Virus record (IMG/VR): IMGVR_UViG_3300049489_001303
Coordinates: 1 to 64,000 of that record
Source of the DNA: a virus
Length of the DNA stretch: 64,000 nt
Reading direction: 5' to 3' (one strand)
The position numbers and the translations under genes are program-made. Every line of letters starts with the position of its first letter. The first letter of the stretch is position 1. Below, one piece after another: positions 1-64,000 of the stretch. Below the pieces are notes generated by a model. It did not search any database. It was not told the DNA's origin and worked only from the letters and a program-made list of their open reading frames with translations.

Positions 1-999
1 CATATCGGTGCCCCCACCCCCAACCATCTTGAGCACATCTTTCCAGGTCCTCAGCTTGGACACACGATGCACCGCGGCGTCGCAGTCTATCACGCCGACT
101 GACTTATACATCTTGCTCAGAGACCCCAGGCACCCGGCCACCCAGTTGCCATGATTGCTCATGGAACCTGAGGTGTCGATCACTGCATAGACTTTGGGTG
201 TGTAGGCGTGACGGCTGGGGAGTAGTATCACATCCCCACGCTCCTGGCGCCGAGAGATGCCGGCCATGTTGTAGTCGGTGCGTCCGGTGATCACCTGGCG
301 CAGTCTTCGACGTACCTTCACACGCCAGTCAAGACGGGGCAGCTTACCCTCCATGCGGGCCTCCGCCCACAGCTTCACCCCATTGGGCACCTCCCCACGT
401 CCCGACGACACAGCGCCCTGAACATCCGCAGCGATGGCATCCCGCAGGGCATCGGCACTCTCCTTATCAACCACACCCTCATCGACGCTACCGGGGGCAT
501 CCAGCTCCCATTCACCCTTCTCACCCCCCACCCCAGAGCCGTGGCATACAGAGATGTTGATCTTCCGGATCTCCACACTGTCGTAGTATTCCTCAGCAAT
601 GAGACCGTCAGGCTTACCAAGCATTGCAGGCATGATACTGTTAGGCAGCGCAGGGGTGATGTCGTCATTGATCTCCGCATCCGTGGCGTAGTTCCACGCC
701 TTGTGATGCCGATCGCCCTCCCTGTCGTTATGTTCCCTCAGCAGGTGCTCGAGCTCATGGCGCATGATCCCCTCGATGTGGAACTGGTGCTCCACAAAGG
801 ACTCGAGCGAATAGTACAGCCGCCAGTACTTATCCACCGCGAAAGTGGGAAACCCCACCTTCAACACTGGCGTGAGCGCAGCAAACCCCCGCGCATAATA
901 GGGGTATTTCTCAGCAGCCTTGAACAAGCCGGTGAAGATCACACTGTGGTCTCTCCCCTCCAGCTTGTTCGCCTCTTCTGTTATGTCTTTAGCATCCAT
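1..999 (-). CDS. DUF2201-like metallopeptidase/VWA protein (3' end outside window)
   Basis: The frame is open from the ATG at 999 to the window edge (333 residues seen). Residues 81-85 read HELEH, an HEXXH zinc-protease motif, followed at about 102-113 by WNYATDAEINDD, as in the N-terminal metallopeptidase-like domain of DUF2201 proteins. Residues 275-281 are DTSGSMS, the DxSxS metal-adhesion (MIDAS) motif of a VWA domain, and GGGGTD at 327-332 fits the next MIDAS element. In this family the protein is normally paired with a MoxR-type AAA+ ATPase, and such an ATPase lies at 2439-3488. The start follows GAGG by 7 nt and overlaps the gene before it by 11 nt. The substrate is unknown; the presence of both domains is clear. 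Confidence 0.85.
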   Translation of the reverse strand, partial: MDAKDITEEANKLEGRDHSVIFTGLFKAAEKYPYYARGFAALTPVLKVGFPTFAVDKYWRLYYSLESFVEHQFHIEGIMRHELEHLLREHNDREGDRHHKAWNYATDAEINDDITPALPNSIMPAMLGKPDGLIAEEYYDSVEIRKINISVCHGSGVGGEKGEWELDAPGSVDEGVVDKESADALRDAIAADVQGAVSSGRGEVPNGVKLWAEARMEGKLPRLDWRVKVRRRLRQVITGRTDYNMAGISRRQERGDVILLPSRHAYTPKVYAVIDTSGSMSNHGNWVAGCLGSLSKMYKSVGVIDCDAAVHRVSKLRTWKDVLKMVGGGGTDM

Positions 1000-1216
1000 T
1001 GAACAACCTCATCAGTTCTTTGGGGCTGAACCCCCTGTCACATACTACACACCTCACACCATCGTCGGGGTGATTAATGTCACAGTAGTCATCCACCTCC
1101 ATGTCAGTCACGTAACCCTCATCATTTATTTCCTTGATGGTAGCATACTCGACAACATGCTGTACATAGGTGAGCTCTGTCCCGCAGAGGGGGCAGTTGT
1201 ATTTTCGCTGAGTCAT
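989..1216 (-). CDS. Zinc-ribbon microprotein
   Basis: A 75-residue protein with two CxxC knuckles (CPLC near residue 8, CVVC near residue 56), which would form one zinc ribbon. The start is preceded by AGAGGA. It lies between the Gly/Asp-rich microprotein array and the HEXXH/VWA gene and overlaps both, so it is co-translated with them. The function is unknown; it may be a small partner of the ATPase/VWA pair (inference from position only). Confidence 0.7.
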   Translation of the reverse strand: MTQRKYNCPLCGTELTYVQHVVEYATIKEINDEGYVTDMEVDDYCDINHPDDGVRCVVCDRGFSPKELMRLFNGC

Positions 1217-1413
1217 TTGAAGTCCTCTGTTGTGACGGCTCTGGTGTTGTATAAGGGCCTGTATTGAGCAACGATGGAGCTTCCTCCACAGCCATCACCG
1301 AAGGTATTGCCATCCCCACACTGGTTGGCACCAAACGTATCACCACCACCATAGGTAGTTCCGAAGGACTGACCATAACCAGTGGCGCTGTCAATATAAC
1401 GGTGAATGCTCAT
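1213..1413 (-). CDS. Gly/Asp-rich microprotein, array member 1
   Basis: A 66-residue protein. The N-terminus MSIHRYIDSATGYG is followed by a stretch of Gly, Asp and aromatic residues (GGGDTFGANQCGDGNTFGDG) and then an ordinary tail. GAGGG precedes the start by 7 nt, and the stop overlaps the start of the zinc-ribbon gene. It is the last member of a run of similar genes that surrounds the MoxR-type ATPase. No known domain was recognised. Confidence 0.65.
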   Translation of the reverse strand: MSIHRYIDSATGYGQSFGTTYGGGDTFGANQCGDGNTFGDGCGGSSIVAQYRPLYNTRAVTTEDFK

Positions 1414-1613
1414 GGGAAATCCCTGAGTGATATTTCAGTGTGGAGACCCCCACCGTCCCCGGTACCAGTTCCGAAAGGCCACCCAAACCCAAATCCTTTC
1501 GCTGACCCGCAGCTGGATCCGAACCCGTTGCCCTGACACCCGAAGCCATCGCCATAACCTGTCCCATTACCGTAGGTGAATGCTTCTTGTAAGTGGTAAA
1601 GGTGGACCCTCAT
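1410..1613 (-). CDS. Gly/Asp-rich microprotein, array member 2
   Basis: A 67-residue protein: a short N-terminus (MRVHLYHLQEAFTYG) and then a core made almost only of Gly, Asp, Phe, Tyr and Ser, with two Cys. GGAGG stands 7 nt before the ATG and is itself coding sequence for the tail of the gene before it (LEDTQ). The 4-nt ATGA overlap with its neighbours implies coupled translation. Function unknown. Confidence 0.65.
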   Translation of the reverse strand: MRVHLYHLQEAFTYGNGTGYGDGFGCQGNGFGSSCGSAKGFGFGWPFGTGTGDGGGLHTEISLRDFP

Positions 1614-1861
1614 TGCGTATCCTCCAGGAGCATCTTCTCACCCTCCCCATCACCGTGCAAATCCGTGTAGCCGTAAACATCGTCCCCACCACACCCGTAG
1701 TCGCCGTCTCCACAACCGTCTCCACTGATACCCGCATAGAATGAACCGAATCCGCAGCCATTCCCGTTTAACCGTGGGGTCGTAGTCCATTCATGGCCCC
1801 CTATGTGCTGATACCCGGCGCCGAATCGGGGGTAGGCATCGGTGATTGTTCGCAGAATCAT
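1610..1861 (-). CDS. Gly/Asp-rich microprotein, array member 3
   Basis: An 83-residue protein. I chose the ATG at 1861 rather than a longer frame because it makes an ATGA overlap with the preceding gene and begins MILRTITDAYPRFGAG, matching its paralogues (MKIITDDFPHFGNG). A GDGCGDGDYGCGGDD core and an acidic end (LLEDTQ) follow. Function unknown. Confidence 0.65.
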   Translation of the reverse strand: MILRTITDAYPRFGAGYQHIGGHEWTTTPRLNGNGCGFGSFYAGISGDGCGDGDYGCGGDDVYGYTDLHGDGEGEKMLLEDTQ

Positions 1862-2034
1862 TGCGTCTCCTCCAAGCCAATGGGGTCGCCCTCGCCATCC
1901 CCACTGAGCATTCCGCACATGCCACACCCGGTGTCTGAGCTACCATCACCGTAACCACTGCCCATACCCCCACCAGCGGGGCCCCCAAAGTCGCCATTGC
2001 CGAAGTGGGGGAAATCATCTGTGATGATCTTCAT
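1858..2034 (-). CDS. Gly/Asp-rich microprotein, array member 4
   Basis: A 58-residue ORF read directly from the minus strand. It starts MKIITDDFPHFGNG, nearly identical to the next gene upstream, followed by a Gly-rich core with CGMCGM and the tail GLEETQ. Both ends are ATGA overlaps. The near-identical N-termini of members 4 and 5 show recent tandem duplication. Confidence 0.7.
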   Translation of the reverse strand: MKIITDDFPHFGNGDFGGPAGGGMGSGYGDGSSDTGCGMCGMLSGDGEGDPIGLEETQ

Positions 2035-2237
2035 TGTGTATCCTTGGGTTCAATAGATGCACCGAAGCCATCGCCATCGAGAACTCCACCTGAACCACAC
2101 CCCGCATCTGTGTCACCACCACCATACCCATTACCCGGGTCGTGGAACATGATATGCTCGCCACCGTAACCGTCACCGTCAGAACCACCAGATGGGCCGT
2201 TGCCGAAGTGGGGGAACTCATCTGTGATGATCTTCAT
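2031..2237 (-). CDS. Gly/Asp-rich microprotein, array member 5
   Basis: A 68-residue protein starting MKIITDEFPHFGNG (paralogue of member 4), followed by GGSDGDGYGG, a variable middle, GNGYGGGDTDAGCG and the tail EPKDTQ. The start is overlapped by the stop of member 6. No homologue was recognised. The repeated Gly-Asp pairs could bind a metal such as calcium, which is inference from composition only. Confidence 0.7.
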   Translation of the reverse strand: MKIITDEFPHFGNGPSGGSDGDGYGGEHIMFHDPGNGYGGGDTDAGCGSGGVLDGDGFGASIEPKDTQ

Positions 2238-2437
2238 TGCATCCTCCCAGCATCAAGACATTCACCAACACCGTTAGCGATGTCGTGAGGATTCTTAACC
2301 TCGCCCCCACCACCATCACCATCCCCGGGATCTCCATCCCCGTAGAGTTCCAGGGCACCTGCACCGTAACCGTCACCATCACTGTATCCAAAGTTGAGAC
2401 CATCACCGGTGTGTCTGTAATCGGTGTAGGTTTTCAT
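2234..2437 (-). CDS. Gly/Asp-rich microprotein, array member 6
   Basis: A 67-residue protein, MKTYTDYRHTGDG followed by Gly/Asp repeats (DGDGYGAG, GDGDPGDGDGGGG) and a Cys-containing tail. It starts one base after the stop codon of the MoxR-type ATPase gene, so it is directly downstream of and coupled to that gene. GGGAGG at its own 3' end is the ribosome site for member 5. Confidence 0.65.
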   Translation of the reverse strand: MKTYTDYRHTGDGLNFGYSDGDGYGAGALELYGDGDPGDGDGGGGEVKNPHDIANGVGECLDAGRMQ

Positions 2438-2438
2438 G

Positions 2439-3488
2439 CTATTTCTTGAACAGCTGATCAGCCCCCGTCAGGCTGTCCACCAGCTTCCTCTTCTCGGGGG
2501 TCTGGGGGATTTCGATGTTGCTCTGTACAGCAGCACGAACAGCACGACGTGTGGCGACCAACGCCACGTCCTTGCGGGCCTTCACGAGCAGCTTGAACAG
2601 GTCACCCATGCGACCATAGGCCAGGGCAACAGACACCGCGGAGTTGAGGGACAGAGCGACGCGATCGCCGCGGGAGGGCAGCTCCACCTTACCATCCAAC
2701 AGGTCTTTGCCGTTGGGCAGCTCCGTGTCCGCGAGCCAGGCAGTAAATTCCGTGCACGCTGCTCCCCCCACCAGCCCGGAGATGCAGGCACGTACTTCCT
2801 TGTCCTTCACGCGCTCCGGACCCACCATCCCGAGCAGCTTGGACACAGCACTCCAGGAGCGTGGCGACGGCCACCCCCGCATCGTTGCAGCGCTCTCCTT
2901 GGGAGGATCGAGCAGAGCCGAAGGAGCATGGGAAATCCACCCTGTTACCAGAGCACGACCCTCTGCACCCTCATTGCCGCCGACTCCCGCAGTTCCCCAC
3001 CCACCCAGCTCACCGGCAATCCACTCCTCATTGTTGAGGGTCCAGTCCAGATGGCACCAGCGGTTAGCGGTCGCGGCGGACAGATCCGTAGGATCCGCGG
3101 CATACTCGGGGGGATTAGCGGCGCCAATGATCTTCACTCCCCGCAGGTCGAGGTCCACCACCCGGCGTTCCTGCACCACACGCAGCAGCGCAGCCTGAAT
3201 CGAAGGCGGTGCGCAGGTGAGCTCGTCGAGCATCAACCACGCCTCACCACCCTTATCCAGCGCTCCCCTCAACCGACGTGCCCACGGCGGCGGAGCCACC
3301 TCCACGCCACTGTCTGTCATGTAGGGCCGACCGAGATCAGTGGGATCCATTGTGGATCCTATCAACACCTCAATGTGCGCACCGGCATCCGCGGCCATCT
3401 TCGTGACAGCAGCGGTCTTGCCTGTCCCCGGAGCACCCCAGAGCAGCACAGGTATATCAGAAGCGATCAATTTGTTGAGTTCTTGCAT
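2439..3488 (-). CDS. MoxR-type AAA+ ATPase
   Basis: A 349-residue protein from the ATG at 3488; an upstream TTG is possible, but MoxR proteins begin close to the nucleotide-binding site. Walker A GAPGTGKT is at 18-25, Walker B WLMLDE at 84-89 followed by the MoxR-like LTCAPPSIQAALL, sensor 1 IIGAANP at 120-126, and an Asn-Arg pair (ANRW) at 141-144 in the arginine-finger region. MoxR ATPases act as remodelling chaperones with VWA-domain partners, and a VWA protein lies at 1-999. The gene sits inside the Gly/Asp-rich microprotein array, which suggests, without proving, that those proteins are clients or regulators. Confidence 0.9.
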   Translation of the reverse strand: MQELNKLIASDIPVLLWGAPGTGKTAAVTKMAADAGAHIEVLIGSTMDPTDLGRPYMTDSGVEVAPPPWARRLRGALDKGGEAWLMLDELTCAPPSIQAALLRVVQERRVVDLDLRGVKIIGAANPPEYAADPTDLSAATANRWCHLDWTLNNEEWIAGELGGWGTAGVGGNEGAEGRALVTGWISHAPSALLDPPKESAATMRGWPSPRSWSAVSKLLGMVGPERVKDKEVRACISGLVGGAACTEFTAWLADTELPNGKDLLDGKVELPSRGDRVALSLNSAVSVALAYGRMGDLFKLLVKARKDVALVATRRAVRAAVQSNIEIPQTPEKRKLVDSLTGADQLFKK

Positions 3489-3511
3489 TGTTTTAAATCT
3501 CTTTCTCACCC

Positions 3512-3724
3512 TCAAAGGGTGTCAGTTTCATCTAAGGAATAGCTGTAGCCACTCCCGGTATCCTTATCGGTTACGCCCCATTCATCGTAGTTGAAATCAT
3601 CATCAGTGCGGCTCTTCCAGGACCAATTGTGGTTTTCATCACTGCTGCCGTTACCATCCGCGTGACCGTAGTCAGAGCCATCTCCCGAGCAGTGGTTGAA
3701 GTCCACAAGGGTGCGTAGCATCAT
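3512..3724 (-). CDS. Gly/Asp-rich microprotein, array member 7
   Basis: A 70-residue protein starting MMLRTLVDFNHCSGDG, then an Asp/Asn/Ser-rich middle (DYGHADGNGSSDENHNW) and an acidic end. It lacks the long glycine runs of members 1-6 but shares the N-terminal plan M-x-LRT. GGGGGAG precedes the start, and an ATGA overlap links it to member 8. It lies directly upstream of the ATPase gene. Confidence 0.65.
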   Translation of the reverse strand: MMLRTLVDFNHCSGDGSDYGHADGNGSSDENHNWSWKSRTDDDFNYDEWGVTDKDTGSGYSYSLDETDTL

Positions 3725-3936
3725 TCGGTCTCCCCCTCAGTGATCCCTGTGGACATGTGTACACGCCACTTGCCACCACCATCACCTGTCAGGATTCGAC
3801 CAAACTCCACGCCCTTACCCATCCCACTCCCCATGCCCCCACCAGAGCCTTCGCCAGCAAACTGGCTGTGGGAGAGCTTACCTACCTGCCCATCACCCAG
3901 GCGGGGTGTGTAGTCTGTGATTGTTCGTAGTCTCAT
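3721..3936 (-). CDS. Gly/Asp-rich microprotein, array member 8
   Basis: A 71-residue protein. I chose the ATG at 3936, which follows AGGTGG by 5 nt and begins MRLRTITDYTPRLGDG like member 3. It has a GEGSGGGMGSGMGKG core and the acidic tail TEGETE. A GTG three codons upstream is less likely. Function unknown. Confidence 0.65.
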   Translation of the reverse strand: MRLRTITDYTPRLGDGQVGKLSHSQFAGEGSGGGMGSGMGKGVEFGRILTGDGGGKWRVHMSTGITEGETE

Positions 3937-4082
3937 GGATACCACCTATAACGATCATCCGCATACGCCAGATTTACTGAGTCGTCATATTCGTGGTATT
4001 CCCCAACACCGCGAGTCACTCTTGCCACAACAGAAGAACCTCCCGCGCCATCGCCAAAAGCGGTACCGTCTCCCCAATTCAT
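3933..4082 (-). CDS. Gly/Asp-rich microprotein, array member 9
   Basis: A 49-residue ORF: MNWGDGTAFGDGAGGSS, then a less biased tail ending DDRYRWYP. It resembles member 10 at the N-terminus. TATAGGTGGTAT before the start is the same leader used by members 8 and 10. Because that leader is coding sequence for the preceding gene, members 9-11 all end in Y-R-W. Confidence 0.6.
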   Translation of the reverse strand: MNWGDGTAFGDGAGGSSVVARVTRGVGEYHEYDDSVNLAYADDRYRWYP

Positions 4083-4261
4083 ATATACCACCTATAAACC
4101 TGGGTAATCATCGGGGTTTCGGGTATCCACTTTTTTATAGAGGCTAAGCCTCCCCCCGCCAAATCCCCAAAGTCCGAACCAGCACCACGCCGATCTTCGG
4201 ACACAGACGAAGAACCCCCAACGCCGTCGCCGAAATCGTCGCCATCGCCCCACCGTATCAT
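4079..4261 (-). CDS. Gly/Asp-rich microprotein, array member 10
   Basis: A 60-residue protein from the ATG at 4261 (AGGTGG 5 nt upstream): MIRWGDGDDFGDGVGGSS, a second Gly-rich patch, and the tail TQVYRWYI. It is a clear paralogue of member 9. The ATGA overlap with member 11 implies coupled translation. Confidence 0.65.
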   Translation of the reverse strand: MIRWGDGDDFGDGVGGSSSVSEDRRGAGSDFGDLAGGGLASIKKWIPETPMITQVYRWYI

Positions 4262-4482
4262 CGCCGCCACCTGTAGTTATCGAGATGCCTGAGGTTATAG
4301 AACGCTCCACTCTTACCCCCACCAAAGCGATCACCGAAGAAGTAGTATTCACCGGCTATGCCAAAGCCGCAGCCATGTTTTTCCCAGTCGTCGTTGCTGC
4401 TTATCAAACAGTCACCCTCTTCAGAGAAATCCTCGCCATCACCTCGCTGGGATGAAAAGTCCTGATCCAGACAAGCTCTCAC
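4258..4482 (-). CDS. Gly/Asp-rich microprotein, array member 11 (GTG start)
   Basis: A 74-residue protein and the first gene of the array. No ATG fits. The GTG at 4482 follows AGGTGG by 4 nt, the leader used by its neighbours. The body contains GDGEDFSEEGD and GIAGEYYFFGDRFGGGKSG, and the tail ends NYRWRR. A strong intrinsic terminator (4499-4531) stands immediately upstream of its ribosome site, so expression would depend on read-through, antitermination or an unseen promoter. Confidence 0.6.
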   Translation of the reverse strand: MRACLDQDFSSQRGDGEDFSEEGDCLISSNDDWEKHGCGFGIAGEYYFFGDRFGGGKSGAFYNLRHLDNYRWRR

Positions 4483-4498
4483 TCTACCACCTCCCACT

Positions 4499-4531
4499 AA
4501 AAAAAGGACCCACAGAATTAACTGTGGGCCC
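4499..4531 (-). terminator. Intrinsic terminator upstream of the Gly/Asp array
   Basis: On the minus strand GGGCCCACAG, loop TTAATT, CTGTGGGTCC, then a run of seven T. It ends the transcript of the gene at 4545-4940. The T run is only a few bases before the AGGTGG ribosome site of array member 11. Confidence 0.85.
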
Positions 4532-4544
4532 CTCTCAATTTAGA

Positions 4545-4940
4545 TCACTTGCCGGCAGCGAGGAGAGTGTCCTCGGTCTTGCCGATCATCTTTTCCCACG
4601 CCTCCACGGACTCCGGACGGATCACGTCCAGCGTCTGATGTATGGCGTCAACCGGAACGTTGATGGGCCACAACCCAGCATCGCAGGTTGTGCTGTCGGT
4701 GGGGCCGTGGTGCACCAGCTGGCCGATGCCGTGCTCAGTGCCCCAGTATCTCAGGGTGGTGTAACGGGGGATAATCACCCAATTGTGCCCCCACTTCTCC
4801 ACATGCTGGATCTCTTCCGGCTTGGTGATGACTACGAAGCCGCGGCCGAACATGATGATGGAGTATTTGACCTCTCCATCTTTGGACAGTTCAGCGATTT
4901 CTTTCTTCTGGGCAGATACATCTTTTTTCTTTGCGCTCAT
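4545..4940 (-). CDS. Hypothetical protein, 131 aa
   Basis: It starts at the ATG at 4940 (AAAGGA 9 nt upstream); a TTG further upstream is unlikely. The N-terminus is lysine-rich, followed by SIIMFGRGFVVITKPEEI and WGHNWVIIPRYTTLRYWGTE, a compact alpha/beta-looking protein. It is followed by a strong terminator. No family was recognised. Confidence 0.55.
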   Translation of the reverse strand: MSAKKKDVSAQKKEIAELSKDGEVKYSIIMFGRGFVVITKPEEIQHVEKWGHNWVIIPRYTTLRYWGTEHGIGQLVHHGPTDSTTCDAGLWPINVPVDAIHQTLDVIRPESVEAWEKMIGKTEDTLLAAGK

Positions 4941-5036
4941 TCTTGTTATTCCTTTTTTCTTTTGGTTCTTCAATGAGTGGGAGAGACAGTTCTCCCGGAC
5001 GAAGTCTTGTACCGCACTATTGCTGATTTTTTGAAA

Positions 5037-5288
5037 CTAGAGCTGAACTCGCAGGGCCTTGGGTATTTCACGGCCTTTAAGTATCCAATGGGTGTTCAAG
5101 GTACCGAAGCTGTTGAATACTCCCACGGTATCAAACACGTAGAAATCTCCCCCAGAGCCGTGCCTACTCCGAGTATCCCCAAAGCCTCGATTTGGTGTAT
5201 AGCAGATGAACTCAGTACTTCTCAGAGGATCTTTGCTGGGGGCTTTCAGCTCGTCGTGGTCGTAGAGGCACTCAGCGATGGGGCTCAT
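5037..5288 (-). CDS. Hypothetical protein, 83 aa
   Basis: I chose the ATG at 5288, which overlaps the stop of the gene before it (TGAAATG), over a longer frame without support. It contains RGFGDTRSRHGSGGDFYVFDT. The roughly 100-bp gap after it (4941-5036) holds a 6-bp inverted repeat (GGGAGA/TCTCCC at about 4979-4996) without a T run, and no gene. No family was recognised. Confidence 0.5.
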   Translation of the reverse strand: MSPIAECLYDHDELKAPSKDPLRSTEFICYTPNRGFGDTRSRHGSGGDFYVFDTVGVFNSFGTLNTHWILKGREIPKALRVQL

Positions 5289-5289
5289 T

Positions 5290-5841
5290 TCATACTGCCA
5301 TGTGGCTCTTGCACATCGGACATACAATGCTACCAGAGGCCGTGTAGAGCATGGCGTAGTGCTGTGAAACAGTATTGCAATTGAAACACATGTACTGACC
5401 GGCCGGCACCCTGATGATAGTGTTGATGTGAAGGCGCTCAATCTCAACCTTCAACTTGTAGATCTCGGCCTCTGCCTCTTTCAGCTTCAGCTTGAGACTC
5501 TTTCTCCCACCCAGCTCCCCTTTATGCTCTGCAGCCACATCGGAAGCCACCCACACCGTTGCGTTGCAGTTCTTGCGCGTCTTACGCACAAACCCATTTT
5601 CCATAACACGCCCAGCCAACACCAGCTCACGACGCCGCGGCACCTGGGTGGAGACGTGCAGCTTCAGCCCCACCTGGATCTCATCGTCGGTGGCGCCATG
5701 TATACCCTGCAGCTTCAAGAAGCTGTATACCTGTTCCCGCAACATAGCTGCGTTGGGCTCCACCTTCTCCGCAGCTGATTTTGATGTTTCACTATCCCCT
5801 TGAAAGGGGAGCTCAAGTGATTTTGTGTCGAGCCATCCCAT
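5290..5841 (-). CDS. Winged-helix DNA-binding protein with C-terminal zinc ribbon
   Basis: A 183-residue protein. Residues about 33-100 (REQVYSFLKL, GATDDEIQVGL, STQVPRRRELVLAGRV, then KTRKNCNATVWVA) match the winged helix common in phage-encoded DNA-binding proteins that begin with a regulatory 'GATDDEI' helix. A coiled coil follows (KLKLKEAEAEIYKLKVEIE), and then CFNC...CPMC forms a zinc ribbon. It is probably a transcription or replication regulator; the target is unknown. AGAGGTG precedes the start. Confidence 0.65.
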   Translation of the reverse strand: MGWLDTKSLELPFQGDSETSKSAAEKVEPNAAMLREQVYSFLKLQGIHGATDDEIQVGLKLHVSTQVPRRRELVLAGRVMENGFVRKTRKNCNATVWVASDVAAEHKGELGGRKSLKLKLKEAEAEIYKLKVEIERLHINTIIRVPAGQYMCFNCNTVSQHYAMLYTASGSIVCPMCKSHMAV

Positions 5842-5844
5842 GTA

Positions 5845-6195
5845 TCACCTCTTTTCTTTTAATCCCCGTTTGTCGATGCGTGCTAACACCATGCACGCCT
5901 TCGCTGCCGCCTCCAGCGTCTTAGGGCCGGGAGGCACACGGATGGCAGCCAGCTGGTTGTTGTCTTTGTTGTCCCACACCGCCACCCACTCGATGTCGTC
6001 CGTCTCGTAGTTGAATCCGGTGTGGAGACTGTAGTCCTCCAGGCCCTTGGGTCCCACATAGTCGTCGCTGGGTTCCATCTGCAGGCGCCGTACGTGCTTC
6101 CAGCCGGCAGCTTCAACCGCGTCGATCAGCTTGGTTACTTTGGCCACAGCTCTACTGCGGGCCTTGGGGTCGTTAATCAGTGTGTCCAGTTTCAT
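5845..6195 (-). CDS. Hypothetical protein, 116 aa
   Basis: GGAGG is 4 nt before the ATG. A helical N-terminus (ARSRAVAKVTKLIDAVEAAGW) is followed by a beta-rich part (DDIEWVAVWDNKDNNQLAAI) and a basic tail. It lies in an overlapping operon. No family was recognised. Confidence 0.5.
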   Translation of the reverse strand: MKLDTLINDPKARSRAVAKVTKLIDAVEAAGWKHVRRLQMEPSDDYVGPKGLEDYSLHTGFNYETDDIEWVAVWDNKDNNQLAAIRVPPGPKTLEAAAKACMVLARIDKRGLKEKR

Positions 6196-6422
6196 TCATC
6201 CTCCCAATACCGCGTACGAAACTCACGGTTCTCGTCATTGAGGTAGCGCCACCCATGGCAAATGCCCATCACAAAACCTTCGTGTGTGATCATGGTAGGC
6301 CACCTCACCACTACTTCCCCCGTGGCAACCCCAGTGATAAAGTCTTTGCCGCCCATGTCCGGAGCGCCCTTGTACGCTTCAACTACCTTCCCCATCTCAG
6401 GGACGTGTGGTTTCCAGGGCAT
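6192..6422 (-). CDS. Hypothetical protein, 76 aa
   Basis: A small protein with GVATGEVVVRWPTMITHEGFVMGICHGWRYL. It overlaps its neighbours by 4 and 1 nt. It has no membrane segment and no recognised domain. Confidence 0.5.
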   Translation of the reverse strand: MPWKPHVPEMGKVVEAYKGAPDMGGKDFITGVATGEVVVRWPTMITHEGFVMGICHGWRYLNDENREFRTRYWEDE

Positions 6423-6784
6423 TACTCGCCCCTCGGTGGATACTTCTTCTGCAGCTTTCTCGATGCCAGGAACAGCTTCTCCACACTGACGTAAACATCA
6501 GCGCTGAAGGATTTCTGCAGCTTCTTCAACAGACGGATGTCGTCGGGGGTGAGGAGCTCCTCATCATCCGTAAGCCCCGCCTGCGTTGCATGAAATTCTA
6601 CCAGTGCACGGTAGTCTTCGCGGGAAGCTTCCAATAGCCTCTTCAGTGTCCCTTCCAGATAGCAGACGCGGTCATGCAGTTTCCAGTTCTGCTCGTGGAT
6701 CACTTTGCTGTGCAGCTTCTCGAGGAAGAGGCTTACAGAGGACATGAACAGCAGCGCAGACAGAACAATTATCCCGGTAATCAT
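6422..6784 (-). CDS. Small membrane protein with cytoplasmic helical domain
   Basis: It starts at the ATG at 6784 (GGGAG upstream; ATGA overlap). Residues 1-20 (MITGIIVLSALLFMSSVSLF) form one membrane segment and the rest is mostly charged helix. Topology like this is common in phage accessory proteins. No family was recognised. Confidence 0.55.
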   Translation of the reverse strand: MITGIIVLSALLFMSSVSLFLEKLHSKVIHEQNWKLHDRVCYLEGTLKRLLEASREDYRALVEFHATQAGLTDDEELLTPDDIRLLKKLQKSFSADVYVSVEKLFLASRKLQKKYPPRGE

Positions 6785-7125
6785 GATTTCTTCTCCCATA
6801 GCTTCCGCACCAGCACTGCTTGTTCCTGCAGTACGCCAAAGGTGCTCTCCCAGATGCTCTCCACAGCGGAGAGGCGTTTCTGCAGAGATTCTTTCTCACG
6901 CTCCAACTGCACGTGGTTGATAGCTGCTACGAACATCCAGTAATAGTCTTTGGGGTCCTGGGCCCTGTTCAGGCGCTTGAGAGTGCGCACGTTCAGTGTA
7001 CAGTCGTAGGGTATTTCCTCGCCACGTTTCAGGATCTCATGTCCGGTGCGAATCTCCTGCATAGTTTCTGGTGGGAGCCAACGGGCGTCTTCCAGGTACT
7101 TGTCGTAGAGTTCTTCGTCGGTCAT
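6781..7125 (-). CDS. Hypothetical protein, 114 aa
   Basis: A mostly helical, charged protein with a C-terminal coiled coil (LEREKESLQKRLSAVESI). It overlaps both neighbours by 4 nt (ATGA). No family was recognised. Confidence 0.5.
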   Translation of the reverse strand: MTDEELYDKYLEDARWLPPETMQEIRTGHEILKRGEEIPYDCTLNVRTLKRLNRAQDPKDYYWMFVAAINHVQLEREKESLQKRLSAVESIWESTFGVLQEQAVLVRKLWEKKS

Positions 7126-7619
7126 GGCACCTTCTCCATCACAAGGTCACTGTGTCTCAGGATGCTGTCAATCATCCAGTCATACCCGCAGAAACCTGCA
7201 GACGGTGCTTTGGGCATCGACGGGTTTGAGATCTGTGCTGTGACCTCCGCCACCCACCCATCATCGAACCGATAAGACCAACTCTTCGGGGCGTCCATGA
7301 TCCCCAGCTTCTCCACTGTCTTTCGGGACACATTTCGCACTTCGTAGTGGGGCTCGTCTGCTCCCGACCAACGCCCATTCCAGGATTTCACCACAGGCAT
7401 TGTCAGACTGAACCTGACTTTGAACTTGCTGGGCGGTTTATACAACCCGCACTTCTTTTCTGCGGCAAGCACACAAGCCTCGAGGGTCTCTCCCGAGAAC
7501 ACCCCCGCCCCTGTGTTGATAACTACATCTTTGGCGTCCCAGTACGTGACGACGCTCAAAGGGGCCACATTGAGCTTCTTGCAGACCGCTCTCAGGCGGT
7601 CGTCTATTGTTTTCTTCAT
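7122..7619 (-). CDS. Hypothetical protein, 165 aa
   Basis: A soluble protein with mixed alpha/beta character, with GAGVFSGETLEACVLAAEKK near residue 38 and a Trp-rich middle (VVKSWNGRWSGADEPHYEVRN). Its ATGA junctions place it in the same operon as its neighbours. No family was recognised. Confidence 0.5.
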   Translation of the reverse strand: MKKTIDDRLRAVCKKLNVAPLSVVTYWDAKDVVINTGAGVFSGETLEACVLAAEKKCGLYKPPSKFKVRFSLTMPVVKSWNGRWSGADEPHYEVRNVSRKTVEKLGIMDAPKSWSYRFDDGWVAEVTAQISNPSMPKAPSAGFCGYDWMIDSILRHSDLVMEKVP

Positions 7620-8164
7620 ATCTTCGAATACCTTTCCACCAACGCGGCGTATTTGTCTGTGAGGCGGGTGCAGTCATTCAGAAGCTCTTGCCCTCTGGTA
7701 ATAACTTCCCGGCTTTCCCTCAAAGAATCCATGCAGTCAAATACCTGTCCGCATCCGGCCTTGCCTTCCGATATGTTCTTGTAGTAGGCCCTGTCTTGTT
7801 CGCACATCCCCCTCGTCACCAGGCACACATCAAGCTGCTTCGTTGTGGGGCAGATACAATGCGCCGGGCACGTGCCGGGTGTCTGCAGCTTCACGCGCAG
7901 GGCTTCTTTGGGGTCGAGGGGTTTGCTTTCCAACACCTCGCACTGCACGTTCTTGGCGGCAAACCATTTGGTGAAGCCTTCGTTGTTCTCTTTGAGGCGC
8001 ACTTCAAGGAGGCCTTTGTTGCACTGGGTCTCCACCGTGTAGGCGGTGGGTTTGGTGGGTTTGGTCGGTTGTGGTTCCGGCACCATAAGACGTGTAACTA
8101 CAATACCGATGATAAGAGAAGGCAGGCCGTATACTGCCCAGTGTTTCCAGCTGAATTCAATCAT
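7616..8164 (-). CDS. Membrane-anchored Cys-rich protein
   Basis: I chose the ATG at 8164 (ATGA overlap) over a longer frame. N-terminal segment WAVYGLPSLIIGIVVTRLMV spans the membrane, followed by a TKPTKPT linker and a Cys-rich outer domain (about eight Cys, including CPAHCICPTTKQLDVC). This fits an exported, disulphide-bonded domain. Function unknown. Confidence 0.55.
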   Translation of the reverse strand: MIEFSWKHWAVYGLPSLIIGIVVTRLMVPEPQPTKPTKPTAYTVETQCNKGLLEVRLKENNEGFTKWFAAKNVQCEVLESKPLDPKEALRVKLQTPGTCPAHCICPTTKQLDVCLVTRGMCEQDRAYYKNISEGKAGCGQVFDCMDSLRESREVITRGQELLNDCTRLTDKYAALVERYSKI

Positions 8165-8445
8165 GGTTGCCTCAATAACGTTCTTGGCCAGGGCCGCACT
8201 GATGGCGGCGCCGGCGTTGGTTGGTGGGCTAATGCCCGTTTGAAGGAACTGGGCAGTGGCGCCCATGGAACCTTGCGGGGCTTCCCATCATCGACGGGAA
8301 ACTCCACAAAGCCACGGGCGTCACATGTGGACGTGACATCAATCCAGCCGTAGTCTTCGGTGGGGCTGTAGATCGTCCGGAACCCAGTTCCTTGCGGAAT
8401 TGTTCGGTAGTAGCCTTCGGTGGCGTAGGGTGTGTAGCCTACCAT
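8161..8445 (-). CDS. Hypothetical protein, 94 aa
   Basis: It starts at the ATG at 8445, three bases after the previous stop (TAGTCATG). AGGAG lies 12 nt upstream. The sequence starts MVGYTPYATEGYYRTIPQG, is beta-rich and has a Pro-rich end. No family was recognised. Confidence 0.45.
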   Translation of the reverse strand: MVGYTPYATEGYYRTIPQGTGFRTIYSPTEDYGWIDVTSTCDARGFVEFPVDDGKPRKVPWAPLPSSFKRALAHQPTPAPPSVRPWPRTLLRQP

Positions 8446-8447
8446 GA

Positions 8448-8699
8448 CTACAGTATGCTCCTGCAAAATTCATCAAGGACGTCGTACGCACACTCCCCAC
8501 GCTTCTTCCATACGGGATCTGGACCGAATGAGCGCTCCGCAATCACCATGCTATGCCCTGTGTCGAAGCACTTACAGGCGTGGTTGAGGGGCGTGGGGTT
8601 GATCATGCACTGTATCAAGGCATTCCCCAGCGCCTCTATCTTGAGGGCTTCCTGCCGCTTCGGGGGCTCGAAGTTGCCCCAGCCATGGTTGTCGCTCAT
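8448..8699 (-). CDS. Hypothetical protein, 83 aa
   Basis: A small soluble protein with four Cys and NALIQCMINPTPLNHACKCF. GGTGG precedes the start, and an ATGA overlap links it to the gene upstream. No recognised family. Confidence 0.5.
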   Translation of the reverse strand: MSDNHGWGNFEPPKRQEALKIEALGNALIQCMINPTPLNHACKCFDTGHSMVIAERSFGPDPVWKKRGECAYDVLDEFCRSIL

Positions 8700-8962
8700 G
8701 GATCCACCGCATCCCTCTTCGCTTGGAGGATCTTGTCCTTCACGCTATTGATGTAGCGCTCGAAGTCGTCCAGGGCTCGCGCCGTATCCGCCAGAGAGTC
8801 TTCGTTGTAGACCTCCAGCAGGATCTGCGCTTTGTTGAACATGTCCTCCGCCTCCGCGAAGAGCACAGCGAACCGTGCCCTGGCGGCGGGGGTGAACTTG
8901 TCGGGGATAGTCACCATGACCTCCCCGTTGTCGTAGACCACGTCAAACTTTTCAGCGATCAT
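8696..8962 (-). CDS. Hypothetical protein, 88 aa
   Basis: An N-terminal beta hairpin (FDVVYDNGEVMVTIPDKF) is followed by two amphipathic helices. GGAGG is 8 nt before the ATG. No recognised family. Confidence 0.5.
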   Translation of the reverse strand: MIAEKFDVVYDNGEVMVTIPDKFTPAARARFAVLFAEAEDMFNKAQILLEVYNEDSLADTARALDDFERYINSVKDKILQAKRDAVDP

Positions 8963-9333
8963 TTCTTCAACCTCCCTTCCGCTTTCAAGAATTCAAAGAA
9001 CTCCGCGGCGACGTCACGTGGTGACAGCTCTATAAGATCTCTGTTTGTGTCCTGTAACTGTACGAAGAATCTGTCCACGTAATTGCCGTGGACTCGGGCC
9101 CAATCCTTCTTCCACTGGATTTCTTTGGCTCTACAGTGGCTAAGATCTACGTCCAACATCTTCCAGCACTTGGGACATGTAACCTTCAAGGAGTCCAGCT
9201 CTTCGAGATACCAGACAGGGCCCTCAACGGCCAAGCCGCACAAGGTAAGGTCGTCCTCCTCGGCGTGAACATGCACCTTTCCCTTGGGCTTATCCGTCTT
9301 CAGGCTGCGGGCTTGGCAATTACACAGCGTCAT
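8959..9333 (-). CDS. Hypothetical zinc-binding protein, 124 aa
   Basis: The most likely start is the second of two adjacent ATGs (9333), with GGAGG 6 nt upstream; it lies inside the end of the preceding gene. The pattern H-x-H...LTLCGL...VTCPKCWK suggests one zinc site. A helical C-terminus follows (PRDVAAEFFEFLKAEGRLKK). Function unknown. Confidence 0.5.
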   Translation of the reverse strand: MTLCNCQARSLKTDKPKGKVHVHAEEDDLTLCGLAVEGPVWYLEELDSLKVTCPKCWKMLDVDLSHCRAKEIQWKKDWARVHGNYVDRFFVQLQDTNRDLIELSPRDVAAEFFEFLKAEGRLKK

Positions 9334-9610
9334 CATCCTCCTCCGGCACATACTCCTCCAAGATCCCGAGCAGGGCGATGCGTGCCTTCTCGTTGATATG
9401 GGGTAAGAGCTTCTCATCCCTCGCAATATCCTGGAAGCATTTCATCAGCGCGATGTCTTCCGCGGGGTTGGTGGTGTCATCCACAACGCATGTGTCTTGT
9501 AACCCCTCTATCGTTTTTTCCATAAAGGGAATTATCACCCAGCCAATGACTGCGGCGATCCCTACAAGACATACCAAAGCCGAGATTACGATTATTACTA
9601 TTGCGCTCAT
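9320..9610 (-). CDS. Small membrane protein (paralogue of 9607-9954)
   Basis: Residues 1-28 form one membrane segment (AIVIIVISALVCLVGIAAVI). The acidic C-terminal part contains AEDIALMKCFQDIA, which matches TEDVALMHAFNDIA in the next gene. The two are tandem paralogues and overlap by 4 nt. Function unknown. Confidence 0.6.
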   Translation of the reverse strand: MSAIVIIVISALVCLVGIAAVIGWVIIPFMEKTIEGLQDTCVVDDTTNPAEDIALMKCFQDIARDEKLLPHINEKARIALLGILEEYVPEEDDDAV

Positions 9611-9954
9611 TGTTTTTCTCCTTCTTCTGTGTTGTCTTCGTCTTCGTCATCCGGCCCATACGCCTGCAACAACTCCATCAGTGCGGCATTGGCAGCATTA
9701 CGCACGTCCGACGTCTGCCCGGTAGACGCGATGTCATTGAAGGCGTGCATGAGCGCAACGTCCTCGGTGGCGTCGGTGTTGCAGTCACAGTCACAACCAC
9801 GCGACGACGTCCACGTGTCGGCGTGTGTGGGGGTCTTCAGGACGTACTCCTGCGGCGGGGCGTTAAGGCGATCAGCGATAAAAACCACAATCAGCCCGAA
9901 GATGAAGATGCAGGTCAGGAGCAAGGTGATGTTCATTAATGGGTTGTCGGTCAT
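9607..9954 (-). CDS. Small membrane protein (paralogue of 9320-9610)
   Basis: A membrane segment (NITLLLTCIFIFGLIVVFIA) is followed by a linker with CDCDC, the conserved EDVALMHAFNDIA helix and a very acidic tail. The layout is the same as in the downstream neighbour. Its role is unknown. Confidence 0.6.
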   Translation of the reverse strand: MTDNPLMNITLLLTCIFIFGLIVVFIADRLNAPPQEYVLKTPTHADTWTSSRGCDCDCNTDATEDVALMHAFNDIASTGQTSDVRNAANAALMELLQAYGPDDEDEDNTEEGEKQ

Positions 9955-10355
9955 TTGGATACCTTTCTTTGTGGAAACGTTGTTATTCTGGTTACTTGAA
10001 CTATAGGCCGTGTTGGATCGGTGCTGAACCAGGAGCTCATGGGATAAGAGTCCCGTGGATCCTCTGTGTGCCAGGATGCTGTCTCAAAGGTCTCTGGGTG
10101 CTCTCGAAGACCTCTGGCAGTTTTTTCAAGTACATCAGCGGTGGCTATCGCAGCTTTATACTTTTCGAGAGCCCGCTCATGACCCGCCAGGTCACGCTGA
10201 CACTCTCGACGATACTCGACAGCCTTATCATGATCTCTACGCGCCTGCTCCAGGCGCTTGAAGGAATCGTCCTCCTCACGCTTTGCCTTTTCCAGGTGGG
10301 CCACCAAGGCATAGACTTCTGAGGTGCCTGTTGGGTTGCATTGCTCACAGGTCAT
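9951..10355 (-). CDS. Coiled-coil protein (paralogue of the C-terminal part of 10352-11014)
   Basis: It starts at the ATG at 10355 (GAAGGAG upstream). Residues about 20-75 form a coiled coil (HLEKAKREEDDSFKRLEQ). The tail TRITTFPQRKVSK matches TITIVTWPQRKKEPK at the end of the upstream gene, and HPETF matches HPETY. Function unknown. Confidence 0.6.
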   Translation of the reverse strand: MTCEQCNPTGTSEVYALVAHLEKAKREEDDSFKRLEQARRDHDKAVEYRRECQRDLAGHERALEKYKAAIATADVLEKTARGLREHPETFETASWHTEDPRDSYPMSSWFSTDPTRPIVQVTRITTFPQRKVSK

Positions 10356-11014
10356 TTGGGCTCCTTCTTCCGTTGTGGCCACGTCACGATGGTTATCGTG
10401 GTGGTGCAGGGGTCGTTTCTCTTGGAAATAAGCTTACCTGTCTCAAGCTCAACACCGCAGTGGGTCAGGGGGTAGTCCATCACAGTGCGCATACCCACGT
10501 AGGTCTCGGGGTGTTCTGCCAGTTTCTTGATCTGCTCAGCCAACGCCCTGATTGCGAGGTTGACGTTTTCTGGTGAATCGAAAACTACCGGCTCCGCAGC
10601 CTCCCGCTCCTCCGCCAACCGGCGTTCCTCCGCGTCGTCGTAGGCCTTGAGTTTCCCCGTGCACACATACAGGTAATTCTCACACTCGCTGAGGTGCGCC
10701 TCTGCTGCATCGCTGGCCTCATTCGCTTGGTCCGTCTGTGCCCTGGCCCTATCCACCATGTCCACGAGGCTTTGTCGTTTGTTGTCAGTCATTTCCGTTT
10801 TCTCCTCTTTCCGCTCAAAGCGGTCCTCTATTTGACTCCTGTGCAGGATCCACGTCGATACTTCCCCGTTTTCCAGAGTTACTTCACACTGGTAACGGGA
10901 ATCCTTACCGGCGTAGAATGGGTCTACCTTGAGCACCACGCATTTCTTTGCGATGCCAAGGCCGTGCACATCCTCCCACACGGTGCCCACCAGGTTTTGA
11001 TACTCCTCGTTCAT
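10352..11014 (-). CDS. Two-domain protein: N-terminal unit fused to coiled-coil paralogue
   Basis: A 220-residue protein. Residues 1-74 form a separate small domain (GTVWEDVHGLGIAKKCVVLK, ENGEVSTWILHRSQI). From residue 75 (MTDNKRQSLVDMV) it is a paralogue of the next gene, with its own upstream AGGAG 9 nt before the internal ATG. So it is either a fusion of two formerly overlapping genes or a gene with an internal second start that yields the short form too. GGAG precedes the first ATG (11014). Confidence 0.6.
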   Translation of the reverse strand: MNEEYQNLVGTVWEDVHGLGIAKKCVVLKVDPFYAGKDSRYQCEVTLENGEVSTWILHRSQIEDRFERKEEKTEMTDNKRQSLVDMVDRARAQTDQANEASDAAEAHLSECENYLYVCTGKLKAYDDAEERRLAEEREAAEPVVFDSPENVNLAIRALAEQIKKLAEHPETYVGMRTVMDYPLTHCGVELETGKLISKRNDPCTTTITIVTWPQRKKEPK

Positions 11015-11613
11015 CACAATCTCCTCTCGTCATGAATTTCTTCAAGCAACCGCTGGTTGCCTTTAATGTGCCGCCACAACTCTGACACCACAGCAGCTTG
11101 ATAACGCGCATCTGCAAGCGCGTCGTGTTGTACACCTTCTCTTACCACAGAATGCTCGAAGGGTTTGGCGATGTCCACCAATGTCCTCATGTCTCTGGAA
11201 GCCGTGTATTTCCAGGTGGCGGGGATGTGCGCTTGGGCCATTGCGTTCTCGAGCAGGGTTATGTCGAACGTTGCGCCGTTGGACCAGAGGCGCAGGGGAT
11301 CTTCTCCAGGTACGAGTTCTCTCCAGGACTCTTCAATGAAGCCACAGATGTGGTGCAGGAAGCGGGGCCATGTGAGGGCTCCATCCATCCCCTTCACCAA
11401 CGCCTGCTGCGCTGCGGGTTCCTGTGTCAGCCACCACATCACCGTTTCTGGGTCGATGGTGCGACCGGCGTCCACAGCGCTGCGGGTGTCGGCGAAGTAG
11501 TGCGCCGTGGCGATGATGTCGCCTGTTTCTATGTTGAAGCGTACGAGCCCTGCGGAGCATATCACGGAGTTGTGACCTGTGCCGAGGGTTTCGAAGTCGA
11601 GCATTACGTCCAT
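11014..11613 (-). CDS. DEDDh 3'-5' exonuclease (Rv2179c/ExoVIII-like)
   Basis: A 199-residue protein from the ATG at 11613. Exo I motif LDFETLG (D6, E8), then ETVMWWL, motif II SNGATFDITLLENA (D117) and motif III HDALADARYQA (H163, D168). These are the four acidic residues and the His of the DEDDh family; the D-x-E-TLG, WWL and NG-x-x-FD spacing is that of Rv2179c-like exoribonucleases. It likely degrades single-stranded RNA or DNA ends; which one cannot be told from sequence. It sits among unrecognised early genes. Confidence 0.85.
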   Translation of the reverse strand: MDVMLDFETLGTGHNSVICSAGLVRFNIETGDIIATAHYFADTRSAVDAGRTIDPETVMWWLTQEPAAQQALVKGMDGALTWPRFLHHICGFIEESWRELVPGEDPLRLWSNGATFDITLLENAMAQAHIPATWKYTASRDMRTLVDIAKPFEHSVVREGVQHDALADARYQAAVVSELWRHIKGNQRLLEEIHDERRL

Positions 11614-11617
11614 GTGT

Positions 11618-11848
11618 TCACCCCGCCTTGAAGTCTGTAATAATGACTTCTGATTTACCACGTGCTGACAGCACTTCGCAAGAAGAGTTCTTGGGATTCA
11701 ACCACAAATCCTTGGGGTACGTGTGGGGGCCCTCAGCCTCATGTGCCAGCTTCCGTGCCTTCTCTTCCGTGGTGGCTCTTACAACTACGCCAAGCGTAAC
11801 GTCGTATTTGTCAGTGTCCACCAACCTGTCAAGGATCCAGAGTCTCAT
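11618..11848 (-). CDS. Hypothetical protein, 76 aa (paralogue of 12652-12882)
   Basis: It starts at the ATG at 11848 (AAAGGA). It shares MRLWILDRLVDTDKYDV, NPKNSSCEVLSARGKSE and the ending VIITDFKAG with the gene at 12652-12882, so the two arose by duplication with four genes between. A domain with N-terminal beta strand and an 'ATTEEKARKLA' helix is visible. Function unknown. Confidence 0.6.
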   Translation of the reverse strand: MRLWILDRLVDTDKYDVTLGVVVRATTEEKARKLAHEAEGPHTYPKDLWLNPKNSSCEVLSARGKSEVIITDFKAG

Positions 11849-12072
11849 GTTTTCCTTTCCCACGCCCTGCAGACGTGTCTATAGCCAACTGCTTTTGGAT
11901 TGCTCAACGGCTCGTGAAAGCAGCCAAGCTGTGTTCTGTGTACCGTTATTGTAGCTCCGTTGATAATGTCTTCGTCGGTGATGCCCACGTCACGACCGTG
12001 CATGCAGTTGGCGCAGCACTTCATCTGCTCGTAGGCGTTTTTGTATTCTTGCTTTGTTTGAGGGGTGCTCAT
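11845..12072 (-). CDS. Cys-rich microprotein
   Basis: A 75-residue protein with CCANCMHGR near residue 19 and later Cys at about 51 and 68 (HVCRAWE), giving one likely zinc site. GAGGAG is 8 nt before the start. Unrecognised family. Confidence 0.55.
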   Translation of the reverse strand: MSTPQTKQEYKNAYEQMKCCANCMHGRDVGITDEDIINGATITVHRTQLGCFHEPLSNPKAVGYRHVCRAWERKT

Positions 12073-12353
12073 CCCTTCATCTCCTCCTTAAACCTCTTGC
12101 ACTCCGTTGATGGCGACGTGTCGGCATAGTCACCACTGACCATGCACAACGGGCCGTCGTACCAGTCTGCAAACACGCAGCCGTCGCACGTTTCGGATGC
12201 GATGTCGTACATGCGCCGTTTCATGAGATACTCGTTGTGCTCAAGCTGCACAACCTTGTCTTGCATCTCCTGTCGTTCTTGATTCCACTTCTGCGTGTCA
12301 GCGTTGTAGTGGTCCAGCGTGTTGGACCAGGCGTCTTTGTAGTGTTGTTCCAA
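12069..12353 (-). CDS. Hypothetical Cys-containing protein with TTG start
   Basis: A 94-residue protein. The start is TTG (12351-12353) with GGAGG 5 nt upstream, directly after the TGA of the gene before; there is no ATG nearby. An N-terminal coiled coil (NQERQEMQDKVVQLEHNEYL) is followed by CDGCVFADWYDGPLC...C, a four-Cys site. Confidence 0.55.
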   Translation of the reverse strand: MEQHYKDAWSNTLDHYNADTQKWNQERQEMQDKVVQLEHNEYLMKRRMYDIASETCDGCVFADWYDGPLCMVSGDYADTSPSTECKRFKEEMKG

Positions 12354-12647
12354 TCAATCCTCCTTCTGGTAGTAAACATGCCACACCAACGATCCGCCTG
12401 CCATCAGGACGGTGCCGAGGAAGGTGGGTTGCAGCAGTGCGTTGTCTTCGAACACGTGGCCGGTGCCGCGGATGAAGAATTTGTAATTATCGTACGGAGG
12501 CACAGCCCGCGCATCTGCATCAATCTCCGCCCATACACACAGTTTCTCTTGTTGATTGGCTATTGACAGCAGGCGAGAATTACGTGGTATTCTTCGTACC
12601 TGTTCATCGCCTATCTCCAACTCGTATTTGTAGATTATGCGTCTCAT
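12354..12647 (-). CDS. DUF7352-like protein
   Basis: A 97-residue protein: IYKYELEIGDEQ, then IPRNSRLLSIANQQEKLCVWAEID, then RGTGHVFEDN. This order (IYKY-L, P-x-x-x-x-LSV-x-x-Q-x-x-x-x-x-WA-x-VD, GTGH) is that of a small family common in phages whose function is unknown. The name is from memory of the family pattern. Confidence 0.55.
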   Translation of the reverse strand: MRRIIYKYELEIGDEQVRRIPRNSRLLSIANQQEKLCVWAEIDADARAVPPYDNYKFFIRGTGHVFEDNALLQPTFLGTVLMAGGSLVWHVYYQKED

Positions 12648-12651
12648 GTCC

Positions 12652-12882
12652 TCACCCCGCCGCGAAGTCAGTTATGATGACTTCCGCTTTCCCTCTCGCA
12701 GACAAAGCCTCACAGGAGGATTTCTTCGGGTCGATCCAGATGTCTTTTATTCGGCTCCACTGGCTCTCCCGTCCTTGGGCCATCTGCCGTGCAACCGCTT
12801 CCGACGGCGCTCGCACCACCAAGCCCATGACCACGTCATAGCTGTCGGTATCTACATGTCTTTCAAGTAACCAGAGTTTCAT
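12652..12882 (-). CDS. Hypothetical protein, 76 aa (paralogue of 11618-11848)
   Basis: It starts at the ATG at 12882 (AGAGGTG upstream). MKLWLLERHVDTDSYDVV, DPKKSSCEALSARGKAE and VIITDFAAG match the paralogue almost residue for residue. Function unknown. Confidence 0.6.
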   Translation of the reverse strand: MKLWLLERHVDTDSYDVVMGLVVRAPSEAVARQMAQGRESQWSRIKDIWIDPKKSSCEALSARGKAEVIITDFAAG

Positions 12883-13262
12883 GGTGTCACCTCTTTCAAC
12901 ACGCCGCATCTACTGCAGCGCTCTCCTGTCAGTTCGGGATTTCCCCAGTCGCTACATGGTTGCCAGGCGTGACCGAGTATGCAGGTTCCCTTGTACGTGG
13001 GTGACGGCCCATAAACGGGCGGCGGGACGTAGCGGGGCTCTATGTACATCTGGAGCTCCTGTGGCACAGGCGCTTCGATGATGGCCTTGAACTCGTCGTA
13101 GGGGAGGTCGATAATAACATCCTCACGGTTGTCCAGGCATACGTACGTTTGACCATCCAACTGCTCATAGTACTGCACTACGTGGTTCAAGTCGAAGGAG
13201 GTGCGTTGGCGATATTCATCAGAGCGCCTAACCTTCGCCTCATGAAAGCGTTGCTTACTCAT
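12879..13262 (-). CDS. Hypothetical zinc-binding protein, 127 aa
   Basis: It starts at the ATG at 13262 (AGGAG 8 nt upstream). There is a mixed N-terminal domain, a Pro/Tyr-rich linker (PRYVPPPVYGPSPTY), then CILGHAWQPC...ERCSRCG, a zinc-binding end. No family recognised. Confidence 0.5.
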   Translation of the reverse strand: MSKQRFHEAKVRRSDEYRQRTSFDLNHVVQYYEQLDGQTYVCLDNREDVIIDLPYDEFKAIIEAPVPQELQMYIEPRYVPPPVYGPSPTYKGTCILGHAWQPCSDWGNPELTGERCSRCGVLKEVTP

Positions 13263-13459
13263 TTGTGACACTCCTTTGGATGCTGACATTTCTCACAAAT
13301 GTCCTCATCCGGGTACACGTCCCACTGCCGGTATTCAGGGCAGACAGGTGTCACCTCACTTCCCCAATCCTCCGGATCGCATGTGCAACCCTCCGGCATA
13401 ACGGGCTCGTACTCGCAATGCTCCTCTTTGGGGAGCCCGCATTTGCATAGTATTTTCAT
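13259..13459 (-). CDS. Cys-rich zinc microprotein
   Basis: A 66-residue protein starting MKILCKCGLPKEEHCEYEP. It has several Cys (CKC, CTCD, VCPE, CEKCQHPKECH), enough for two zinc sites. ATGA junctions on both sides. Confidence 0.6.
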   Translation of the reverse strand: MKILCKCGLPKEEHCEYEPVMPEGCTCDPEDWGSEVTPVCPEYRQWDVYPDEDICEKCQHPKECHK

Positions 13460-13698
13460 TTTTCCTCCCTCTCCGGCATAACCTGCACTTTGATGTCCAG
13501 GATCTTGCTCACGTCTTCTACGCTGCAGCCGGGGAACAGCAAGTCCAGCTCTTTCTGGTAGAGCAGCACGATGTTGTCGTCGTCGGGTTTGGTGAAGAGC
13601 TTGAGCTTGTCTACCCCGCTACGCAGCCTGAAGTGCAGGCGGTCAAGGGGTTCATCGATTTCGTCGTAGCGATCAAAGCTGCGATGATAGTTTGGCAT
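13456..13698 (-). CDS. Hypothetical protein, 80 aa
   Basis: A charged soluble protein; DNIVLLYQKELDLLFPGCSV and DVSKILDIKVQV suggest a small helix/strand fold. Overlaps the next gene by ATGA. Unrecognised. Confidence 0.45.
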   Translation of the reverse strand: MPNYHRSFDRYDEIDEPLDRLHFRLRSGVDKLKLFTKPDDDNIVLLYQKELDLLFPGCSVEDVSKILDIKVQVMPEREEK

Positions 13699-13707
13699 TT
13701 GTATAAC

Positions 13708-13779
13708 TCAGTCCTCGTCTCTGGCTAAGAGCCAGACAATCATGACCACCACAGCCATGAAGATCAGGAAGCCGGTCAT
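13708..13779 (-). CDS. 23-residue membrane peptide
   Basis: Sequence MTGFLIFMAVVVMIVWLLAR plus EDED-like end (RDED): a single membrane helix. No Shine-Dalgarno site, but the ATG overlaps the stop of the preceding gene as ATGA, as at most junctions here, and the ORF fills a gap in a gene-dense stretch. Could be a chance ORF. Confidence 0.45.
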   Translation of the reverse strand: MTGFLIFMAVVVMIVWLLARDED

Positions 13780-14069
13780 TGGGTTGCTACTTGAGCGTTC
13801 CAAGCCTCCTCAGCCTCTTCTTCAGTATTGTGATACGGCCCCATGGCTCCACACCATGTGCACACCACAGCGTATTCATTCAGCCATGGGACCAGTATCA
13901 CTTCGCGTTCATCGTTGAGGGGCGAGCCGGGGTCCGGCTTTACTTTGTGGTTGAAGGGACACTGCTTAAGCACCCTGGGCTCCTCCTGTGAATACAGCTT
14001 GGCCTCGACCTCTTCAAAGTTCTTGGCCGCCAGGGCGATGGCTTCTTCAGCGGTGAGTTTCTCAGCCAT
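13776..14069 (-). CDS. Lar-like zinc-ribbon protein
   Basis: A 97-residue protein from the ATG at 14069 (GAGG 6 nt upstream). LKQCPFNHK, a spacer, then VVCTWCGAMGP and EEEAEEAWN follow the plan of Lar restriction-alleviation proteins (CPFC..., C-x-x-CGA-x-GP, A-x-x-WN), though the first knuckle is CPFNH rather than CPFC. An anti-restriction role is possible; many phage members of this group are uncharacterised. Confidence 0.55.
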   Translation of the reverse strand: MAEKLTAEEAIALAAKNFEEVEAKLYSQEEPRVLKQCPFNHKVKPDPGSPLNDEREVILVPWLNEYAVVCTWCGAMGPYHNTEEEAEEAWNAQVATQ

Positions 14070-14358
14070 GCCAATCCTCACACACGTCTTCCAGGCTCGG
14101 GCGATCTCCGTCGGGAGATATGCGAGAGCACCCCTCCTCTTTGCAGGTCGCGCATGACCTTTCTGGAGCTTCCGCAATGTTCTGCGTGGGCTCAGGGCCG
14201 TGCATCAGGTAGTGGATTAAATCTGCCATCTCATCGAACGTGCCGGGCGGTTGGGGTTTGCTTTCCCACTTCTCAGTGACAACCATGCGCCCGCAACCCG
14301 CGCAGTAGTAGTTGATCAGGTGCCACCTGTACTTACAAGTGCATACTTCAAACGCCAT
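14062..14358 (-). CDS. Cys-rich hypothetical protein, 98 aa
   Basis: It starts at the ATG at 14358 (GAGGAG 7 nt upstream), inside the end of the previous gene. N-terminal zinc site (VCTCKYRWHLINYYCAGCG) and a C-terminal group of Cys (SCATCKEEGC, VCEDW). It ends in the ribosome site of the next gene. Confidence 0.55.
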   Translation of the reverse strand: MAFEVCTCKYRWHLINYYCAGCGRMVVTEKWESKPQPPGTFDEMADLIHYLMHGPEPTQNIAEAPERSCATCKEEGCSRISPDGDRPSLEDVCEDWHG

Positions 14359-14689
14359 GTGCATGCTCCTCAATGGGACCGTCGTACGTCCCCACCGCCT
14401 TCGTGTTCCCGATGCCAATGCCGGGATTTTCCGACAAGCAGTACTCCCGTGGCTTGCGCCCCAGATATACAGCCTCGAACTCCTCAAGGGAGCACCAGAG
14501 GTCGTAGACCGAGCCCCCTGTCATATTCACTCTGAGAAGATCTCTCGGCTCACCTACGTCTCTGGGGCCCAGCCTGAAGGTGGCCATTCTGTGTTCATAG
14601 GCCTCAACTTTATCTAGGTCTATAGTGATTAGGCGGTTTTCTGAGGTGCACCTTCCGTCCGGGTAGTACTTGAATTTGTGGGGTCTCAT
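14348..14689 (-). CDS. Hypothetical protein, 113 aa
   Basis: Soluble, mixed alpha/beta. Contains ENRLITIDLDKVEAYEHR, RVNMTGGSVYDLWCSLEEFE, PREYCLSENPGIGIG. No family recognised. Confidence 0.5.
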   Translation of the reverse strand: MRPHKFKYYPDGRCTSENRLITIDLDKVEAYEHRMATFRLGPRDVGEPRDLLRVNMTGGSVYDLWCSLEEFEAVYLGRKPREYCLSENPGIGIGNTKAVGTYDGPIEEHAHGV

Positions 14690-14835
14690 TGTTTCTCCTC
14701 CAGAATCTTCAACTCATCTTCCCCATTGAAGACGCGGTCGATGTCTTCCTCGATACCCTCGGGCATCTTGAGACCAAAGCGTTTGCTGATCTTCTCCAAG
14801 GCTTCGTTGAAGCCTTTGCGGTCTTTGTATGTCAT
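14686..14835 (-). CDS. 49-residue hypothetical protein
   Basis: GGGAG 8 nt before the ATG; both ends are ATGA overlaps. MTYKDRKGFNEALEKISKRF, then GLKMPEGIEEDIDRVFNGED: helical and charged, possibly a small DNA- or protein-binding unit. Confidence 0.6.
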   Translation of the reverse strand: MTYKDRKGFNEALEKISKRFGLKMPEGIEEDIDRVFNGEDELKILEEKQ

Positions 14836-15077
14836 ACTTCTTCTCCCTTCCAGTTAGTGGGCCTTCCGCCCTCCACCATTCTGCAGCCGAAGCACTGGTC
14901 TGTGAAGAAATCCGCAGCCTTGCTGCCGCAAGTACCACAGTGGTCGTGGCACTTGGGTATCAGTGCCTTCTCCAAGTCCCTGGTCATGAACATGCGTCCC
15001 CCGATCTCAATGCCAACGGTGCCGACGATTTCGAGGGGTTGGATTTGGCCGGTGTTATATTGAATCAGGATTCTCAT
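14832..15077 (-). CDS. Zinc-binding microprotein
   Basis: An 81-residue protein. An N-terminal beta part (RILIQYNTGQIQPLEIVGTV) is followed by CHDHCGTCG...CFGCR, a four- or five-Cys zinc site. Overlaps neighbours by ATGA. Confidence 0.55.
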   Translation of the reverse strand: MRILIQYNTGQIQPLEIVGTVGIEIGGRMFMTRDLEKALIPKCHDHCGTCGSKAADFFTDQCFGCRMVEGGRPTNWKGEEV

Positions 15078-15340
15078 TGTTTCTTCTCCAATAACAGAGC
15101 TTTAACCAAGTCATTTACTGGGAAGCGTGTGTGCTTGTCCACGGCTTCATAGTAATACGGTGACACCAATATCTCACACTCCCGCAACTCCTTCTGTGCC
15201 GCTTTGTGGCGTGCTATCAGGTCGTCTGGGATTTCCACTGCGTAGGTGTCAAACAGCACTTGGTGGCTCCACCTGTTCGATGTCTCAATGTTGTAGTGTG
15301 CAACAGACTTGTGGTCCTCTCGGTCTATCTCAGCTTTCAT
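15074..15340 (-). CDS. Hypothetical protein, 88 aa
   Basis: It starts at the ATG at 15340, which overlaps the previous stop (CAATGA). Contains YNIETSNRWSHQVLFDTYAV and a helical middle. Unrecognised. Confidence 0.5.
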   Translation of the reverse strand: MKAEIDREDHKSVAHYNIETSNRWSHQVLFDTYAVEIPDDLIARHKAAQKELRECEILVSPYYYEAVDKHTRFPVNDLVKALLLEKKQ

Positions 15341-15558
15341 TGTTGCTCCGGGCGCATGTACCTGCGCCATTGGTCAGGGCACATCGAGGTGTTGAAATAT
15401 GTGTATGGTTCCACCGTCACACAACGCTTCTTCTTGACGGCTTTCTGGAAGTCTTTCGGCATTGCGTCCGCTTCTTCCAGGGTCAGGTAATAAGATTCAC
15501 CGGAGGTTACTCGGTCTATTACGCCGTGGTGTCGTTCCAACCATTTAGATAGTTTCAT
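15337..15558 (-). CDS. Hypothetical protein, 73 aa
   Basis: Basic, partly helical: MKLSKWLERHHGVIDRV, SYYLTLEEADAMPKDFQKAV. ATGA junctions. Unrecognised. Confidence 0.5.
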   Translation of the reverse strand: MKLSKWLERHHGVIDRVTSGESYYLTLEEADAMPKDFQKAVKKKRCVTVEPYTYFNTSMCPDQWRRYMRPEQQ

Positions 15559-15764
15559 AGTGGCTCCTCTACTGCGTACTCATCGCACACAAATTCCAGT
15601 ACGTCGTGCGCTGGGCGGTGAACTGGAAACATTATCTTACCCGTGGATATGTAATGAGTCCGCGCTGGGTAGTGGCGAATTTCGTTGTGCCCTTTAAGGC
15701 ACTTTCGATTGTCACAACACGCAATGCTGAGTAGCAGCGCTGCGAGCAGGATGAGGCGTGTCAT
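15555..15764 (-). CDS. Putative small lipoprotein
   Basis: A 69-residue protein from the ATG at 15764 (GGGAGGA upstream). MTRLILLAALLLSIACC is a lipoprotein signal with lipobox L-S-I-A-C, so cleavage before Cys16 and lipid attachment are expected. The mature part is about 54 residues. A lysis (o-spanin) role is possible, but no inner-membrane partner lies beside it. Confidence 0.6.
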   Translation of the reverse strand: MTRLILLAALLLSIACCDNRKCLKGHNEIRHYPARTHYISTGKIMFPVHRPAHDVLEFVCDEYAVEEPL

Positions 15765-15778
15765 TTGTGTTCCTCCCC

Positions 15779-15985
15779 TCACGGACACAGCTTGTTAAAC
15801 AGCTCTGTCATTTTAACATTTAGGGCTTCATGCTCTGCGAGCTTACGGGTAGTGTAGGACGTATTATGAAACGCTTCGATTTCAGGGTGCAGCTCCGCTA
15901 CTCGTAGATAATCCTTTAAAGAATCTATACGCATACGCAGCATGCCCAAGATATTGTCTACGTCTTCGAAGCTCAGGTCGATCAT
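15779..15985 (-). CDS. Hypothetical protein, 68 aa
   Basis: All-helical and acidic (IDLSFEDVDNILGMLRMRI, SLKDYLRVAELHPEIEAF). No recognised family. Confidence 0.5.
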   Translation of the reverse strand: MIDLSFEDVDNILGMLRMRIDSLKDYLRVAELHPEIEAFHNTSYTTRKLAEHEALNVKMTELFNKLCP

Positions 15986-16317
15986 CTATACTCCTCCTCA
16001 AGATGCACACCATGCGTGAGCTCAAGCTCGATAAGATGCTTCCACGCCTTATCCAACGCCTCCCTCTCGGCCTCAGTATACTGACCGTGCTTGATCTCCA
16101 TTCGGAAATACTGATTCATGTAGAACAGGCACGCATACGCCTGGTCAGCTTTCAAGCGCCGGATCTCCTGTAACGTGTCACGGTGCTGGCGGCGTTGGGT
16201 CAGCACTTTCTCTCCTCTGATTACCGCGATGACGACCAGGGTCATGGCAATGAGAGTGAGCCCCAGGGTGATCGCCATCTTTATGGCGAAGATTATTACG
16301 TCGGTGTAGTCAATCAT
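15982..16317 (-). CDS. Small membrane protein with coiled-coil tail
   Basis: It starts at the ATG at 16317 (overlaps previous stop). Residues about 6-35 form a membrane helix (VIIFAIKMAITLGLTLIAMT), followed by a basic helical cytoplasmic part. No family recognised. Confidence 0.55.
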   Translation of the reverse strand: MIDYTDVIIFAIKMAITLGLTLIAMTLVVIAVIRGEKVLTQRRQHRDTLQEIRRLKADQAYACLFYMNQYFRMEIKHGQYTEAEREALDKAWKHLIELELTHGVHLEEEYR

Positions 16318-16616
16318 TGTTCTTTCTCCTTCTGACGCTCTTCCAGCGTCTGCTCTATCTTGCGGGATATAACCACGGGAGCTGTATACCCGCCGGCCCA
16401 CCACGCATGCTCCTTGTCATCGAGAGCAATGCACCAGTCGGGTCTTCCAGTCCGTACACCCTCCCAGAGTCTTTCCTCTCCACCAATACGTCTGTATCCA
16501 AACCTACCGCACTCATCCGCTATCGGGTGCTGTGCTCGGAGGTAGAAATGACAGCCGATACAGGCTTTCGGTGCGGGGAACCAAACGGCTACACGTTCTA
16601 CGAAGCCTTTGCTCAT
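16314..16616 (-). CDS. Hypothetical protein, 100 aa
   Basis: It starts at the ATG at 16616 (ATGA). Has a CIGCHFYLRAQHPIADECG motif near residue 20, a possible metal site, and WCIALDDKEHAWWAGG further on. Unrecognised. Confidence 0.5.
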   Translation of the reverse strand: MSKGFVERVAVWFPAPKACIGCHFYLRAQHPIADECGRFGYRRIGGEERLWEGVRTGRPDWCIALDDKEHAWWAGGYTAPVVISRKIEQTLEERQKEKEQ

Positions 16617-16828
16617 GGTTTCCCCCCACACGTTGCTTCTGTTGCGGCCCACTTACGTGCGCCATCTTTGTCCTCAACGAGGACGTTTACGTAGCCGTCG
16701 GTGCAGCGGCTGTCTTCTACGCAGTCTATTCGGTAACAAGCCCTTATCAGGAAGAACTCAACTACGAATATCAGTAAGAAAGTCACCAGGAGAATATACA
16801 CTATGGTGCCTACCTGTTCGTCGCTCAT
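16613..16828 (-). CDS. Membrane microprotein, family A member 1
   Basis: A 71-residue protein: membrane helix IVYILLVTFLLIFVVEFFLI, then CTDGYVNVLVEDKDGARKWA and ATCGG. The soluble part (C-x-DG-x-V-x-x-LV-x-x-x-D-x-x-x-x-W...TC) is shared with the next two genes upstream, a tandem family. Two Cys in the outer part could pair. Confidence 0.6.
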   Translation of the reverse strand: MSDEQVGTIVYILLVTFLLIFVVEFFLIRACYRIDCVEDSRCTDGYVNVLVEDKDGARKWAATEATCGGKP

Positions 16829-17049
16829 TGTTTCTTCTCCACCGCGCACTTCCCACTTGTGGTTTCCCATGTGCGCGATCTGTCGGTGTTGCTGAGCAGG
16901 ATCTTTACGTGGCCATCCACGCAAATGGTTTCGTAGACATAGGGCTGGGGGGCTTCGGGGGTTCTCACCGGAAGGAAGATTGCTGTGATAAGCATAGTAA
17001 TCAGCAGCCCACCCAACAGCAACACGCCCAGAAATTGCCAGAAGGTCAT
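16825..17049 (-). CDS. Membrane microprotein, family A member 2
   Basis: A 74-residue protein: membrane helix FLGVLLLGGLLITMLITAIF, then ICVDGHVKILLSNTDRSRTW and TTSGKCAV. Paralogue of its neighbours; ATGA junctions on both sides. Confidence 0.6.
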   Translation of the reverse strand: MTFWQFLGVLLLGGLLITMLITAIFLPVRTPEAPQPYVYETICVDGHVKILLSNTDRSRTWETTSGKCAVEKKQ

Positions 17050-17294
17050 GGTTGCACCTCTCCCCGACTGTAAACTTCCATAACTCGGCATGTCGCCGAG
17101 GTGGTGTGCCACTGCACGGTTCTATCTGCGTTCTTGACCAGCAGTATCACATGTCCATCTTTACAACTCTCGTCCTGTACGTAGCCGGAATCCCCGGGAG
17201 TGAACATGAAGATGGCCATCTTCACCAGAAGCATTAGCATAAAGATGCCCAGACCTCCTACGGTAAACCAGATGACTAACTTTTCAAAGGTCAT
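17046..17294 (-). CDS. Membrane microprotein, family A member 3
   Basis: An 82-residue protein: membrane helix WFTVGGLGIFMLMLLVKMAI, then SCKDGHVILLVKNADRTVQW and TTSATCRV. The most complete example of the family's outer domain. Confidence 0.6.
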   Translation of the reverse strand: MTFEKLVIWFTVGGLGIFMLMLLVKMAIFMFTPGDSGYVQDESCKDGHVILLVKNADRTVQWHTTSATCRVMEVYSRGEVQP

Positions 17295-17518
17295 GCCTTC
17301 CTCCTCCAATGCTGCTTGCTGCCATGATACAGCTTGGCAGCAAAGATGTAATGATCCTTGAACTGCACGTGCTTGTCGTATTCGCAGAAGAAATCGTCGA
17401 TCCCATAGGCCTTGATGGCGTCAATGGCATCGGCGTTCTTCGAAGCGTCGTGAGTGGCATCGAGGATCCTTGTATGCACTGCCTCCATGGTGGGGCGTTG
17501 TTCTTTTCGTGCGGTCAT
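17291..17518 (-). CDS. Hypothetical protein, 75 aa
   Basis: Helical (HTRILDATHDASKNADAIDA), with a basic end. GGAGGAG directly precedes the start. Unrecognised. Confidence 0.5.
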   Translation of the reverse strand: MTARKEQRPTMEAVHTRILDATHDASKNADAIDAIKAYGIDDFFCEYDKHVQFKDHYIFAAKLYHGSKQHWRRKA

Positions 17519-17937
17519 GGCTCCTCCTTCTCCACGAGCACAGACCAGTGGGGATAATATGTCGGACCTGCCTGGCTACCGCGCACCAATAGAGAGACAT
17601 CCCCGTTATCAGCCACTTGGTATTCACCTGTGGACACCCCCACCACCGCATCCTGTTTCAAACGTGGCCACGCCAACACCGGCGTGCCGGCTGCGGGGAT
17701 AAGTCGTGGCGGGGTGTACGGAATTCTGACGAAGTCGTCTTCCTTCTCCCATCCACACTTGCCAATCATCCGGCGTATAACCACCCCAATGGCGTCGTTC
17801 CCCTTGTGGCAATACGGATCGGTGTGTCCGAGAACTACTTGGAATTGCAGAGTGGCACCGTTGTTCATTCTACTGCAATCCAGGCCCTCATACATCTCAT
17901 CGCAGGCCTGCATATACGCTTCTTTTCTTGTTGTCAT
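17515..17937 (-). CDS. Hypothetical protein, 140 aa (paralogue of 17934-18395)
   Basis: Starts MTTRKEAYMQACDEMYEGL, shared with the upstream paralogue, and both have a P-x-AGTP-x-L-x-W segment followed by VVGV-(A/S)-TG and end in a W-S-(I/V)-L motif. A beta-rich domain is likely. Function unknown. Confidence 0.6.
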   Translation of the reverse strand: MTTRKEAYMQACDEMYEGLDCSRMNNGATLQFQVVLGHTDPYCHKGNDAIGVVIRRMIGKCGWEKEDDFVRIPYTPPRLIPAAGTPVLAWPRLKQDAVVGVSTGEYQVADNGDVSLLVRGSQAGPTYYPHWSVLVEKEEP

Positions 17938-18395
17938 GGTGTCTCCTCCACTTCTTTGAGAATGGACCAGTTTCCAACCAGGTGATCCGAGTTTCCAACA
18001 CGCATCTCAATCAACCGGCTTCCGTCCTCCCTGGGGGCCACAGCGCCCGTGGCCACGCCGACAACAGCCCGTGCCTTGTCGTCGTTCCAGCCGAGCATCG
18101 GTGTTCCGGCTTTGGGGCAGGGGCGGGGGACGTCATAGTTCGCCGCGATATTTAGTGAGTAATTAGGCAAATGCCAGCTCACCTGCTGACACCCCGGCCT
18201 GATAGGCACCCACAGTTTCAGATTGATAGTACAAGCTTCCTGGTGATTATCCTCGATGAACTTGTAGAGCTCCTCCGCCGATTTCATGAAAGCTTCTTTT
18301 CTTGTTGTCATTGTTTTGTTCTCCTTTGTTTGTTCTTCAGCAATCTTATTAAGCATGCGTTCCAGGTCTTGTGTGATAATGTCGGCCAATCCCAT
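17934..18395 (-). CDS. Hypothetical protein, 153 aa (paralogue of 17515-17937; two possible starts)
   Basis: The ATG at 18395 has GGAG upstream. A second ATG at 18311 has AAAGGAG upstream and begins MTTRKEAFMKSAEELYKFI, exactly where the paralogue starts. So either a 28-residue extension was added or two forms are made. An extended -10 motif lies upstream (18424-18432). Confidence 0.6.
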   Translation of the reverse strand: MGLADIITQDLERMLNKIAEEQTKENKTMTTRKEAFMKSAEELYKFIEDNHQEACTINLKLWVPIRPGCQQVSWHLPNYSLNIAANYDVPRPCPKAGTPMLGWNDDKARAVVGVATGAVAPREDGSRLIEMRVGNSDHLVGNWSILKEVEETP

Positions 18396-18423
18396 CACAG
18401 GCTCCTTTGTTTGTTGTTTCCGT

Positions 18424-18432
18424 TTTATACCA
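18424..18432 (-). promoter_or_regulatory. Putative extended -10 promoter with shared leader
   Basis: On the minus strand TGGTATAAA, then the leader ACAACAAACAAAGGAG just before the start at 18395. The same TGGTATA plus leader occurs at 26675-26683. No good -35 box was seen. Confidence 0.45.
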
Positions 18433-18465
18433 CGGAGAGAGGCCGAATTCTAGGGTGCTGTGAGC

Positions 18466-18497
18466 AAAAAAGACCACCCACCAACGTGGGGAGGTCT
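18466..18497 (-). terminator. Intrinsic terminator
   Basis: On the minus strand AGACC-TCC-CCAC, loop about GTTG, GTGGG-T-GGTCT and a run of T. It ends the transcript from the Lar-like gene at 18505-18705 and precedes the next promoter candidate. Confidence 0.8.
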
Positions 18498-18504
18498 CTA
18501 TAAA

Positions 18505-18705
18505 TCAAGCACGCTTATCCCACTCCGCTTCCAGTGCTGCGGCGCCGGCTTCGATGCGCACTTCCCCGCAACGGGCCCCACAATCCATGCACTCAATGGC
18601 GTGCCAACGGTATGTGGTGCCATCTATAACGTTGAGGTTCTTGTTGCCGCAGAAGGGGCAGGGCTGTCGGTCTTCATCGAGGCATATTGGTCTGTCGCGG
18701 GTCAT
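18505..18705 (-). CDS. Lar-like zinc-ribbon protein
   Basis: A 66-residue protein: QPCPFCGNKNLNVIDG, then IECMDCGARCGEV and ALEAEWDKR. This is the two-knuckle plan of Lar-type restriction-alleviation proteins (CPFCG, C-x-x-CGA, A-x-x-x-W). GGAGG 7 nt upstream; followed by a strong terminator. Confidence 0.65.
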   Translation of the reverse strand: MTRDRPICLDEDRQPCPFCGNKNLNVIDGTTYRWHAIECMDCGARCGEVRIEAGAAALEAEWDKRA

Positions 18706-18968
18706 GTCTCATCCTCCACGCGGAGGCGATTCACCCTCAGATTGGAGAGCGCCTTCCGGGCCAACAGGGTGCCTATCTCTACACCCTGGGAGTATGTGCT
18801 GAGGAAGCGCTCGATCTCCTTATTGGACGGCTTCTTTACGCTGTCCCAATAAGCGATTGTCCATACCCCGTCGTCTGGTACCAAAACGTCCAATGCCCAC
18901 TCCTTGCCACGCTTACTGTGAACGTTACGGCGTTCCTGTACACGCCATTTGAATTTGATGTCGGTCAT
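18702..18968 (-). CDS. Hypothetical protein, 88 aa
   Basis: Basic; beta-rich N-terminus (IKFKWRVQERRNVHSK) and a helical end. ATGA overlap. Unrecognised. Confidence 0.5.
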   Translation of the reverse strand: MTDIKFKWRVQERRNVHSKRGKEWALDVLVPDDGVWTIAYWDSVKKPSNKEIERFLSTYSQGVEIGTLLARKALSNLRVNRLRVEDET

Positions 18969-19273
18969 TCTTTTTTCTCCTCCTCAGGTTGAAACTTCTT
19001 GTACTGGTCACCCACATGCCCTCCGTACACGCACAATGCGCACTCCTTGTTCCAGGGATGCCCCATGATTCCGTGGGTGCAGTCAGGTGGGCAGTGAAGG
19101 TCGGCGAGGAAGGCGGCGGTGATGGCCTTCATGGATGTGCATACACTAAACTCATCCATCCAAGAGCAGCATGGGGAGATCGGGTCAGCGGTGCAGTGTT
19201 CACAGTCAGGCTCGTGGCCTTCCTCGTAGTTTTTACAGTCAGGGCGGTCACCACTCACGTCACATCGGTTCAT
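18965..19273 (-). CDS. Cys-rich protein, family B
   Basis: A 102-residue protein with about 11 Cys: MNRCDVSGDRPDCKNYEEGH, CEHC, CCSW, then a MKAITAAFLADLHCPPDC helix and CALC. It resembles the genes at 19286-19489 and 19730-20050 (N-terminal C-D-(V/I), an Asn/Lys-x-(A)AI helix, scattered CxxC). Metal-binding is likely. Confidence 0.55.
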   Translation of the reverse strand: MNRCDVSGDRPDCKNYEEGHEPDCEHCTADPISPCCSWMDEFSVCTSMKAITAAFLADLHCPPDCTHGIMGHPWNKECALCVYGGHVGDQYKKFQPEEEKKE

Positions 19274-19285
19274 CTTTCACCTCTT

Positions 19286-19489
19286 TCAATGCGTCTCTTT
19301 AAGCGTACTGGACGTTATGGCTCTGCGCATTTCCGCAACGTCCAACTGGTGAATGGCGGCGCGGATGGCGGCCATGTTAAGACAGTACCCATGCATGCGG
19401 AAACGGCACTCCGAGTGGCAGGTCAAGCATACCGGATTTTCACGTTTTATATCTATCAACCCGGGGCAGCTCACATCGCGTTTATCCAT
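19286..19489 (-). CDS. Cys-rich protein, family B
   Basis: A 67-residue protein from the ATG at 19489: MDKRDVSCPGLIDIKR, CLTCHSECRF, YCLNMAAIRAAIHQLDV. The C-x-NMAAI helix is shared with CVNVAAIQEAA at 19730-20050. GAGG is 5 nt upstream. Confidence 0.55.
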   Translation of the reverse strand: MDKRDVSCPGLIDIKRENPVCLTCHSECRFRMHGYCLNMAAIRAAIHQLDVAEMRRAITSSTLKETH

Positions 19490-19742
19490 TCTCCCCTCGA
19501 ACTTCCTTGTTGATTCGCTCAGTCGGCAGGTCAGCCTTAGGCTCCTCATAGCAGAGCGACAGGAAGTCCTCTTTCGACTTCTCGCGCAATTCGTCTGCAA
19601 GTTCTTCACGCGCAAACTCATGCGTCCATATGGGACGTCCCAGCAGCTTCTCGGCGTACTCGTGTATATCCGCGAAGTTGCCGCAGGTCACACCCGTGTA
19701 GGCGCCGATGGTGGCGGCTTGTTCTTTGGTTAGTCTTTGCAT
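19482..19742 (-). CDS. Conserved phage protein of unknown function, 86 aa
   Basis: Sequence TKEQAATIGAYTGVTCGNF, IHEYAEKLLGRPIWTHEFA, REKSKEDFLSLC. I recognise the TKEQA-x-x-IGAYTG...HEYVEK-x-LGRPVWTHE pattern as a small protein frequent in phages and prophages, without known role. Confidence 0.6.
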   Translation of the reverse strand: MQRLTKEQAATIGAYTGVTCGNFADIHEYAEKLLGRPIWTHEFAREELADELREKSKEDFLSLCYEEPKADLPTERINKEVRGENG

Positions 19743-20050
19743 TTGTTCTCCTTCCAGAGCGCGTGGTGCTGCTCTGCGCAGATGTGCTTCTCGGGCTGGA
19801 AATAGCCCTCACCGTTGTAACCGCACACAAAGCAGGGAGCCTTGAGCATCCTCCCAGACGCAAAGTCGTCATCCACTTTCTTGTTGTATGCTGCAGCCTC
19901 CTGTATCGCGGCTACGTTAACGCACTTTCCCAAATGGTTGAACATGCACGTAGTGCAGTTCGGAGAAACCTTGTGATAGTGGTCGCAGTCTCCTCCTAAT
20001 TGGAAGCTACAGCAATACGGTACGTGATCTTTGATGTCACAGCCGTTCAT
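19730..20050 (-). CDS. Cys-rich protein, family B
   Basis: A 106-residue protein: MNGCDIKDHVPYCCSF, CTTCMFNHLGKCVNVAAIQE, CFVCGYN, and a His/Cys end. Its stop overlaps the next gene by 13 nt. Likely binds two zinc ions. Confidence 0.55.
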   Translation of the reverse strand: MNGCDIKDHVPYCCSFQLGGDCDHYHKVSPNCTTCMFNHLGKCVNVAAIQEAAAYNKKVDDDFASGRMLKAPCFVCGYNGEGYFQPEKHICAEQHHALWKENKCKD

Positions 20051-20310
20051 CTCTTCACCTTCCTCTTCCGGGGCTTGTCAGCCGCTCTCGGGTGGACTGC
20101 ATCACATATCAGCTTGCCTTCACGCTGAGTGATGCGCCAGCAACATGGGAAGTCGTACTGAGATCCCTCTACCACACAGTAGCGCATCTCCCCGTTGATT
20201 TTCTCAATCCGACTCACAAACCCAACCTGCCATGGGTCGTGGGGGCTGCGGTCGGAATACTTCGACAGGAGAACGTAGTCACCTATTCGGGGGTGCTTTG
20301 TGCGGTGCAT
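20047..20310 (-). CDS. Hypothetical protein, 87 aa
   Basis: Beta-rich: RIGDYVLLSKYSDRS, PWQVGFVSRIEKINGEMRY, then a basic tail (RKRKVKR). The fold looks like a small SH3-like barrel (inference). Unrecognised. Confidence 0.5.
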   Translation of the reverse strand: MHRTKHPRIGDYVLLSKYSDRSPHDPWQVGFVSRIEKINGEMRYCVVEGSQYDFPCCWRITQREGKLICDAVHPRAADKPRKRKVKR

Positions 20311-20315
20311 TCAGC

Positions 20316-20726
20316 CTACTCCTCCTTCTTCGCTGTGTAACTCAACGTGATATGCTCGAGCTCAACGGGCTGCACCACAGTAACGTCCATGACAACTACG
20401 TCGGTATTTTTTTCATTCTCCCACACCGTGTTCCCGCAGACATGCGCTCCTGCGTGTCCGCGTTCTAATTGGCATACGGGTGTGCCGTGCGACGCCCAGT
20501 CGGGGTGATCTTTTATTCTCTGCTCGGCGTCGGGTGTCATGGCAAAGCACCTCTTGTCCTTCTCGATCTTTTCAGCCTCCTTCTTCTTAATTATCTCATC
20601 CACCATGCGCAGCAGAATCACTTCGCCCTTTAGCATCTGTATAATGCTGCTAATGTCAGGATCCTTCGCCATCTTCAGCATGGCGATGGCGCTTTCGATG
20701 ATGCGTGCTTGGAGGAGGCGGTTCAT
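20316..20726 (-). CDS. Hypothetical protein, 136 aa
   Basis: N-terminal helical half (RIIESAIAMLKMAKDPDISS, IIKKKEAEKIEKDKR), then CQLERGHAGAHVCGN, a C-x-L-x-x-GH-x-G-x-H pattern seen in small phage and actinobacterial proteins, likely a metal site. GGAGG is 7 nt upstream. Confidence 0.5.
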   Translation of the reverse strand: MNRLLQARIIESAIAMLKMAKDPDISSIIQMLKGEVILLRMVDEIIKKKEAEKIEKDKRCFAMTPDAEQRIKDHPDWASHGTPVCQLERGHAGAHVCGNTVWENEKNTDVVVMDVTVVQPVELEHITLSYTAKKEE

Positions 20727-20929
20727 TTGAGTGCCTCCACTTCCGCGATTATCGCTGCGGCAAGTTTGTGGATTGCGGCGTCTGCTCTGCCGTTTCCTGT
20801 CAATTCGCTGTAGTCAATCAGCGCCATCAGCGCGGCTGGCTTGTCCAACTTTGGAACATCTTCAATGGCAACCCATTCTCCGCCTGGGTCATGATACATT
20901 CCACTAACTTCGTGTGTCCAGCGTTTCAT
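20723..20929 (-). CDS. Hypothetical protein, 68 aa
   Basis: It starts at the ATG at 20929 (GGAGG 4 nt upstream). MKRWTHEVSGMYHDPGGEWV, then a helical end (IHKLAAAIIAEVEALK). Unrecognised. Confidence 0.5.
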   Translation of the reverse strand: MKRWTHEVSGMYHDPGGEWVAIEDVPKLDKPAALMALIDYSELTGNGRADAAIHKLAAAIIAEVEALK

Positions 20930-21081
20930 TTTTCCTCCGTTGCCGCACAACTGCATTCATGGTCAAGCGCCTGAATTCTCGTTTCTTCGCAGGACAAGTT
21001 GGTGTGCTTGCAAAAGTTCTTCGCTTTGCAACCCTCACAAGTTGAATGTGACATTAATTTTTTGTTGCACTCAGGGCACAT
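20926..21081 (-). CDS. 51-residue zinc-binding microprotein, family C end
   Basis: An ORF read from the minus strand: MCPECNKKLMSHSTCEGCK, further CKH and CEE, ending CSCAATEEK. Two CxxC knuckles. The ending AATEEK is that of family C (ILAATEE). TGATG overlap with the upstream gene. Confidence 0.6.
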   Translation of the reverse strand: MCPECNKKLMSHSTCEGCKAKNFCKHTNLSCEETRIQALDHECSCAATEEK

Positions 21082-21461
21082 CACTTACCTTCCTCCGTTG
21101 CCGCGAGAATGGACTTTAGCTCATTAGACCAGTTTTCGCAGCATTTACATCCACATGTCTTATTTGATTCTTCTGCAATTTTCATTCTTAGTTTTGAATC
21201 GTTTAACAGTTGCGTTTCTGTTAATATCCTACGAATGGAATCACACAACCCGTCTGGTGGATAAGACTCATCACCATCCACTGACGAGATGTATGTGTTT
21301 GCAAATTCCGCTACTTCCCGCGCATCATTTTTCAGTGCGTCTAGCTTGGCTTGTAGTACGTCTATGTGAAACCTGTATTTATCCTCCAGGTCGTAGCGCA
21401 TGGCTGAATAGTTTGGCTCGCACTTACAAGCACTGTGAGAACATGGACTGGTACTGCTCAT
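21081..21461 (-). CDS. Family C helical protein (ends ILAATEE)
   Basis: A 126-residue protein, helical, with an internal N-D-AR-E-V-A segment, a CGCKCCENW cluster and the end LKSILAATEEGK. The C-terminal DNA (CGCGGCAACGGAGG) includes the ribosome site of the next gene and is repeated in all family members. Confidence 0.6.
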   Translation of the reverse strand: MSSTSPCSHSACKCEPNYSAMRYDLEDKYRFHIDVLQAKLDALKNDAREVAEFANTYISSVDGDESYPPDGLCDSIRRILTETQLLNDSKLRMKIAEESNKTCGCKCCENWSNELKSILAATEEGK

Positions 21462-21736
21462 TTCTCCTCCTCCTCCTCCGTTGCCGCGAGAATGCGGCGG
21501 GCTGCTTCAAGTACGAAATCAGGTAGACACGGATCACACAGAGAGTCCTTTGCCACAATCCGCGCATCCTTTTTCAGCGCGGACAGTTCTGCAGAGGTAA
21601 TACCTAAAGATTCTTTCAAACCTTCAGCGCACGTTTTCCACGTGTCTGCATCCTTTTTCAGCTTTACATAATCGACTAGAAGTTCTTTGCAGTCTTGAGA
21701 AGAGATTGAGTCCTTTTCAGTGGTATACCGTTTCAT
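21458..21736 (-). CDS. Family C coiled-coil protein (ends ILAATEE)
   Basis: A 92-residue protein: LKKDADTWKTCAEGLKESLG, ELSALKKDARIVAKDSLCD, end ARRILAATEE. The KKDAR-(I/E)-(V/L)-A helix is common to the family. Confidence 0.6.
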   Translation of the reverse strand: MKRYTTEKDSISSQDCKELLVDYVKLKKDADTWKTCAEGLKESLGITSAELSALKKDARIVAKDSLCDPCLPDFVLEAARRILAATEEEEEK

Positions 21737-21984
21737 TTCTTCTCCTCCGTTGCCGCGAGAATGCGGTCTATAGCATCACACAAGGCGCTTCCCTCCGGGT
21801 AATCTTCCCGTTTTTTACATCTGACATAATTACAGTGATCAGCCACTATCCGCGCATCCTTTTTAAGATTTTCAAAAATACGCGCATCCTCTTTTAGATT
21901 TGCAACTTTAAACCTGAGCATTTTTATCTCTGTATCTGCCCACTTAGGATCTTCGATTATACGCTGTAGTGAGGTTTCGATCAT
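21733..21984 (-). CDS. Family C coiled-coil protein (ends ILAATEE)
   Basis: It starts at the ATG at 21984 (GGAGG upstream), 83 residues. IIEDPKWADTEIKMLRFK, NLKEDARIFENLKKDARI, end DRILAATEEKK. Its first half is encoded by a 111-bp sequence repeated exactly in 22713-22940. Confidence 0.65.
   Translation of the reverse strand: MIETSLQRIIEDPKWADTEIKMLRFKVANLKEDARIFENLKKDARIVADHCNYVRCKKREDYPEGSALCDAIDRILAATEEKK
21850..21960. repeat. 111-bp perfect direct repeat, copy 1
   Basis: Identical to 22809-22919 base for base. Lies in the coding sequence of the gene at 21733-21984 and encodes about 37 residues in the same frame in both genes. Confidence 0.9.
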
Positions 21985-22012
21985 TTTTCCTCCGTTGCCG
22001 CGAGAATGCGGC

Positions 22013-22336
22013 TCATTTAGTCTCATCCACTATCCGCAAATGGCTCAAGTCATCCCAATCCGGCAGGACATTGTACCGCTCGAAAATTTCTTCGGTGGTG
22101 TCGTTGCGTATCAGGTACGCCGAATCACGCTCAACTGGATCTGTGAACCCTGCGCTCGCTCCGTACCGTATCAGGTCAACATATAAATCACGCGCAACTG
22201 ATTTAGAAGGGTTGCGGAGCAGCACCATAGCGTGCTCCTCGAAAACAAAACCACCGGTAATATCATCAACATCCGAATCGTGAATGCTCACCAGTAATTC
22301 GTAATCCTTGCGAGCCTGTTCATAGGACAACCTCAT
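22013..22336 (-). CDS. Hypothetical protein, 107 aa
   Basis: MRLSYEQARKDYELLVSIHD, then GFVFEEHAMVLLRNPSKSVA and SAYLIRNDTTEEIFERYNV. Not a family C protein but placed inside that run. Start overlaps previous stop (TAATG). Unrecognised. Confidence 0.5.
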   Translation of the reverse strand: MRLSYEQARKDYELLVSIHDSDVDDITGGFVFEEHAMVLLRNPSKSVARDLYVDLIRYGASAGFTDPVERDSAYLIRNDTTEEIFERYNVLPDWDDLSHLRIVDETK

Positions 22337-22716
22337 TATTCAGCCCCACTTTCGTCAGTTTTTTTCAGATCCAGCCTTTTCTGGATTCTGTTCCTCAACT
22401 CCGCAATGGTCATGGCAGCGTCCGCGTTATTCAGCTCATCGAAAACCATTCCGTAGTAGCCCGCCAACGGCATTTGTTCAGAATCTACGACCACTTTAAC
22501 TTCGCGATCACGCGGCCTTTGCGCTCCCGGTGGCCCAGGACGCGGAGACTTCGGTGGTTCCTTTGTCTGTCTTTTTTCTTTTCCTTCTTTCATTTCGTCA
22601 TCTCCAAAATTTCGTTTTGCAAGCAACCGCGCATCCGTTCCCAGCGCGGCAAGTTCGGCTCTCAACTCATCAACCTGTCTTTGCAGCTTGGCTATATCAG
22701 ACACCAGTCCGATCAT
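22336..22716 (-). CDS. Hypothetical helical protein with basic Pro-rich linker
   Basis: N-terminal coiled coil (SDIAKLQRQVDELRAELAAL) with GTDARLLAKR, the family C helix, then KSPRPGPPGAQRPRDR and a helical end. May be a diverged family C member with a different C-terminus. Confidence 0.5.
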   Translation of the reverse strand: MIGLVSDIAKLQRQVDELRAELAALGTDARLLAKRNFGDDEMKEGKEKRQTKEPPKSPRPGPPGAQRPRDREVKVVVDSEQMPLAGYYGMVFDELNNADAAMTIAELRNRIQKRLDLKKTDESGAE

Positions 22717-22940
22717 TTTTTCCCATCTGTTGCCGCGATAATGCGGTCTGCAAGGTCATAAAGATCCTTGCTGTAACAGCTAATTCTCTGCACCTTCTCA
22801 GCCAGTTCCCGCGCATCCTTTTTAAGATTTTCAAAAATACGCGCATCCTCTTTTAGATTTGCAACTTTAAACCTGAGCATTTTTATCTCTGTATCTGCCC
22901 ACTTAGGATCTTCGATTATGGTTCGTAACAATGTTGCCAT
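22713..22940 (-). CDS. Family C coiled-coil protein (ends IIAATDG)
   Basis: A 75-residue protein. Its N-terminal half is identical to that of 21733-21984 (111-bp repeat); the end is DRIIAATDGKK. Confidence 0.65.
   Translation of the reverse strand: MATLLRTIIEDPKWADTEIKMLRFKVANLKEDARIFENLKKDARELAEKVQRISCYSKDLYDLADRIIAATDGKK
22809..22919. repeat. 111-bp perfect direct repeat, copy 2
   Basis: Exact copy of 21850-21960. The lack of any difference points to a recent duplication or gene conversion. Confidence 0.9.
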
Positions 22941-22973
22941 GTTATTTTTCCTCCGTTGCCGCGAGAATGCGGC

Positions 22974-23543
22974 TCACTCTAAACACATCTTATCGGTGCA
23001 ATTGTTACAGTCCTGTTTTTCCTCTTCCTGCGTATCCGTTGCCGCGATGATTCGGTCCATGGCATCCCTTACTCCTGGATAACAATCGCAACGCACTTCG
23101 CCTACCATCCTTAGGGTTTCACAAACCAATCTCCGCGCATCCTTTTTCAACGCGGCGAGTTCTATCATAAGTTTCTCTTCTCGTTGCTCCGCTCTGCCAC
23201 ACATTTGCGTTGCTGCAATCATCTGACCCTCAATAGATCCGCCGGGTTTTGTGTCGATGATATTGGCAATACACTGCTCGTGGATTTCGTTTTCGCAAAG
23301 CAATTTTTCTTGATATTCTTCGAGTTCTGCGACCTGTTTTTGCAGCGCGTCCCGCTCGGTTTCCAGTTCCCGCGCCAGGTCTGTAACTGCTTTCCCAAAC
23401 AGCTTGAGATTGTCACGGGTTTTACACGCTTTCTTGGCCAGCTGCTTCCACATAAGCGCCCAGATCTCAACCTGTTTGAGTTTCTTCAGGGTTTCGGCGT
23501 GGTCCTTCATTTCTTTGAGGATCAGGTCTTCTGCTTGTATCAT
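22974..23543 (-). CDS. Family C long coiled-coil protein
   Basis: A 189-residue protein, nearly all coiled coil (LARELETERDALQKQVAELE), with LAALKKDARRLVCETL, DRIIAATDTQEEE and then a Cys tail (CNNCTDKMC). The longest member of the family. Function unknown; a structural or scaffolding role would fit. Confidence 0.6.
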   Translation of the reverse strand: MIQAEDLILKEMKDHAETLKKLKQVEIWALMWKQLAKKACKTRDNLKLFGKAVTDLARELETERDALQKQVAELEEYQEKLLCENEIHEQCIANIIDTKPGGSIEGQMIAATQMCGRAEQREEKLMIELAALKKDARRLVCETLRMVGEVRCDCYPGVRDAMDRIIAATDTQEEEKQDCNNCTDKMCLE

Positions 23544-23662
23544 TTAAACATCCTCACTTCCTCCCCGCCGGCAACCACCTCCGCTACCACTGTGGCGGCG
23601 TAGGCACGTTGCCAGGCAGGCATCTGTGCCAGGATACGTCTGGCGATTTCGAGGGGTGTCAT
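23540..23662 (-). CDS. 40-residue hypothetical protein
   Basis: MTPLEIARRILAQMPAWQRA, then AATVVAEVVAGGEEVRMFK. GAGGA is 6 nt upstream, with ATGA overlaps on both sides. ARRILAQ resembles the start of the family C end motif. Unrecognised. Confidence 0.55.
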   Translation of the reverse strand: MTPLEIARRILAQMPAWQRAYAATVVAEVVAGGEEVRMFK

Positions 23663-23901
23663 TTGGTTTCCTCGTTCACCCAAAATCTCGGGTGCGCTCT
23701 GCGGGCAATTCTCATGCCCAGCAAATACTGCAACTGGTGCATTGCTTGTTGAAACTCAGGAACGTCCGATCCGTGTTGGATAGGCAACTGCCTGAACAGA
23801 TTCCACGCATCCGTTAGATGATCCATAACCCTCTTCTCAGCCTCGGTAAGGCCCGAATCAAGTAATTCTGGCTCTTGCCTGCAGTCCCCAGGATGTGTCA
23901 C
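23659..23901 (-). CDS. Small conserved phage protein, 80 aa
   Basis: Sequence SGLTEAEKRVMDHLTDAWNL, LFRQLPIQHGSDVPEFQQAM, HQLQYLLGMRIARRAHPRFW: two long helices with a conserved (W/F)N-x-F-x-x-LP-x-QH...EF-x-x-A-x-H pattern, which I have seen in many phage small proteins. The helical-hairpin plan recalls the anti-CBASS Acb2 type, but I cannot confirm this from sequence alone. Confidence 0.5.
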   Translation of the reverse strand: MTHPGDCRQEPELLDSGLTEAEKRVMDHLTDAWNLFRQLPIQHGSDVPEFQQAMHQLQYLLGMRIARRAHPRFWVNEETK

Positions 23902-24167
23902 TTATCCACCTTCTTTCCCGATATGCTCACCCACATGTCCACTACGTCGAACTCTGATTCTCTGGGCTCCCATATCTTGCCAGTACGCACAAAGTGCTTA
24001 CAGGGCAGCTGCCACCAACGGCGCTTCACTTCCTGCAGTTCGCGGAAGTAAAAGCCGCCCGTGGTGGTGATGGACATCCAGATTCTGCCCCAGGCATCAA
24101 CGTTTCCTTCGAGTGGCCATGAGGGTTCGTACAGTACGTCGTTGCTTTTACGCTGAGCGAGGATCAT
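23898..24167 (-). CDS. Hypothetical protein, 89 aa
   Basis: Trp-rich (about nine Trp), beta-rich: DAWGRIWMSITTTGGFYFRE, VKRRWWQLPCKHFV. Unrecognised. Confidence 0.5.
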   Translation of the reverse strand: MILAQRKSNDVLYEPSWPLEGNVDAWGRIWMSITTTGGFYFRELQEVKRRWWQLPCKHFVRTGKIWEPRESEFDVVDMWVSISGKKVDK

Positions 24168-24652
24168 TTCTTCTTCAACTTCTTCTTGGCAACCACAGTG
24201 CGCTGCACCGTCTTCTTGTGCAGTGTGATGGGGTCATCCCAGTAGCCGGTTCCCTGCATTCTGAAGTTCTCCACGGCGTCGGTGTTGGTGGTGTTTGTTG
24301 TGATAATGCTGTTGCACGGAATGTTGGAATTCTCCGGTGTAGCCTTGGCAAGAAGCCAGTCGCCATCCTCAGGCGGTGGCGTTGTGGTGAGCTTACCGAG
24401 CACGCAACGTTGGGTTGGATCCCACTGACTGGAGATGGTGATGGGTTGCTTGGAGGCGTGGTAGGCGGCGTGGAGTTGTTTGAAGTCCTCAAAATGCATT
24501 TCAATGAGATGCTGTGACCCGGCGAACACTACGGTCATGCCTTTATCGTGAACACAGTGTGGCTCACAAAAGTTCGCTACCTGCTCCAGGTCTATTATCA
24601 CCTTTTTTTCGTCGGTATACGCTCTGATGAGCTCAACAAATCTATCAACCAT
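24164..24652 (-). CDS. Hypothetical protein, 162 aa
   Basis: N-terminal mixed alpha/beta half (KKVIIDLEQVANFCEPHCVH, TVVFAGSQHLIEMHFEDFKQ), a Thr/Pro-rich middle and a lysine-rich end (VVAKKKLKKK). GGAGG is 6 nt upstream. Unrecognised. Confidence 0.5.
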   Translation of the reverse strand: MVDRFVELIRAYTDEKKVIIDLEQVANFCEPHCVHDKGMTVVFAGSQHLIEMHFEDFKQLHAAYHASKQPITISSQWDPTQRCVLGKLTTTPPPEDGDWLLAKATPENSNIPCNSIITTNTTNTDAVENFRMQGTGYWDDPITLHKKTVQRTVVAKKKLKKK

Positions 24653-24851
24653 TCCCCACCTCCTTCAAAAGCTTCTGAACCCCCTCATGGAAGTCCGGAT
24701 TATTGTAGAACAGGTACAGCGCCTGAGCCACGTCGGAACCCTGCTGGCCGGGGGCAATGGATACGAACTTCCAGCCGCGGTTGGCCATTCCCTGGAGCAC
24801 TTTGGTTTCTTCGTCGGTTACGTCGCTGGGGAGCACTTTTTCTTCGGTCAT
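24645..24851 (-). CDS. Hypothetical protein, 68 aa
   Basis: It starts at the ATG at 24851 (GAGGAG 8 nt upstream). VLQGMANRGWKFVSIAPGQQ and NNPDFHEGVQKLLKEV. Unrecognised. Confidence 0.5.
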   Translation of the reverse strand: MTEEKVLPSDVTDEETKVLQGMANRGWKFVSIAPGQQGSDVAQALYLFYNNPDFHEGVQKLLKEVGNG

Positions 24852-24864
24852 TTGGTTTTCTCCT

Positions 24865-25227
24865 CTAACAGATGTCAGCGCCAATGAACCACTGGGGTTC
24901 CACGCCGGTTATGCCGAATTTCTCGGCTTCGTCGATGAGCAGCTGGCGTTCCTCGGAGGTGACTGTCAGCTGTGCGGGATCAAAGGGTACGCCACCATCC
25001 CAGGAGTCCGCTTCGATCTCCTTGATTGCCAGGTAGGCCCTGCTGGGATGGTCATAAGCGGGGGACAGTGTCCGTTGAAACACGCCACCCTTATTCTCAA
25101 AGTGGTAAGGGTACTTTTCCAGTTGTTCGAGCATCTCTTCCGGCATTTCATCAACCCCGCAACTGGTGTCCTCGGGGTTGTGAATAGGTATACCATAAAA
25201 GACATGTGCTGATGTGCTAATTCCCAT
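24865..25227 (-). CDS. Hypothetical protein, 120 aa
   Basis: It starts at the ATG at 25227 (GGAGG 6 nt upstream; inside the end of the previous gene). Starts MGISTSAHVFYGIPIHNPED, then EQLEKYPYHFENKG and SEERQLLIDEAEKFGI. Unrecognised, though the 'GISTSAxxxYG' opening is common in phage hypothetical proteins. Confidence 0.55.
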   Translation of the reverse strand: MGISTSAHVFYGIPIHNPEDTSCGVDEMPEEMLEQLEKYPYHFENKGGVFQRTLSPAYDHPSRAYLAIKEIEADSWDGGVPFDPAQLTVTSEERQLLIDEAEKFGITGVEPQWFIGADIC

Positions 25228-25684
25228 CGTCTTCCTCCTCCTCGGTATGTCCGAGATCTGTAACCTGTTTAACCCACTGCATCCCTGGAAAGAAGCTGGC
25301 AATGTGTCGTATGTGCTCTTCGCTCCAGGTGTTCGGGATGTTGTTGCCATTGGCGTTGTAATCGAAGAACGCTTTGTACATGAACCTCTGGGCATCGGGT
25401 GTATGGCAGCGAGCCCACTCGCCAGTGTACTGCACGTACAGCTCGAGGGCTTCACAGGCTTGGGCCCGAAACGGTTTATCAACCACTTCGAGCTCTTCCA
25501 TACGGTCTCTCCAATCAGGCCAGGCTGCGATTATACGTTTGGCGCTGATGCACAGCTCTGCGTTCTCTTCTGGAGTCCTGTCTTCTCTCTCTTTGCATGC
25601 CGCGTCGTATGCTTTTGCTGCTGCTTCCAGAAACTCTTCTGGGAAATTCTTGTTGAATTCTTCAAGCGTCTTTCGAAGTACCAT
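25217..25684 (-). CDS. Hypothetical protein, 155 aa
   Basis: It starts at the ATG at 25684 (AGGAG 7 nt upstream). Contains AKRIIAAWPDWRDRMEEL, similar to ARRIIDGWPEWKKRYSGL in the next gene upstream, so part of the protein is duplicated. Very acidic tail. Unrecognised. Confidence 0.55.
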   Translation of the reverse strand: MVLRKTLEEFNKNFPEEFLEAAAKAYDAACKEREDRTPEENAELCISAKRIIAAWPDWRDRMEELEVVDKPFRAQACEALELYVQYTGEWARCHTPDAQRFMYKAFFDYNANGNNIPNTWSEEHIRHIASFFPGMQWVKQVTDLGHTEEEEDDGN

Positions 25685-25862
25685 TGGTTTTCTCCTTCCC
25701 GTTAAACACCTCATCCGCGAACTTCGCGTGGAGGTCCTGATCGTCACTGAACAGTCCCGAATAACGTTTCTTCCACTCCGGCCACCCGTCGATGATGCGG
25801 CGGGCGCTGTTGTAGACTGCTGCGTTTCTTTCACGTTGCTCTTCTAGTTGTTTGGGGGTCAT
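25662..25862 (-). CDS. Hypothetical protein, 66 aa (shares WP-(D/E)-W motif)
   Basis: It starts at the ATG at 25862 (a GTG at 25880 is possible). Carries VYNSARRIIDGWPEWKKRYS. Overlaps the downstream gene by 23 nt. Unrecognised. Confidence 0.5.
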   Translation of the reverse strand: MTPKQLEEQRERNAAVYNSARRIIDGWPEWKKRYSGLFSDDQDLHAKFADEVFNGKEKTNGTSKDA

Positions 25863-25863
25863 T

Positions 25864-26253
25864 CTAACGATATCCGTCACGCAATGCCATCAACTTATCC
25901 ACCATTCGCTCGACGTCGCTACTTGAAGCTGTCTTGTACTCCGGGATGGTTCCTTCTCGAAGGTCTTTCGCAGAGCTCGGCGTATCCGACATGGCTACCA
26001 TGCCGCAATACACAACCCTGTTCCGCTCGCGTTCGAGTTGATGTTCCAGATCAACAATCTTGTCCCACGGAGACTCAGCTGCTTCGACGTAACAATTGTC
26101 ACTCGGCTTCGGTGCTGGCGGGACATACAACGCGCACCACGTCTCGTAACTCATTGGCGTTCTGAGAGCCGTGTTAATAACCTTCTCCAGTTGCGCCACG
26201 CGTTCCTTGAGCATAAAAATCTGCGTGTCTCTGTCTACTTCCATGTTTTTCAT
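25864..26253 (-). CDS. Hypothetical protein, 129 aa
   Basis: It starts at the ATG at 26253 (ATGA overlap). N-terminal coiled coil (IFMLKERVAQLEKVINTALR), then a linker with Pro and a helical part. Unrecognised. Confidence 0.5.
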   Translation of the reverse strand: MKNMEVDRDTQIFMLKERVAQLEKVINTALRTPMSYETWCALYVPPAPKPSDNCYVEAAESPWDKIVDLEHQLERERNRVVYCGMVAMSDTPSSAKDLREGTIPEYKTASSSDVERMVDKLMALRDGYR

Positions 26254-26645
26254 TTCGGCACATCCTCCTTCACTCCCGGAATCCCCAGCTGCCCGGGGAA
26301 GGGGAGAGTCATGGGGTCCACTTTGTTTTCTTCTCGCGCTTCGGTATACACACTGTACTCCGCCAGCTCTCCGTTTACAATACCAACCACGTCGTTGTAC
26401 TTGATAGTATACGCTGGGTCTTTTACGGGTTTGGACGCCACGTAGAAAGAGACGTCCATGTCGCCGGAGCTGCAGCAATCGAACACATCGTTGATGGAGA
26501 TGTCGTCGGGATCTTCCATCCCCAACGCTGCGGCGAGGAGATCTACGCTGGATAATTTGTTGATGTCTTTGGGGTCGTCCGCGGCCACAAACACTTCACG
26601 GTCAGTGGTCAGCTCAACGGATACTTGCACTCTGTAAATGGGCAT
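26250..26645 (-). CDS. Hypothetical protein, 131 aa
   Basis: Beta-rich start (MPIYRVQVSVELTTDREVFV), then AADDPKDINKLSSVDLLAAA. The first gene after the tRNA locus and a small membrane peptide; its leader has the shared ACAACAAACAAAGGAG sequence. Unrecognised. Confidence 0.55.
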   Translation of the reverse strand: MPIYRVQVSVELTTDREVFVAADDPKDINKLSSVDLLAAALGMEDPDDISINDVFDCCSSGDMDVSFYVASKPVKDPAYTIKYNDVVGIVNGELAEYSVYTEAREENKVDPMTLPFPGQLGIPGVKEDVPK

Positions 26646-26674
26646 GGATTACTCCTTTGTTTGTTGTGTGCAAA

Positions 26675-26683
26675 CGTATACCA
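26675..26683 (-). promoter_or_regulatory. Putative extended -10 promoter with shared leader
   Basis: On the minus strand TGGTATACG, followed by the leader ACAACAAACAAAGGAG that ends just before the ATG at 26645. Same arrangement as at 18424-18432. It lies immediately downstream of the 36-residue ORF. Confidence 0.45.
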
Positions 26684-26687
26684 AGTT

Positions 26688-26798
26688 TCAGTGCTTTTGT
26701 CTGTGCGTGAAAAGGTAGATGATGCCCACAACGATCCAGATGCTTGCCATTGCAAGCCACACACCGCCAAGAGCTATCGTCGCTAACGTTTTCTTCAT
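26688..26798 (-). CDS. 36-residue membrane peptide
   Basis: An ORF read from the minus strand: a basic start MKKT, membrane helix LATIALGGVWLAMASIWIVV, then GIIYLF and a basic end. GGGAG is 9 nt before the ATG. Sits between the tRNA locus and the first early operon gene. Confidence 0.65.
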   Translation of the reverse strand: MKKTLATIALGGVWLAMASIWIVVGIIYLFTHRQKH

Positions 26799-26817
26799 TG
26801 TTGTTATCTCCCTTCGG

Positions 26818-26955
26818 GGACCAAGGCTCGATTCGAACGAGCAACCTCATGTGTTCCCGCCGCCCAACGTGTCCACAACGTCGCGTTGAGCATCTCTTTC
26901 ACAGGAGGCGTAGGGTTATGAGTCCTATCGTGTCTGCCAATTCCACCACTTGGTC
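26818..26955 (-). tRNA. Class II tRNA-like gene with predicted CAU anticodon and oversized variable region
   Basis: On the minus strand the acceptor arms GACCAAG and CTTGGTC pair over 7 bp. The D arm (TGGTGGAATTGGCAGACAC) is that of the nearby tRNA-Leu, and the T arm is GCTCG-TTCGAAT-CGAGC. The anticodon stem TAGGA/CCCTA (one A-C mismatch) closes loop CTCATAA, giving anticodon CAU. The variable region is about 68 nt, against the usual 12-20, and folds (CCTCCTGTG with CACATGAGG, one mismatch; CAACG-CGA-CGTTG inside). It could be a tRNA with a giant variable arm, a tRNA interrupted by a short insertion, or a decayed tRNA. No CCA is encoded. Confidence 0.55.
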
Positions 26956-26975
26956 TAAAAGAAAATGCCCCGAAT

Positions 26976-27070
26976 AAGCGGCCACGCTCGGGACAACACG
27001 TGTCGGTTTGGGCGACGTTCAACAGTACTTGTGTTAGTGTCGCTAATACAGAACTACTGACCGGCCGCTT
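26976..27070 (-). ncRNA. 95-nt structured element between the tRNA genes
   Basis: Bounded by a perfect 8-bp inverted repeat (AAGCGGCC / GGCCGCTT) that encloses a second stem (GCGAC at 27012-27016 with GTCGC at 27039-27043) containing AACA/TGTT. It has no T arm and is not a tRNA. Strand follows from its flanking genes, as hairpins read alike on both strands. Confidence 0.45.
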
Positions 27071-27071
27071 G

Positions 27072-27155
27072 TGCAGGAAGAGAGACTCGAACTCTCACGC
27101 CCCGAGGGGCACAGGATTTTAATTCCCGGGCGTCTACCAATTCCACCATTCCTGC
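27072..27155 (-). tRNA. tRNA-Leu(UAA)
   Basis: Acceptor GCAGGAA/TTCCTGC, discriminator A, D arm TGGTGGAATTGGTAGACGC, anticodon stem CGGGA/TCCTG around loop ATTAAAA (anticodon UAA), variable arm GCCCC-TCG-GGGC, T arm GAGAG-TTCGAGT-CTCTC. Complete 84-nt class II tRNA reading UUA and UUG; CCA is not encoded. Confidence 0.93.
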
Positions 27156-27539
27156 ATGTGGGCCTCTCACCCACTTGGAGATTTGAGACGTGTCTCTACA
27201 CGCCTGGTTGATAGAGGACAACCAGGAAGCCCTTAACGTCCCACCAACAGCTCGTCAGCTGCTGTCACGTCCTGCGTGCCCGCTTTGCACATGCACTTTC
27301 ATGCAGAGGTGTGGGGGGATCTATTGGTAAATTCGCACATTGCTGAATGCTCCGGTTAAGCCCGGCACAAGCGCCTCCTGAAGGTGGCAACGGGTCCTGA
27401 GAGTGTCCGTGGCCTTCTTCAGGGGCGCGGTGCGTGGTCTTAACTGGATCATTATCTCCCAACGCCCTTACCCCGTCAACTGCGTTTCGCAGTCCAGGTG
27501 TTATTCAACACCAACTCCAATGTGCGGTGTTGTGGGATA
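27156..27539 (-). ncRNA. Gene-free region of tandem hairpins
   Basis: 384 bp with no credible ORF. It holds stems at 27203-27228 region (CCTGGTTG/CAACCAGG), 27371-27428 (19 paired bases with one bulge and two small internal loops: GCGCC, CCTGAAG, GGC, ACGG with their complements), ACTGCG-TTT-CGCAGT and GGTGTT-ATTC-AACACC near 27475-27515. Between a protein gene and the tRNA genes on the minus strand; probably transcribed with them as one or more structured RNAs. Type unknown. Confidence 0.5.
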
Positions 27540-27866
27540 TCAGATCACAGACTTAAGCATGTGCAACCGGATACTGAGCACATCCAGATGCCCATTCATT
27601 TCTTTGAGCTGAGAGAACATTCCCAGTTCGCTGTCATTGAGCTGCGCACCTTGGGCCACACGCTCAACGAACACGGCACACAGGTTGCCACAGAGCCCTT
27701 GGGATTTGCCTGTCAGCTCGTAACACGCCTGCACGTTGTTAAATTCCGAGTGCGTGGGTGCAGTCTCCTCCATCGGTGGGAACGCCGGCTCCGGCGGTCC
27801 AACTACGATCTGTGCTGCTTTTCTCCACCCAACGGGCCGGCCCTTTTTCTTTCCTGCTTCTTTCAT
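27540..27866 (-). CDS. Hypothetical protein, 108 aa
   Basis: A lysine-rich N-terminus (MKEAGKKKGRPVGWRKAAQI), a Pro-rich linker and a helical end (SQLKEMNGHLDVLSIRLHML). The KKGRPxGW start recalls AT-hook-like DNA contacts (inference). It lies upstream of the RNA locus. Confidence 0.5.
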   Translation of the reverse strand: MKEAGKKKGRPVGWRKAAQIVVGPPEPAFPPMEETAPTHSEFNNVQACYELTGKSQGLCGNLCAVFVERVAQGAQLNDSELGMFSQLKEMNGHLDVLSIRLHMLKSVI

Positions 27867-28306
27867 TCATTCTCCTCTTCGTTGTTGCTCTCCCACTCGT
27901 TGCGGAAAGCTTGTGTTGTCTTGACGATACACTCTTCAGCTGTGATCAGCGCTGCCCCACCCCCAAACGCCCCAGAGAGGTTACGGGAACAATAATCTGC
28001 CCAGGTCATGATGAAACTCGACCCCGGGCGGAAGCGTTTGAGGAACGCCTGCATGAAGATCCTCACGTGGTCGAGGTTAAATTCTTCCTCGGCGTAAATG
28101 AACACTTCATCACCTGTATAGTCCCAATTGAACGCGGGCCATGTATCCGGGTCAGAGATCTTTTCTGTGATGCCTTGGCGCCCGAGGAGCTCGACTATTT
28201 CCTCATCGTCTATGGTGTCAAGCTCCAACGTGTTAGTTATCCACCCAAGCTCGTCGGGGGTGACATCTTTAAAGCATTCACAGAAGGAAGAGTAGTTGTT
28301 ACTCAT
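27863..28306 (-). CDS. Hypothetical protein, 147 aa
   Basis: It starts at the ATG at 28306. Contains ITNTLELDTIDDEEIVELLG, WPAFNWDYTGDEVFIYAEEE and LDHVRIFMQAFLKRFRPGSS: an alpha/beta protein. I recall no family name. Confidence 0.55.
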   Translation of the reverse strand: MSNNYSSFCECFKDVTPDELGWITNTLELDTIDDEEIVELLGRQGITEKISDPDTWPAFNWDYTGDEVFIYAEEEFNLDHVRIFMQAFLKRFRPGSSFIMTWADYCSRNLSGAFGGGAALITAEECIVKTTQAFRNEWESNNEEENE

Positions 28307-28466
28307 TGTGAGACCCTGTAAGTGTACTGATGGCTTCACACAGCTTCTCCGCCTCTTCGACCGTGTCGAACTCCCCTACAGAAAAGGGCAGGTCTACATC
28401 CTCATACAGATCCTCCTCTTCGTCGATCTCCTCGATGTGCACCCATACTTTGAATTTGCTGGTCAT
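28299..28466 (-). CDS. 55-residue acidic protein
   Basis: MTSKFKVWVHIEEIDEEEDL, then VGEFDTVEEAEKLCEAISTL: the plan of small 'FKVWVHIEE...D' phage proteins. GAGGA is 6 nt upstream; overlaps both neighbours. Confidence 0.6.
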   Translation of the reverse strand: MTSKFKVWVHIEEIDEEEDLYEDVDLPFSVGEFDTVEEAEKLCEAISTLTGSHNE

Positions 28467-28714
28467 TCTTCTTCCTCCTCGGGGTCATTCTCGCCGGCGG
28501 CACTCTTGAACTCAGTACCGAATGCTCGGCACAGCTCCTCCACCACTTCGTCCTGTACCTTGTATTCGTTATTCTCCGCCTTGTGCAGATTGCGCCAGTC
28601 CAGTGTTGTGCGGCACCTCCCAGCGTCGATCTGCGCACAGACGCGCCGATCCACTGCCCTCTTGTACTTGTCGAGGAGATCTTCAATCTTCCGCTGTTTC
28701 AATGTGTGTGGCAT
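28463..28714 (-). CDS. Hypothetical helical protein, 83 aa
   Basis: It starts at the ATG at 28714. LKQRKIEDLLDKYKRAVDRR and RTTLDWRNLHKAENNEYKVQ; acidic tail. Unrecognised. Confidence 0.5.
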   Translation of the reverse strand: MPHTLKQRKIEDLLDKYKRAVDRRVCAQIDAGRCRTTLDWRNLHKAENNEYKVQDEVVEELCRAFGTEFKSAAGENDPEEEEE

Positions 28715-28914
28715 CACTCCTCCTCTCCATCCTCCTCTACAGGAAGGCAGCTGATCAGCTTGTATTGGTCAACCCATTTTTTGTCACAGGCTGTGCAGCT
28801 GACCTCCTGCTCAGCATAAATTCCGTCCACCACCACTTCATCACCTTCTACACTGTCCTCCCCGCAGTAGGGACAAACGTAGCCTTTGGTAAGGTGTTCC
28901 TGCTTATGTTTCAT
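28714..28914 (-). CDS. Zinc-ribbon microprotein
   Basis: It starts at the ATG at 28914 (AAAGGAGG 5 nt upstream). VCPYCGEDSVEGDE, then VSCTACDKKWVDQYKL: a two-knuckle zinc ribbon. A small palindrome GTATGA-AAC-TCATAC lies in its 5' leader. Confidence 0.65.
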   Translation of the reverse strand: MKHKQEHLTKGYVCPYCGEDSVEGDEVVVDGIYAEQEVSCTACDKKWVDQYKLISCLPVEEDGEEE

Positions 28915-28939
28915 AGAAGCCTCCTTTGTTGTATGAGTT

Positions 28940-29326
28940 TCATACTCGCGGCAACCCCAGCTGGTCCCACACGTCGTCGGAGATGAAGCACACACGCTTC
29001 TTCAGCACTGCGGCTTCCATCTCGGGTTGCATCCCCATGCGGGGAATCACTTCTTCTTTGAGAACGCACCACCCACCGGTGCGGTAGTCCTGGTCGTTCT
29101 CCCGAACACTGATCATGATGATGCCCATCTGCATGTAGCCCTTGCACTTGTCGCAGGGCTCCATGGACACCACCGCACGCCGCGGCGCCTCAGCATCCTT
29201 CTTGAGTCGGCCCATGAGAGCGATCTCGTTGGTGTCTCCACCGCACAGGTAGCACTGTCCCAAACAGGGATTGAGGCCGTGCTTCTCTGAGAGGCGGATT
29301 GAGGGTTCTGCTTTTTTTCTGCCCAT
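28940..29326 (-). CDS. Conserved hypothetical zinc-binding protein, 128 aa
   Basis: Starts with SIRLSEKHGLNPCLGQCYLCGG, then RRAVVSMEPCDKCKGYMQMG. The pattern I-x-LS-x-KHG-x-NP-x-x-x-x-C-x-x-C with a later PC-x-x-C is that of a widespread phage/bacterial hypothetical protein. GAAGGA precedes the start. Confidence 0.65.
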   Translation of the reverse strand: MGRKKAEPSIRLSEKHGLNPCLGQCYLCGGDTNEIALMGRLKKDAEAPRRAVVSMEPCDKCKGYMQMGIIMISVRENDQDYRTGGWCVLKEEVIPRMGMQPEMEAAVLKKRVCFISDDVWDQLGLPRV

Positions 29327-29329
29327 TAT

Positions 29330-29629
29330 TCAGTCTTCCTTCCATGGGTGCCAATTGTTTTTGGATGTCATCACCCGGGATAAGTCCCAGGAGTCCTGGA
29401 AAGTCAGGTGGCCCCTGAACTCCCCACCACACACATTTTCATTTTGAATTTCTGGAGCCAGCGCCCGCATCTCATCCTCCAGCGAGTCACTGAGCAGACA
29501 TTTGTCGCACAGGACTTCCCCCCGGAAGGTTGTCAGCAGCTTGTTGCACTCTCCCTGCCGCATGGTTTTCGGCGCTGTCCAGTGACAGCAGGTGCAGTGT
29601 CTAGGCCGTGGCTTTTTCGGTTTTGGCAT
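29330..29629 (-). CDS. Hypothetical zinc-binding protein, 99 aa
   Basis: N-terminal basic part (KPKKPRPRHCTCCHWTAPK), then VLCDKCLLSDSLEDEM. Four Cys, one zinc site. Unrecognised. Confidence 0.5.
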   Translation of the reverse strand: MPKPKKPRPRHCTCCHWTAPKTMRQGECNKLLTTFRGEVLCDKCLLSDSLEDEMRALAPEIQNENVCGGEFRGHLTFQDSWDLSRVMTSKNNWHPWKED

Positions 29630-29855
29630 CGCCCGAAATCTCTCTCAGATCTGCCAGTGCGTCTATATCCATGGTCTGTGATGGTTTCATCTTCTCCACC
29701 ACCCACTGGAGGTCTTTGGTGGGAACGTACACGCTTCGATCGCGTATCGTCAGCACATAGCCGGCGGCGGGTGCCGTGGCTGTCATGAAGGCACCTGGAG
29801 ACACCTCATTGGAGATCTTGGCACCCTTCTTAACCCTTTTGATTGTCAATTTCAT
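29601..29855 (-). CDS. Hypothetical protein, 84 aa
   Basis: It starts at the ATG at 29855 (inside the end of the previous gene). MKLTIKRVKKGAKISNEVSP, then YVLTIRDRSVYVPTKDLQWV: beta-rich. Unrecognised. Confidence 0.5.
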   Translation of the reverse strand: MKLTIKRVKKGAKISNEVSPGAFMTATAPAAGYVLTIRDRSVYVPTKDLQWVVEKMKPSQTMDIDALADLREISGDAKTEKATA

Positions 29856-30051
29856 CGAGCAGTCCTTTCTTCTGTAGTTCTTCCCGGAGGGCCTCCATGA
29901 TAAGCCCCCTGGCACCACCCTCCAAGCTATCAAAGAGCGCATGGGCCTCTTTGAGAAGCGGGGTGTTCATGTAGTCCATCAAGCGCATGTTAGCCTCAGC
30001 GACAACTTCAATGGCACCTATGTCGCGGCTCACGTCTTGCCCGTAATGCAT
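29830..30051 (-). CDS. Hypothetical helical protein, 73 aa
   Basis: IGAIEVVAEANMRLMDYMNT and LIMEALREELQKKGLLDE: two helices. GAGGG is 6 nt upstream. Unrecognised. Confidence 0.5.
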   Translation of the reverse strand: MHYGQDVSRDIGAIEVVAEANMRLMDYMNTPLLKEAHALFDSLEGGARGLIMEALREELQKKGLLDEIDNQKG

Positions 30052-30398
30052 AACCGTCCCTCGTGTGGAGCCGCTAAAGAGGACTCCTGTCTTACAAAAT
30101 CTTCTACCTTAAGCCCGTCATCGTCTCCCATAAAGCAGGTGGGGCACATGTACATCTTCTTGTACTTGATCATCGGCTCTCCAATGTCTTTGCGGACCTT
30201 ACCATTAAGGTCGTACACAGTATTGGAGGTGGCACCACAACGGGCGCACACGGCGTTAACTGGCACACCGTCGTTAAATGACTTCCGGTGCTTGTCCAGC
30301 CTCTGCCTGCAAGCGGTACAGCGCCGCAGAACAACTGTCCTTTTAATGAACTCTTCTTCAGGGAACTCTTCTTGGCAACAGATACACTTTATGCCCAC
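30030..30398 (-). CDS. Zinc-binding protein with GTG start
   Basis: A 122-residue protein. The GTG at 30396-30398 is preferred because it keeps the first knuckle (CICC). Three knuckle pairs: CICC...CTAC, CARCG, CPTC. It may fold around two zinc ions. Its start overlaps the end of the preceding gene. Confidence 0.5.
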   Translation of the reverse strand: MGIKCICCQEEFPEEEFIKRTVVLRRCTACRQRLDKHRKSFNDGVPVNAVCARCGATSNTVYDLNGKVRKDIGEPMIKYKKMYMCPTCFMGDDDGLKVEDFVRQESSLAAPHEGRLCITGKT

Positions 30399-30532
30399 GC
30401 TACACCCACATGTTCTTTAAATTCCGCGCATGAGGGGCACAGCATGTATTTGTGGTGGCCTATCTGGAATTCTTCTCCGCACTCAGCACAAGTGACCATG
30501 CGTAGTTCAACCGAATCTGATGGATCAGGCAT
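30389..30532 (-). CDS. 47-residue zinc-ribbon protein
   Basis: VTCAECGEEFQIGHHKYMLC then PSC: a complete minimal zinc ribbon. GGAGG is 8 nt before the ATG, one of the strongest ribosome sites in the region. Confidence 0.7.
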   Translation of the reverse strand: MPDPSDSVELRMVTCAECGEEFQIGHHKYMLCPSCAEFKEHVGVAWA

Positions 30533-30589
30533 TGCTGGAACCTCCTTTCGAAAGAATGGCACTAGGAAGTTGTACCATAAATTGAAAGG

Positions 30590-30868
30590 CTATTGGGAAG
30601 CAGCACGGTCAGCCTTCGACATGGCCGTGAACTCCCCCAGGTTCCAGCTCCCCCGCATCAGGTGGTGCACGCTCTTCTCCAGGTCGCCCAGGTCGAGCTT
30701 CATCCACGCAGCCAGGAAGTTGTCCCGGGCCAGGTTGTACTGGTGGAGTGTCACATCCCGAATTACGCCTTGCTCTACGGAAGGCGCCATCTGCTTCTCG
30801 AGGAGGTCTACAAGGTCAATCTTCTGCTGAATAGCTTCACGGATGGTGGTTATTTCTTCTTTTGTCAT
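30590..30868 (-). CDS. Hypothetical helical protein, 92 aa (possibly leaderless)
   Basis: MTKEEITTIREAIQQKIDLV, then a helical body (LHQYNLARDNFLAAWMKLDL). There is no ribosome site; a TTGACT...TATTCT promoter ends 7 nt before the ATG, so the transcript may start at the start codon. Unrecognised. Confidence 0.55.
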   Translation of the reverse strand: MTKEEITTIREAIQQKIDLVDLLEKQMAPSVEQGVIRDVTLHQYNLARDNFLAAWMKLDLGDLEKSVHHLMRGSWNLGEFTAMSKADRAASQ

Positions 30869-30875
30869 GCCAGAG

Positions 30876-30905
30876 AGAATAGCTCAAACAGGAAGGGGAA
30901 GTCAA
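30876..30905 (-). promoter_or_regulatory. Putative sigma70-like promoter
   Basis: -35 TTGACT (30900-30905), 18-bp spacer, -10 TATTCT (30876-30881) on the minus strand. The -10 box ends 7 nt before the ATG at 30868. Confidence 0.55.
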
Positions 30906-30919
30906 TATTTAACCTGCCC

Positions 30920-31255
30920 TCAGCGTACTTTACGTGCAATCCGGGCGAGGATGGATTGAAGCTTGCTGCCACCTTTGACAGGCGCCTTTGCTGAGCGCGA
31001 GTGACGTATCAGCTTGGCTTTCATATTCTCAGTAAAGGCATCCCCGAACAGCCGTTCATTCTGTTTAGACAACGATTTCTCCCCGGGGATCCCACCGGGG
31101 AACTTGTCCTTGGATACACCCACCTCAGAAAGCGGAGTGGACAGGGCGACCTCCGAATAGGGGGCAGGAATATCTTCACGGATCTGCCGCATAGTGAGGC
31201 TGGTAGCCATCTTCTCCAAAACGCTGTAGGCAACTTCTTCCGCAGTCTTAACCAT
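30920..31255 (-). CDS. Putative virion-associated protein, 111 aa
   Basis: Starts MVKTAEEVAYSVLEKMATSL, carrying the hydrophobic-x-K-x-A motif typical of the structural block. A basic C-terminus (AKLIRHSRSAKAPVKGGSK). The last gene of the late region as read on the minus strand. Function unknown. Confidence 0.5.
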   Translation of the reverse strand: MVKTAEEVAYSVLEKMATSLTMRQIREDIPAPYSEVALSTPLSEVGVSKDKFPGGIPGEKSLSKQNERLFGDAFTENMKAKLIRHSRSAKAPVKGGSKLQSILARIARKVR

Positions 31256-31256
31256 T

Positions 31257-31844
31257 TCAAATCCCCTTCAAAAGGTAGCGAACCGGTCCCGTCAGGCGAT
31301 CGGCGCCAGTGTTCTGTAGCAGTGTTCGAGCCTTCAAACGGTTCAAACCGCCGGCGTGCTCTACGTTGTGCCCGGCAGTCATAGCCGTGTTCACGCGTCC
31401 GAGCTTGTCATCGAGTAGCTTTTGCTGCTCTGGGGTGAGATCGTTGTCCTTCAGCAGCTCTCTAACCGCCGCCACAGCGTCTCCATGGTCCATCCGCCTG
31501 TCAGCTACCTTCTGTGTACCTATGGGCTTCATCTTTCGTTCATTGGCCCGCCTGTGCGCCAGATAAGCCAACACCACATCGTCAGAGGCATTGGCCACAA
31601 ACCGTGCCCCATCACTTACCAGCCCGGCGCTCTTCTCTGCTTCCCGCTCCATCTTCACAAGGCGGGTGTAGTAGTCAGGGATCTCTTCGAGGTGGTCCTT
31701 GGCAATCTCATGGGCTTTGGCGGGATCTGTGGTGTGCTCTTTTTCGATGCGATCACCTACGCTGAGCTGCTTCTCCGAGAAGTCGCTGTCGGGCTTCCCA
31801 TCAGCTTTGCCGCCGATGATCATTTCTTTGGAGATCTTTATCAT
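31257..31844 (-). CDS. DUF5661-like protein
   Basis: A 195-residue protein. The first 65 residues (GGKADGKPDSDFSEKQLSVG, then EKEHTTDPAKAHEIAKDHLE and IPDYYTRLVKME) are the DUF5661 pattern GG-x-ADG...DF...L-x-x-G...E-EHT-x-D-x-x-x-A-EIA-x-DHL-E-x-PDYY. The rest is helical. Members occur in many phages; role unknown. Confidence 0.75.
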   Translation of the reverse strand: MIKISKEMIIGGKADGKPDSDFSEKQLSVGDRIEKEHTTDPAKAHEIAKDHLEEIPDYYTRLVKMEREAEKSAGLVSDGARFVANASDDVVLAYLAHRRANERKMKPIGTQKVADRRMDHGDAVAAVRELLKDNDLTPEQQKLLDDKLGRVNTAMTAGHNVEHAGGLNRLKARTLLQNTGADRLTGPVRYLLKGI

Positions 31845-32305
31845 TGTTGTGCCACACTCATGACGCCGAACACGCCAAGCATTATTGTTTCAAGAGCAAT
31901 CACACCCCAAAGTATACCCCGCTCCACATTGTCCTTCTTTTTTAGTTTCAACGCAGAGTCCATTTCGGTGTTGAGGCGCAACGTGAGATACTCCCGGTCA
32001 TCCTTGAGGAGCTTGATCTGGGAGAGGTAGTTGTTGATAAGCTTGTCGTACGTCTCTGTCTGGACCTTGTAAGCATCCAGCGTGCCCTGCGTGATGAGCC
32101 GCCAGCGGTAGAGGGACTGGTACTCATTGGCGATGAGAAGCACGCCCTTCCACTGGACCACGTCGAGGCACTTGTACTCCACGCTGTCCATGGTGACGGT
32201 CTCCACGGTTGGGAGCGTGAGCATGGGGGCGTTTGCTACTTGCGCCTGTGAAGGGTTTGCAGCGATTATCGAAGCCAGGATAATTGTGGATAAAAGGGTT
32301 TTCAC
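31841..32305 (-). CDS. Exported protein with C-terminal membrane helix (GTG start)
   Basis: A GTG start forms a GTGA overlap with the upstream stop. Signal peptide MKTLLSTIILASIIAANPSQ ending A-Q-A, then a long helical domain (TYDKLINNYLSQIKLLKDDR), and a C-terminal membrane segment (GILWGVIALETIMLGVFGVM). It pairs with the next upstream membrane coiled-coil protein; a lysis or envelope role would fit but is not shown. Confidence 0.55.
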   Translation of the reverse strand: MKTLLSTIILASIIAANPSQAQVANAPMLTLPTVETVTMDSVEYKCLDVVQWKGVLLIANEYQSLYRWRLITQGTLDAYKVQTETYDKLINNYLSQIKLLKDDREYLTLRLNTEMDSALKLKKKDNVERGILWGVIALETIMLGVFGVMSVAQQ

Positions 32306-32685
32306 AACCCATACTCCTTCTGAAGCCTATCCAGCTCCTCCATAGAGGTGGCAGCCAGAATCTTCCCCCGCCGCTCCCCCGCAACGACGTCAGCGTCGTG
32401 AGCGTCCTTGATGGACTCAGCCACGTTACGCTTTGCCGTGTTCAGTTCTTCCTGAAGCTTCACGGCGTTTGCATCGGCTTCTGCGAGCGCCTCATCCGTG
32501 CGGGCAGTGACCAATGCGTCGGCGTTGCCAGCGCCATCACCCCCATCGTCTTTACGCATTAAAGACAACACCCACAGCAGGCCGATGATGATCAGCACAG
32601 CGAACGCCAACACCTTCCAATACCAAGGAAGGCGAGCGTACCAGCTTTTGGTGCTGTCGAGCAGAGACTTGAAGTCTATCATCAT
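32302..32685 (-). CDS. Membrane-anchored coiled-coil protein (spanin-like layout)
   Basis: N-terminal membrane helix (WKVLAFAVLIIIGLLWVLSL), then an acidic coiled coil (AEADANAVKLQEELNTAKRN) reaching to the C-terminus. This is the layout of inner-membrane spanins (Rz), but no overlapping outer-membrane lipoprotein gene exists, so the role is open. Confidence 0.5.
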   Translation of the reverse strand: MMIDFKSLLDSTKSWYARLPWYWKVLAFAVLIIIGLLWVLSLMRKDDGGDGAGNADALVTARTDEALAEADANAVKLQEELNTAKRNVAESIKDAHDADVVAGERRGKILAATSMEELDRLQKEYGL

Positions 32686-32789
32686 TTGGTCTTCTTCAAC
32701 TTCTGCAGCAACTCGGCGCTGCGCTTATCCGGCGTGTTCTTCTTCAAGCCTTTTGCCGGGGATCCAGTCTTATGGGGAGTATTAGCCAT
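32682..32789 (-). CDS. 35-residue basic protein
   Basis: MANTPHKTGSPAKGLKKNTP, ending LLQKLKKTK. ATGA overlap downstream, and the ATG is 1 nt after the TAGTAG that ends the gene before. No Shine-Dalgarno site, so translation would rely on coupling. Confidence 0.5.
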   Translation of the reverse strand: MANTPHKTGSPAKGLKKNTPDKRSAELLQKLKKTK

Positions 32790-32793
32790 GCTA

Positions 32794-33480
32794 CTAATAC
32801 ATTCCCCGGAACGGCACACGGTATCTCGGGTCAAATCCAGCTTGCTCCCCCTCAGGGTCGTAGCGTTTCATGGGGGGCATCTGCTGTTGGGCAGGTCCGC
32901 CACGTTTCATGAGGGCTACCAGCGCTGCCAAGAGGAGAGCTCCCACCATCGCCCCACCGACGGGGGCGGCTTTAGAAGCCACGATCGCTTTCTCAGCCAG
33001 TGCTTTATAGTGCGGCTTGAGAATATTCTCACCCACCATATAGCCACCAGCACCCCCAAGCCCCAGAGCGGCAAGGTAGTGCATGGCGGAGTTGTCACTC
33101 GATAGGGCTGTCTTCCCCGGGGCCGGGGCCGCGGGAGCTTTCATAGGTGCGGATGCCGGGCTGTTTGTCTTACCCACTCCAGGCATAGGTACCACCGGTG
33201 TGGGGGTAGCCTTGGGGCGGAAGAGCGCGGAGGGAGACTGAAGACCGGCCGCAGCCACCTTGTCACCCTCTCCGGCACGTAAGGAGTCCAACTTCCTGTC
33301 GAAGTCTGAGATGGCCCGTTGATAACGGATGTCCTGCAGCTTGTCCATGATGGCGTTGCGAGCACTGTTGCCTTCAACGATCTGCTGCAGACCAGCTCCC
33401 CCCAACGTCCCACCGAGGATAAGGGCCAGTTCTTTGTCGCCAGCTGAGGCAACTTTCAAAAATGTGTGCAGGTGTGTCAT
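32794..33480 (-). CDS. Putative virion protein with Gly-rich membrane-like segments
   Basis: A 228-residue protein: MTHLHTFLKVASAGDKE (hydrophobic-x-K-x-A motif), ALILGGTLGGAGLQQIV, a Pro/Ala-rich linker, then two more Gly-rich hydrophobic stretches (AALGLGGAGGYMVGE; GGAMVGALLLAALVALM). Such proteins may be packed in the head or cross the membrane on infection (inference). Confidence 0.5.
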   Translation of the reverse strand: MTHLHTFLKVASAGDKELALILGGTLGGAGLQQIVEGNSARNAIMDKLQDIRYQRAISDFDRKLDSLRAGEGDKVAAAGLQSPSALFRPKATPTPVVPMPGVGKTNSPASAPMKAPAAPAPGKTALSSDNSAMHYLAALGLGGAGGYMVGENILKPHYKALAEKAIVASKAAPVGGAMVGALLLAALVALMKRGGPAQQQMPPMKRYDPEGEQAGFDPRYRVPFRGMY

Positions 33481-34028
33481 TGCTTGGCCGCCTCATGCAG
33501 TGCTTTCTGGTTACTGATGTCTTCCATCAACAGGGCGCGAAGTGCTTCACGGGCACTACGCTCACGGGAGCCACTTTCTGAGCGATGCTTCAGCATGCTG
33601 AGCAGCGCACCAGCTCCCGCGCCGGCCACGGGCAGGGCCTTCATGCCAGTGGGCAGGGCCTTCAGGGTCTGTCCCACACTCTGACGGGTCAAGCCTTTGG
33701 CCAGCAGGTCCTTGATGGGCTCAAAGGCTTTTTCGCCACCATGGAGACGTGCACCCACACCCCCCACCGACCCACCGATGAAGGCATTAAAGGCGTGACT
33801 GCCGGGGTCGGAGTGTTCCCGCTCGGAGCGGATGATCTCTTCTGTTGGAATACCGGCTTCCAGCCCTTTGGACACACGCTCGTAAACGTCGATCGGAACC
33901 CACTTGTGGGAGCCGGGTAGACGTTCACGGCGATCTCCGGGAACAGGAATATTAAAAGGCATACCCGGGACATTCACCCACATGGGCAGGTCCGCGGCGT
34001 GCTTGATAAACTGATGGAGTATCGACAT
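33477..34028 (-). CDS. Putative virion protein with Gly-rich segments
   Basis: It starts at the ATG at 34028 (GAGGTG upstream). MSILHQFIKHAADLP carries the K-x-A motif; later AFIGGSVGGVGARLHGG and a helical basic end. A TTGGGA-N17-TATACT promoter lies just upstream (34046-34074). Confidence 0.55.
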   Translation of the reverse strand: MSILHQFIKHAADLPMWVNVPGMPFNIPVPGDRRERLPGSHKWVPIDVYERVSKGLEAGIPTEEIIRSEREHSDPGSHAFNAFIGGSVGGVGARLHGGEKAFEPIKDLLAKGLTRQSVGQTLKALPTGMKALPVAGAGAGALLSMLKHRSESGSRERSAREALRALLMEDISNQKALHEAAKQ

Positions 34029-34045
34029 GATCACCTCGCCCTATA

Positions 34046-34074
34046 AGTATAGGTTCTACTTGGGCGCTTCCCAA
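34046..34074 (-). promoter_or_regulatory. Putative late promoter
   Basis: -35 TTGGGA (34069-34074), 17-bp spacer, -10 TATACT (34046-34051) on the minus strand. It drives the genes from 34028 down. Confidence 0.65.
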
Positions 34075-34310
34075 CCCTTTCCTGTGGTCCGGGTAGCTGG
34101 TCTATCCGCGTGGCTGTGAACATAGCCGGCTTTGTGCTTGCGACAACCCGGGTAGTCCGGAATGATAGCTGTCAGGATAGGGGGTGAGCTGGTGTACACC
34201 TTCTCCGCATCCCTCCCACACTCGGGGCAGGGGCACAGATGCATCCCGGCAGGTACCATTTCCTCAAAAGCAGCGTTGCATCCGGGGCAGACAAAATCAT
34301 GTAGGGGCAT
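34056..34310 (-). CDS. FmdB-like zinc-ribbon protein
   Basis: An 84-residue protein: MPLHDFVCPGCNAAFEEMVP, then CPCPECGRDAEKVYTSSPP. The start M-P-L-x-x-F-x-C-x-x-C...FE and the second C-P-x-CG are those of the FmdB-type regulatory zinc ribbon, common in phage structural blocks with unknown role. Confidence 0.7.
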   Translation of the reverse strand: MPLHDFVCPGCNAAFEEMVPAGMHLCPCPECGRDAEKVYTSSPPILTAIIPDYPGCRKHKAGYVHSHADRPATRTTGKGWEAPK

Positions 34311-34331
34311 GTAGGTGTTTCTCTTTCTTTG

Positions 34332-36371
34332 TCATACAGACAAATTGTCTTTGAAATTGATAGCCATGGCTCCGTCGATAACCTTCAGGGCCATATCCGT
34401 TTTAGACACGGGAGCACAAATGTCCATGGTGCTGTCAGAGCATAGGGGGCACATGTCCGGGGTGAAATTAACGTCCTTTTCAGGGGTGTCGGTGGTGCCC
34501 ATGTTATCCCCGATAACTTGTGACACCGAGGGTATCTCTATGGTTGCCATGAGGGTATCCAGCCAATCTGAGTTGGGCAGATCAGGGTCTGTGTAGCCGG
34601 GAGGTGTCTGTGGCGGATACACCAGCACACCGCTGTTCATATCCTTGTCTTTCCAGATGTCCCCAAAGTCCTCTTTCGATACAACGTCGCTGAAGCTCTG
34701 GAAGGAGTCTTTGGACAACCCGAACAACCATCCCACCGACTCAACGACCTTCTTCACATCAGGGCTGCGCCCACCAGCCAGGAACACCAGCCCGGTGACA
34801 TACTCGTCGCCACGGTGGAAGGGGGGCGCTTTTGGAACGTTGGGGTCCAGCATGTTTACGCAGAGGTCATTCAGGAAGTAGTTGTTACCTCCCATGCCGT
34901 AGAAGCCATGTGTGTAGATGCCAGCCTTCGGGGGTTGCAGGAGGTACAGTAGACGCTCTACCTCACTCACCACTCGGTTGCCGATGCCTACGTATTTGTT
35001 GATCTCATCCTCGATGAATACCAGAAGCTCTTCCAGGGCCTTAGAGGACCCGGCTATCCGCGACGCAAAGAGGGCCATGAGGGCCATGATATCTTCGAGT
35101 ACTCTGGCTACTGGTGGTGCCATCTCCCGCAAGCTTCCTGTGCGGTACCAGTCGGGGCGGTGGCTGCTCGGGACAGTTACACCCATGGTGACTCGTGCCA
35201 CGTTGGATATATCCTGGTAGGGCATTATTCCGGGGACCCCTGAGTATTCACCATCGCGAGCATCTTCGGCCTGTTTGACAAGGGCGTTGACATCATCATC
35301 GGGCCCGAACCCCTGCAGCTGCCACGCAACGGCGTAGTAGTACACGTCGCTCTCCTCGACGTCGGAGGCAATATAGTCCTCATAGGAGATCTTGGTGACA
35401 TTGTACTTACCCTCGTGGATCACCTCAATATCCCCCATGGTGCTCTTCTTACCCTTGGTCAGGATCTCTCCTCCATCGCTGAACAGCTCTGAAACGCTGC
35501 GGGCGGTAGACATACGCAGGGAGTTCTTACCGCGGATAACGGCATAGCGCACAGGTCGGAAACTGGCTCCCCCCAGATCCGTAAGGGATGTGATGGGGAA
35601 CTTGGGGGGATCCCAGGTGAGGGTGACTCGGCAGGATCCGGACTGCCCACTCTTATCCGTGAACAGAGCCGTGCCCCGAGTGACCTTCCCCATGGCTATG
35701 GCCCTTAGATTCAGGGGCTTGGGCCATTTCACGTAGTTGGGGCTGTTGAAGAATATGCGGAAACGCATGAGATCTTCTATCAGATCCAGTATGTTGAGGT
35801 TGGTACCCAACACCACCACAAACCCGGCGACGTAGTCACGTTCGCTGTTGAACTGTGGCCTGTTGAAGTCACCCGCGTCGTACAGAGAGTTTATAACGGC
35901 GTTGACGAAGCCGGCGTTGCCGCCGCTGTAACGGTTGCTTGCGGCGATACGTGCTATCGTCTCTGGGTCGTTATTCTGGGTGGGGGCATCTGAGAATAGC
36001 CTGGAACTGTTATCCCCGTAGGCCGGGTTCTTGAGCACCCCTGTCAGCACAGGTACTTTGGGTATACCCCAGTCAGGTGTGAGGTCGCCCTGTCCGTGGA
36101 AGGTGTGAACGATCCTCTTCTGGATAGGGACGTGCAGCATGTAGCCACCAGCCCCGTCCAGAAGACTCTTCAGAGTGTCCTCAATCTCTTTGATCAGAGC
36201 CTCCAGAGTAGCAGCGATGGGATCATTGATAAGACGCGCCGCTGCCAGAGCTATCTGGGCGGCTTTGAGGATCACGTCTAGTACCAGCCGAGTGGTAGCG
36301 ATGAGCTTCTCGATAGGCTCTACAGGGATATCAGGGGATACTATCTCCAGCCTTTGCCATTTATCAGCCAT
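34332..36371 (-). CDS. Large virion protein, probably baseplate/tail; internally duplicated
   Basis: A 679-residue protein. Two halves each show an amphipathic helical stretch (LEALIKEIEDTLKSLL; LEELLVFIEDEINKY), then a (D/E)YV-(A/T)-G-x-V-x-x-x-G segment (DYVAGFVVVLG near 185; EYVTGLVFLAG near 550) followed by helices. The middle part is beta-rich (CRVTLTWDPPKFPI). The position after the spike and before small proteins suggests tail or baseplate. No named family recognised. GGAG is 10 nt upstream. Confidence 0.6.
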   Translation of the reverse strand: MADKWQRLEIVSPDIPVEPIEKLIATTRLVLDVILKAAQIALAAARLINDPIAATLEALIKEIEDTLKSLLDGAGGYMLHVPIQKRIVHTFHGQGDLTPDWGIPKVPVLTGVLKNPAYGDNSSRLFSDAPTQNNDPETIARIAASNRYSGGNAGFVNAVINSLYDAGDFNRPQFNSERDYVAGFVVVLGTNLNILDLIEDLMRFRIFFNSPNYVKWPKPLNLRAIAMGKVTRGTALFTDKSGQSGSCRVTLTWDPPKFPITSLTDLGGASFRPVRYAVIRGKNSLRMSTARSVSELFSDGGEILTKGKKSTMGDIEVIHEGKYNVTKISYEDYIASDVEESDVYYYAVAWQLQGFGPDDDVNALVKQAEDARDGEYSGVPGIMPYQDISNVARVTMGVTVPSSHRPDWYRTGSLREMAPPVARVLEDIMALMALFASRIAGSSKALEELLVFIEDEINKYVGIGNRVVSEVERLLYLLQPPKAGIYTHGFYGMGGNNYFLNDLCVNMLDPNVPKAPPFHRGDEYVTGLVFLAGGRSPDVKKVVESVGWLFGLSKDSFQSFSDVVSKEDFGDIWKDKDMNSGVLVYPPQTPPGYTDPDLPNSDWLDTLMATIEIPSVSQVIGDNMGTTDTPEKDVNFTPDMCPLCSDSTMDICAPVSKTDMALKVIDGAMAINFKDNLSV

Positions 36372-37017
36372 TCAGGTAAGTCTCCAGTCGGGGCTTTGTC
36401 CCGAAGGTCTGAGTCAGCATGGATCCGTAGTCCCTTGCAATATTGAAAGTATAAGGGCAGTCCTGCAGGAGTATAGTGTTCTGCTGCTGAACTGTCCACC
36501 CAGCGATCGTTTTATTGCAGGCTTCAATGCCGTTCATGAAGGATAAGTACAAGTTATTTTCCGTAGCATCCCTGTTGTCCCAGAAGTAGGAGAACGCTGT
36601 GGCTCCCATGACATACCGAAGATAGGCCAGCCGCCAGAAGTCGTCGTTGGGTTTACCCAGTAAATCCCCACACAGGTAGTTCACTTCGTCAGCGTTGGCA
36701 TTCAGGGCGACGCCCCAGGCATAGGCATTCAGCTGTATTTTCTCTATAGAGGTCCACTGCACAGACGCCGCCAGACATTCAGAGGATGTAACCAGCATGA
36801 GACCCATGCGGTTATCCCGGGTGGTTTTTGGTGTGGTCAGACCCTGGGGGTTAACGCGCATCAGGTGACCCACTGCCAGCCCCACAGGTGCTCCCCCGCA
36901 GCCTTCCCTCAGGGTCTTGGAGTACAGCCGATAGAGGCTCCTTGCAACGTCCCTGTCCTGGGAAGCTCGGGCCCGGGCCCGCTTCTCTCCAATGCTCACA
37001 GCGCTGTTAACACTCAT
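36364..37017 (-). CDS. Putative tail/baseplate protein, 217 aa
   Basis: A soluble, helical protein (KIQLNAYAWGVALNANADEV, WRLAYLRYVMGATAFSYFWD). GGGGAG precedes the start. It overlaps the large virion protein by 8 nt. Unrecognised. Confidence 0.5.
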   Translation of the reverse strand: MSVNSAVSIGEKRARARASQDRDVARSLYRLYSKTLREGCGGAPVGLAVGHLMRVNPQGLTTPKTTRDNRMGLMLVTSSECLAASVQWTSIEKIQLNAYAWGVALNANADEVNYLCGDLLGKPNDDFWRLAYLRYVMGATAFSYFWDNRDATENNLYLSFMNGIEACNKTIAGWTVQQQNTILLQDCPYTFNIARDYGSMLTQTFGTKPRLETYLNG

Positions 37018-37259
37018 TAAAACTCCCCGCTGTCTATGATCTTCACGTACACCCGCTTTTCAAAAACTGGCGGTTCAGGTGGTATGAGAGACTGAGCCTC
37101 GAGTTGCTGCTGCTTCTTAGCGGCCAGATACTCTGGCCCCAGTTGCTGTTCGAGTTTCTCAATGGCTTCCTTGGTCAGATAGCTGAAAAGCTGGGTAGCG
37201 AGTTTGCCAACCCGGGCCATGTTTCTATCCTGGAGTCCTTGCCATCGAACACTAGTCAT
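37017..37259 (-). CDS. Hypothetical protein, 80 aa
   Basis: It starts at the ATG at 37259; a TTG 24 nt upstream is possible. ARVGKLATQLFSYLTKEAIE, coiled coil with KKQQQLEAQ, then EKRVYVKIID. Divergent from the plus-strand gene at 37295 with only 35 bp between. Confidence 0.5.
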   Translation of the reverse strand: MTSVRWQGLQDRNMARVGKLATQLFSYLTKEAIEKLEQQLGPEYLAAKKQQQLEAQSLIPPEPPVFEKRVYVKIIDSGEF

Positions 37260-37294
37260 GTTCGGAATTGTAACCCTTAACAAAGGAAATTACA

Positions 37295-37480
37295 ATGACT
37301 ATGGTCAAGGTGATCTTCGAGTTGATGCTGAAGTATGGTGGACCTTTACTGGCGATCCTGTTAGAACTTGGTTATGGCTTTCTGTCTTCTATGGCGGACA
37401 AAGCGATGGATTTCATCGTTGTGTACGCTCAGAAGTTGGGAGTCAATGCCAAGTCCGAACTCGCCGCCGCGGGTCTGTGA
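37295..37480 (+). CDS. 61-residue amphipathic/membrane peptide (plus strand)
   Basis: AAAGGA is 7 nt before the ATG. VIFELMLKYGGPLLAILLEL is a hydrophobic stretch with acidic residues, followed by a second helix (MDFIVVYAQKLGVNAKSEL). One of only two plus-strand genes in the window. Function unknown; a small membrane-acting protein is plausible. Confidence 0.6.
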   Translation: MTMVKVIFELMLKYGGPLLAILLELGYGFLSSMADKAMDFIVVYAQKLGVNAKSELAAAGL

Positions 37481-37501
37481 TGCTGCATCATGAACTCAAA
37501 T

Positions 37502-37521
37502 AGGAGTGTAAGATGAAGTAG
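37502..37521 (+). other. Minimal start-stop ORF with strong ribosome site
   Basis: AGGAG at 37502-37506, then GTGTAAG and ATG-AAG-TAG (37513-37521). It lies between the two plus-strand genes and before the terminator. A regulatory role would be inference. Confidence 0.35.
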
Positions 37522-37567
37522 AGAACAAGATTTTAAGAGTGTAAAACAGTTTCGTCTCTGTCAATCC

Positions 37568-37602
37568 GAAGTTGGCTGCAACCCGCAGCCAGCTTCTTTT
37601 TT
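37568..37602 (+). terminator. Intrinsic terminator or attenuator in the plus-strand island
   Basis: GAAGTTGGCTGC, loop AACCC, GCAGCCAGCTTC (one wobble), then six T. Only a few bases before the AAAGGA ribosome site of the next gene, so it could also act as an attenuator. Confidence 0.8.
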
Positions 37603-37614
37603 CAAAGGAAAAAC

Positions 37615-38472
37615 ATGAAAGCGAAAGACAAGTTTATGTTGCCGTTAGGGTGCGATAAGTACCAGATGTGTTCGGCGCAGGGATGCTTCGCCGATGCGAT
37701 CACCGAGTTCTACGCCGTAAACAAGACCGGCCGTCTCAAGGTCTTCGGATCCTGCCTTGAGCACCTGGGCGACATGAGAGCTGCTGCTGCGGCCTCAGCC
37801 ATGGGCCAGGCTTACAAGTGTGAGGAGAGTACCACCTTCACATCGGAACCCAAGTCGGACGTGAAGTCCAAGACGGTTGTCGAAAAGGCACCCCCGGCGA
37901 AGAAGGGTGCCATCCCCGCTGCCCCGGCTGCGCTCCCGGAACCGGAGCGGAAGCTCCCCGTGAAGACCAACCATGATGGAACCCCGGCACCCAAGTTCGC
38001 AGGGTATCCCCCTGAAGAAGCGCCGAAGTCCCATAAGAAGAAACCGGTATCTGCCACCATGCTGGCTGCCATGAAAGAAGCTGTGGCTCCGGTTGCCAAG
38101 GCTTCCCCAGTGAGGAAGGCCATTGTGCCCCCTCCCCCGCCGGCAGGAGCACTGACCCATCGAGCTGTTAAAGATTGGGCGTGGCAGAGGCCTAAAGGCA
38201 CATGGATGAGCACCGATGGCACCGTGCTTCAGATCTCTGCACTGTCCGACGCCGAGCTCTGCTCCGCCGCAAAGGCGATGGTGGAAGCCAACTATCAGCG
38301 AAAGATGGACTACACACTCTGGGCAAAGGTGCTGGACCCTAACCCGCTCTGCATGTACCCCAAAGAAGCGATGACCGTCGGGACCGAGCTCGTGCGACCG
38401 AAGCTGCTGGAGTTCCAAATCGAGGCAGCATCCCGCGGCCTCTGTGACCCACCCCCACCCGACAAAGAATAA
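37615..38472 (+). CDS. Plus-strand hypothetical protein, 285 aa
   Basis: AAAGGA is 5 nt before the ATG. Residues 1-60 hold four Cys (CDKYQMCSAQGCF ... GSC), a possible metal site. A Lys/Pro/Ala-rich linker (about 70-185) follows, then a C-terminal domain (VKDWAWQRPKGTWMSTDGTV, SDAELCSAAKAMVEANYQRK). It runs against all neighbours and ends at a terminator shared with the opposite strand. No family recognised; regulation separate from the late operon is likely. Confidence 0.65.
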   Translation: MKAKDKFMLPLGCDKYQMCSAQGCFADAITEFYAVNKTGRLKVFGSCLEHLGDMRAAAAASAMGQAYKCEESTTFTSEPKSDVKSKTVVEKAPPAKKGAIPAAPAALPEPERKLPVKTNHDGTPAPKFAGYPPEEAPKSHKKKPVSATMLAAMKEAVAPVAKASPVRKAIVPPPPPAGALTHRAVKDWAWQRPKGTWMSTDGTVLQISALSDAELCSAAKAMVEANYQRKMDYTLWAKVLDPNPLCMYPKEAMTVGTELVRPKLLEFQIEAASRGLCDPPPPDKE

Positions 38473-38481
38473 ATCCCATAC

Positions 38482-38521
38482 AAAAAGAGAACCCCCTGCC
38501 AGTTGCAAAGCTGGTAGGGGG
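38482..38521 (-). terminator. Intrinsic terminator for the minus-strand virion gene
   Basis: On the minus strand CCCCCTACCAG, loop CTTTGCAA, CTGGCAGGGGG, then TTCTCTTTTTG. It lies between convergent genes; the plus-strand side lacks a T run, so it mainly stops the minus-strand transcript. Confidence 0.75.
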
Positions 38522-38552
38522 CTATCCTAAGTTTGAAGCTTAAGTTTTGCTA

Positions 38553-40067
38553 TCAGGCTGTGGTCGCAACAGTGGCGGTAGCAGTCTGGCCGCCGGCCGT
38601 GATATGGATATTGCAGAATTCGCCGGTAATACCGGACAGCGGAGCGGCGGATACGTCGGCGTTGGTTCCAGTGACCAGCCAGAGATTCGTAGCAGCAGTC
38701 AGCGGGACTACCGACACAGATGTGGCCGCCGCGCTGGCAATGGTCATTGTGAGAGGCCCACCGTATGCGGACGAGAACATCGTGGGGGAAATCAGGGTTG
38801 CAGTCTGGGTGCTGCCCGTTCCAATAACCGTAGCGAGGACTGTGTTCGCAGACGCTTCAGCGTTGATTGCGGCTGCAATTTTCGTCATGGTGTTTTCCCC
38901 AGCAGTGGTGCTGAGGGAAACCGTGAATGTAGTGATCCCATCTGCCGTCGCTTTTGCACACGTAGGGTCACTGCCCTGTGCCCCCGCGATAACTTCCAGC
39001 GCGTACATGTCACTGCCACCCGAACCGATAACTTCGGCAGTGAGCCGAACGTATCCAGCAGCTGCAGCACCTGTGATCAGGGCGGATGCTACAGAAAGAC
39101 CCGTTACAACACAGGGGATAGCTGCCGGAGTGTTCACATCAACGGCTGCTTTGTGCACGATTTCGATGCGCGGAGCCGTCAGAGTCACAGGAACACCTAC
39201 ATTGGTGACGCGGTTGTCAGAGCGAACCTGCAGCATCACGTTGGAACCGGTGGCAGCAGTGCCCAGAGACGGGGTGGTTACTGTCAGGGTAACTACGGGA
39301 GAACCTGTGGGAGTGTAGACGTTGGTTGTGACGTTGAAGGTTCCCGTCACGTCGGTAACTACACAAGCAGCGCCTCCGAGGGTTACACTGTAACCGGTTC
39401 CAAGACCACCGGAGAGAGAAACAGCCGCCAGAGCGGTGGTGAACAGCTTGGCGCCGTTACCATAAGCAACCGACTTGGCAACTCCGGCCATAGTGATGTT
39501 GAAAGCAGCGACCACAGCAGAGAGTGCCCGACTGGCGCCGCCGAGGTTAATGTCAACGATCGAGTTTGCGTAGGTGACCGCCAGACCGCCGTTACCGACG
39601 TTCGTGATCTTCACGCTGATGTCGTTACCGGATGTTCCGGCGTTGAGGGCAACGATGTTCATCCAGGACGCGGTGGGATCTTCGTCCGTGATCAGTCTTG
39701 CAGTGGCAAAGGTCTGTGCGCCGAGGAGGTTGTTCACAACAACAGTGGCCGAACCGCCGCCAACGGCGATAGCCGTGGTGCTGTCGATGGCCGGATCAGA
39801 ATCAGAGCCGGGCTGTTCAGCATACGCCGGGAGGTCGTACGTTACGCCGTCACGGATATAAGTCTCCGCGGGGGCCAGTATGTAAGAGATGGCGCCATCA
39901 GCAGCCATACGGTCCAGAACTGGAGCAAGACGCTCAAGCTGACCGTCATCCATGATGATGCTCTTCGTGGTGCCTGCAGCCACTTCCCAGACAAGCTGCT
40001 CAGACATACCCGGACGGGGATCCTGAATAGCGACATTGTTTACGGCCGTTACGTTTACTTTAATCAT
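38553..40067 (-). CDS. Beta-rich virion protein (surface or fibre-like)
   Basis: A 504-residue protein from the ATG at 40067 (GGAGG 10 nt upstream; a TTG at 40076 is too close to it). Rich in Ala, Thr, Val, Gly with repeated strand-turn patterns (GSATVVVNNLLGAQTFATAR, NDISVKITNVGNGGLAVTYA, VVTLTVTTPSLGTAATGSN), as in Ig-like or beta-helical exposed proteins. It has its own promoter and terminator, so it is a single-gene transcript. The exact role (tail, fibre, decoration) is open. Confidence 0.6.
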   Translation of the reverse strand: MIKVNVTAVNNVAIQDPRPGMSEQLVWEVAAGTTKSIIMDDGQLERLAPVLDRMAADGAISYILAPAETYIRDGVTYDLPAYAEQPGSDSDPAIDSTTAIAVGGGSATVVVNNLLGAQTFATARLITDEDPTASWMNIVALNAGTSGNDISVKITNVGNGGLAVTYANSIVDINLGGASRALSAVVAAFNITMAGVAKSVAYGNGAKLFTTALAAVSLSGGLGTGYSVTLGGAACVVTDVTGTFNVTTNVYTPTGSPVVTLTVTTPSLGTAATGSNVMLQVRSDNRVTNVGVPVTLTAPRIEIVHKAAVDVNTPAAIPCVVTGLSVASALITGAAAAGYVRLTAEVIGSGGSDMYALEVIAGAQGSDPTCAKATADGITTFTVSLSTTAGENTMTKIAAAINAEASANTVLATVIGTGSTQTATLISPTMFSSAYGGPLTMTIASAAATSVSVVPLTAATNLWLVTGTNADVSAAPLSGITGEFCNIHITAGGQTATATVATTA

Positions 40068-40113
40068 GATAGTCAATCCTCCAGTTAGGGATTTAGTTAC
40101 AAAGTCCGGCTAA

Positions 40114-40141
40114 AGTATAGTGCCACAGGCCAGAACAACAA
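40114..40141 (-). promoter_or_regulatory. Putative late promoter
   Basis: -35 TTGTTG (40136-40141), 16-bp spacer, -10 TATACT (40114-40119) on the minus strand, about 45 nt before the ATG at 40067. Confidence 0.6.
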
Positions 40142-40147
40142 CAAAAA

Positions 40148-41674
40148 TTATCCGCCCATTTTAACTACTTTACTTTGTACCAGTGGAACCAGTGCTGGCA
40201 AAACAGTGTTTGACGGCAGTGCTGCTACGGAGCTGGGGCCTGCGGGAGTAGGGTGAGTATGTGTGTCCAGCCAGAGCATCAAAGCGTCAGCGAAAGCCTT
40301 GAAAGGCTCATACAAAGTACCAGAGAAGATACATTGAGTGGGTGGCAAGCCAAGCCCGATGCTACCCCCCATCCCCCCGGAGGCTTGACTCATAGTGTTC
40401 AGCGTCACAGAGGTTCTGGTTGCGGGAAGTTTGGGGGAGGCGCCGATGACGATGTCACCGTTGTGGGCTACGATCTGTATGCCCGGCATCGCTGCGGGGT
40501 TGGCTCCTTTTTTTGGGCTGCCAACCTCCATGATCCAGCTGCCGTTCACTACGTGTTGCTCGAGGCCTACGTTGATGGGCTTCGCCGTGGCGGGGTTACC
40601 GGCGCCAATGGTCTGGCGCATACTTCCGGAAATAATACTGTTCTTGCTCCCACCTATGTTCTCTGAGTCATCCGCCCCGGTTATACGGTTATCTGTTCCG
40701 GAGATCTTTGTGCTACGGGTGGAGCCGAACTTGTAAGCCGCCGGGCCGCCGACCTCTTCCAGCACCGTTGTGAGGATCCGGGTAGACAGAGCGTTGAGGT
40801 CCATATGGGAGTAGGTGCTGCTGCTGTCCACCAGGGATATGCCGTTAGCTCCCTGAATAGTGATTCCACCGCTGGACGTAATACCCACCAGCGCTTTGGT
40901 GGTGCCGTCGGGGTCACAGACCTCCATACGGAAGTATTGGTCAGGAGCACCGATGTCCAGCTTGAAAGTCCACTGCTCCTCCCCGCCACCGCTCTCATCC
41001 AGCTGGTCAATAGCCCCACGGAAAGACAGGCCGTTGCGTCCTTCCTTGTTGTGGATCTTGAGTTCCCCGAAGCCGGTGAAGACCTCATAGTTCTCCGCTA
41101 CCACACGGGCTACGTCCCCGAGCTGGTGGGTTTCAAAGCGTGCTTTTCCGGCGTCCAACGTCCCGAGGATGCTGTAGCCCCCGAGGAGAACACCCACACA
41201 GTTACCATCTGGACCTACAGTGATCCAGTCACCGGGAAGGGCGTCTACTGGAGCGTAGGCTGTCCTGCTGATAAAGCCTGTGGGAGTTAGCGCCGTAGAG
41301 GACATCTGGGCTTCTGGAAGGATCGAAACGCCCAATCTGTTGAGGCTGTCCATGGAGATCGAGTCGAAGTTAATCGCACATTCTATCTTGGGACCCTTAC
41401 CTGTTTTACAGTCTAAAAGAACGTACGTTCCGATGGGGTAGGGGGCCGTAGTCAAGGGGCTCCCCATCTTGACATCTGCCTCAAAAGGACCCCTGGCGCC
41501 CTTGATTCCCGGGCTGCTGCTGTTACCCAGCGCCACAACCTGATATACTCCCCGCTCAGGGCTGAACGAGGTTATCATCGCAATTTCTTTCTCTGCGAAT
41601 TTATTGAGGTCGTTTACCGCGGCGGCGCCCTTGCGGAGGTCACTGTTGAGTTGTCGCTGTGCTCGATTTACCAT
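40148..41674 (-). CDS. Baseplate spike-like protein
   Basis: A 508-residue protein. Residues about 33-120 fit an OB-fold (MITSFSPERGVYQVVALGNS, PIGTYVLLDCKTGKGPKIE). The middle to C-terminal part has short repeats of beta-helix type (STKISGTDNRITGADDSENI, IQIVAHNGDIVIGASPKLPA), then a helix and a DTHTHPTPAG end. This is the plan of gp5/gpV-type central spikes, without a lysozyme domain. No ribosome site; a promoter ends 6 nt before the ATG, so a leaderless transcript is possible. Confidence 0.65.
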   Translation of the reverse strand: MVNRAQRQLNSDLRKGAAAVNDLNKFAEKEIAMITSFSPERGVYQVVALGNSSSPGIKGARGPFEADVKMGSPLTTAPYPIGTYVLLDCKTGKGPKIECAINFDSISMDSLNRLGVSILPEAQMSSTALTPTGFISRTAYAPVDALPGDWITVGPDGNCVGVLLGGYSILGTLDAGKARFETHQLGDVARVVAENYEVFTGFGELKIHNKEGRNGLSFRGAIDQLDESGGGEEQWTFKLDIGAPDQYFRMEVCDPDGTTKALVGITSSGGITIQGANGISLVDSSSTYSHMDLNALSTRILTTVLEEVGGPAAYKFGSTRSTKISGTDNRITGADDSENIGGSKNSIISGSMRQTIGAGNPATAKPINVGLEQHVVNGSWIMEVGSPKKGANPAAMPGIQIVAHNGDIVIGASPKLPATRTSVTLNTMSQASGGMGGSIGLGLPPTQCIFSGTLYEPFKAFADALMLWLDTHTHPTPAGPSSVAALPSNTVLPALVPLVQSKVVKMGG

Positions 41675-41680
41675 GCTGGT

Positions 41681-41709
41681 AGTATAGCAGAAGGAACGTT
41701 GGGTAGCAA
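41681..41709 (-). promoter_or_regulatory. Putative late promoter, leaderless geometry
   Basis: -35 TTGCTA (41704-41709), 17-bp spacer, -10 TATACT (41681-41686) on the minus strand; the -10 box ends 6 nt before the ATG at 41674. Confidence 0.6.
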
Positions 41710-41720
41710 GGAAGAGAGGA

Positions 41721-42485
41721 TCAGGCTATTTCGCTGTCAGAGCTGGCGACCGCCGGATTTATCTCGTTGATGGTTCCGTCAGTGTTCATCGTCCTTCCCG
41801 ATATGAACCCGGTGACTGTGTCCATAGTCTGGCGGCGGACTGCATCATCTGTGGATGCTACTACTGCCAATTCTGCCGGGTGCCACGGGAATACGCGGTC
41901 GCACATACCGGAGACGTTCTCCATGATCATGTTCTGCCCAGCGTTGAAGCCTACACCGTAGCTCTGGATCATGCTGAGTTCCAGATAAACCGAGCCGATG
42001 AGGTCCTTGCCCTTATCACGGAAGATGGCGGCTAAGCCAAACGGGATGTAATACAACTCAGAGTCGAGGTTGATGTAGTACATGTCCTCGTTACTACCGG
42101 ACACGGGGGAGTCATCAAATCCTTTGACATCCAGACCTCCCATAACGGCATTGTGATAGAGTACACGGTTCAAGTTTCGACCGTTGCAGAACAAGCGTCC
42201 GATGTTCCACGAGGTCTGACTCTTACCCGATACGAAAAACAGTCGGCCAGAACCGATCGCTTGAAGAGGCTGAGTGGGTTTCTGGCTGCTGAACTGGAAT
42301 CCTTGAAGCATTCCGATAGCCAGATAAGTACTCTTCTCCTCGTCTATGAACCTCGGCGGCCCCGCCAGAACCAGGGTGTCATCCGGGTGAGCTGATGTGT
42401 AAGCAGCATTATCAGTGAAGCGCTCTACCGAGCTATCCTGAGTGTTCCACTGGCTGATTCCCTTGGTGATTCCTAATCTTGGCAT
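41721..42485 (-). CDS. Virion protein, possible tail tube
   Basis: A 254-residue protein with GAGAGG before the ATG. QGFQFSSQKPTQPLQAIGSG, LFFVSGKSQTSWNIGRLFCN and DLIGSVYLELSMIQSYGVGF are alternating strand patterns, and the gene lies just after the sheath gene region in transcription order. A tail-tube role is an inference from position and fold type; it could also be a baseplate protein. Confidence 0.5.
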   Translation of the reverse strand: MPRLGITKGISQWNTQDSSVERFTDNAAYTSAHPDDTLVLAGPPRFIDEEKSTYLAIGMLQGFQFSSQKPTQPLQAIGSGRLFFVSGKSQTSWNIGRLFCNGRNLNRVLYHNAVMGGLDVKGFDDSPVSGSNEDMYYINLDSELYYIPFGLAAIFRDKGKDLIGSVYLELSMIQSYGVGFNAGQNMIMENVSGMCDRVFPWHPAELAVVASTDDAVRRQTMDTVTGFISGRTMNTDGTINEINPAVASSDSEIA

Positions 42486-42531
42486 AATTGCAACCTCTCT
42501 CTTAGCGCCGCTGATGGGCGTTTTAATTCAA

Positions 42532-42993
42532 TTAAACTCTACTCAGACTGCCGTCCCGCATCAGTTTTGGTGTGGGTTGTGGCTGTATACCTGCTGCTCT
42601 TACCGCGTCATCGGCGCCAGCGCGGGAAGCTGCTTCAAAGCCAGCGGTGACAGGCAAACTGCCCTTAGCCACCGGATTGGCCCAGTTCAGGGCTTTCATC
42701 ACTTTATTTGTTTTGGCCCCGGGCAGGTCTATGCCCAACCGCTTATTTGCCTGCCAGGCTTTCTGACCGAGAGACTTAGCGGCACTGAGACCGCGGGATC
42801 CGAGAGCTCTCGCCCCAGCAGCCAGGCCTCTTCCGGCCAGCCCTTTAAGGGCCCAGGCACCAGCACCACGAAGAGCCGCCAGAAGTCCAGCCGCTACAAG
42901 GGGAGCGACAGCCTCTTTAACGAGGGGGGATGCCACGCCGTAAACAGCGTAAGCATCTCTCGCCCCAGCGACCTTGTAGCGTTCGTCCAGCAT
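42532..42993 (-). CDS. Small virion-associated protein, Ala-rich
   Basis: A 153-residue protein starting MLDERYKVAGARDAYAVYGV (K-x-A motif), then hydrophobic Ala/Gly-rich segments (VAPLVAAGLLAALRGAGAWA) and basic stretches. The D-A-Y-x-x-YG pattern recurs in the protein at 61725. GGTGG is 8 nt before the start. Role unknown. Confidence 0.5.
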   Translation of the reverse strand: MLDERYKVAGARDAYAVYGVASPLVKEAVAPLVAAGLLAALRGAGAWALKGLAGRGLAAGARALGSRGLSAAKSLGQKAWQANKRLGIDLPGAKTNKVMKALNWANPVAKGSLPVTAGFEAASRAGADDAVRAAGIQPQPTPKLMRDGSLSRV

Positions 42994-42996
42994 CTA

Positions 42997-45780
42997 TCAG
43001 GCCACCAGGTGAAGGCCGATGGTGTTCAACGTCATCGGGATGTCCACAGTTACATAAGCTTCAATGCGGTCGGTGCTGACATCCGAAACCGCTACGCTGT
43101 CGATGTTGTAGCTGTTCAGAGGAGCGCCGATCTTCGCGACGAATTGTTTCTTCAGGGTCTCACCAGAGCCTTTGAGAGCGCTCTTGATGTATTCGATCGT
43201 CGAGGGCAGCACGTTCCAGCGGCCAATGAACGGGATCAGCACATCCAGGAACGTCACGGAGATATAGTCAAAGTTCTTGGTGACCATATACTCGCCGAAC
43301 TCCAACGCAGACACGTCGGTGGTGACTTCGTGGATCGAGTAGGGCAGCGTGGTGGGGGTGTCCTGGATGAAGACGTAAACGCCGCCATTGGACAGATCCG
43401 TGAGCTGCTTCTCGGTGAAGTATCCAGTAGATCCGGAGACCGTGCTGATACCGGAGATCGCCATGTTCGTGAAGCCCTGCTGAGTCGGGTTACCAGCGGT
43501 CTGGCCACCAACGGCGCAGGACAGATAGTAGCCGGGCTGCATGGCCGCCGCAACCGGAGTCGTGGGGTTAACGCGGGTCAGGCTGGCGTCTTTCAGATCT
43601 GCTACGCGCACCGAGTCCGGGTAGCAGAGGAGCATACGCTTGCTGCTATAGCTGGTCGCCGCGGCAACCATGTCAGTAACCTGCTGGTCCTTGGTCATGC
43701 TGCGCACGACTTTGTAGAACATGTTGCCCTGGCTGACCGCAGCGCCACCGATACGCGGGATATTGTGCGGAAGTTCATTTGCAGTCGTGGGTGTGTTCTT
43801 GCCGTGATTGACAATCGTCAAACGAGTCTGAGACTCTCGAGTCGCCACAACGAAGGTATCGTAAGTGGTCCAGTCGCCATCGGTTCCCGGGTTGGGATCT
43901 GCATTGGGGTTAACCGGCATGTAGATATAGTCGCCAGGGATAACGCCGTCAGTCACGAACGTTGCCGTAGAGTCTACCAGGGAGAGGTAGAGCTTGGCTG
44001 ATGGTGTGGGGTCGGGTGTTACCGTAATTGTCTCGGTCCCAGCCAGAGTAATCGTGAAACGGTTGGTAGATGTCCCCTTTTTAATAACCGTAAGGGAATC
44101 CCCAACGGCAAAAGTTGTTGGGCCTGTAGGAACTACGGCGCCAGCGGGGTCCACCTCCACATGTGTAGCATCAATAACGTGCGCCACCGTGAAGTTTGTT
44201 ACGACAGGGCCCGTGGCTTCCGTCAATCTCAGGGTATCACCCGGGAGGACACAAAGATCACCCGTGCCTGTAAAGGTAACACCCGTAAGACCCCCACCTA
44301 AGGCGATCTTAAGAGTGTGGTTAGTCGTCGGCGCTCCCGCATCCACAGTCGCCGTGGTAGCACCGCCAGAGACACCAGTGATGTTCTTCATGGCGAACTT
44401 CTCAACCGAGCCAATGCATACGCGGAACTTCTGCCGGATACCGTTGGCCAGAACGTACGTGGGATCCGAGAGGTTCCGGTTGTTCTGGTCGATCGTCGCC
44501 AGGACGCTGGGGTTCGTGGTCAGAGGCACGATGGCGTAGATGTAACGCTCGCTGCTGATCTTGTCGATGAAGTCCAGATAGCCGGCGAGGGTGTCTTCGG
44601 AGATACCGAACACTTTGACGCTGGTGGAGGTGTTGGCCTTCGCCACCGTAGCACCCACCATCAGCGGGTTACGGGCGTCGTACTTGCCCAGGTCCGCTGC
44701 CATTTCGGCGTAGGAGCCATAGGAGATCGGCATCTGCATGTCCTGGCGGAGAGCCGCGTATTCCATGTAGATGTTGCCGTAGGTCAGCGTCTTGCCTGTG
44801 AGGGTGCTGGAGAGGTCTACAGTAATGGCAGCATCGACCTCTACAGTGTTCTCATCTACCGTGATCTGACTGGCAGAAAGTTCGATGTCATCTACTTCAC
44901 GCTCAATGCGCCATACGCGCTCTGCGGCGGTTGCGGAGTTAGTCAGCGTGAAGTCATCAGCCATACGGAGACAGGTTTCGTTGGTGATTGCCAGAGTCTG
45001 AACTGCAGGGGAGTAGCCCGTAACGGCAACACCGTCGTTGTCCAGGAACTGGAGCGAGAGGGTAGCCCCAGACAATCCATTCACAGTATGGCTAACCCAA
45101 GCCTCACCCTCGGAATTGATGGCGTTTTCAATTTCCAGAATAGTGTTACTACGCACGTTTGCTACCGTATATGTGCCGTTGCGTTTGGTTCCTGCGTGGG
45201 TGTCTTCCGTGATGATAACGGTGTAGCCCGCCAGGATCTTGCCGTAGGTTATATTACCTGAAAGGAAGTCCAGGGTATGCCCGGTAGTATCGTTGATCGT
45301 AGAGCGTACAGAACTGACTACCGAAGTGATATTCGTTGTCGCGCCTGTATTGGTGTTGAGGATGTCACCCGGAGCAACACCTTTGGTCACGAAATCAACG
45401 TCACCAGCTACGGCATACGCTTCGAAGAGGTTATCCCCGGCAGTGTATGTGGCCAGATAGCTTGTATCTCCCACAACGATGCCGTGGATCTGTACCCTCG
45501 CCCCATCAATGAACACTCGAACGCTGTCTGCAGACAGGACGCCGGGCTCTCTGAGGTTGGGGGGCGAAGAGATCAGGACGGAAGCCGCAGGCGAAACGGG
45601 ATTCATGCCATCAAGTGCACCGTATTCTTGCTCGGTATTGCATTCAGTCTTGTCATCCAGGTAGTCCAGCAGCTGGTAGCAGGGGCCTACCACGAGAACT
45701 TCCATGGCGGGGCTATTGGCTACGATGCTCAGAGAGGCAAATTCCTGGTAAACGACAACGTTGGGTCTTGTAACAGCCAT
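42997..45780 (-). CDS. Tail sheath protein
   Basis: A 927-residue protein. N-terminal VVVYQEFASLSIVANSPAME then VLVVGPCYQL is the start of a phage sheath (strand, then a P-x-x-x-GPCY motif). The C-terminal domain RWNVLPSTIEYIKSALKGSG, KKQFVAKIGAPLNSYNI, and VTVDIPMTLNTIGLHL is the sheath C-terminal fold (conserved I-x-G...L, then a final strand). The middle is longer than in most sheaths (usual 400-700 residues) and has extra beta-rich domains. AAGGAG is 7 nt before the ATG, under a promoter at 45830-45857. Confidence 0.8.
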   Translation of the reverse strand: MAVTRPNVVVYQEFASLSIVANSPAMEVLVVGPCYQLLDYLDDKTECNTEQEYGALDGMNPVSPAASVLISSPPNLREPGVLSADSVRVFIDGARVQIHGIVVGDTSYLATYTAGDNLFEAYAVAGDVDFVTKGVAPGDILNTNTGATTNITSVVSSVRSTINDTTGHTLDFLSGNITYGKILAGYTVIITEDTHAGTKRNGTYTVANVRSNTILEIENAINSEGEAWVSHTVNGLSGATLSLQFLDNDGVAVTGYSPAVQTLAITNETCLRMADDFTLTNSATAAERVWRIEREVDDIELSASQITVDENTVEVDAAITVDLSSTLTGKTLTYGNIYMEYAALRQDMQMPISYGSYAEMAADLGKYDARNPLMVGATVAKANTSTSVKVFGISEDTLAGYLDFIDKISSERYIYAIVPLTTNPSVLATIDQNNRNLSDPTYVLANGIRQKFRVCIGSVEKFAMKNITGVSGGATTATVDAGAPTTNHTLKIALGGGLTGVTFTGTGDLCVLPGDTLRLTEATGPVVTNFTVAHVIDATHVEVDPAGAVVPTGPTTFAVGDSLTVIKKGTSTNRFTITLAGTETITVTPDPTPSAKLYLSLVDSTATFVTDGVIPGDYIYMPVNPNADPNPGTDGDWTTYDTFVVATRESQTRLTIVNHGKNTPTTANELPHNIPRIGGAAVSQGNMFYKVVRSMTKDQQVTDMVAAATSYSSKRMLLCYPDSVRVADLKDASLTRVNPTTPVAAAMQPGYYLSCAVGGQTAGNPTQQGFTNMAISGISTVSGSTGYFTEKQLTDLSNGGVYVFIQDTPTTLPYSIHEVTTDVSALEFGEYMVTKNFDYISVTFLDVLIPFIGRWNVLPSTIEYIKSALKGSGETLKKQFVAKIGAPLNSYNIDSVAVSDVSTDRIEAYVTVDIPMTLNTIGLHLVA

Positions 45781-45829
45781 GGTAACGCTCCTTGTTCAAA
45801 CCACTAAGTAATATCCATCAACCACTTCA

Positions 45830-45857
45830 ATTATAGGGCAACCGGTTCAGCGCCCAA
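45830..45857 (-). promoter_or_regulatory. Putative late promoter for the sheath operon
   Basis: -35 TTGGGC (45852-45857), 16-bp spacer, -10 TATAAT (45830-45835) on the minus strand, about 50 nt before the sheath start. Confidence 0.65.
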
Positions 45858-46587
45858 CACTTTGTGTGGCTATGTCAACAAAAAATTCCGATGCGGAGGG
45901 TGCCCGGGCATTAATACGCGCCGCAATATCCCGCAGAACCGGCGCAATAGGCTCCGTGCCCCAGCGCTGGTCGAAGATAACCTCGAACTGAACAGCAGTA
46001 ACCCAGACGTCTTTGTCCCTCTTGGAGTACTGTGTGTCACTGAGCGAGGGCTCAATGATGTCGTGCAGGCCGAAGTCAGTCCTGAAGATATCTCTGGTAG
46101 CCAGGATGAATCCCCAGATTGTCTCAGCCAGGGCACTGGACTCTCCGGCGTTGTCCGACTCACACTCGATCGTTATGGCCATGGAGACCATGCAGTGATA
46201 CGCTTTAAGACCAGTTCGCTCCCGAGTGCTGGCCAGATTGTCCACAGAGGTTTTCATAACCTTCAGCGACCCACCCCCACGGCCCACGTAGATAGCGGGT
46301 CGGTAGTTACGGACAGCCTTCTCAGTGTTGTAGGAGGACTCAACCACGACTTTACGTGGTGAACCATCCGGTGGCGGAAAGCCGTCCTGGTCATCCGCCG
46401 GCCGGTAGTCGGGATCATAGACCCAGGGCATCGGGTAGGCGTCACGCAGGGCCAGGCGTTCTCTTATGGCGAACACCCACAGGCCTATGATAGCCAGGGG
46501 GCTTCCGACAAACACATCGGCGCCTTCTGCTTCCAGGCGGGGCAGGGCGTGGTTACGGCCGTCTTTACCTGTGAGTATCAGGGGCAT
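45847..46587 (-). CDS. Putative tail terminator/neck protein
   Basis: A 246-residue protein. SPLAIIGLWVFAIRERLALR, YRPAIYVGRGGGSLKVMKTS, YHCMVSMAITIECESDNAGE and VWVTAVQFEVIFDQRW: a mixed alpha/beta protein of the tail-completion type, directly before the sheath. The assignment rests on position and general fold. Confidence 0.5.
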   Translation of the reverse strand: MPLILTGKDGRNHALPRLEAEGADVFVGSPLAIIGLWVFAIRERLALRDAYPMPWVYDPDYRPADDQDGFPPPDGSPRKVVVESSYNTEKAVRNYRPAIYVGRGGGSLKVMKTSVDNLASTRERTGLKAYHCMVSMAITIECESDNAGESSALAETIWGFILATRDIFRTDFGLHDIIEPSLSDTQYSKRDKDVWVTAVQFEVIFDQRWGTEPIAPVLRDIAARINARAPSASEFFVDIATQSVGR

Positions 46588-47463
46588 CTAAAACCATCCT
46601 TGATTTACCCAGGGATCTACCGGGATGCTGTATTCTACGGAAGTGGTGGCTATCTCAGAAACCCTGAGCTCCTGGTGTACCACCTGAGTCTGTATAGAGG
46701 TGTTCATTTTACTGTCCACTATGAAGCGCCGGTTATCCCGCAGAAACACCAGTATGTCTTTGGGCTGCACTTCCGGGATGTAGGGCAGCATAACCTGGAG
46801 GTATCGTGTCTCAACTGTGCCAGCGGAAGCCACCTGTTCATCAGGGCCAGCCTCTGTGCGAGAGCCAAAGGTGTATACAGGGCTCCAATAGCCGGTCACA
46901 ATACCTGTGCCGTTGCAGGTGGCGCAGTGGGAGCGGGTAACTTGCCCTGTAGCACTTTTGCAGGTGCAGGCAGTGCCCCACCAACGGCGCTTCAGGATAG
47001 CTACTTCCGTACCATTGCCTTTACGCAGCGCCACATTGGCGTCCCGGCGCAGCTTGCGGATGATACCTTCCCTGCGCTGATCAGCAGCGCTACCGGATAG
47101 CTGCTCTATCACAGTAACTACACCCTCATCGGCGTGGGTGGCAGTGACCTTGTAATAGTGTATGTTGCGGAGATCCATGAGCCCGGGGTGCGTCCTATCC
47201 GCAGGCGCCGAGAAGGAATCGTCCATGTAGTAGAAGGTGTCCGTCAGAGGCGTTGTGGTTAGCAGCTCCCACGGCCCTTCAGGGCTGGCAGAACTCTCCA
47301 CTGTGAAGGTGTAACCTGTGGCGTGGGTTATGCCGGACAGTGTCCACTGCAGGTAGACCTTACGTGGCCACAGCCCCACTAACCGGGTAAACTTTACAGC
47401 GTATTGTCCGGTCTTATACTTCTGCCGGTTGACGCCATAGGTCTCTGAGAGTGGGTGTACCAT
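46588..47463 (-). CDS. Neck protein with fibronectin-like domain and Cys cluster
   Basis: A 291-residue protein. Residues about 35-125 look like a fibronectin type III fold (KVYLQWTLSGITHATGYTFT, HYYKVTATHADEGV). CTCKSATGQVTRSHCATCNG at about 170-190 is a four-Cys zinc site. The C-terminal part is beta-rich. Placed between connector-like and terminator-like genes, so probably a neck or tail-completion component. Confidence 0.5.
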   Translation of the reverse strand: MVHPLSETYGVNRQKYKTGQYAVKFTRLVGLWPRKVYLQWTLSGITHATGYTFTVESSASPEGPWELLTTTPLTDTFYYMDDSFSAPADRTHPGLMDLRNIHYYKVTATHADEGVVTVIEQLSGSAADQRREGIIRKLRRDANVALRKGNGTEVAILKRRWWGTACTCKSATGQVTRSHCATCNGTGIVTGYWSPVYTFGSRTEAGPDEQVASAGTVETRYLQVMLPYIPEVQPKDILVFLRDNRRFIVDSKMNTSIQTQVVHQELRVSEIATTSVEYSIPVDPWVNQGWF

Positions 47464-47952
47464 TTACCGGAACCACCGTGCACAGTAAGCATAGCCGGAT
47501 CCCAGACCGTTGCTGATATCACGCCCGTCACCCATGATGGACTCGAGATTCTCCTGCACTTTGATGCGCTGGGCGTAAGTGGCGAACTCTTCCTGGAAGT
47601 GCTGCGCCCACCGCATGTAGATGGTCTCTTTCTCATCCAACCCCACAGGCTCGATGTTGCCGTCCCGGGTCTGCATCTGATTACGCGCCTGCCTCAAGCC
47701 CTCGGACTTGAGCAGAAACCCGCAGGTTCCGCACAGCAGCACATAGCCATTGATGATGGTGGGGTCCTCGATGAAAGAAACAGGGGGTATTGCATTCCAC
47801 TTATACACCGTCAGGCGGATAGCTCGCTCGATGTCACTGTCGAGGAATTCCACGTTGTCGAGCAGGATGTTATGCTCCGGGGTATCCCGCAGAAACATCC
47901 GGATGTCATCTGAGATCAGACCAATATTATTCTTCGGCACAGTTACAGGCAT
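47464..47952 (-). CDS. Head-tail connector-like protein
   Basis: A 162-residue protein from the ATG at 47952 (GAGGG upstream). ISDDIRMFLRDTPEHNILLD, DSDIERAIRLTVYKWNAIPP, then a Cys pair (CGTCG) and a helical end. The short helices DDIR-x-x-L-RD...IDRAI-x-x-x-V-x-x-x-N-x-x-P recall head-tail adaptor proteins. The assignment is tentative. Confidence 0.5.
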   Translation of the reverse strand: MPVTVPKNNIGLISDDIRMFLRDTPEHNILLDNVEFLDSDIERAIRLTVYKWNAIPPVSFIEDPTIINGYVLLCGTCGFLLKSEGLRQARNQMQTRDGNIEPVGLDEKETIYMRWAQHFQEEFATYAQRIKVQENLESIMGDGRDISNGLGSGYAYCARWFR

Positions 47953-47965
47953 CAGCGTCCCTCTT

Positions 47966-48274
47966 TCAAGGCCCTGCGGGCACTTCAGGCTCTTCCGGCG
48001 GCGTTGGCTCTGCAACCACCACTGCGACAGTCGTCGGCCCGTAGGCATTGGACTTGAAGATATATATTACCCAGGAGCCTGCGGAAGCCTCAATGGGGGC
48101 CTTCCAGTCTCCATTTTCGTCAGTTGTTGTTTCCCCGAGCCAGGTGTCGAAATCCCCAGCAGCGTATTGGATAGCAGAAAAAACACGGACAGTGGCGTCC
48201 TCTATAGGATCGCCAGATTGATCCACAACGCGTAGAGCATTTGCAATGGGGTAATTATGGGATAACGCTGCCAA
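47966..48274 (-). CDS. Ig-like/carboxypeptidase-regulatory-like virion protein (TTG start)
   Basis: A 102-residue protein. The start is TTG (48272-48274), with GGGAGG 7 nt upstream and no usable ATG. RVVDQSGDPIEDATVRVFSA, TTTDENGDWKAPIEASAGSW, VIYIFKSNAYG: the classic V-x-D-x-x-G-x-PI-x-x-A-x-V pattern of an Ig-like fold, common as phage capsid or tail ornament. Confidence 0.6.
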   Translation of the reverse strand: MAALSHNYPIANALRVVDQSGDPIEDATVRVFSAIQYAAGDFDTWLGETTTDENGDWKAPIEASAGSWVIYIFKSNAYGPTTVAVVVAEPTPPEEPEVPAGP

Positions 48275-48310
48275 AACAAAACCTCCCTGAAACTGAGAAA
48301 CAACAGCTTA

Positions 48311-48316
48311 ATTATA
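48311..48316 (-). promoter_or_regulatory. Putative -10 box (weak -35)
   Basis: TATAAT on the minus strand, about 37 nt before the TTG start at 48274. No -35 box at the right distance (best TTCCAC at 19 bp). Confidence 0.45.
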
Positions 48317-48341
48317 GGGGATAAAGTAGAGAAGCGTGGAA

Positions 48342-48671
48342 CTAGACTGTCGGTGGGTAAACAGGCTGGTAGGAGGGGGGCTCAGAAGAGCCGGTCATAG
48401 CCGACCCAAGAGCTGCACCGCCAATGCCGGTTCCAGCGTAGCTACCCACACGAAGAGCCTTTTTGGACTTGGGGCTCAAATCCCTGAGCCACGCCTTGAG
48501 CTTGGCCGCAGCACCGGAACCTTCAATCGGGGCAGCAGATGGAACCCCCCGAGAAACTTCCGAGCGGCCTCTTCGTGCAGCGCGGCGGGCAAAGAATTTA
48601 GGGGACACTTTCATAGCGGCCTCTTTCTTTGTCCGGAAATTCTGAAGAGCTTCCTGTGCTTGTTTAAGCAT
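48342..48671 (-). CDS. Small basic virion-associated protein
   Basis: A 109-residue protein: a basic helical start (ALQNFRTKKEAAMKVSPKFF, ARRAARRGRS), then Gly/Ala-rich VGSYAGTGIGGAALGSA. GGAGG is 9 nt before the ATG. Role unknown. Confidence 0.5.
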   Translation of the reverse strand: MLKQAQEALQNFRTKKEAAMKVSPKFFARRAARRGRSEVSRGVPSAAPIEGSGAAAKLKAWLRDLSPKSKKALRVGSYAGTGIGGAALGSAMTGSSEPPSYQPVYPPTV

Positions 48672-48709
48672 GATACTTTACCTCCGAATTAGAAATCAAA
48701 CTCAGAGGA

Positions 48710-48738
48710 ATTATAGTGTAAAGTCAGGGGGTGGAGAA
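48710..48738 (-). promoter_or_regulatory. Putative promoter (good -10, weak -35)
   Basis: -10 TATAAT (48710-48715) with TTCTCC 17 bp upstream (48733-48738) on the minus strand, before the gene that starts at 48671. Confidence 0.45.
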
Positions 48739-49350
48739 TCAGGAAAGTTGGGTTTTAGCCCAGGAGAGAATCTTCTTAGAAGCCGACGCAGACAGACCGA
48801 GGTCTACCAGTGCGTCTTTTGTGGAGTTTGCAAGAGATTCGACCGAGTCGAACGCCTCGAGAAGAAGATCGATATTAGTCTCCGTGACTCCCGGCACCTC
48901 GGTGAACACGTCACGAAGTGTTTTTCCGGCCGTCTCAGGAGCGGGCTCTTCCGCGGGGGAAACAGTCTCTACCTCTTCTTCCGTAGCAGTGTCCGTAGTG
49001 GCCGGGGAGATCTCTTCCTCAACTGCAGGGGCTGGTTGGGCCTCTACCGTTACGGGAGCAACTTCCTCAGGCACTTCTTCCATAGCTACTACGGGAGGAT
49101 CGACTACTTCAACCACTTCCGGAGCACTCTCCCGGGGGATGGCGGGGGCAATAGGCTCCACCGCTTCAGTGATACCTTGAGTGACCAGCTCGAGGCTACT
49201 TCCCTGCGGAGGCATAAGCCTCCGAACAGCAGGATGCGCAGCTGTCGCCGGGTGCACTATGATGGTCTCACCGGGGTTTACACGGAAACCACGGACTTGA
49301 CTAACAACGACAATCCCGTCCGTTACGTTTTTGATCTCTTCGAACTTCAT
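48739..49350 (-). CDS. Acidic Pro-rich protein with C-terminal helix-hairpin-helix
   Basis: A 203-residue protein from the ATG at 49350 (TGAGGT upstream). A beta-rich N-terminus (DGIVVVSQVRGFRVNPGETI) is followed by a long acidic Glu/Pro/Val linker (about 70-150) and a C-terminal helix-hairpin-helix unit (EVPGVTETNIDLLLEAFDSV, LVDLGLSASASKKILSW) as in DNA-binding HhH domains. It is directly downstream of the capsid gene; a head-associated or DNA-contact role is inference. Confidence 0.55.
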   Translation of the reverse strand: MKFEEIKNVTDGIVVVSQVRGFRVNPGETIIVHPATAAHPAVRRLMPPQGSSLELVTQGITEAVEPIAPAIPRESAPEVVEVVDPPVVAMEEVPEEVAPVTVEAQPAPAVEEEISPATTDTATEEEVETVSPAEEPAPETAGKTLRDVFTEVPGVTETNIDLLLEAFDSVESLANSTKDALVDLGLSASASKKILSWAKTQLS

Positions 49351-49367
49351 AGCAAACCTCACAAGCC

Positions 49368-50282
49368 TCAGGTAAAGCTGATTTCCTGGATCGCCAGACG
49401 GTTACCGATACCGAGACCGAGAGCCTCATAGCTCCAGAACTCAATAACGTCCGCTTCCTGTTTGATGTACAGAGTAGCATCCTGCAGGAGGTAGTAGTTA
49501 CCCAGGAAGTTGTTGGGAGCCTGGGGAGCAAATACCCACGCCTTGTCGGGCGAGTAGATGTCCTTTTTGATCGTCGTAACGACCGGGAGGCCCCACAGTT
49601 TCTGAGTGGACTCGATACCCTCATCGAAGTGCCGCTTCGCGATGTCGTGACCGACAGTCGTGGCCGGCAGGTCAAGAGCGTCCATGTAGCGGGCCTTCGT
49701 CATGAGCATTTTGCCCACAGGAAGGGTGCGCAGGAGCAGCTTCTTGGCCGCATTCTTGAAGGTAGAGCTTGCGAACGCCCCGGATGTAACCTGTTCGGCC
49801 ACGTTGGCAGAAGTGATCGCAGTGATGAGTTCCGCGAACTTCTTGTCTTCCTGGTCGGCCATGTCTTTAACCGAGTTGTCGGACAGGATCTTGCGAATGT
49901 CAGACGTGTAGGTCATGAGCTCGAACTTCGATTTCGTGAAGCGCTGTGACTCGATTTTACCGAAGTAAACCGAGTAACGGGGCCCACGGAACCAGGTCCG
50001 ACGACCGGTGCCCTGGAACTGTACGAACGTCGCTACAGAATCGGGCTCCTTGTCGATGATCTTCTTCGGCTGGTCGCTGTTCTCATCGCGGTCGAGCTGG
50101 TCTTCCGTGATTCCTTCCGGAACGATGATTTCGCGAACGGCCGCCGACTGACGGAGTTTCTGACGAATGAATGCCGAACTTTCGGCTTCGGCCTCTTTGA
50201 TCTGTCCTTCTTCAAGCTTACGGATGAAGTTGGAATTGATGAAGGAGGCGGAGACTTCCGGGTACTGTGTCATGTAATCCAT
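49368..50282 (-). CDS. Major capsid protein
   Basis: A 304-residue protein with strong GGAGG before the ATG. FIRQKLRQSAAVREIIVPEG, KEPDSVATFVQFQGTGRRTW, RGPRYSVYFGKIESQRFTKS, MDALDLPATTVGHDIAKRHF and GLPVVTTIKKDIYSPDKAWV give the long N-terminal helix, extended loop and alpha/beta body of an HK97-fold capsid subunit, and it lies between a decoration-like protein and neck genes. No N-terminal scaffold domain is visible. Confidence 0.8.
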   Translation of the reverse strand: MDYMTQYPEVSASFINSNFIRKLEEGQIKEAEAESSAFIRQKLRQSAAVREIIVPEGITEDQLDRDENSDQPKKIIDKEPDSVATFVQFQGTGRRTWFRGPRYSVYFGKIESQRFTKSKFELMTYTSDIRKILSDNSVKDMADQEDKKFAELITAITSANVAEQVTSGAFASSTFKNAAKKLLLRTLPVGKMLMTKARYMDALDLPATTVGHDIAKRHFDEGIESTQKLWGLPVVTTIKKDIYSPDKAWVFAPQAPNNFLGNYYLLQDATLYIKQEADVIEFWSYEALGLGIGNRLAIQEISFT

Positions 50283-50298
50283 GATAGACCTCCTCCGA

Positions 50299-50838
50299 TT
50301 ATGGTTTCGCAGGGTTGATGCCCTGCGGAACGATTACGTTAACGACACCTTTTACAGTGTCTGCGCCATCTTGACCAACAAAGCCCACGATCTGTTCGCC
50401 CTGGGCTGCCACTTTCCACTGACCGGACGTACCGGCGGAACCGACGCCGAGAGCCACACCGGGGGTCATGCCCGCGGAGGTAGCGCCAGCGAGGTTGTCA
50501 GCGATGCTGAGCTGGAACTCACAGCCACCCTGGATACAGGTGATCTTGTGGACCAGTGCACCGTCGAAATCCACGTCGCCGTCGATCGCAGTGAACATGA
50601 CCGAAGGGAAAGCTCCGATCAGAGCGGTGGCGCTGGTAGCCAGAACGGCCTGACCGGCCGAGTTCATGGCAACCAGAGTACCGGCTTTGATGGTGCCAGC
50701 GACGGGAGAGCCCTCGCTGTCAATCCATGTAGCCGCAGGGTTTCCCGGGTATACCGGGAGGACTACCAAAAGCCCTGCCTTCGCATTTGGGTGCGGGTCC
50801 CGTCCGATGATATCGAACTTAGAGTTAAGAATAGTCAT
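50299..50838 (-). CDS. Putative capsid decoration/stabilisation protein
   Basis: A 179-residue beta-rich protein (AGLLVVLPVYPGNPAATWID, GTIKAGTLVAMNSAGQAVLA, GEQIVGFVGQDGADTVKGVV). AGGAGGG is 8 nt before the ATG. Small beta-rich proteins just ahead of the capsid gene are often decoration proteins, which is the basis of this call. Confidence 0.55.
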   Translation of the reverse strand: MTILNSKFDIIGRDPHPNAKAGLLVVLPVYPGNPAATWIDSEGSPVAGTIKAGTLVAMNSAGQAVLATSATALIGAFPSVMFTAIDGDVDFDGALVHKITCIQGGCEFQLSIADNLAGATSAGMTPGVALGVGSAGTSGQWKVAAQGEQIVGFVGQDGADTVKGVVNVIVPQGINPAKP

Positions 50839-50913
50839 TTTTGCATCCCTCCTAATTGAGTGCGGTTTATATCAATCACGCTGGACTCATCCTCCAACGT
50901 AACCAATCAAATA

Positions 50914-51264
50914 TTAGCTCATTATGAAATCCAACAAACGAGAATCGGCATCATATCCGTTCTGAGATGCTACTTTTTCCGTTGTAGCAGGCTCTCCCAT
51001 AGACTCCACACGGTCTGAGCGATCCCCACCGGCGAGCTTCTGAAGCAGTGAAACCACTTCCGGGCCCATCTCGGCCATCTTCGTAACCGTCTGCGGATCC
51101 ACCGAACTCCCTACCATCCCCGAGAGGTTGGAGGCTATCTTCTGTGCGGCAGCATTCTGCTGAGCGGTAGCGATCTGATATGCAGCGGCCTCTGAGGACT
51201 CAATGTGAGCCGCAGTCTTCTCCAGAAGTTCAGCTGCTTGAATCAATAAGTCGTAGTTTTGCAT
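50914..51264 (-). CDS. Helical virion-associated protein, 116 aa
   Basis: MQNYDLLIQAAELLEKTAAH (K-x-A motif), Ala/Gln-rich helices, then VDPQTVTKMAEMGPEVVSLL. GGAG is 9 nt upstream. Role unknown; a scaffold or internal head role fits its position. Confidence 0.5.
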   Translation of the reverse strand: MQNYDLLIQAAELLEKTAAHIESSEAAAYQIATAQQNAAAQKIASNLSGMVGSSVDPQTVTKMAEMGPEVVSLLQKLAGGDRSDRVESMGEPATTEKVASQNGYDADSRLLDFIMS

Positions 51265-51277
51265 TTGTCAGTTCTCC

Positions 51278-52051
51278 TTAAAACAAGCTTCCGCCGGTAG
51301 CATCGCCCGCGTTCAGGTCGATGGGGGGCGCATTGGTTTCGGCCACAGTCGGTGCCGGTGTCGGAACTTTCTTTTTCGGGTCGAACACCATGCCCTTTAT
51401 GGGCCTATCCTGCTTGTCCATGTACTGGTAGTAGGTCTTCTCATCTACCGGGAAGAACTTGCCACCAGGTCCAGGCAATTCAAAAGTATTCTGCGCTTCC
51501 TGCACAACCTGATCCCCGTAAACCTGACCACGGGCCTTAGCGGCCCTTTCGGCGTTCTGTTGAGCAAGAATAGGGTCAGCCTGATTACCAGTAGTCCCCG
51601 CATCGGCGCTCCGTACAGTCTCACCACGAGCCTTTGCAGCAGCAGCTTCGCGATCGATAGCAGCCAACCCCGCAGCGTCGCCACCCACCGGCACCGGGGG
51701 TGCTTGTTTGACAGGCGTTCCGGTAGTGGGATCTTTGGCGACCATGTTCGGGAGCACCGTGGGCCTCGGCTGTTTAGCCTGGGGCGGAGGTGCGGGAGCT
51801 GCCGCGGTCTGTCCCGTAGGGGCAACAGGAGCTTTCCCCGCCGTAGCAGGCGCTTGTGCGGGTGCTTGAGCAGGAGCAGCGGGCTGCTGCGCCATCTTAT
51901 CCATGACACTCGCCAGGCTGATCAAACCCTTAGCCCCGGCAAGAACCTGTGCACACTTGATAGTATGCGCATACTTCTGCTCGGCGGCTTGTTTTCGCAA
52001 GCCAGCGGCAGCTTCACGGAGTTGGGTGACCATATTATTGTTGTCAGCCAT
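51278..52051 (-). CDS. Ala/Pro-rich virion-associated protein
   Basis: A 257-residue protein. Helical start with several K-x-A motifs (LRKQAAEQKYAHTIKCAQVL), a long Pro/Ala/Gln linker (about 55-115), then EFPLPGPGGKFF-like structured part (NTFELPGPGGKFFPVDEKTY). Role unknown. Confidence 0.5.
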   Translation of the reverse strand: MADNNNMVTQLREAAAGLRKQAAEQKYAHTIKCAQVLAGAKGLISLASVMDKMAQQPAAPAQAPAQAPATAGKAPVAPTGQTAAAPAPPPQAKQPRPTVLPNMVAKDPTTGTPVKQAPPVPVGGDAAGLAAIDREAAAAKARGETVRSADAGTTGNQADPILAQQNAERAAKARGQVYGDQVVQEAQNTFELPGPGGKFFPVDEKTYYQYMDKQDRPIKGMVFDPKKKVPTPAPTVAETNAPPIDLNAGDATGGSLF

Positions 52052-52268
52052 CTTTGCGCCCCATCAGATTCTTGGCAAAAGAAAGGACATCTTCGTTCGT
52101 AACATCCGGAACCGCGGATTGGCTTCTAAGAAGGTTGGCCACCTTCTGAAGCTCTTGCGCCAACGGAACGGTCATGCTCTCAGTTGCAGCTGCCTGCTTA
52201 ACCAGAGCGGAATCCGTTCCCTGGATGGCGGCTTGTACGATGGCATCTATGTTCAGTTTGCGTGACAT
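52044..52268 (-). CDS. Small helical virion-associated protein
   Basis: A 74-residue protein: IQGTDSALVKQAAATESMTV, LAQELQKVANLLRSQ, LSFAKNLMG. K-x-A motifs as in its neighbours. Overlaps the next gene by 8 nt. Confidence 0.5.
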   Translation of the reverse strand: MSRKLNIDAIVQAAIQGTDSALVKQAAATESMTVPLAQELQKVANLLRSQSAVPDVTNEDVLSFAKNLMGRKDG

Positions 52269-52274
52269 GTTATC

Positions 52275-53144
52275 TTACTGGCGATTCGGGTCGAAGAGTT
52301 GATTCAGGCCTTCACGAATAAGGGGCCGGGGAGCCGGGTTCCCTGCCATACGGGTGTCCGGCTGGGCTTTAATCGTGGCGTTTCCACCGCGGATCTGCGG
52401 AGCCTGATCCATGTTCACAGTGGCCAAGGGGCTGTTTGCAGGCAGTGGGTCGTTACCCTCATCAATACCGTTAACAACGGCTGACTGCTTCAACAGCTCA
52501 ATCATGATCTCAGTCTCAGCTGCGCCCTTCAGGAATTCTTCCTGGAGTTCACTGGCGATTTTGTCTTCAGCCTCTTTGTAGCCACTTTCGTACTCTTCAG
52601 CGAGTTTCTCGAGAACCGGCATCAGGTTTTCCTGCTGGGCGAATTTCACGAGATCCTCTGGGGAGAGAGCTTCAGAAGCAGCCGCCAGTTTCTCAGCGCC
52701 GGACTGGAGATACTCTTCGTACTCGGCCTGTTTCTGCATGTCGCTGTTAGCGGGGGCGTGGCCCTGCTCCAGGCTATCGAGATATTCCGCGGCTTTCTGA
52801 ATACCAGCTTCGATACCGGCGTTGTAGCCGATACGGGTGGCTTCTTCCACGTCGCTTTCACTGTAGCCACCAGCAGCCGAAGCTACCTTGGCCATTTCAC
52901 CTTCGTAAGAACCGAAGCGGGTGATGATAGCATCGGCCATCGCCTGACCCATCATGGAGGCATGGGCGAGCTCAGCCTGCTTCTCGGCGCCGGAGAGTTC
53001 CGCGGCGATCTTCAGGAGATCATCGACCGCGTTATTCTGCGTGGCGGGCTGAGTATTCGTTACTTGAGGTGCCGGGGCGCTCGCTGTCTTTACGCTGCCC
53101 GTGCGTTCCTGTTCAACCTGATTCAGAATAGTTTGTAAATCCAT
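52275..53144 (-). CDS. Scaffold-like Ala/Glu-rich protein
   Basis: A 289-residue protein from the ATG at 53144. Almost all helical, Ala, Glu and Lys-rich (AELSGAEKQAELAHASMMGQ, EKLAEEYESGYKEAEDKIAS), with many K-x-A motifs (VKTAS, LKIAA, AKVAS, VKFAQ, LEKLA). It lies directly downstream of the protease gene and upstream of the capsid gene, where scaffold proteins are usual. This role is inference. Confidence 0.55.
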   Translation of the reverse strand: MDLQTILNQVEQERTGSVKTASAPAPQVTNTQPATQNNAVDDLLKIAAELSGAEKQAELAHASMMGQAMADAIITRFGSYEGEMAKVASAAGGYSESDVEEATRIGYNAGIEAGIQKAAEYLDSLEQGHAPANSDMQKQAEYEEYLQSGAEKLAAASEALSPEDLVKFAQQENLMPVLEKLAEEYESGYKEAEDKIASELQEEFLKGAAETEIMIELLKQSAVVNGIDEGNDPLPANSPLATVNMDQAPQIRGGNATIKAQPDTRMAGNPAPRPLIREGLNQLFDPNRQ

Positions 53145-53180
53145 CTTGTTTTTCCTCTCCGTCAGAGTGTTACGCACCTA

Positions 53181-53209
53181 ATCATAGGGTGCGAGTTATA
53201 GTTCAACAA
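53181..53209 (-). promoter_or_regulatory. Putative late promoter with overlapping inverted repeat
   Basis: -35 TTGTTG (53204-53209), 17-bp spacer, -10 TATGAT (53181-53186) on the minus strand. The -10 box sits in the 9-nt loop of an inverted repeat CGCACC/GGTGCG (53173-53178 and 53188-53193), a possible operator. Confidence 0.6.
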
Positions 53210-53218
53210 CACAAAAAA

Positions 53219-55330
53219 TCAGCCATCAACTATTATCCAACCCAGCCATTCAGCCAATTTATCAAGGTCAACTTCGGGTAGAGTTACCGCGCTGTCCGGG
53301 GTAGCTACCATCTCAGGCAGAATACTGGCGATTTTTTCTCCAGAGGCCAACTGTGAGAGTTTAACTGATGCCGTACCACCTCTAAGGCCTTGTAAGGTGC
53401 CCTCAATAGAAGGCCGCACAGCATTTTCAACACTACGCACAGCCTTCTGTACGCCTGTTCTACCCAGACCTTTATGCAGTAAAGCCGACCCACCGAGCAG
53501 GGAGATAATGGGATGGTTACTGGTGAATTCACCGGCAGTATCCATCATGCGCCGCGGCAGCGGCAGGCCCGGATGCCCTAGGGGAACACCATCATAGCTA
53601 CGACGTTTCTGGTCATATGCCAGAGCAGCCATGATGCCCAGCATCGTCATTGTAGGGATAGCCACGGGGTACTTACCCATAGTGTTGGCTACCGTATTTG
53701 CCACAGAGGACATCTTGGACAGCTCTGTGGTGATAGGCACCGGTACACCCTGGTCTGTCATGTAGTGCTTGCCCATTGTAGGACGCGCAGCATACCCTGC
53801 AGCAGCCAGGCCGGCGGCAAGCAGCGGGTGTTTGATAGGACCTACCGACATACCGCCCTTGGGCAGTGCACTACCGATCAGCTTGTAGGCGCCACCCAGT
53901 AACGCCGCTCCCCCCAACGTCTTAAGGAGGTTGGCACGAGCGATGTCATCATGAGACCTTATAGCAGCCCCACGGGTGGTAGCATAAACCTCTCCCGTAG
54001 CGGGATCTGTCAGTGTAAACTGTGTGGTCTTTCCGGGATCCTGTTTCCAATCTTCAGGAATGGCACGACGCTTGAGGTACTCATAAACACCCCCGCGTTT
54101 CTCAACGAAAGGCGTAAGGGTATCAGTCAAGTCTCCACGAACGTATTCCGGGCCGAAAGCCAGAGCGCCGGTCTTAGCTAACTGCTCCATGATCTGAGGA
54201 TGGTCCTCCAGCAGTTCAATAACTCCGGACTGGACGACTCCAGCGTTGTCGAGCATCCGCTGTGATATCTTCTGAATATGCCCCTGCTTGTAAGCGCTGA
54301 CCTTCAGGAACTCAGCAGCGCTTAACTGCATCCCCCCAACGGCCATCGCCGAAGAGACGACCTCAGGAAGGGAGTAAGAGGCGAGCTTCTGTACAGTCTC
54401 CTCGGGGAGATCCGGGGTGTTCGCCGCAATACCCTGGGCATAGGGGCGCATCTTGATAAGGTTCTGATACTCTTCGGTGGACATATTGTCCGGGATAGAG
54501 TCTACAGACACTCCACGAACGACCTTATCAATAACGGCCAGCTTCTTTGCCGCCAGTTTCTGCTGCTCCATCCCGTCGAGATACTCCCCCGCCGCGGCGC
54601 CGGAAATAACCTCGTAGGCCTGGTTGTTGGCAACCTTCTTGAGCATGAATGCTGTGGCGTCTGCTGGCCTGAACACCCAGGAGATATCAAAAAACTTGGG
54701 AGAGGGATTCAACGCAGCCACCTTCTTACCGTCGATGACTTCTTTCATCTGAAACTTGAGGTGGTTGCAGTATTGGGCGCGGGTGGGAGCCGTATTCCCA
54801 CAAATCGTGCAGCGATCGAACGGGACCCTGGTGCCCATACTCACAGGCGGAAACTCACCAGCTGCAATGCGCTCTGCGAGGTCAGGGGCTTTAGAATTAT
54901 CCAGATCCACCACGAGTTCTACGCGGTGCATTGTAGGATTCCAGAAGGCCCTGAGAACTTTACCCACAGCTTTTTGCGGGTCTTTATTTACATGGTGCCG
55001 GAAGTTGTGCGCCGATTCAAACGACTTGTAGTGCTGCACCAGCGTCTCTTTGTCGCTGATCCAAGGGGGATTCAGGTGCGACATATAGGGGCTCTCAGGA
55101 AACCCATCGCCATTGCGGTTCTCACCGTAAAACTCCCACGACCCCAACGCCAGAACGTAGACAATACTGTGGCCTGGGATGGGGGTGATAGTCTTGAAAT
55201 AGTCGTTGGCCACGCTGGCATGTTTGGTGAACTGCTCATAGCACGGCTTACCATTGGCCCAGAGAACTACGGGCTGGATGGAAGCTTCCCCGGTAGGGAA
55301 GTAGGGATCTATTTCGACTATCTTATGCAT
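53219..55330 (-). CDS. Prohead protease-like protein with long C-terminal extension
   Basis: A 703-residue protein. Residues about 55-240 resemble a phage maturation protease: GENRNGDGFPES (70-81), a His-rich strand (AHNFRHHV, 107-114), a VVDLD strand, GEFPPVSMGTRV with Ser164, then a knuckle CTICG...YCNH (174-190). The order His then Ser(-M-G) fits the assemblin-type serine protease fold, but the triad is not proven. The C-terminal 450 residues are helical, with Gly-rich hydrophobic stretches (LGGAALLGGAYKLIGSALP) and many K-x-A motifs, which is unusual for a protease. It may be packed as a virion protein. Confidence 0.6.
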   Translation of the reverse strand: MHKIVEIDPYFPTGEASIQPVVLWANGKPCYEQFTKHASVANDYFKTITPIPGHSIVYVLALGSWEFYGENRNGDGFPESPYMSHLNPPWISDKETLVQHYKSFESAHNFRHHVNKDPQKAVGKVLRAFWNPTMHRVELVVDLDNSKAPDLAERIAAGEFPPVSMGTRVPFDRCTICGNTAPTRAQYCNHLKFQMKEVIDGKKVAALNPSPKFFDISWVFRPADATAFMLKKVANNQAYEVISGAAAGEYLDGMEQQKLAAKKLAVIDKVVRGVSVDSIPDNMSTEEYQNLIKMRPYAQGIAANTPDLPEETVQKLASYSLPEVVSSAMAVGGMQLSAAEFLKVSAYKQGHIQKISQRMLDNAGVVQSGVIELLEDHPQIMEQLAKTGALAFGPEYVRGDLTDTLTPFVEKRGGVYEYLKRRAIPEDWKQDPGKTTQFTLTDPATGEVYATTRGAAIRSHDDIARANLLKTLGGAALLGGAYKLIGSALPKGGMSVGPIKHPLLAAGLAAAGYAARPTMGKHYMTDQGVPVPITTELSKMSSVANTVANTMGKYPVAIPTMTMLGIMAALAYDQKRRSYDGVPLGHPGLPLPRRMMDTAGEFTSNHPIISLLGGSALLHKGLGRTGVQKAVRSVENAVRPSIEGTLQGLRGGTASVKLSQLASGEKIASILPEMVATPDSAVTLPEVDLDKLAEWLGWIIVDG

Positions 55331-55343
55331 CTATCGCCTCTTC

Positions 55344-55736
55344 CTATTTGCCACTGAAGTCGATGGGCGGCGGTGTGTATCCTGGAAAAGAATTACTGAA
55401 AGGGGGCGCCATGCGATTCGTGGAGTCCTTCTGGCCCTTCTGCTTATTCGCGGCATCTGGCGCCGGTGCTGGAGCCGGAGCCGGAACCGGAACTGGAGCT
55501 GTAGCCGCCGCTTTCTGCAACTGATGCAGAGCGATCAGGCCATCGCCGATACCCTTCCAGCGTTCCTGCCGCTCTGCGACTTTCGTGCACAGGTAGGCAG
55601 TGACGTTCTCCAGGGTGAGCTCTTCACCAACCAGATGCTCGGCCAGCTTGTGGGTGCCATAGGTGGCTACGGCAACCTTGATGCTGTCGGGCATATAGGC
55701 CATCATGATTCTGTCGAGTTCCTGTTCGTTAACCAT
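55344..55736 (-). CDS. Hypothetical virion-region protein, 130 aa
   Basis: A helical N-terminal half (MMAYMPDSIKVAVATYGTHK, LENVTAYLCTKVAERQERWK), then an Ala/Pro repeat (VPVPAPAPAPAP) and a Pro-rich tail. GGAGG is 8 nt upstream. Unrecognised. Confidence 0.5.
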   Translation of the reverse strand: MVNEQELDRIMMAYMPDSIKVAVATYGTHKLAEHLVGEELTLENVTAYLCTKVAERQERWKGIGDGLIALHQLQKAAATAPVPVPAPAPAPAPDAANKQKGQKDSTNRMAPPFSNSFPGYTPPPIDFSGK

Positions 55737-55741
55737 TGCCG

Positions 55742-56416
55742 TTACCTCCAGCTTCCGCCGCCGTGAGCCAGCGCTTTTTTAATGGCCGTCTCAGCAGTAG
55801 CCAGGCCTTCAATTGTTCTGTAGTCGATCGCGCCACCCATCATAATAGCGTTCCTCAGGAAAGACAACACGGCGTGTGGGTCCGTACTGAGGGTGGGCGC
55901 AAACCGGGACATCGTGGCGTAGAGCTTCTCCAGGTCGCCGGGGTGCTCTGTCTCATAGCGCTTGAGAGAGGGCTCAGTTTCCAGAAGGCGCTGGAGAATA
56001 GCCACCCGTGCTTTACGGTGTACGGTCATATCCTTGATGTTGTTGTGGGCCGCTACCATTCCACCGATGCCGGCGTTGGTAAGCTCAGCACCTACGGCGC
56101 CTGCAAAACCACCCGTGAGGCCCATGAGCATTCCACGTCCAGCAGCCTGGCCCAGACCCATTTGGGGGTTAGAATCGGTTGGACGGTGAGCAGCCTCTTT
56201 GGCCATAAGTCGGAACTCGTTAAGGGCCAGAAGATGTGCGTATTTCCCAGTATAACGTTCCATGAGTTTCTCCTCCTCATCTTTGATCTTGTCTTTAGTG
56301 CCGGACACTGAGGCTCCCACGCCGGCAACACCGGTGGCCGTTACCACTTTAGAACGCAGAGAGCTCTTTGCTCCCGCATTCCCGACACCCTTAACAGCTT
56401 TTTCCCAGATACTCAT
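55742..56416 (-). CDS. Virion-associated protein with Gly-rich segment
   Basis: A 224-residue protein. A basic start (MSIWEKAVKGVGNAGAKSSL), a helical part, RGMLMGLTGGFAGAVGAELT (Gly-rich hydrophobic), then helices. Similar in make-up to the proteins at 32794 and 61725. Role unknown. Confidence 0.5.
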   Translation of the reverse strand: MSIWEKAVKGVGNAGAKSSLRSKVVTATGVAGVGASVSGTKDKIKDEEEKLMERYTGKYAHLLALNEFRLMAKEAAHRPTDSNPQMGLGQAAGRGMLMGLTGGFAGAVGAELTNAGIGGMVAAHNNIKDMTVHRKARVAILQRLLETEPSLKRYETEHPGDLEKLYATMSRFAPTLSTDPHAVLSFLRNAIMMGGAIDYRTIEGLATAETAIKKALAHGGGSWR

Positions 56417-57264
56417 CAGCCCACCTTCGGTGCCATTTTTACGGCATTTTCAATACCCACCGCCAACCTCTGAACAGTCTCTCTGTCGGCCCTGGCAGTC
56501 TTTACAAGATTAAGTATATCGCGGCATTCCGGATCCTGTACAGAAACATGATACTCGATAACGTGCGCCACCTTCTCCGGGTCGCCCAACAGCCCTGCGG
56601 ACATATCCATGCTGTTGTAGTGGCGCAGCATCTTCAGCTCGGGAAGCACATCTGCACCCAAAGCCGCCACGGCGTTCTTCTCGAAGTTGTCTACAGCCAT
56701 CTTGCCGACGTAAGTTACGCGCATGAGCTGTGCCGCCTTTTCCAGCTTATCTCCCCAGGCAATCTCAGCCTGACGCTGCTGATCCCGCATGATTTCACCA
56801 GCACGCTTGAACATGGCTTTGAGCTCAACCGGATGTACATCCGGACCCACAGCACGTTCCACGCCGATGTGCACCGTTTCAGAGGCGGTCTTTGTCAGTG
56901 GGGCTTGTTTCATGCTCCCGTAGTAGTCGAGGGCGCGGTCGTAGGACTCGTCAGAGGCTACCTTGCCGAGACCGGACGTGTCGGCCTGAGCCAAGCCTCC
57001 CAGTTGAGAAATGACCTGCTCGGGATCCCCGACGGTGAAATTGAACATCCTGTCCGGAGCGCCCTCCGAGGCGGCCTTACCGAACATGTTCTCGAAGACG
57101 GCCACATTGGACAGACGCACCAGTGTACGGATACCTTCGGGGTTAAGCCCGTTATGCTGGGCCAACTTGAGAGCGAGGTCATTAACGCTTTGAGCCCCAC
57201 CCGAAGAGGTGTGTGTGTTACCGATCTCCTGAGCTGCGCTTTCAAACTGTTGTCTATTCCACAT
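56416..57264 (-). CDS. Helical virion-associated protein, 282 aa
   Basis: Helical with several K-x-A motifs (LGKVASDESYDRALDYYGSM, LTKTASETVHIGVERA, LEKAAQLMRV). No named fold. It overlaps the next gene by 1 nt. Confidence 0.5.
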   Translation of the reverse strand: MWNRQQFESAAQEIGNTHTSSGGAQSVNDLALKLAQHNGLNPEGIRTLVRLSNVAVFENMFGKAASEGAPDRMFNFTVGDPEQVISQLGGLAQADTSGLGKVASDESYDRALDYYGSMKQAPLTKTASETVHIGVERAVGPDVHPVELKAMFKRAGEIMRDQQRQAEIAWGDKLEKAAQLMRVTYVGKMAVDNFEKNAVAALGADVLPELKMLRHYNSMDMSAGLLGDPEKVAHVIEYHVSVQDPECRDILNLVKTARADRETVQRLAVGIENAVKMAPKVG

Positions 57265-57291
57265 GGCTTAACTCACTTTCAAGGCACCTTC

Positions 57292-58002
57292 TCAGTGCAT
57301 GATATCCGTTAAAGGTACTCCGAGCTCTTTCGGGTTAACTACATTCTTCCGCTGTTCGATGGCCAGGACAGCGTCCATAGAAGTGTCATTGTCGGTCTTG
57401 GCATTCCGCAGTTCCATCACGGACTTAACAGCAATAGCTCCCCACTTGAAAGCCTCTTTCGCCGCGGCGGAGTTCACAGAAGATCCACGAGCTACCATAG
57501 CCTTGGAATAAGCTGTCATTGTCCACCTGGAAAGGATCTCTTTCTCGGGGATCTCCATCACGTCATTGCCCATGGTCCAGTAATCCATCAGCACGGAAGG
57601 CCCATAGGCCAGACCCACTTCAATCTGTCGCCGGACGTCATCGGTAGCTTTGTTGGCAGCATAGTATTTGCCATACAGACGCCACTCCATCTTGTTCTTG
57701 AGCTGAGTTCTGTCCATGAACAGAGACTCAAAAACACGCAGGACTTCGATCCGTACGCCGGTGCCGTAGAGTATCTGATTAAGGGTAGCCCCGCTGAGAA
57801 AAAAAGAAACAAGGGTGTCCCTCTCATAGGGGACATGGAACAGGTAAAGGGCTTCACGGATAATATCGTCCGGCTTGGCACCGGTGATAACATCGTAAAC
57901 TTCCCGCAAGAATACCTCTTCAGGTGGCGTCTTTTCCTGAACTGCCTGTTGGACCTTTTCCCAACGCCAGTCCGGCGGTAGCGGGGCGGAAAACTTAAGC
58001 AT
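57292..58002 (-). CDS. Hypothetical protein, 236 aa
   Basis: An all-helical protein without K-x-A motifs at its start (APLPPDWRWEKVQQAVQEKT, FLREVYDVITGAKPDDIIRE, WRLYGKYYAANKATDDVRRQ). TGATG overlap with the upstream gene. It may be a cytoplasmic assembly factor or a head protein; I recognise no family. Confidence 0.5.
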   Translation of the reverse strand: MLKFSAPLPPDWRWEKVQQAVQEKTPPEEVFLREVYDVITGAKPDDIIREALYLFHVPYERDTLVSFFLSGATLNQILYGTGVRIEVLRVFESLFMDRTQLKNKMEWRLYGKYYAANKATDDVRRQIEVGLAYGPSVLMDYWTMGNDVMEIPEKEILSRWTMTAYSKAMVARGSSVNSAAAKEAFKWGAIAVKSVMELRNAKTDNDTSMDAVLAIEQRKNVVNPKELGVPLTDIMH

Positions 58003-60605
58003 CAGGTTGCCTGCGGCTGTTCCTCTGATGTGCTCTGTGCCGAGCTGTACTTATTCAGCTGCAGCACCAGCTCACCCATGTTTTTAAACAGGTTACGCAG
58101 CCGATCTTCCAACTGCGTGAAAGCCTCATCACCGACGTTCTCTTTGGTCTCACGCTCTTTAACCCACAGGGTGAGGAGCACACGACCCAGGTTATCCAGA
58201 GCTTTCTCAAGCTGTGGGATATAGGAAGCTGTGATGTCCTGGAACACAGGGGCGGAAGCCACCATGGCAATAGCCCCGGCATCCATAGTTCCCTGGTCCT
58301 GAAGACCTGCAGCCTGCTCCACAAACGAGGGGTTAACCTGCTGCTGAACCTGTTCCGGAGAAAGGTCGCCTTGCTCCATGAACGCCGGAGGAGGCGGCTG
58401 GGGCGGCGGAACCGGTGCGATCGCCTGTGCAGCTACCTGCGGAGACTGCTCAGCACCAGCGGGAATTTGACCGTTGGAGGCTCCCGACAAGGCCATCGAA
58501 CGCTGCTGAATGCCTTGCAGAACCTGCATCAGCGCTTGGTTCTGCTGCATTTCCATGTCCATCTTTTGCTTCATCTGCTCCATCTGAGCCTGGTTCTGCT
58601 GCTGAGTCAGTTGGTTCTGCTGAGTCAGATTCTGCAGAGCTTCCCCGATAGCAAGATCTGTCGGGGAGATGGGGGCAGGCGCTGGCGCTTGCTGTTGAGC
58701 CTGCTGAGGATCCCCACCCTGCGACCCGGGTTGATCCGGCTGTGCTTTGATAGGTGCCTCAGAACTTTGCGGGGTTTCGGCCGACAGCTTATAGAGCAGG
58801 CGACCGAGGTTGTCCATCGCTGTTTTGTCCAGGATGTAGGTGTTGGCGTGGCCATACTTCTGGGCGTTATTCAGCACTCGGGTAGAGTCATCAATAGACA
58901 GGTGGTACATTGTAGCCACCTTCTGAAGGGCTTCGCCCAGGGTGAACGCATGGCTGTGGCCATCGATCCACCACTCATTGTGTCCTGCGTGCTTCACACC
59001 AGCTACCGCGGCGCCAGCATCTTTGAAGATAGACTTGAGCCATGAGCGGAAGCGGGTGGGATCCGTGATGATCGACTTAACGAACTGCGTCATCTTCCGT
59101 TTGTATTCCCAAGCCTTCTCACCCTTGGCTCCTGGGATTTTCACGAAATGAGCATCATTGGGCAGGAACACACGGGTGCCGCCGGTCTCTGTGTGGGTGA
59201 CAACGATCTTACCCTTAAGGGCCTGATCCTCGGCACCCCGAACAAACATAGTGGGTTCCCCGTCCGCGGTTACCGTGGAGATGCCGTTGGCTTTAATCAC
59301 CTGCGATACCACAAAAGGCTCTGTACACTGCAGGCCCCGGGGAGACGGGTTGATAAAGAAGCCATAGTCCTTCGGCGCGGGGGTATCACCCTCGGTGAAG
59401 TATTTGGAGATCTTGGCTTTCAGCAGGCCATTGCTCTCACTGGGGAAGAGGGGGTCTCCAACCACTTTGTCAGACACAAAGATCTTGGCCATGTCCTTGC
59501 TGATAACCAGGAACTTCTTAGCTTTCTCTTTAGGATTGAACGGGTCCGGATTATGATAGGCTTCTACCTCCATACGCCGCTCTATGGCGCTGGGGGTCTC
59601 TACCAGCGGAACTGCCAGATAGTTCTCGGCGGGACCGTCCAAGGAGTAGATTCGGAGCCAACCGGCGCCGGGGCCCGGAGCCGAAAGACTGACTGTACCC
59701 TCCACCTCTACTGCGATCTTATCCAGACCGACACGGGTGTCTTTAATGGCCAGACCGTACTGCCGGATCGTCGAGAAGGCCTCTCCGGCCATCTTTCCGA
59801 ACACTCTCTTGAGGTCTTCTTTGGAGGCTGTCTTGGTCAGTACATCCAGACTCCCATTAAGCTCCAGAACTGCCTGTTTGATCTGCCCACGCATTGTGTG
59901 TTCTGCAGCATTTCTGGTGTAACCGCTCTGCATAGCTTGAATCAAAGCGGTCTTCCCATAGCAGCTTGCCAGCTTGGAGAACATGCTGGGGTTTTTCTCG
60001 AAGGCCAGCTTGAGGCCATCCAGCGCAACTTTGGGGGCAGCACTGATAACGTCCAGGAAGTGCATCTCGGAGGCTTCGGCCCGCTTGGTCAGCTGGCGGA
60101 GCATCCGCGGAATATCCGACTCAGCATCATCAGCATAGCCTACGCGGCCATACTCTGCAGTAGGAGGCTGCACCAGATTTCGGATGTTAACGTCGGTAGC
60201 TGCACCGGGAGGCATGTCCTGACCGCGGCCCATTTCCGACAAGGACAGACGAGCCAGCTCGTTGATCCAGGCGGTGCTGAGCGGGAGGAAGATTCCCAGG
60301 TTTTTACTGTAAAGAATTTCCAGGGGTTTAAGGCGGCTATCCCCGAGAACTGCCGGGATGTAGACCGTCAAACCATCCTTCACCAGGATGAAAACACCCA
60401 GAGCATCACCCTGTGTAGCATCCATGTTCAGGATCTTAAAGGTAACGATACTGGGGGCCAGATCAGCGAAGCGGGAGAACATGACCTGATAGGCCATGTC
60501 CGAGAAACGCTGCTTGAACATCTGCTCCATGGCCTCAGGCCCTTGGGGCTGCTGCTGGTTGCCGTAAGCCTGAACTTCAGGTGACATTTGAAAAATACCG
60601 GGCAT
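58002..60605 (-). CDS. Large virion structural protein, 867 aa
   Basis: GGAGG is 6 nt before the ATG. Residues 1-640 are mixed alpha/beta (VFILVKDGLTVYIPAVLGDS, LRIYSLDGPAENYLAVPLVE, TRFRSWLKSIFKDAGAAVAG) with K-x-A motifs (LTKTAS, LDKIAV, LQKVAT). Residues about 670-720 are a Gln-rich coiled coil (NQLTQQQNQAQMEQMKQKMD), followed by a Pro/Ala linker and a helical end. It is too unlike known portals to be named as one. Confidence 0.6.
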   Translation of the reverse strand: MPGIFQMSPEVQAYGNQQQPQGPEAMEQMFKQRFSDMAYQVMFSRFADLAPSIVTFKILNMDATQGDALGVFILVKDGLTVYIPAVLGDSRLKPLEILYSKNLGIFLPLSTAWINELARLSLSEMGRGQDMPPGAATDVNIRNLVQPPTAEYGRVGYADDAESDIPRMLRQLTKRAEASEMHFLDVISAAPKVALDGLKLAFEKNPSMFSKLASCYGKTALIQAMQSGYTRNAAEHTMRGQIKQAVLELNGSLDVLTKTASKEDLKRVFGKMAGEAFSTIRQYGLAIKDTRVGLDKIAVEVEGTVSLSAPGPGAGWLRIYSLDGPAENYLAVPLVETPSAIERRMEVEAYHNPDPFNPKEKAKKFLVISKDMAKIFVSDKVVGDPLFPSESNGLLKAKISKYFTEGDTPAPKDYGFFINPSPRGLQCTEPFVVSQVIKANGISTVTADGEPTMFVRGAEDQALKGKIVVTHTETGGTRVFLPNDAHFVKIPGAKGEKAWEYKRKMTQFVKSIITDPTRFRSWLKSIFKDAGAAVAGVKHAGHNEWWIDGHSHAFTLGEALQKVATMYHLSIDDSTRVLNNAQKYGHANTYILDKTAMDNLGRLLYKLSAETPQSSEAPIKAQPDQPGSQGGDPQQAQQQAPAPAPISPTDLAIGEALQNLTQQNQLTQQQNQAQMEQMKQKMDMEMQQNQALMQVLQGIQQRSMALSGASNGQIPAGAEQSPQVAAQAIAPVPPPQPPPPAFMEQGDLSPEQVQQQVNPSFVEQAAGLQDQGTMDAGAIAMVASAPVFQDITASYIPQLEKALDNLGRVLLTLWVKERETKENVGDEAFTQLEDRLRNLFKNMGELVLQLNKYSSAQSTSEEQPQAT

Positions 60606-60648
60606 ATCAATCCTCCAAGGTAATTGAATTGGGCACTAAAGCAACTTA

Positions 60649-60677
60649 ATTATAAGGGCTTGAAAGGGAATTGGAAA
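60649..60677 (-). promoter_or_regulatory. Putative late promoter
   Basis: -10 TATAAT (60649-60654) with TTTCCA 17 bp upstream (60672-60677) on the minus strand, about 43 nt before the ATG at 60605. Confidence 0.55.
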
Positions 60678-60703
60678 GCGTTTTCGGGTGGGATAACGTA
60701 GGA

Positions 60704-61627
60704 CTACAGAAGAGCAGCGCCTACTTTGCGCAGATGCTCGCGGCCTTCAGGTGTGGAAAGCAGGTAGTCCATCGCCTGTTTGGTCCCGACATCGGCCGTC
60801 AGCTGATTGCTGACAGGAGCAGAAGCACCGGGCTCACCGCCGGGATGACCGACGATAGTTCCCACATTGGCTCCCTGCGGAATACTCTGAGCACTGTGAC
60901 CCATGCTGCTGGCAACGGCGCCCGGAATATTGATGTTGTCCGGGAGATCCTTGCGCGGGGCCGGAGCTTTACCCAGACCAGTGTCGCCACCGGAAAGAGA
61001 AGCGCCATCAGCAGCGGACTTACCGAGGTGAGCGAGGATCGCGGCAAGCTTGGACACGTTGCCCATCGGGGCATTTTCCTGTGCGCCAGGCTGAACGTCG
61101 CGTTTCATTTCCTGACCAACGGCGCCGGCTGCGGTGTTGAAGCGGGTGCTTCCCGGCTCGCCGGTGTATTCCGCCGACGGGTAGTTTTTGGCGTCGATCT
61201 CGGCCTCAGCAGTAGCACCGAGTTCAGGTTTCGGAGGGGTCTCACCCGGAACCATCGGTCCACCGGTCGAAGAAGACTCCTCAGCAACTTTCTGCATGAG
61301 GGTATAGATCGATACCGCGGCGGCATCAGCATAGTCCAGAGAAGCAGAAGCTTGTTTGAGCTCTTCTTCTTCGGGACCGATAGCCGCAGGATCGGCGTGC
61401 TCATTGATTGTCTGAGCTACTTCCACGATCTGATCCAGCACGGCTTTAGCCTGCTCAGGAGAAAGACCATCCGGAGGAGTGAGTTCAGGAACTTCTTCCT
61501 CTCCCATATTATCCGCGATGGCGTCCGCAGCTTCGTCTTCAGCAAACTTGGTCGGCCAGGAGACGATACCTTGGCGGGTCAGCTCGTGAACCATTCCACG
61601 GATATGTGCGCGTTTATAAATTCCCAT
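60704..61627 (-). CDS. Virion-associated protein, 307 aa
   Basis: Starts MGIYKRAHIRGMVHELTRQG, IVSWPTKFAEDEAADAIAD, then an acidic helical part, a Gly/Pro/Ala-rich linker and a helical end (LLSTPEGREHLRKVGAALL). K-x-A motifs at LKQASA, MQKVAE, LGKSAA. GGGAGG is 6 nt upstream. Confidence 0.55.
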   Translation of the reverse strand: MGIYKRAHIRGMVHELTRQGIVSWPTKFAEDEAADAIADNMGEEEVPELTPPDGLSPEQAKAVLDQIVEVAQTINEHADPAAIGPEEEELKQASASLDYADAAAVSIYTLMQKVAEESSSTGGPMVPGETPPKPELGATAEAEIDAKNYPSAEYTGEPGSTRFNTAAGAVGQEMKRDVQPGAQENAPMGNVSKLAAILAHLGKSAADGASLSGGDTGLGKAPAPRKDLPDNINIPGAVASSMGHSAQSIPQGANVGTIVGHPGGEPGASAPVSNQLTADVGTKQAMDYLLSTPEGREHLRKVGAALL

Positions 61628-61681
61628 AATAATCCTCCCAAGTGGGTTTCGGTGTTGCTCACCGGCTGTTACACTGAACCA

Positions 61682-61710
61682 ATTATATAGCAGTTTGCCT
61701 GGTCACCCAA
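61682..61710 (-). promoter_or_regulatory. Putative late promoter
   Basis: -35 TTGGGT (61705-61710), 17-bp spacer, -10 TATAAT (61682-61687) on the minus strand, 54 nt before the ATG at 61627. The best match to the late consensus in the window. Confidence 0.7.
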
Positions 61711-61724
61711 GCGCAATTCAAAAA

Positions 61725-62309
61725 TTAATATCTCACCGGGCCCGGTTCCCCACCATGCTGTTCCGGGTAAATAGTGTTACCGGCACCAGTAAGATGCCCG
61801 ACACCTGTACCAATAGCGCCACCGATCTGGCCCCCGGCCATCCCACCACCGATAGCACCCAGAAGACCCAGCGGCCCGAAGGCAGCCAAGCTGAGAGCAC
61901 TGCCACCGAGGCTCTCTCCCAGGCGCTTGGCTTTATCACCCTCGGCATCCCCGGCAATGCTGCCCGCTTCATAGGCCGGAAGGCCGTAGAAGAGCGCCTT
62001 GTTAAGGAGCCCGGGTGCTTTGAGTCCTTCACGAATCAGTCCACCTTCGCTGAGGGCTTTGCCACCTTTCAGTTCGTCATAGAACTGGCGAGGTTTACCG
62101 ATCATAAAATTCTTAACGCTGCTGCCAACATCTTTGAGTTTTACGTTTCGACCTTTTTGTATCAGGCCGCTTATGGCATCGCCTATGGCGTTGAGGCCTT
62201 TACCCATGACTGCGCTACCGCCGGGAACACGCAAGGCCACCTTCTCGATACCGTAGCGGTCATATGCTGAATCTTGCCCCAGTTTGTAGAACATCTCAGT
62301 AACGGCCAT
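61725..62309 (-). CDS. Virion-associated protein with Gly-rich membrane-like end
   Basis: It starts at the ATG at 62309 (GGAGAGG upstream), 14 nt inside the end of the polymerase gene. MAVTEMFYKLGQDSAYDRYG, IEKVALRVPGG (K-x-A), a helical middle, and a C-terminal LGAIGGGMAGGQIGGAIGTG run, typical of phage proteins that may enter the membrane or be ejected. Confidence 0.55.
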   Translation of the reverse strand: MAVTEMFYKLGQDSAYDRYGIEKVALRVPGGSAVMGKGLNAIGDAISGLIQKGRNVKLKDVGSSVKNFMIGKPRQFYDELKGGKALSEGGLIREGLKAPGLLNKALFYGLPAYEAGSIAGDAEGDKAKRLGESLGGSALSLAAFGPLGLLGAIGGGMAGGQIGGAIGTGVGHLTGAGNTIYPEQHGGEPGPVRY

Positions 62310-64000
62310 CTTCACCCTCTCCAAATTCAACACCGTAAGTATACGCCGGGACTGGATGTGTACCATGGATATTTGATTCTTCACCATATGCAGCGGCTTG
62401 CATAATGGATCTCTTGAGACCCTGGTGAGCCATTCGGGCAATCCAATCGGAATGTTTCTTGGGGGCGCTGGTGGCTGACATCATCACAAACTCAACCCCC
62501 GGAGCCCTCGGTGATACTATCACCTGATCTATACCTTTTTCGATCAGCTTGCGAGACACCTCGTGGGTTATATGCGTTCCAGCCGTGTAGCCTGGATATG
62601 CAATACCCAAGGTTTCTCCAATAGCTGCCTTGGTGGGCAACTGCTTGGTGTCCTCTCTGAGCACCTTCCTGAGAGCATTGTATGATACAGTGTCCCCCTT
62701 CAGAAAGTGGGGGGAGTTATCATCAGTGATCAACGCATGGCTCATTACACTCTTGGCCAGCAGCTCGAAGTGGCGGGGATCCATATTCATCCCCTGGCCC
62801 TTGTACAAATTATGCAGGGAGCTGACCATGTACCGTCTACCCTCATCCAGACCCTTCAATCGAGTGATGTCGGTGGGGCGAATGATACCTTCGCTGAGGC
62901 GGTCGCCCTTAGACACCTGAGCATCCTTCTTTACAAGGATGTCCAGCCCGGGTTCGATGTAGTGCCGTGTTTTTTCTACCGTAACAAAGTGGCCACCCTG
63001 CGGCGCCACCTCTACCTTCGTAACTTTGCCCTCAACTTCAGACAGGATAGCCCGGTTCTCAAAGTTCTCCGGCGTTTCGATAATCGCTCGGAAGCCTTTG
63101 ATCCCCTGAACCTGCTGTTTGTCAGACTTGGCCGTGTGACCGCCATGCTTGGCACTCAAAGCAAACTGTGTCAGTGGCTCCGCCATAGCCTGAGCCGAAC
63201 GGATACCCACATTGATACCTTTATGGTGTAAATTCCCCCGCTCGTCCAACCCCTGACAGTGCTTACAAACGCCGTCGGGCGCTTCACAGGTCATAGGAGA
63301 GCGCACCAGGATCCTGGCGCTCAGCTTGGCTATGGCCGGCTGATTGTTGGGGGTTATTAATGTATTATGTTTAAAGGAGTGAACTCCCCGGGCAAGGTAC
63401 CTGTCGATAACGTCCGGGGAAGAAGCATCCATCTCCAGGCCGTTGGTGGTTCCACAGTCATCCTCGGTGATAACCTGGTCGGACATATTGACAACCAGCT
63501 TCTTTGCCAGCTCGCCCGGCTCAGAAACAGAAGTCATACTGGCAATCTGGTCTTTCATGGATTGCCCGGTGGTCGCCCAATAATCAGCGGGTTTGAGGCC
63601 CTCCGAGTAAGTCTTCTCTACCAGCCATGGGATGGGATTGCCGTCAAAATCTCGTACGTAACCAACCCCACCGACGAGGTTGTTATAACCGACCATGTTT
63701 CCGCGGGCACCACTCTTGACCTGCAGGGTCAGCGACCCGGGATGCTTATCTGTGAGGTCCATCAGCGCCGTATGTGCCCCGATAGCGGCGTCCTTCCGCT
63801 TCTCATCTGTGTTGGCCGCCTTGAATTTTGCAATGTGCGGGGCCATCATCTTCTTACGCTTGGCATAGTCTGGAGTGATATCGTCCAGCCCTATGGTGAG
63901 ACCCTCAAGAGTAGCTATGCGATCACCCTCGTGCTTAATCTTTTCAATAGATTCAGCATAGGCTTCGGGATTCTGGTGAGCGTATGTCATCATGCTCTTC
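62296..64000 (-). CDS. Multisubunit RNA polymerase beta-prime, C-terminal part (runs off window)
   Basis: 566 residues from the first ATG (63993), but the frame is open to the window edge. TIGLDD (33-38) matches the S-I-G-I-DD region of bacterial beta-prime. SGARGN (94-99), GG-x-G-YVRDFDGNPIPWLVE and SEGLKPADYWATTGQSMKDQ match the SGARGN...GLM...I-x-x-P-I...FREGL-x-x-x-EYF-x-x-x-HGARKG segment around the bridge helix. ITEDDCGT (Cys180), MTC (Cys236), VCKHC (Cys243, Cys246) are the four zinc ligands. VGIRSAQAMAEPLTQFALSA (262-281) matches the trigger-loop region G-x-I-AAQSIGEPGTQLTMRT; its Arg is replaced but a His follows. It precedes head genes in the same direction, so it could be a virion or late polymerase subunit. 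Confidence 0.88.
   Translation of the reverse strand, partial: KSMMTYAHQNPEAYAESIEKIKHEGDRIATLEGLTIGLDDITPDYAKRKKMMAPHIAKFKAANTDEKRKDAAIGAHTALMDLTDKHPGSLTLQVKSGARGNMVGYNNLVGGVGYVRDFDGNPIPWLVEKTYSEGLKPADYWATTGQSMKDQIASMTSVSEPGELAKKLVVNMSDQVITEDDCGTTNGLEMDASSPDVIDRYLARGVHSFKHNTLITPNNQPAIAKLSARILVRSPMTCEAPDGVCKHCQGLDERGNLHHKGINVGIRSAQAMAEPLTQFALSAKHGGHTAKSDKQQVQGIKGFRAIIETPENFENRAILSEVEGKVTKVEVAPQGGHFVTVEKTRHYIEPGLDILVKKDAQVSKGDRLSEGIIRPTDITRLKGLDEGRRYMVSSLHNLYKGQGMNMDPRHFELLAKSVMSHALITDDNSPHFLKGDTVSYNALRKVLREDTKQLPTKAAIGETLGIAYPGYTAGTHITHEVSRKLIEKGIDQVIVSPRAPGVEFVMMSATSAPKKHSDWIARMAHQGLKRSIMQAAAYGEESNIHGTHPVPAYTYGVEFGEGEDGRY

Follow-up and report, generated by a model that had tools for sequence, protein, structure and literature searches.

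What are the short Gly/Asp-rich genes that lie among a chaperone-like gene pair at the end of this phage record, and with which protein do they go? The window, the whole stretch of DNA analyzed here, spans 64,000 nucleotides (positions 1 to 64,000 of IMG/VR record IMGVR_UViG_3300049489_001303); the source phage is unclassified, and the record is 170,144 bases (170 kb) long. The locus of interest, array A (989–4497, minus strand), comprises eleven microORFs, a MoxR-type AAA+ ATPase gene, and a CxxC gene, running into a DUF2201/VWA gene. The first-pass annotation had cast the microproteins as clients or adaptors of the MoxR and VWA proteins, or as products that these process. Beyond one adjacency, that of array A itself, we found nothing to tie them to this pair.

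The two larger genes are as originally described. The DUF2201 metallopeptidase and VWA protein (1–999, minus strand; Pfam PF13203, 2.9e-13; phrog_1314, 1.1e-29, and alignment) displays the HELEH and DTSGSMS motifs and lacks its C-terminus, as the record stops within the VWA domain. The ATPase (2439–3515, minus strand; phrog_1297, 1.1e-39; Pfam AAA_5, 3.1e-9) carries Walker A (GAPGTGKT) and Walker B (LMLDE) motifs, shows 30% to the MoxR of S-TIM5, and starts from a TTG codon at 3515 or, alternatively, from an internal ATG near 3488. Upstream of it on the minus strand lie the microORFs A1 (4258–4482, open frame to 4497; Gly/Asp/aromatic-rich), A2 (4079–4261, open frame to 4270) and A3 (3933–4082, open frame to 4091; both Gly/Asp-rich), A4 (3721–3936; Gly-rich), and A5 (3512–3724; Asp/Gly/aromatic-rich). 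Downstream, on the same strand, follow A6 (2234–2437), A7 (2031–2237, MKIITDEFPHFGNG...), A8 (1858–2034, MKIITDDFPHFGNG...), A9 (1610–1861), and A11 (1213–1413), all Gly/Asp-rich by ORF composition, with the Gly-rich A10 (1410–1613) between the last two; A7 and A8 share 60% identity. A terminator-like hairpin with a T run (4495–4548, minus strand; −25.3 kcal/mol, z −5.4) sits immediately upstream of A1 and divides the array from the preceding gene. The proposed zinc-ribbon microprotein does exist as a gene for a 75-a.a. protein with a CPLC...CVVC arrangement (989–1216, minus strand); however, its Pfam and NCBIfam zinc-finger matches were all sub-threshold, so that the label "zinc ribbon" comes from the cysteine pattern and the assignment is putative.

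The organization of array A supports the microORFs being coding, as judged from ORF overlaps, Shine-Dalgarno sequences, and a third-position excess. The ORFs overlap stop-to-start, with Shine-Dalgarno sequences embedded in the 3′ tail of the preceding gene: that of A3 (AGGTGG) lies in the A2 tail YRWYI, and that of A4 (AGGTGG) in the A3 tail YRWYP. The longest chain of overlapping ORFs (≥45 a.a.) numbers 13, compared with a mean of 3 and no more than 7 across 300 dinucleotide-shuffled sequences. Chains of 11–16 also occur in the remaining minus-strand arm (to ~27 kb); close packing is therefore normal in this arm, and only composition sets array A apart. Glycine codon use resembles that of the long genes, with a variable third base, and differences between copies at codon positions 1, 2, and 3 number 78, 95, and 121 (p = 0.005). 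Values of pN/pS between copies were 0.50–0.78, obtained from protein-level alignments, which favor such values. The products, rich in Gly, Asp, and aromatic residues, are probably disordered; AlphaFold2 returned a model of A7 without confident structure (pLDDT 43).

The pair itself has known relatives. MoxR and vWA (metallopeptidase) proteins have been described as a chaperone/co-chaperone pair in group 2.2 jumbo phages, with a proposed role in virion assembly, with processing of structural proteins (PMC7824862). The present pair has the features of these phage pairs, namely a Walker A/B AAA+ protein and a HEXXH DUF2201 domain fused to a VWA domain with a MIDAS site. It falls in the same families (phrog_1297 and phrog_1314/DUF2201) as the pairs of S-TIM5, PA5oct, the Schitoviridae, and the group 2.2 jumbo phages (PMC7824862), with two close, co-directional genes as in those pairs. 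Unlike those pairs, it has A6–A11 and the CxxC gene between MoxR and DUF2201, and the genome carries a second, ordinary pair (90.6–95.2 kb), with no microproteins beside it and only 23–25% identity to the first. The AAA+ and VWA partner architecture is also common to RavA-ViaA, NorQ-NorD, and CbbQ-CbbO, but these have defined clients, unlike the present pair, and lack the N-terminal HEXXH metallopeptidase domain of the VWA partner seen here. MoxR-vWA ternary conflict systems (PMC7159879) likewise combine MoxR and VWA proteins, but their ATPase is of the bpMoxR type, to which ours is a weak match (E 0.012; 15.2 bits against a Pfam cut-off of 27), and the β-propeller third component was not seen near the pair among the ORFs read.

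Microprotein arrays have no general link to MoxR. The first-pass annotation had accepted that related phages carrying the pair alone would count against its proposal, and this is largely what we found: of 13 phage loci sampled for their MoxR and/or DUF2201 genes, none had Gly-rich microORFs. DUF6745, a domain of unknown function discussed below, was likewise found in none of these 13 sampled phages. Conversely, an HMM search found DUF2201 in none of seven phage records with DUF6745, most of which have arrays.

The overlapping minus-strand run of eleven microORFs was correctly reported, but the set was incomplete. The full 170,144-base record revealed twelve additional Gly/Asp microORFs outside the window, at 155193–156814 and 165377–165819 on the plus strand and at 169168–170023 on the minus strand, for a total of at least 23 small Gly/Asp-rich genes in three clusters (arrays A, B, and C). 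These share their composition and an N-terminus, M[KR]xxTDxxP..GDG. Neither array B nor array C adjoins a MoxR/VWA pair. Array B overlaps a DUF6745 gene (PF20530, 1.2e-18) by 8 nt in the same direction; DUF6745 adjoins this array only and is not adjacent to array A. The Gly/Asp family was not found in other viral contigs, where three strict DNA patterns gave zero or chance matches only, single-protein scans for MoxR, VWA, and A7 returned no close relatives, and a tblastn search of phages with A7, with the low-complexity filter on, gave no match.

DUF6745 is linked to repeats across viruses and bacteria. We surveyed viral DUF6745 loci in one pattern-based scan, taking the best 80 of 116 and calling repeats by a 12-nt lag score. 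A 12-nt repeat lay in cis at 34 of these 80, 35 had one in trans no more than 3 kb away, and 66 had either form. Among the 51 non-redundant loci within these best 80 of 116, 32 had a cis repeat, 18 a trans repeat, and three both, while one had a far repeat only and three had none. Thus, 47 of the 51 carry a 12-nt-period (tetrapeptide) repeat inside or within 3 kb of DUF6745, and the cis and trans forms are mutually exclusive (Fisher p = 7e-7). Repeat density, in the same best 80 of 116, was 0.082 near DUF6745 versus 0.013 beyond 5 kb. The trans arrays, of up to 27 ORFs, nearly always run in the direction of DUF6745, often with a gap of 4–100 nt, and bacterial DUF6745 genes carry an xxQV repeat in cis, as in phages. 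In the cultured phage Ma-LMM01, by contrast, the DUF6745 protein gp174 has neither an internal repeat nor a neighboring array. The DUF6745 structure model was confident (pLDDT 84), and a fold search with it found no PDB relative and matched, among viral models, only DUF6745 or unnamed proteins.

Array B resembles these systems in that DUF6745 abuts overlapping, low-complexity ORFs of ~60–80 a.a. on one strand, within the 50–100 a.a. range and with the coupled starts of DUF6745-linked arrays. Other DUF6745 loci, however, have xxQV or xxSV repeats of period 4 in a uniform 12-nt unit (CAA-GTC and nearly uniform DNA in the QV arrays), whereas the Gly/Asp arrays have a dominant period of 2 (z 11), a weaker period of 4 (z 6.9), and non-uniform Gly codons. 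The present DUF6745 is also shorter, without the C-terminal part found in relatives. Given that the Gly/Asp arrays lack tetrapeptide periodicity, they are a distinct variant and no plain member of the class, and the differences in period and DNA uniformity mean that the two kinds of array may differ in ancestry or function. Among other identities tried, calcium-binding RTX repeats (GGxGxDxUx) were set aside because the microprotein repeats read differently, and a search of a defence-system library gave nothing convincing.

Several explanations compete for the microproteins. A role as clients or adaptors of the MoxR ATPase and HEXXH/VWA protein, or as targets of their proteolysis, would agree with the single co-directional, overlapping run holding both genes, with the habit of MoxR/VWA pairs of remodeling dedicated clients, and with the structural-protein processing proposed for phage pairs (PMC7824862); the pair in array A, being far diverged from the second pair, could also be specialized. 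We nevertheless consider this unlikely in view of the 13 sampled loci and second pair without microORFs, the arrays B and C without a pair, and the seven DUF6745 records without DUF2201. Scarcely better placed is the suggestion that the arrays arose by tandem duplication and do little in particular, as selfish or drifting expansions, or else act as hypervariable decoys directed at proteases or defence proteins of the host. The quick divergence of copies, the absence of confident structure, the variation in copy number and site, the confinement of the Gly/Asp family to one genome, and the nearly uniform DNA of other phages' arrays, as slippage expansion would yield, all suit such an origin. Against it, the Gly/Asp copies show a third-position excess, have kept their frames open, and carry Shine-Dalgarno sequences as well as N-terminal motifs; the mutual exclusion of cis and trans repeats at DUF6745 loci points to a function for the class at large.

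Two further readings appear very improbable. Short genes in tandem, whose products begin alike and then vary in a Gly/Cys-rich remainder, recall RiPP-like precursors, modified and then cleaved with the metallopeptidase as protease, but YcaO and radical SAM proteins are both absent from the record, several copies are cysteine-free, and no other modification enzyme was seen nearby. Slightly less credible still is a non-coding repeat, acting as DNA or RNA, with incidental open frames: low-complexity composition and the near-uniform QV arrays elsewhere would fit, yet in the present genome the glycine third base varies as in ordinary genes, and the third-position excess, stop-start overlaps with Shine-Dalgarno sequences, and a 13-ORF chain exceeding any shuffle all speak against it.

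On sequence grounds, DUF6745 is the more likely partner of the Gly/Asp microproteins than MoxR/VWA, because it adjoins array B here and similar, differently composed clusters accompany it in many phages. We tentatively favor, as quite possible, the reading that the microproteins go with DUF6745 as its detached, multi-copy repeat segment. They would then bind the DUF6745 protein or a common target multivalently, tandem duplication and sequence change would let the phage vary dose and specificity, and MoxR/VWA would be an ordinary phage chaperone/co-chaperone pair in a common operon with array A. The microproteins are most likely a distinct member of the DUF6745-linked class. They may be equivalent to the tetrapeptide family; the link of the Gly/Asp family to DUF6745 is one adjacency, no stronger than that to MoxR/VWA, because three strict patterns found the family in no other viral contig. 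The fuller proposal is more doubtful: DUF6745 and its repeat microproteins may together constitute a hitherto undescribed system, widespread in phages and also present in bacteria, whose module lies inside the protein or is detached (in up to dozens of copies), here as a chemically different Gly/Asp set placed in part within a chaperone-protease operon.

The initial claim that no described phage system has this arrangement holds for the arrays but not for the MoxR/vWA pair, which was already known (PMC7824862); in the open literature, we found no PMC paper on DUF6745, its repeat strings, or tandem Gly-rich phage small proteins. What emerges is a testable comparative pattern, in which the tetrapeptide repeat of DUF6745 lies either within the protein or beside its gene, spread over many very small overlapping genes, and rarely in both places. 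The Gly/Asp set suggests that an array may switch chemistry yet keep its gene architecture. DUF6745 would gain its first genetic partner, and a large number of low-complexity phage ORFs, easily missed in annotation, may thereby have a use.

The first-pass annotation placed a MoxR ATPase, a HEXXH/VWA protein, a zinc-ribbon microprotein, and eleven microprotein genes in one minus-strand run; all were found on the minus strand, and related open reading frames (ORFs) also occur outside the window. The window comprises bases 1-64000 of a 170,144-base record from an unclassified tailed phage, which encodes an RNA polymerase beta-like protein, a helicase, a primase, an endolysin, and ParB-like proteins, and a DNA polymerase with ~26% identity to the best Bacillus SPO1-like phages among the matches listed. 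The longest chain of overlapping ORFs in the region of array A (the eleven microORFs, window 1213-4497) is 13 (shuffles: mean 3, maximum 7). Given that chains of equal length occur elsewhere in the same 27-kb minus-strand arm, dense packing of small genes is simply a trait of this arm as a whole (window 1-27600, 11-16 ORFs in a chain per 4.6 kb), which extends up to a tRNA-Leu(TAA) (27071-27155). We also noted that, of 203 ORFs picked by a mechanical rule, 32 share a short motif at the N-terminus, [hydrophobic]-x-K-x-A, whereas shuffling gave 14 on average and 26 at most. Among its carriers are ORFs at window 32794-33480, 33477-34034, and 53219-55330 and record 154000-154890, and one of the carriers is a head-protease-like protein (FTKHAS); the motif is possibly a targeting or maturation-cleavage signal.

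Twelve related Gly/Asp-rich ORFs lie elsewhere in the record: seven in array B (155193-156814, plus strand), two in array C (165377-165819, plus strand), and three near the record end (169168-170023, minus strand). Arrays A, B, and C have an N-terminal motif in common. Given that array A and the last three ORFs share a direction and each approach one end of the record, they may be one array interrupted by assembly ends; a search for an end repeat found none. No family member was found in other viral contigs, using search patterns strict enough for distant relatives to escape. Array C is adjoined by a lipoprotein-like protein (LVAGC) that contains an extended Asp-Ser/Thr/Ala-Asp repeat (record 164373-165380; L002 14229-15236).

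Across all 23 copies, Gly accounts for 22% and Asp for 8% of residues; those in array A are 50-83 aa long with a pI mostly of 4-6. Most array A microORFs are preceded by a Shine-Dalgarno-like sequence that falls within the end of the gene before; the common tails (YRWYP/YRWYI/YRWRR, ..DTQ/ETQ) thus reflect, in part, the translation of ribosome-binding sites. A terminator-like hairpin (-25.3 kcal/mol, z -5.4) sits directly upstream of the first. Gly codon use resembles that of long genes, inter-copy differences are commonest at the third codon position (78/95/121 at positions 1/2/3, p=0.005, DNA-level alignment), and pN/pS between copies is 0.50-0.78 in protein-level alignments, which are biased towards such values. 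This codon evidence that the microORFs would be genes is modest but consistent. AlphaFold2 gave no confident structure for A7 of array A (pLDDT 43, 15-sequence alignment), which suggests a disordered protein. That the microproteins arose by expansion and do little that is specific, or that they act as decoys, seems rather unlikely.

The proposal that the microproteins are tied to the MoxR/VWA (MoxR/DUF2201) pair, as its clients, draws on their adjacency in array A, which stands. However, the highly diverged second pair of this genome (90564-91781 and 93598-95172; L005 420-1637 and 3454-5028; 23-25% identity to the first) has no Gly/Asp microORFs around it, nor has any of 13 loci sampled from phages that carry MoxR, DUF2201, or both (S-TIM5, Phosso, PA5oct, TMA, Zuri, At2, inbricus, cto1L10, MinM2, SCTP-2, phiKT1024, Kpn16-P2, and phiFa). 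The association is thus a single case, and the client reading is unlikely. The pair has already been described in jumbo phages, with a proposed aid in virion assembly (PMC7824862).

The last ORF of array B overlaps by 8 nt with the next gene, which encodes DUF6745 (PF20530; 1.2e-18) of ~213 aa, without the C-terminal part found in relatives; directly after it lies a small membrane-like protein with HEGSH (HExxH; record 157464-157883). DUF6745 relatives in other viral contigs adjoin arrays of overlapping ~60-aa ORFs with four-residue repeats (e.g., WDQV-RDQV), and such ORFs (xxQV, xxSV) beside DUF6745, or their repeat inside it, were seen at L015, L017, L018, L034, L044, L057, L078, and other viral loci. 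Using a 12-nt periodicity score, with a threshold reached by none of the 13 MoxR/DUF2201 phage loci, repeats were scored across the best 80 of 116 viral DUF6745 loci from one scan and called inside DUF6745 in 34, outside within 3 kb in 35, and either in 66. Among 51 non-redundant loci, the repeat was inside in 32, outside within 3 kb in 18, both in 3, only farther in 1, and absent in 3, making the two placements mutually exclusive (Fisher p=7e-7). Repeat density was 0.082 near DUF6745 versus 0.013 beyond 5 kb. Where the coding frame was readable, arrays of up to 27 ORFs almost always shared the strand of DUF6745, often at a gap of 4-100 nt. Bacterial DUF6745 genes carry internal repeats, either xxQV as in the viral loci (Singulisphaera, Piscicoccus, a Deltaproteobacterium, and Ruegeria) or xxNI, xxNL, or xxQL repeats. 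One Roseovarius MAG chromosome (OX638333.1) holds at least five DUF6745 loci with equal match statistics (L114-L117, L120), and two of the loci checked share one xxNL insert; this may reflect either multiplication of a mobile element or an artefact of assembly. A DUF6745 with insert was predicted at pLDDT 84, the helical insert at ~55-60, and the model matched no solved structure. DUF2201 was absent from seven DUF6745 phage records (HMM) and DUF6745 from the 13 MoxR/DUF2201 phages, leaving the present genome the only one among those examined with both.

The Gly/Asp arrays show a period of 2, more weakly 4, and varied codons, whereas the QV (xxQV) arrays differ in both. In the latter, CAA encodes almost every Q (CAG in bacterial cases) and GTC almost every V, a near-uniformity that suggests slippage or DNA-level constraint, hinting at DNA-level homogenisation. 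The two kinds of array may therefore resemble each other in gene architecture yet share neither ancestry nor function. Our preferred reading, held tentatively and at somewhat less than even confidence, is that the Gly/Asp family is related to a class of detached repeat microproteins linked to DUF6745, and that MoxR/VWA is an ordinary chaperone pair in the same operon. The link between DUF6745 and repeats is not universal, given that gp174 of Microcystis phage Ma-LMM01 (NC_008562.1 154027-155163; L133 6947-8083) is a DUF6745 with neither repeat nor array; encoded in a named phage, gp174 is a possible experimental entry to DUF6745.
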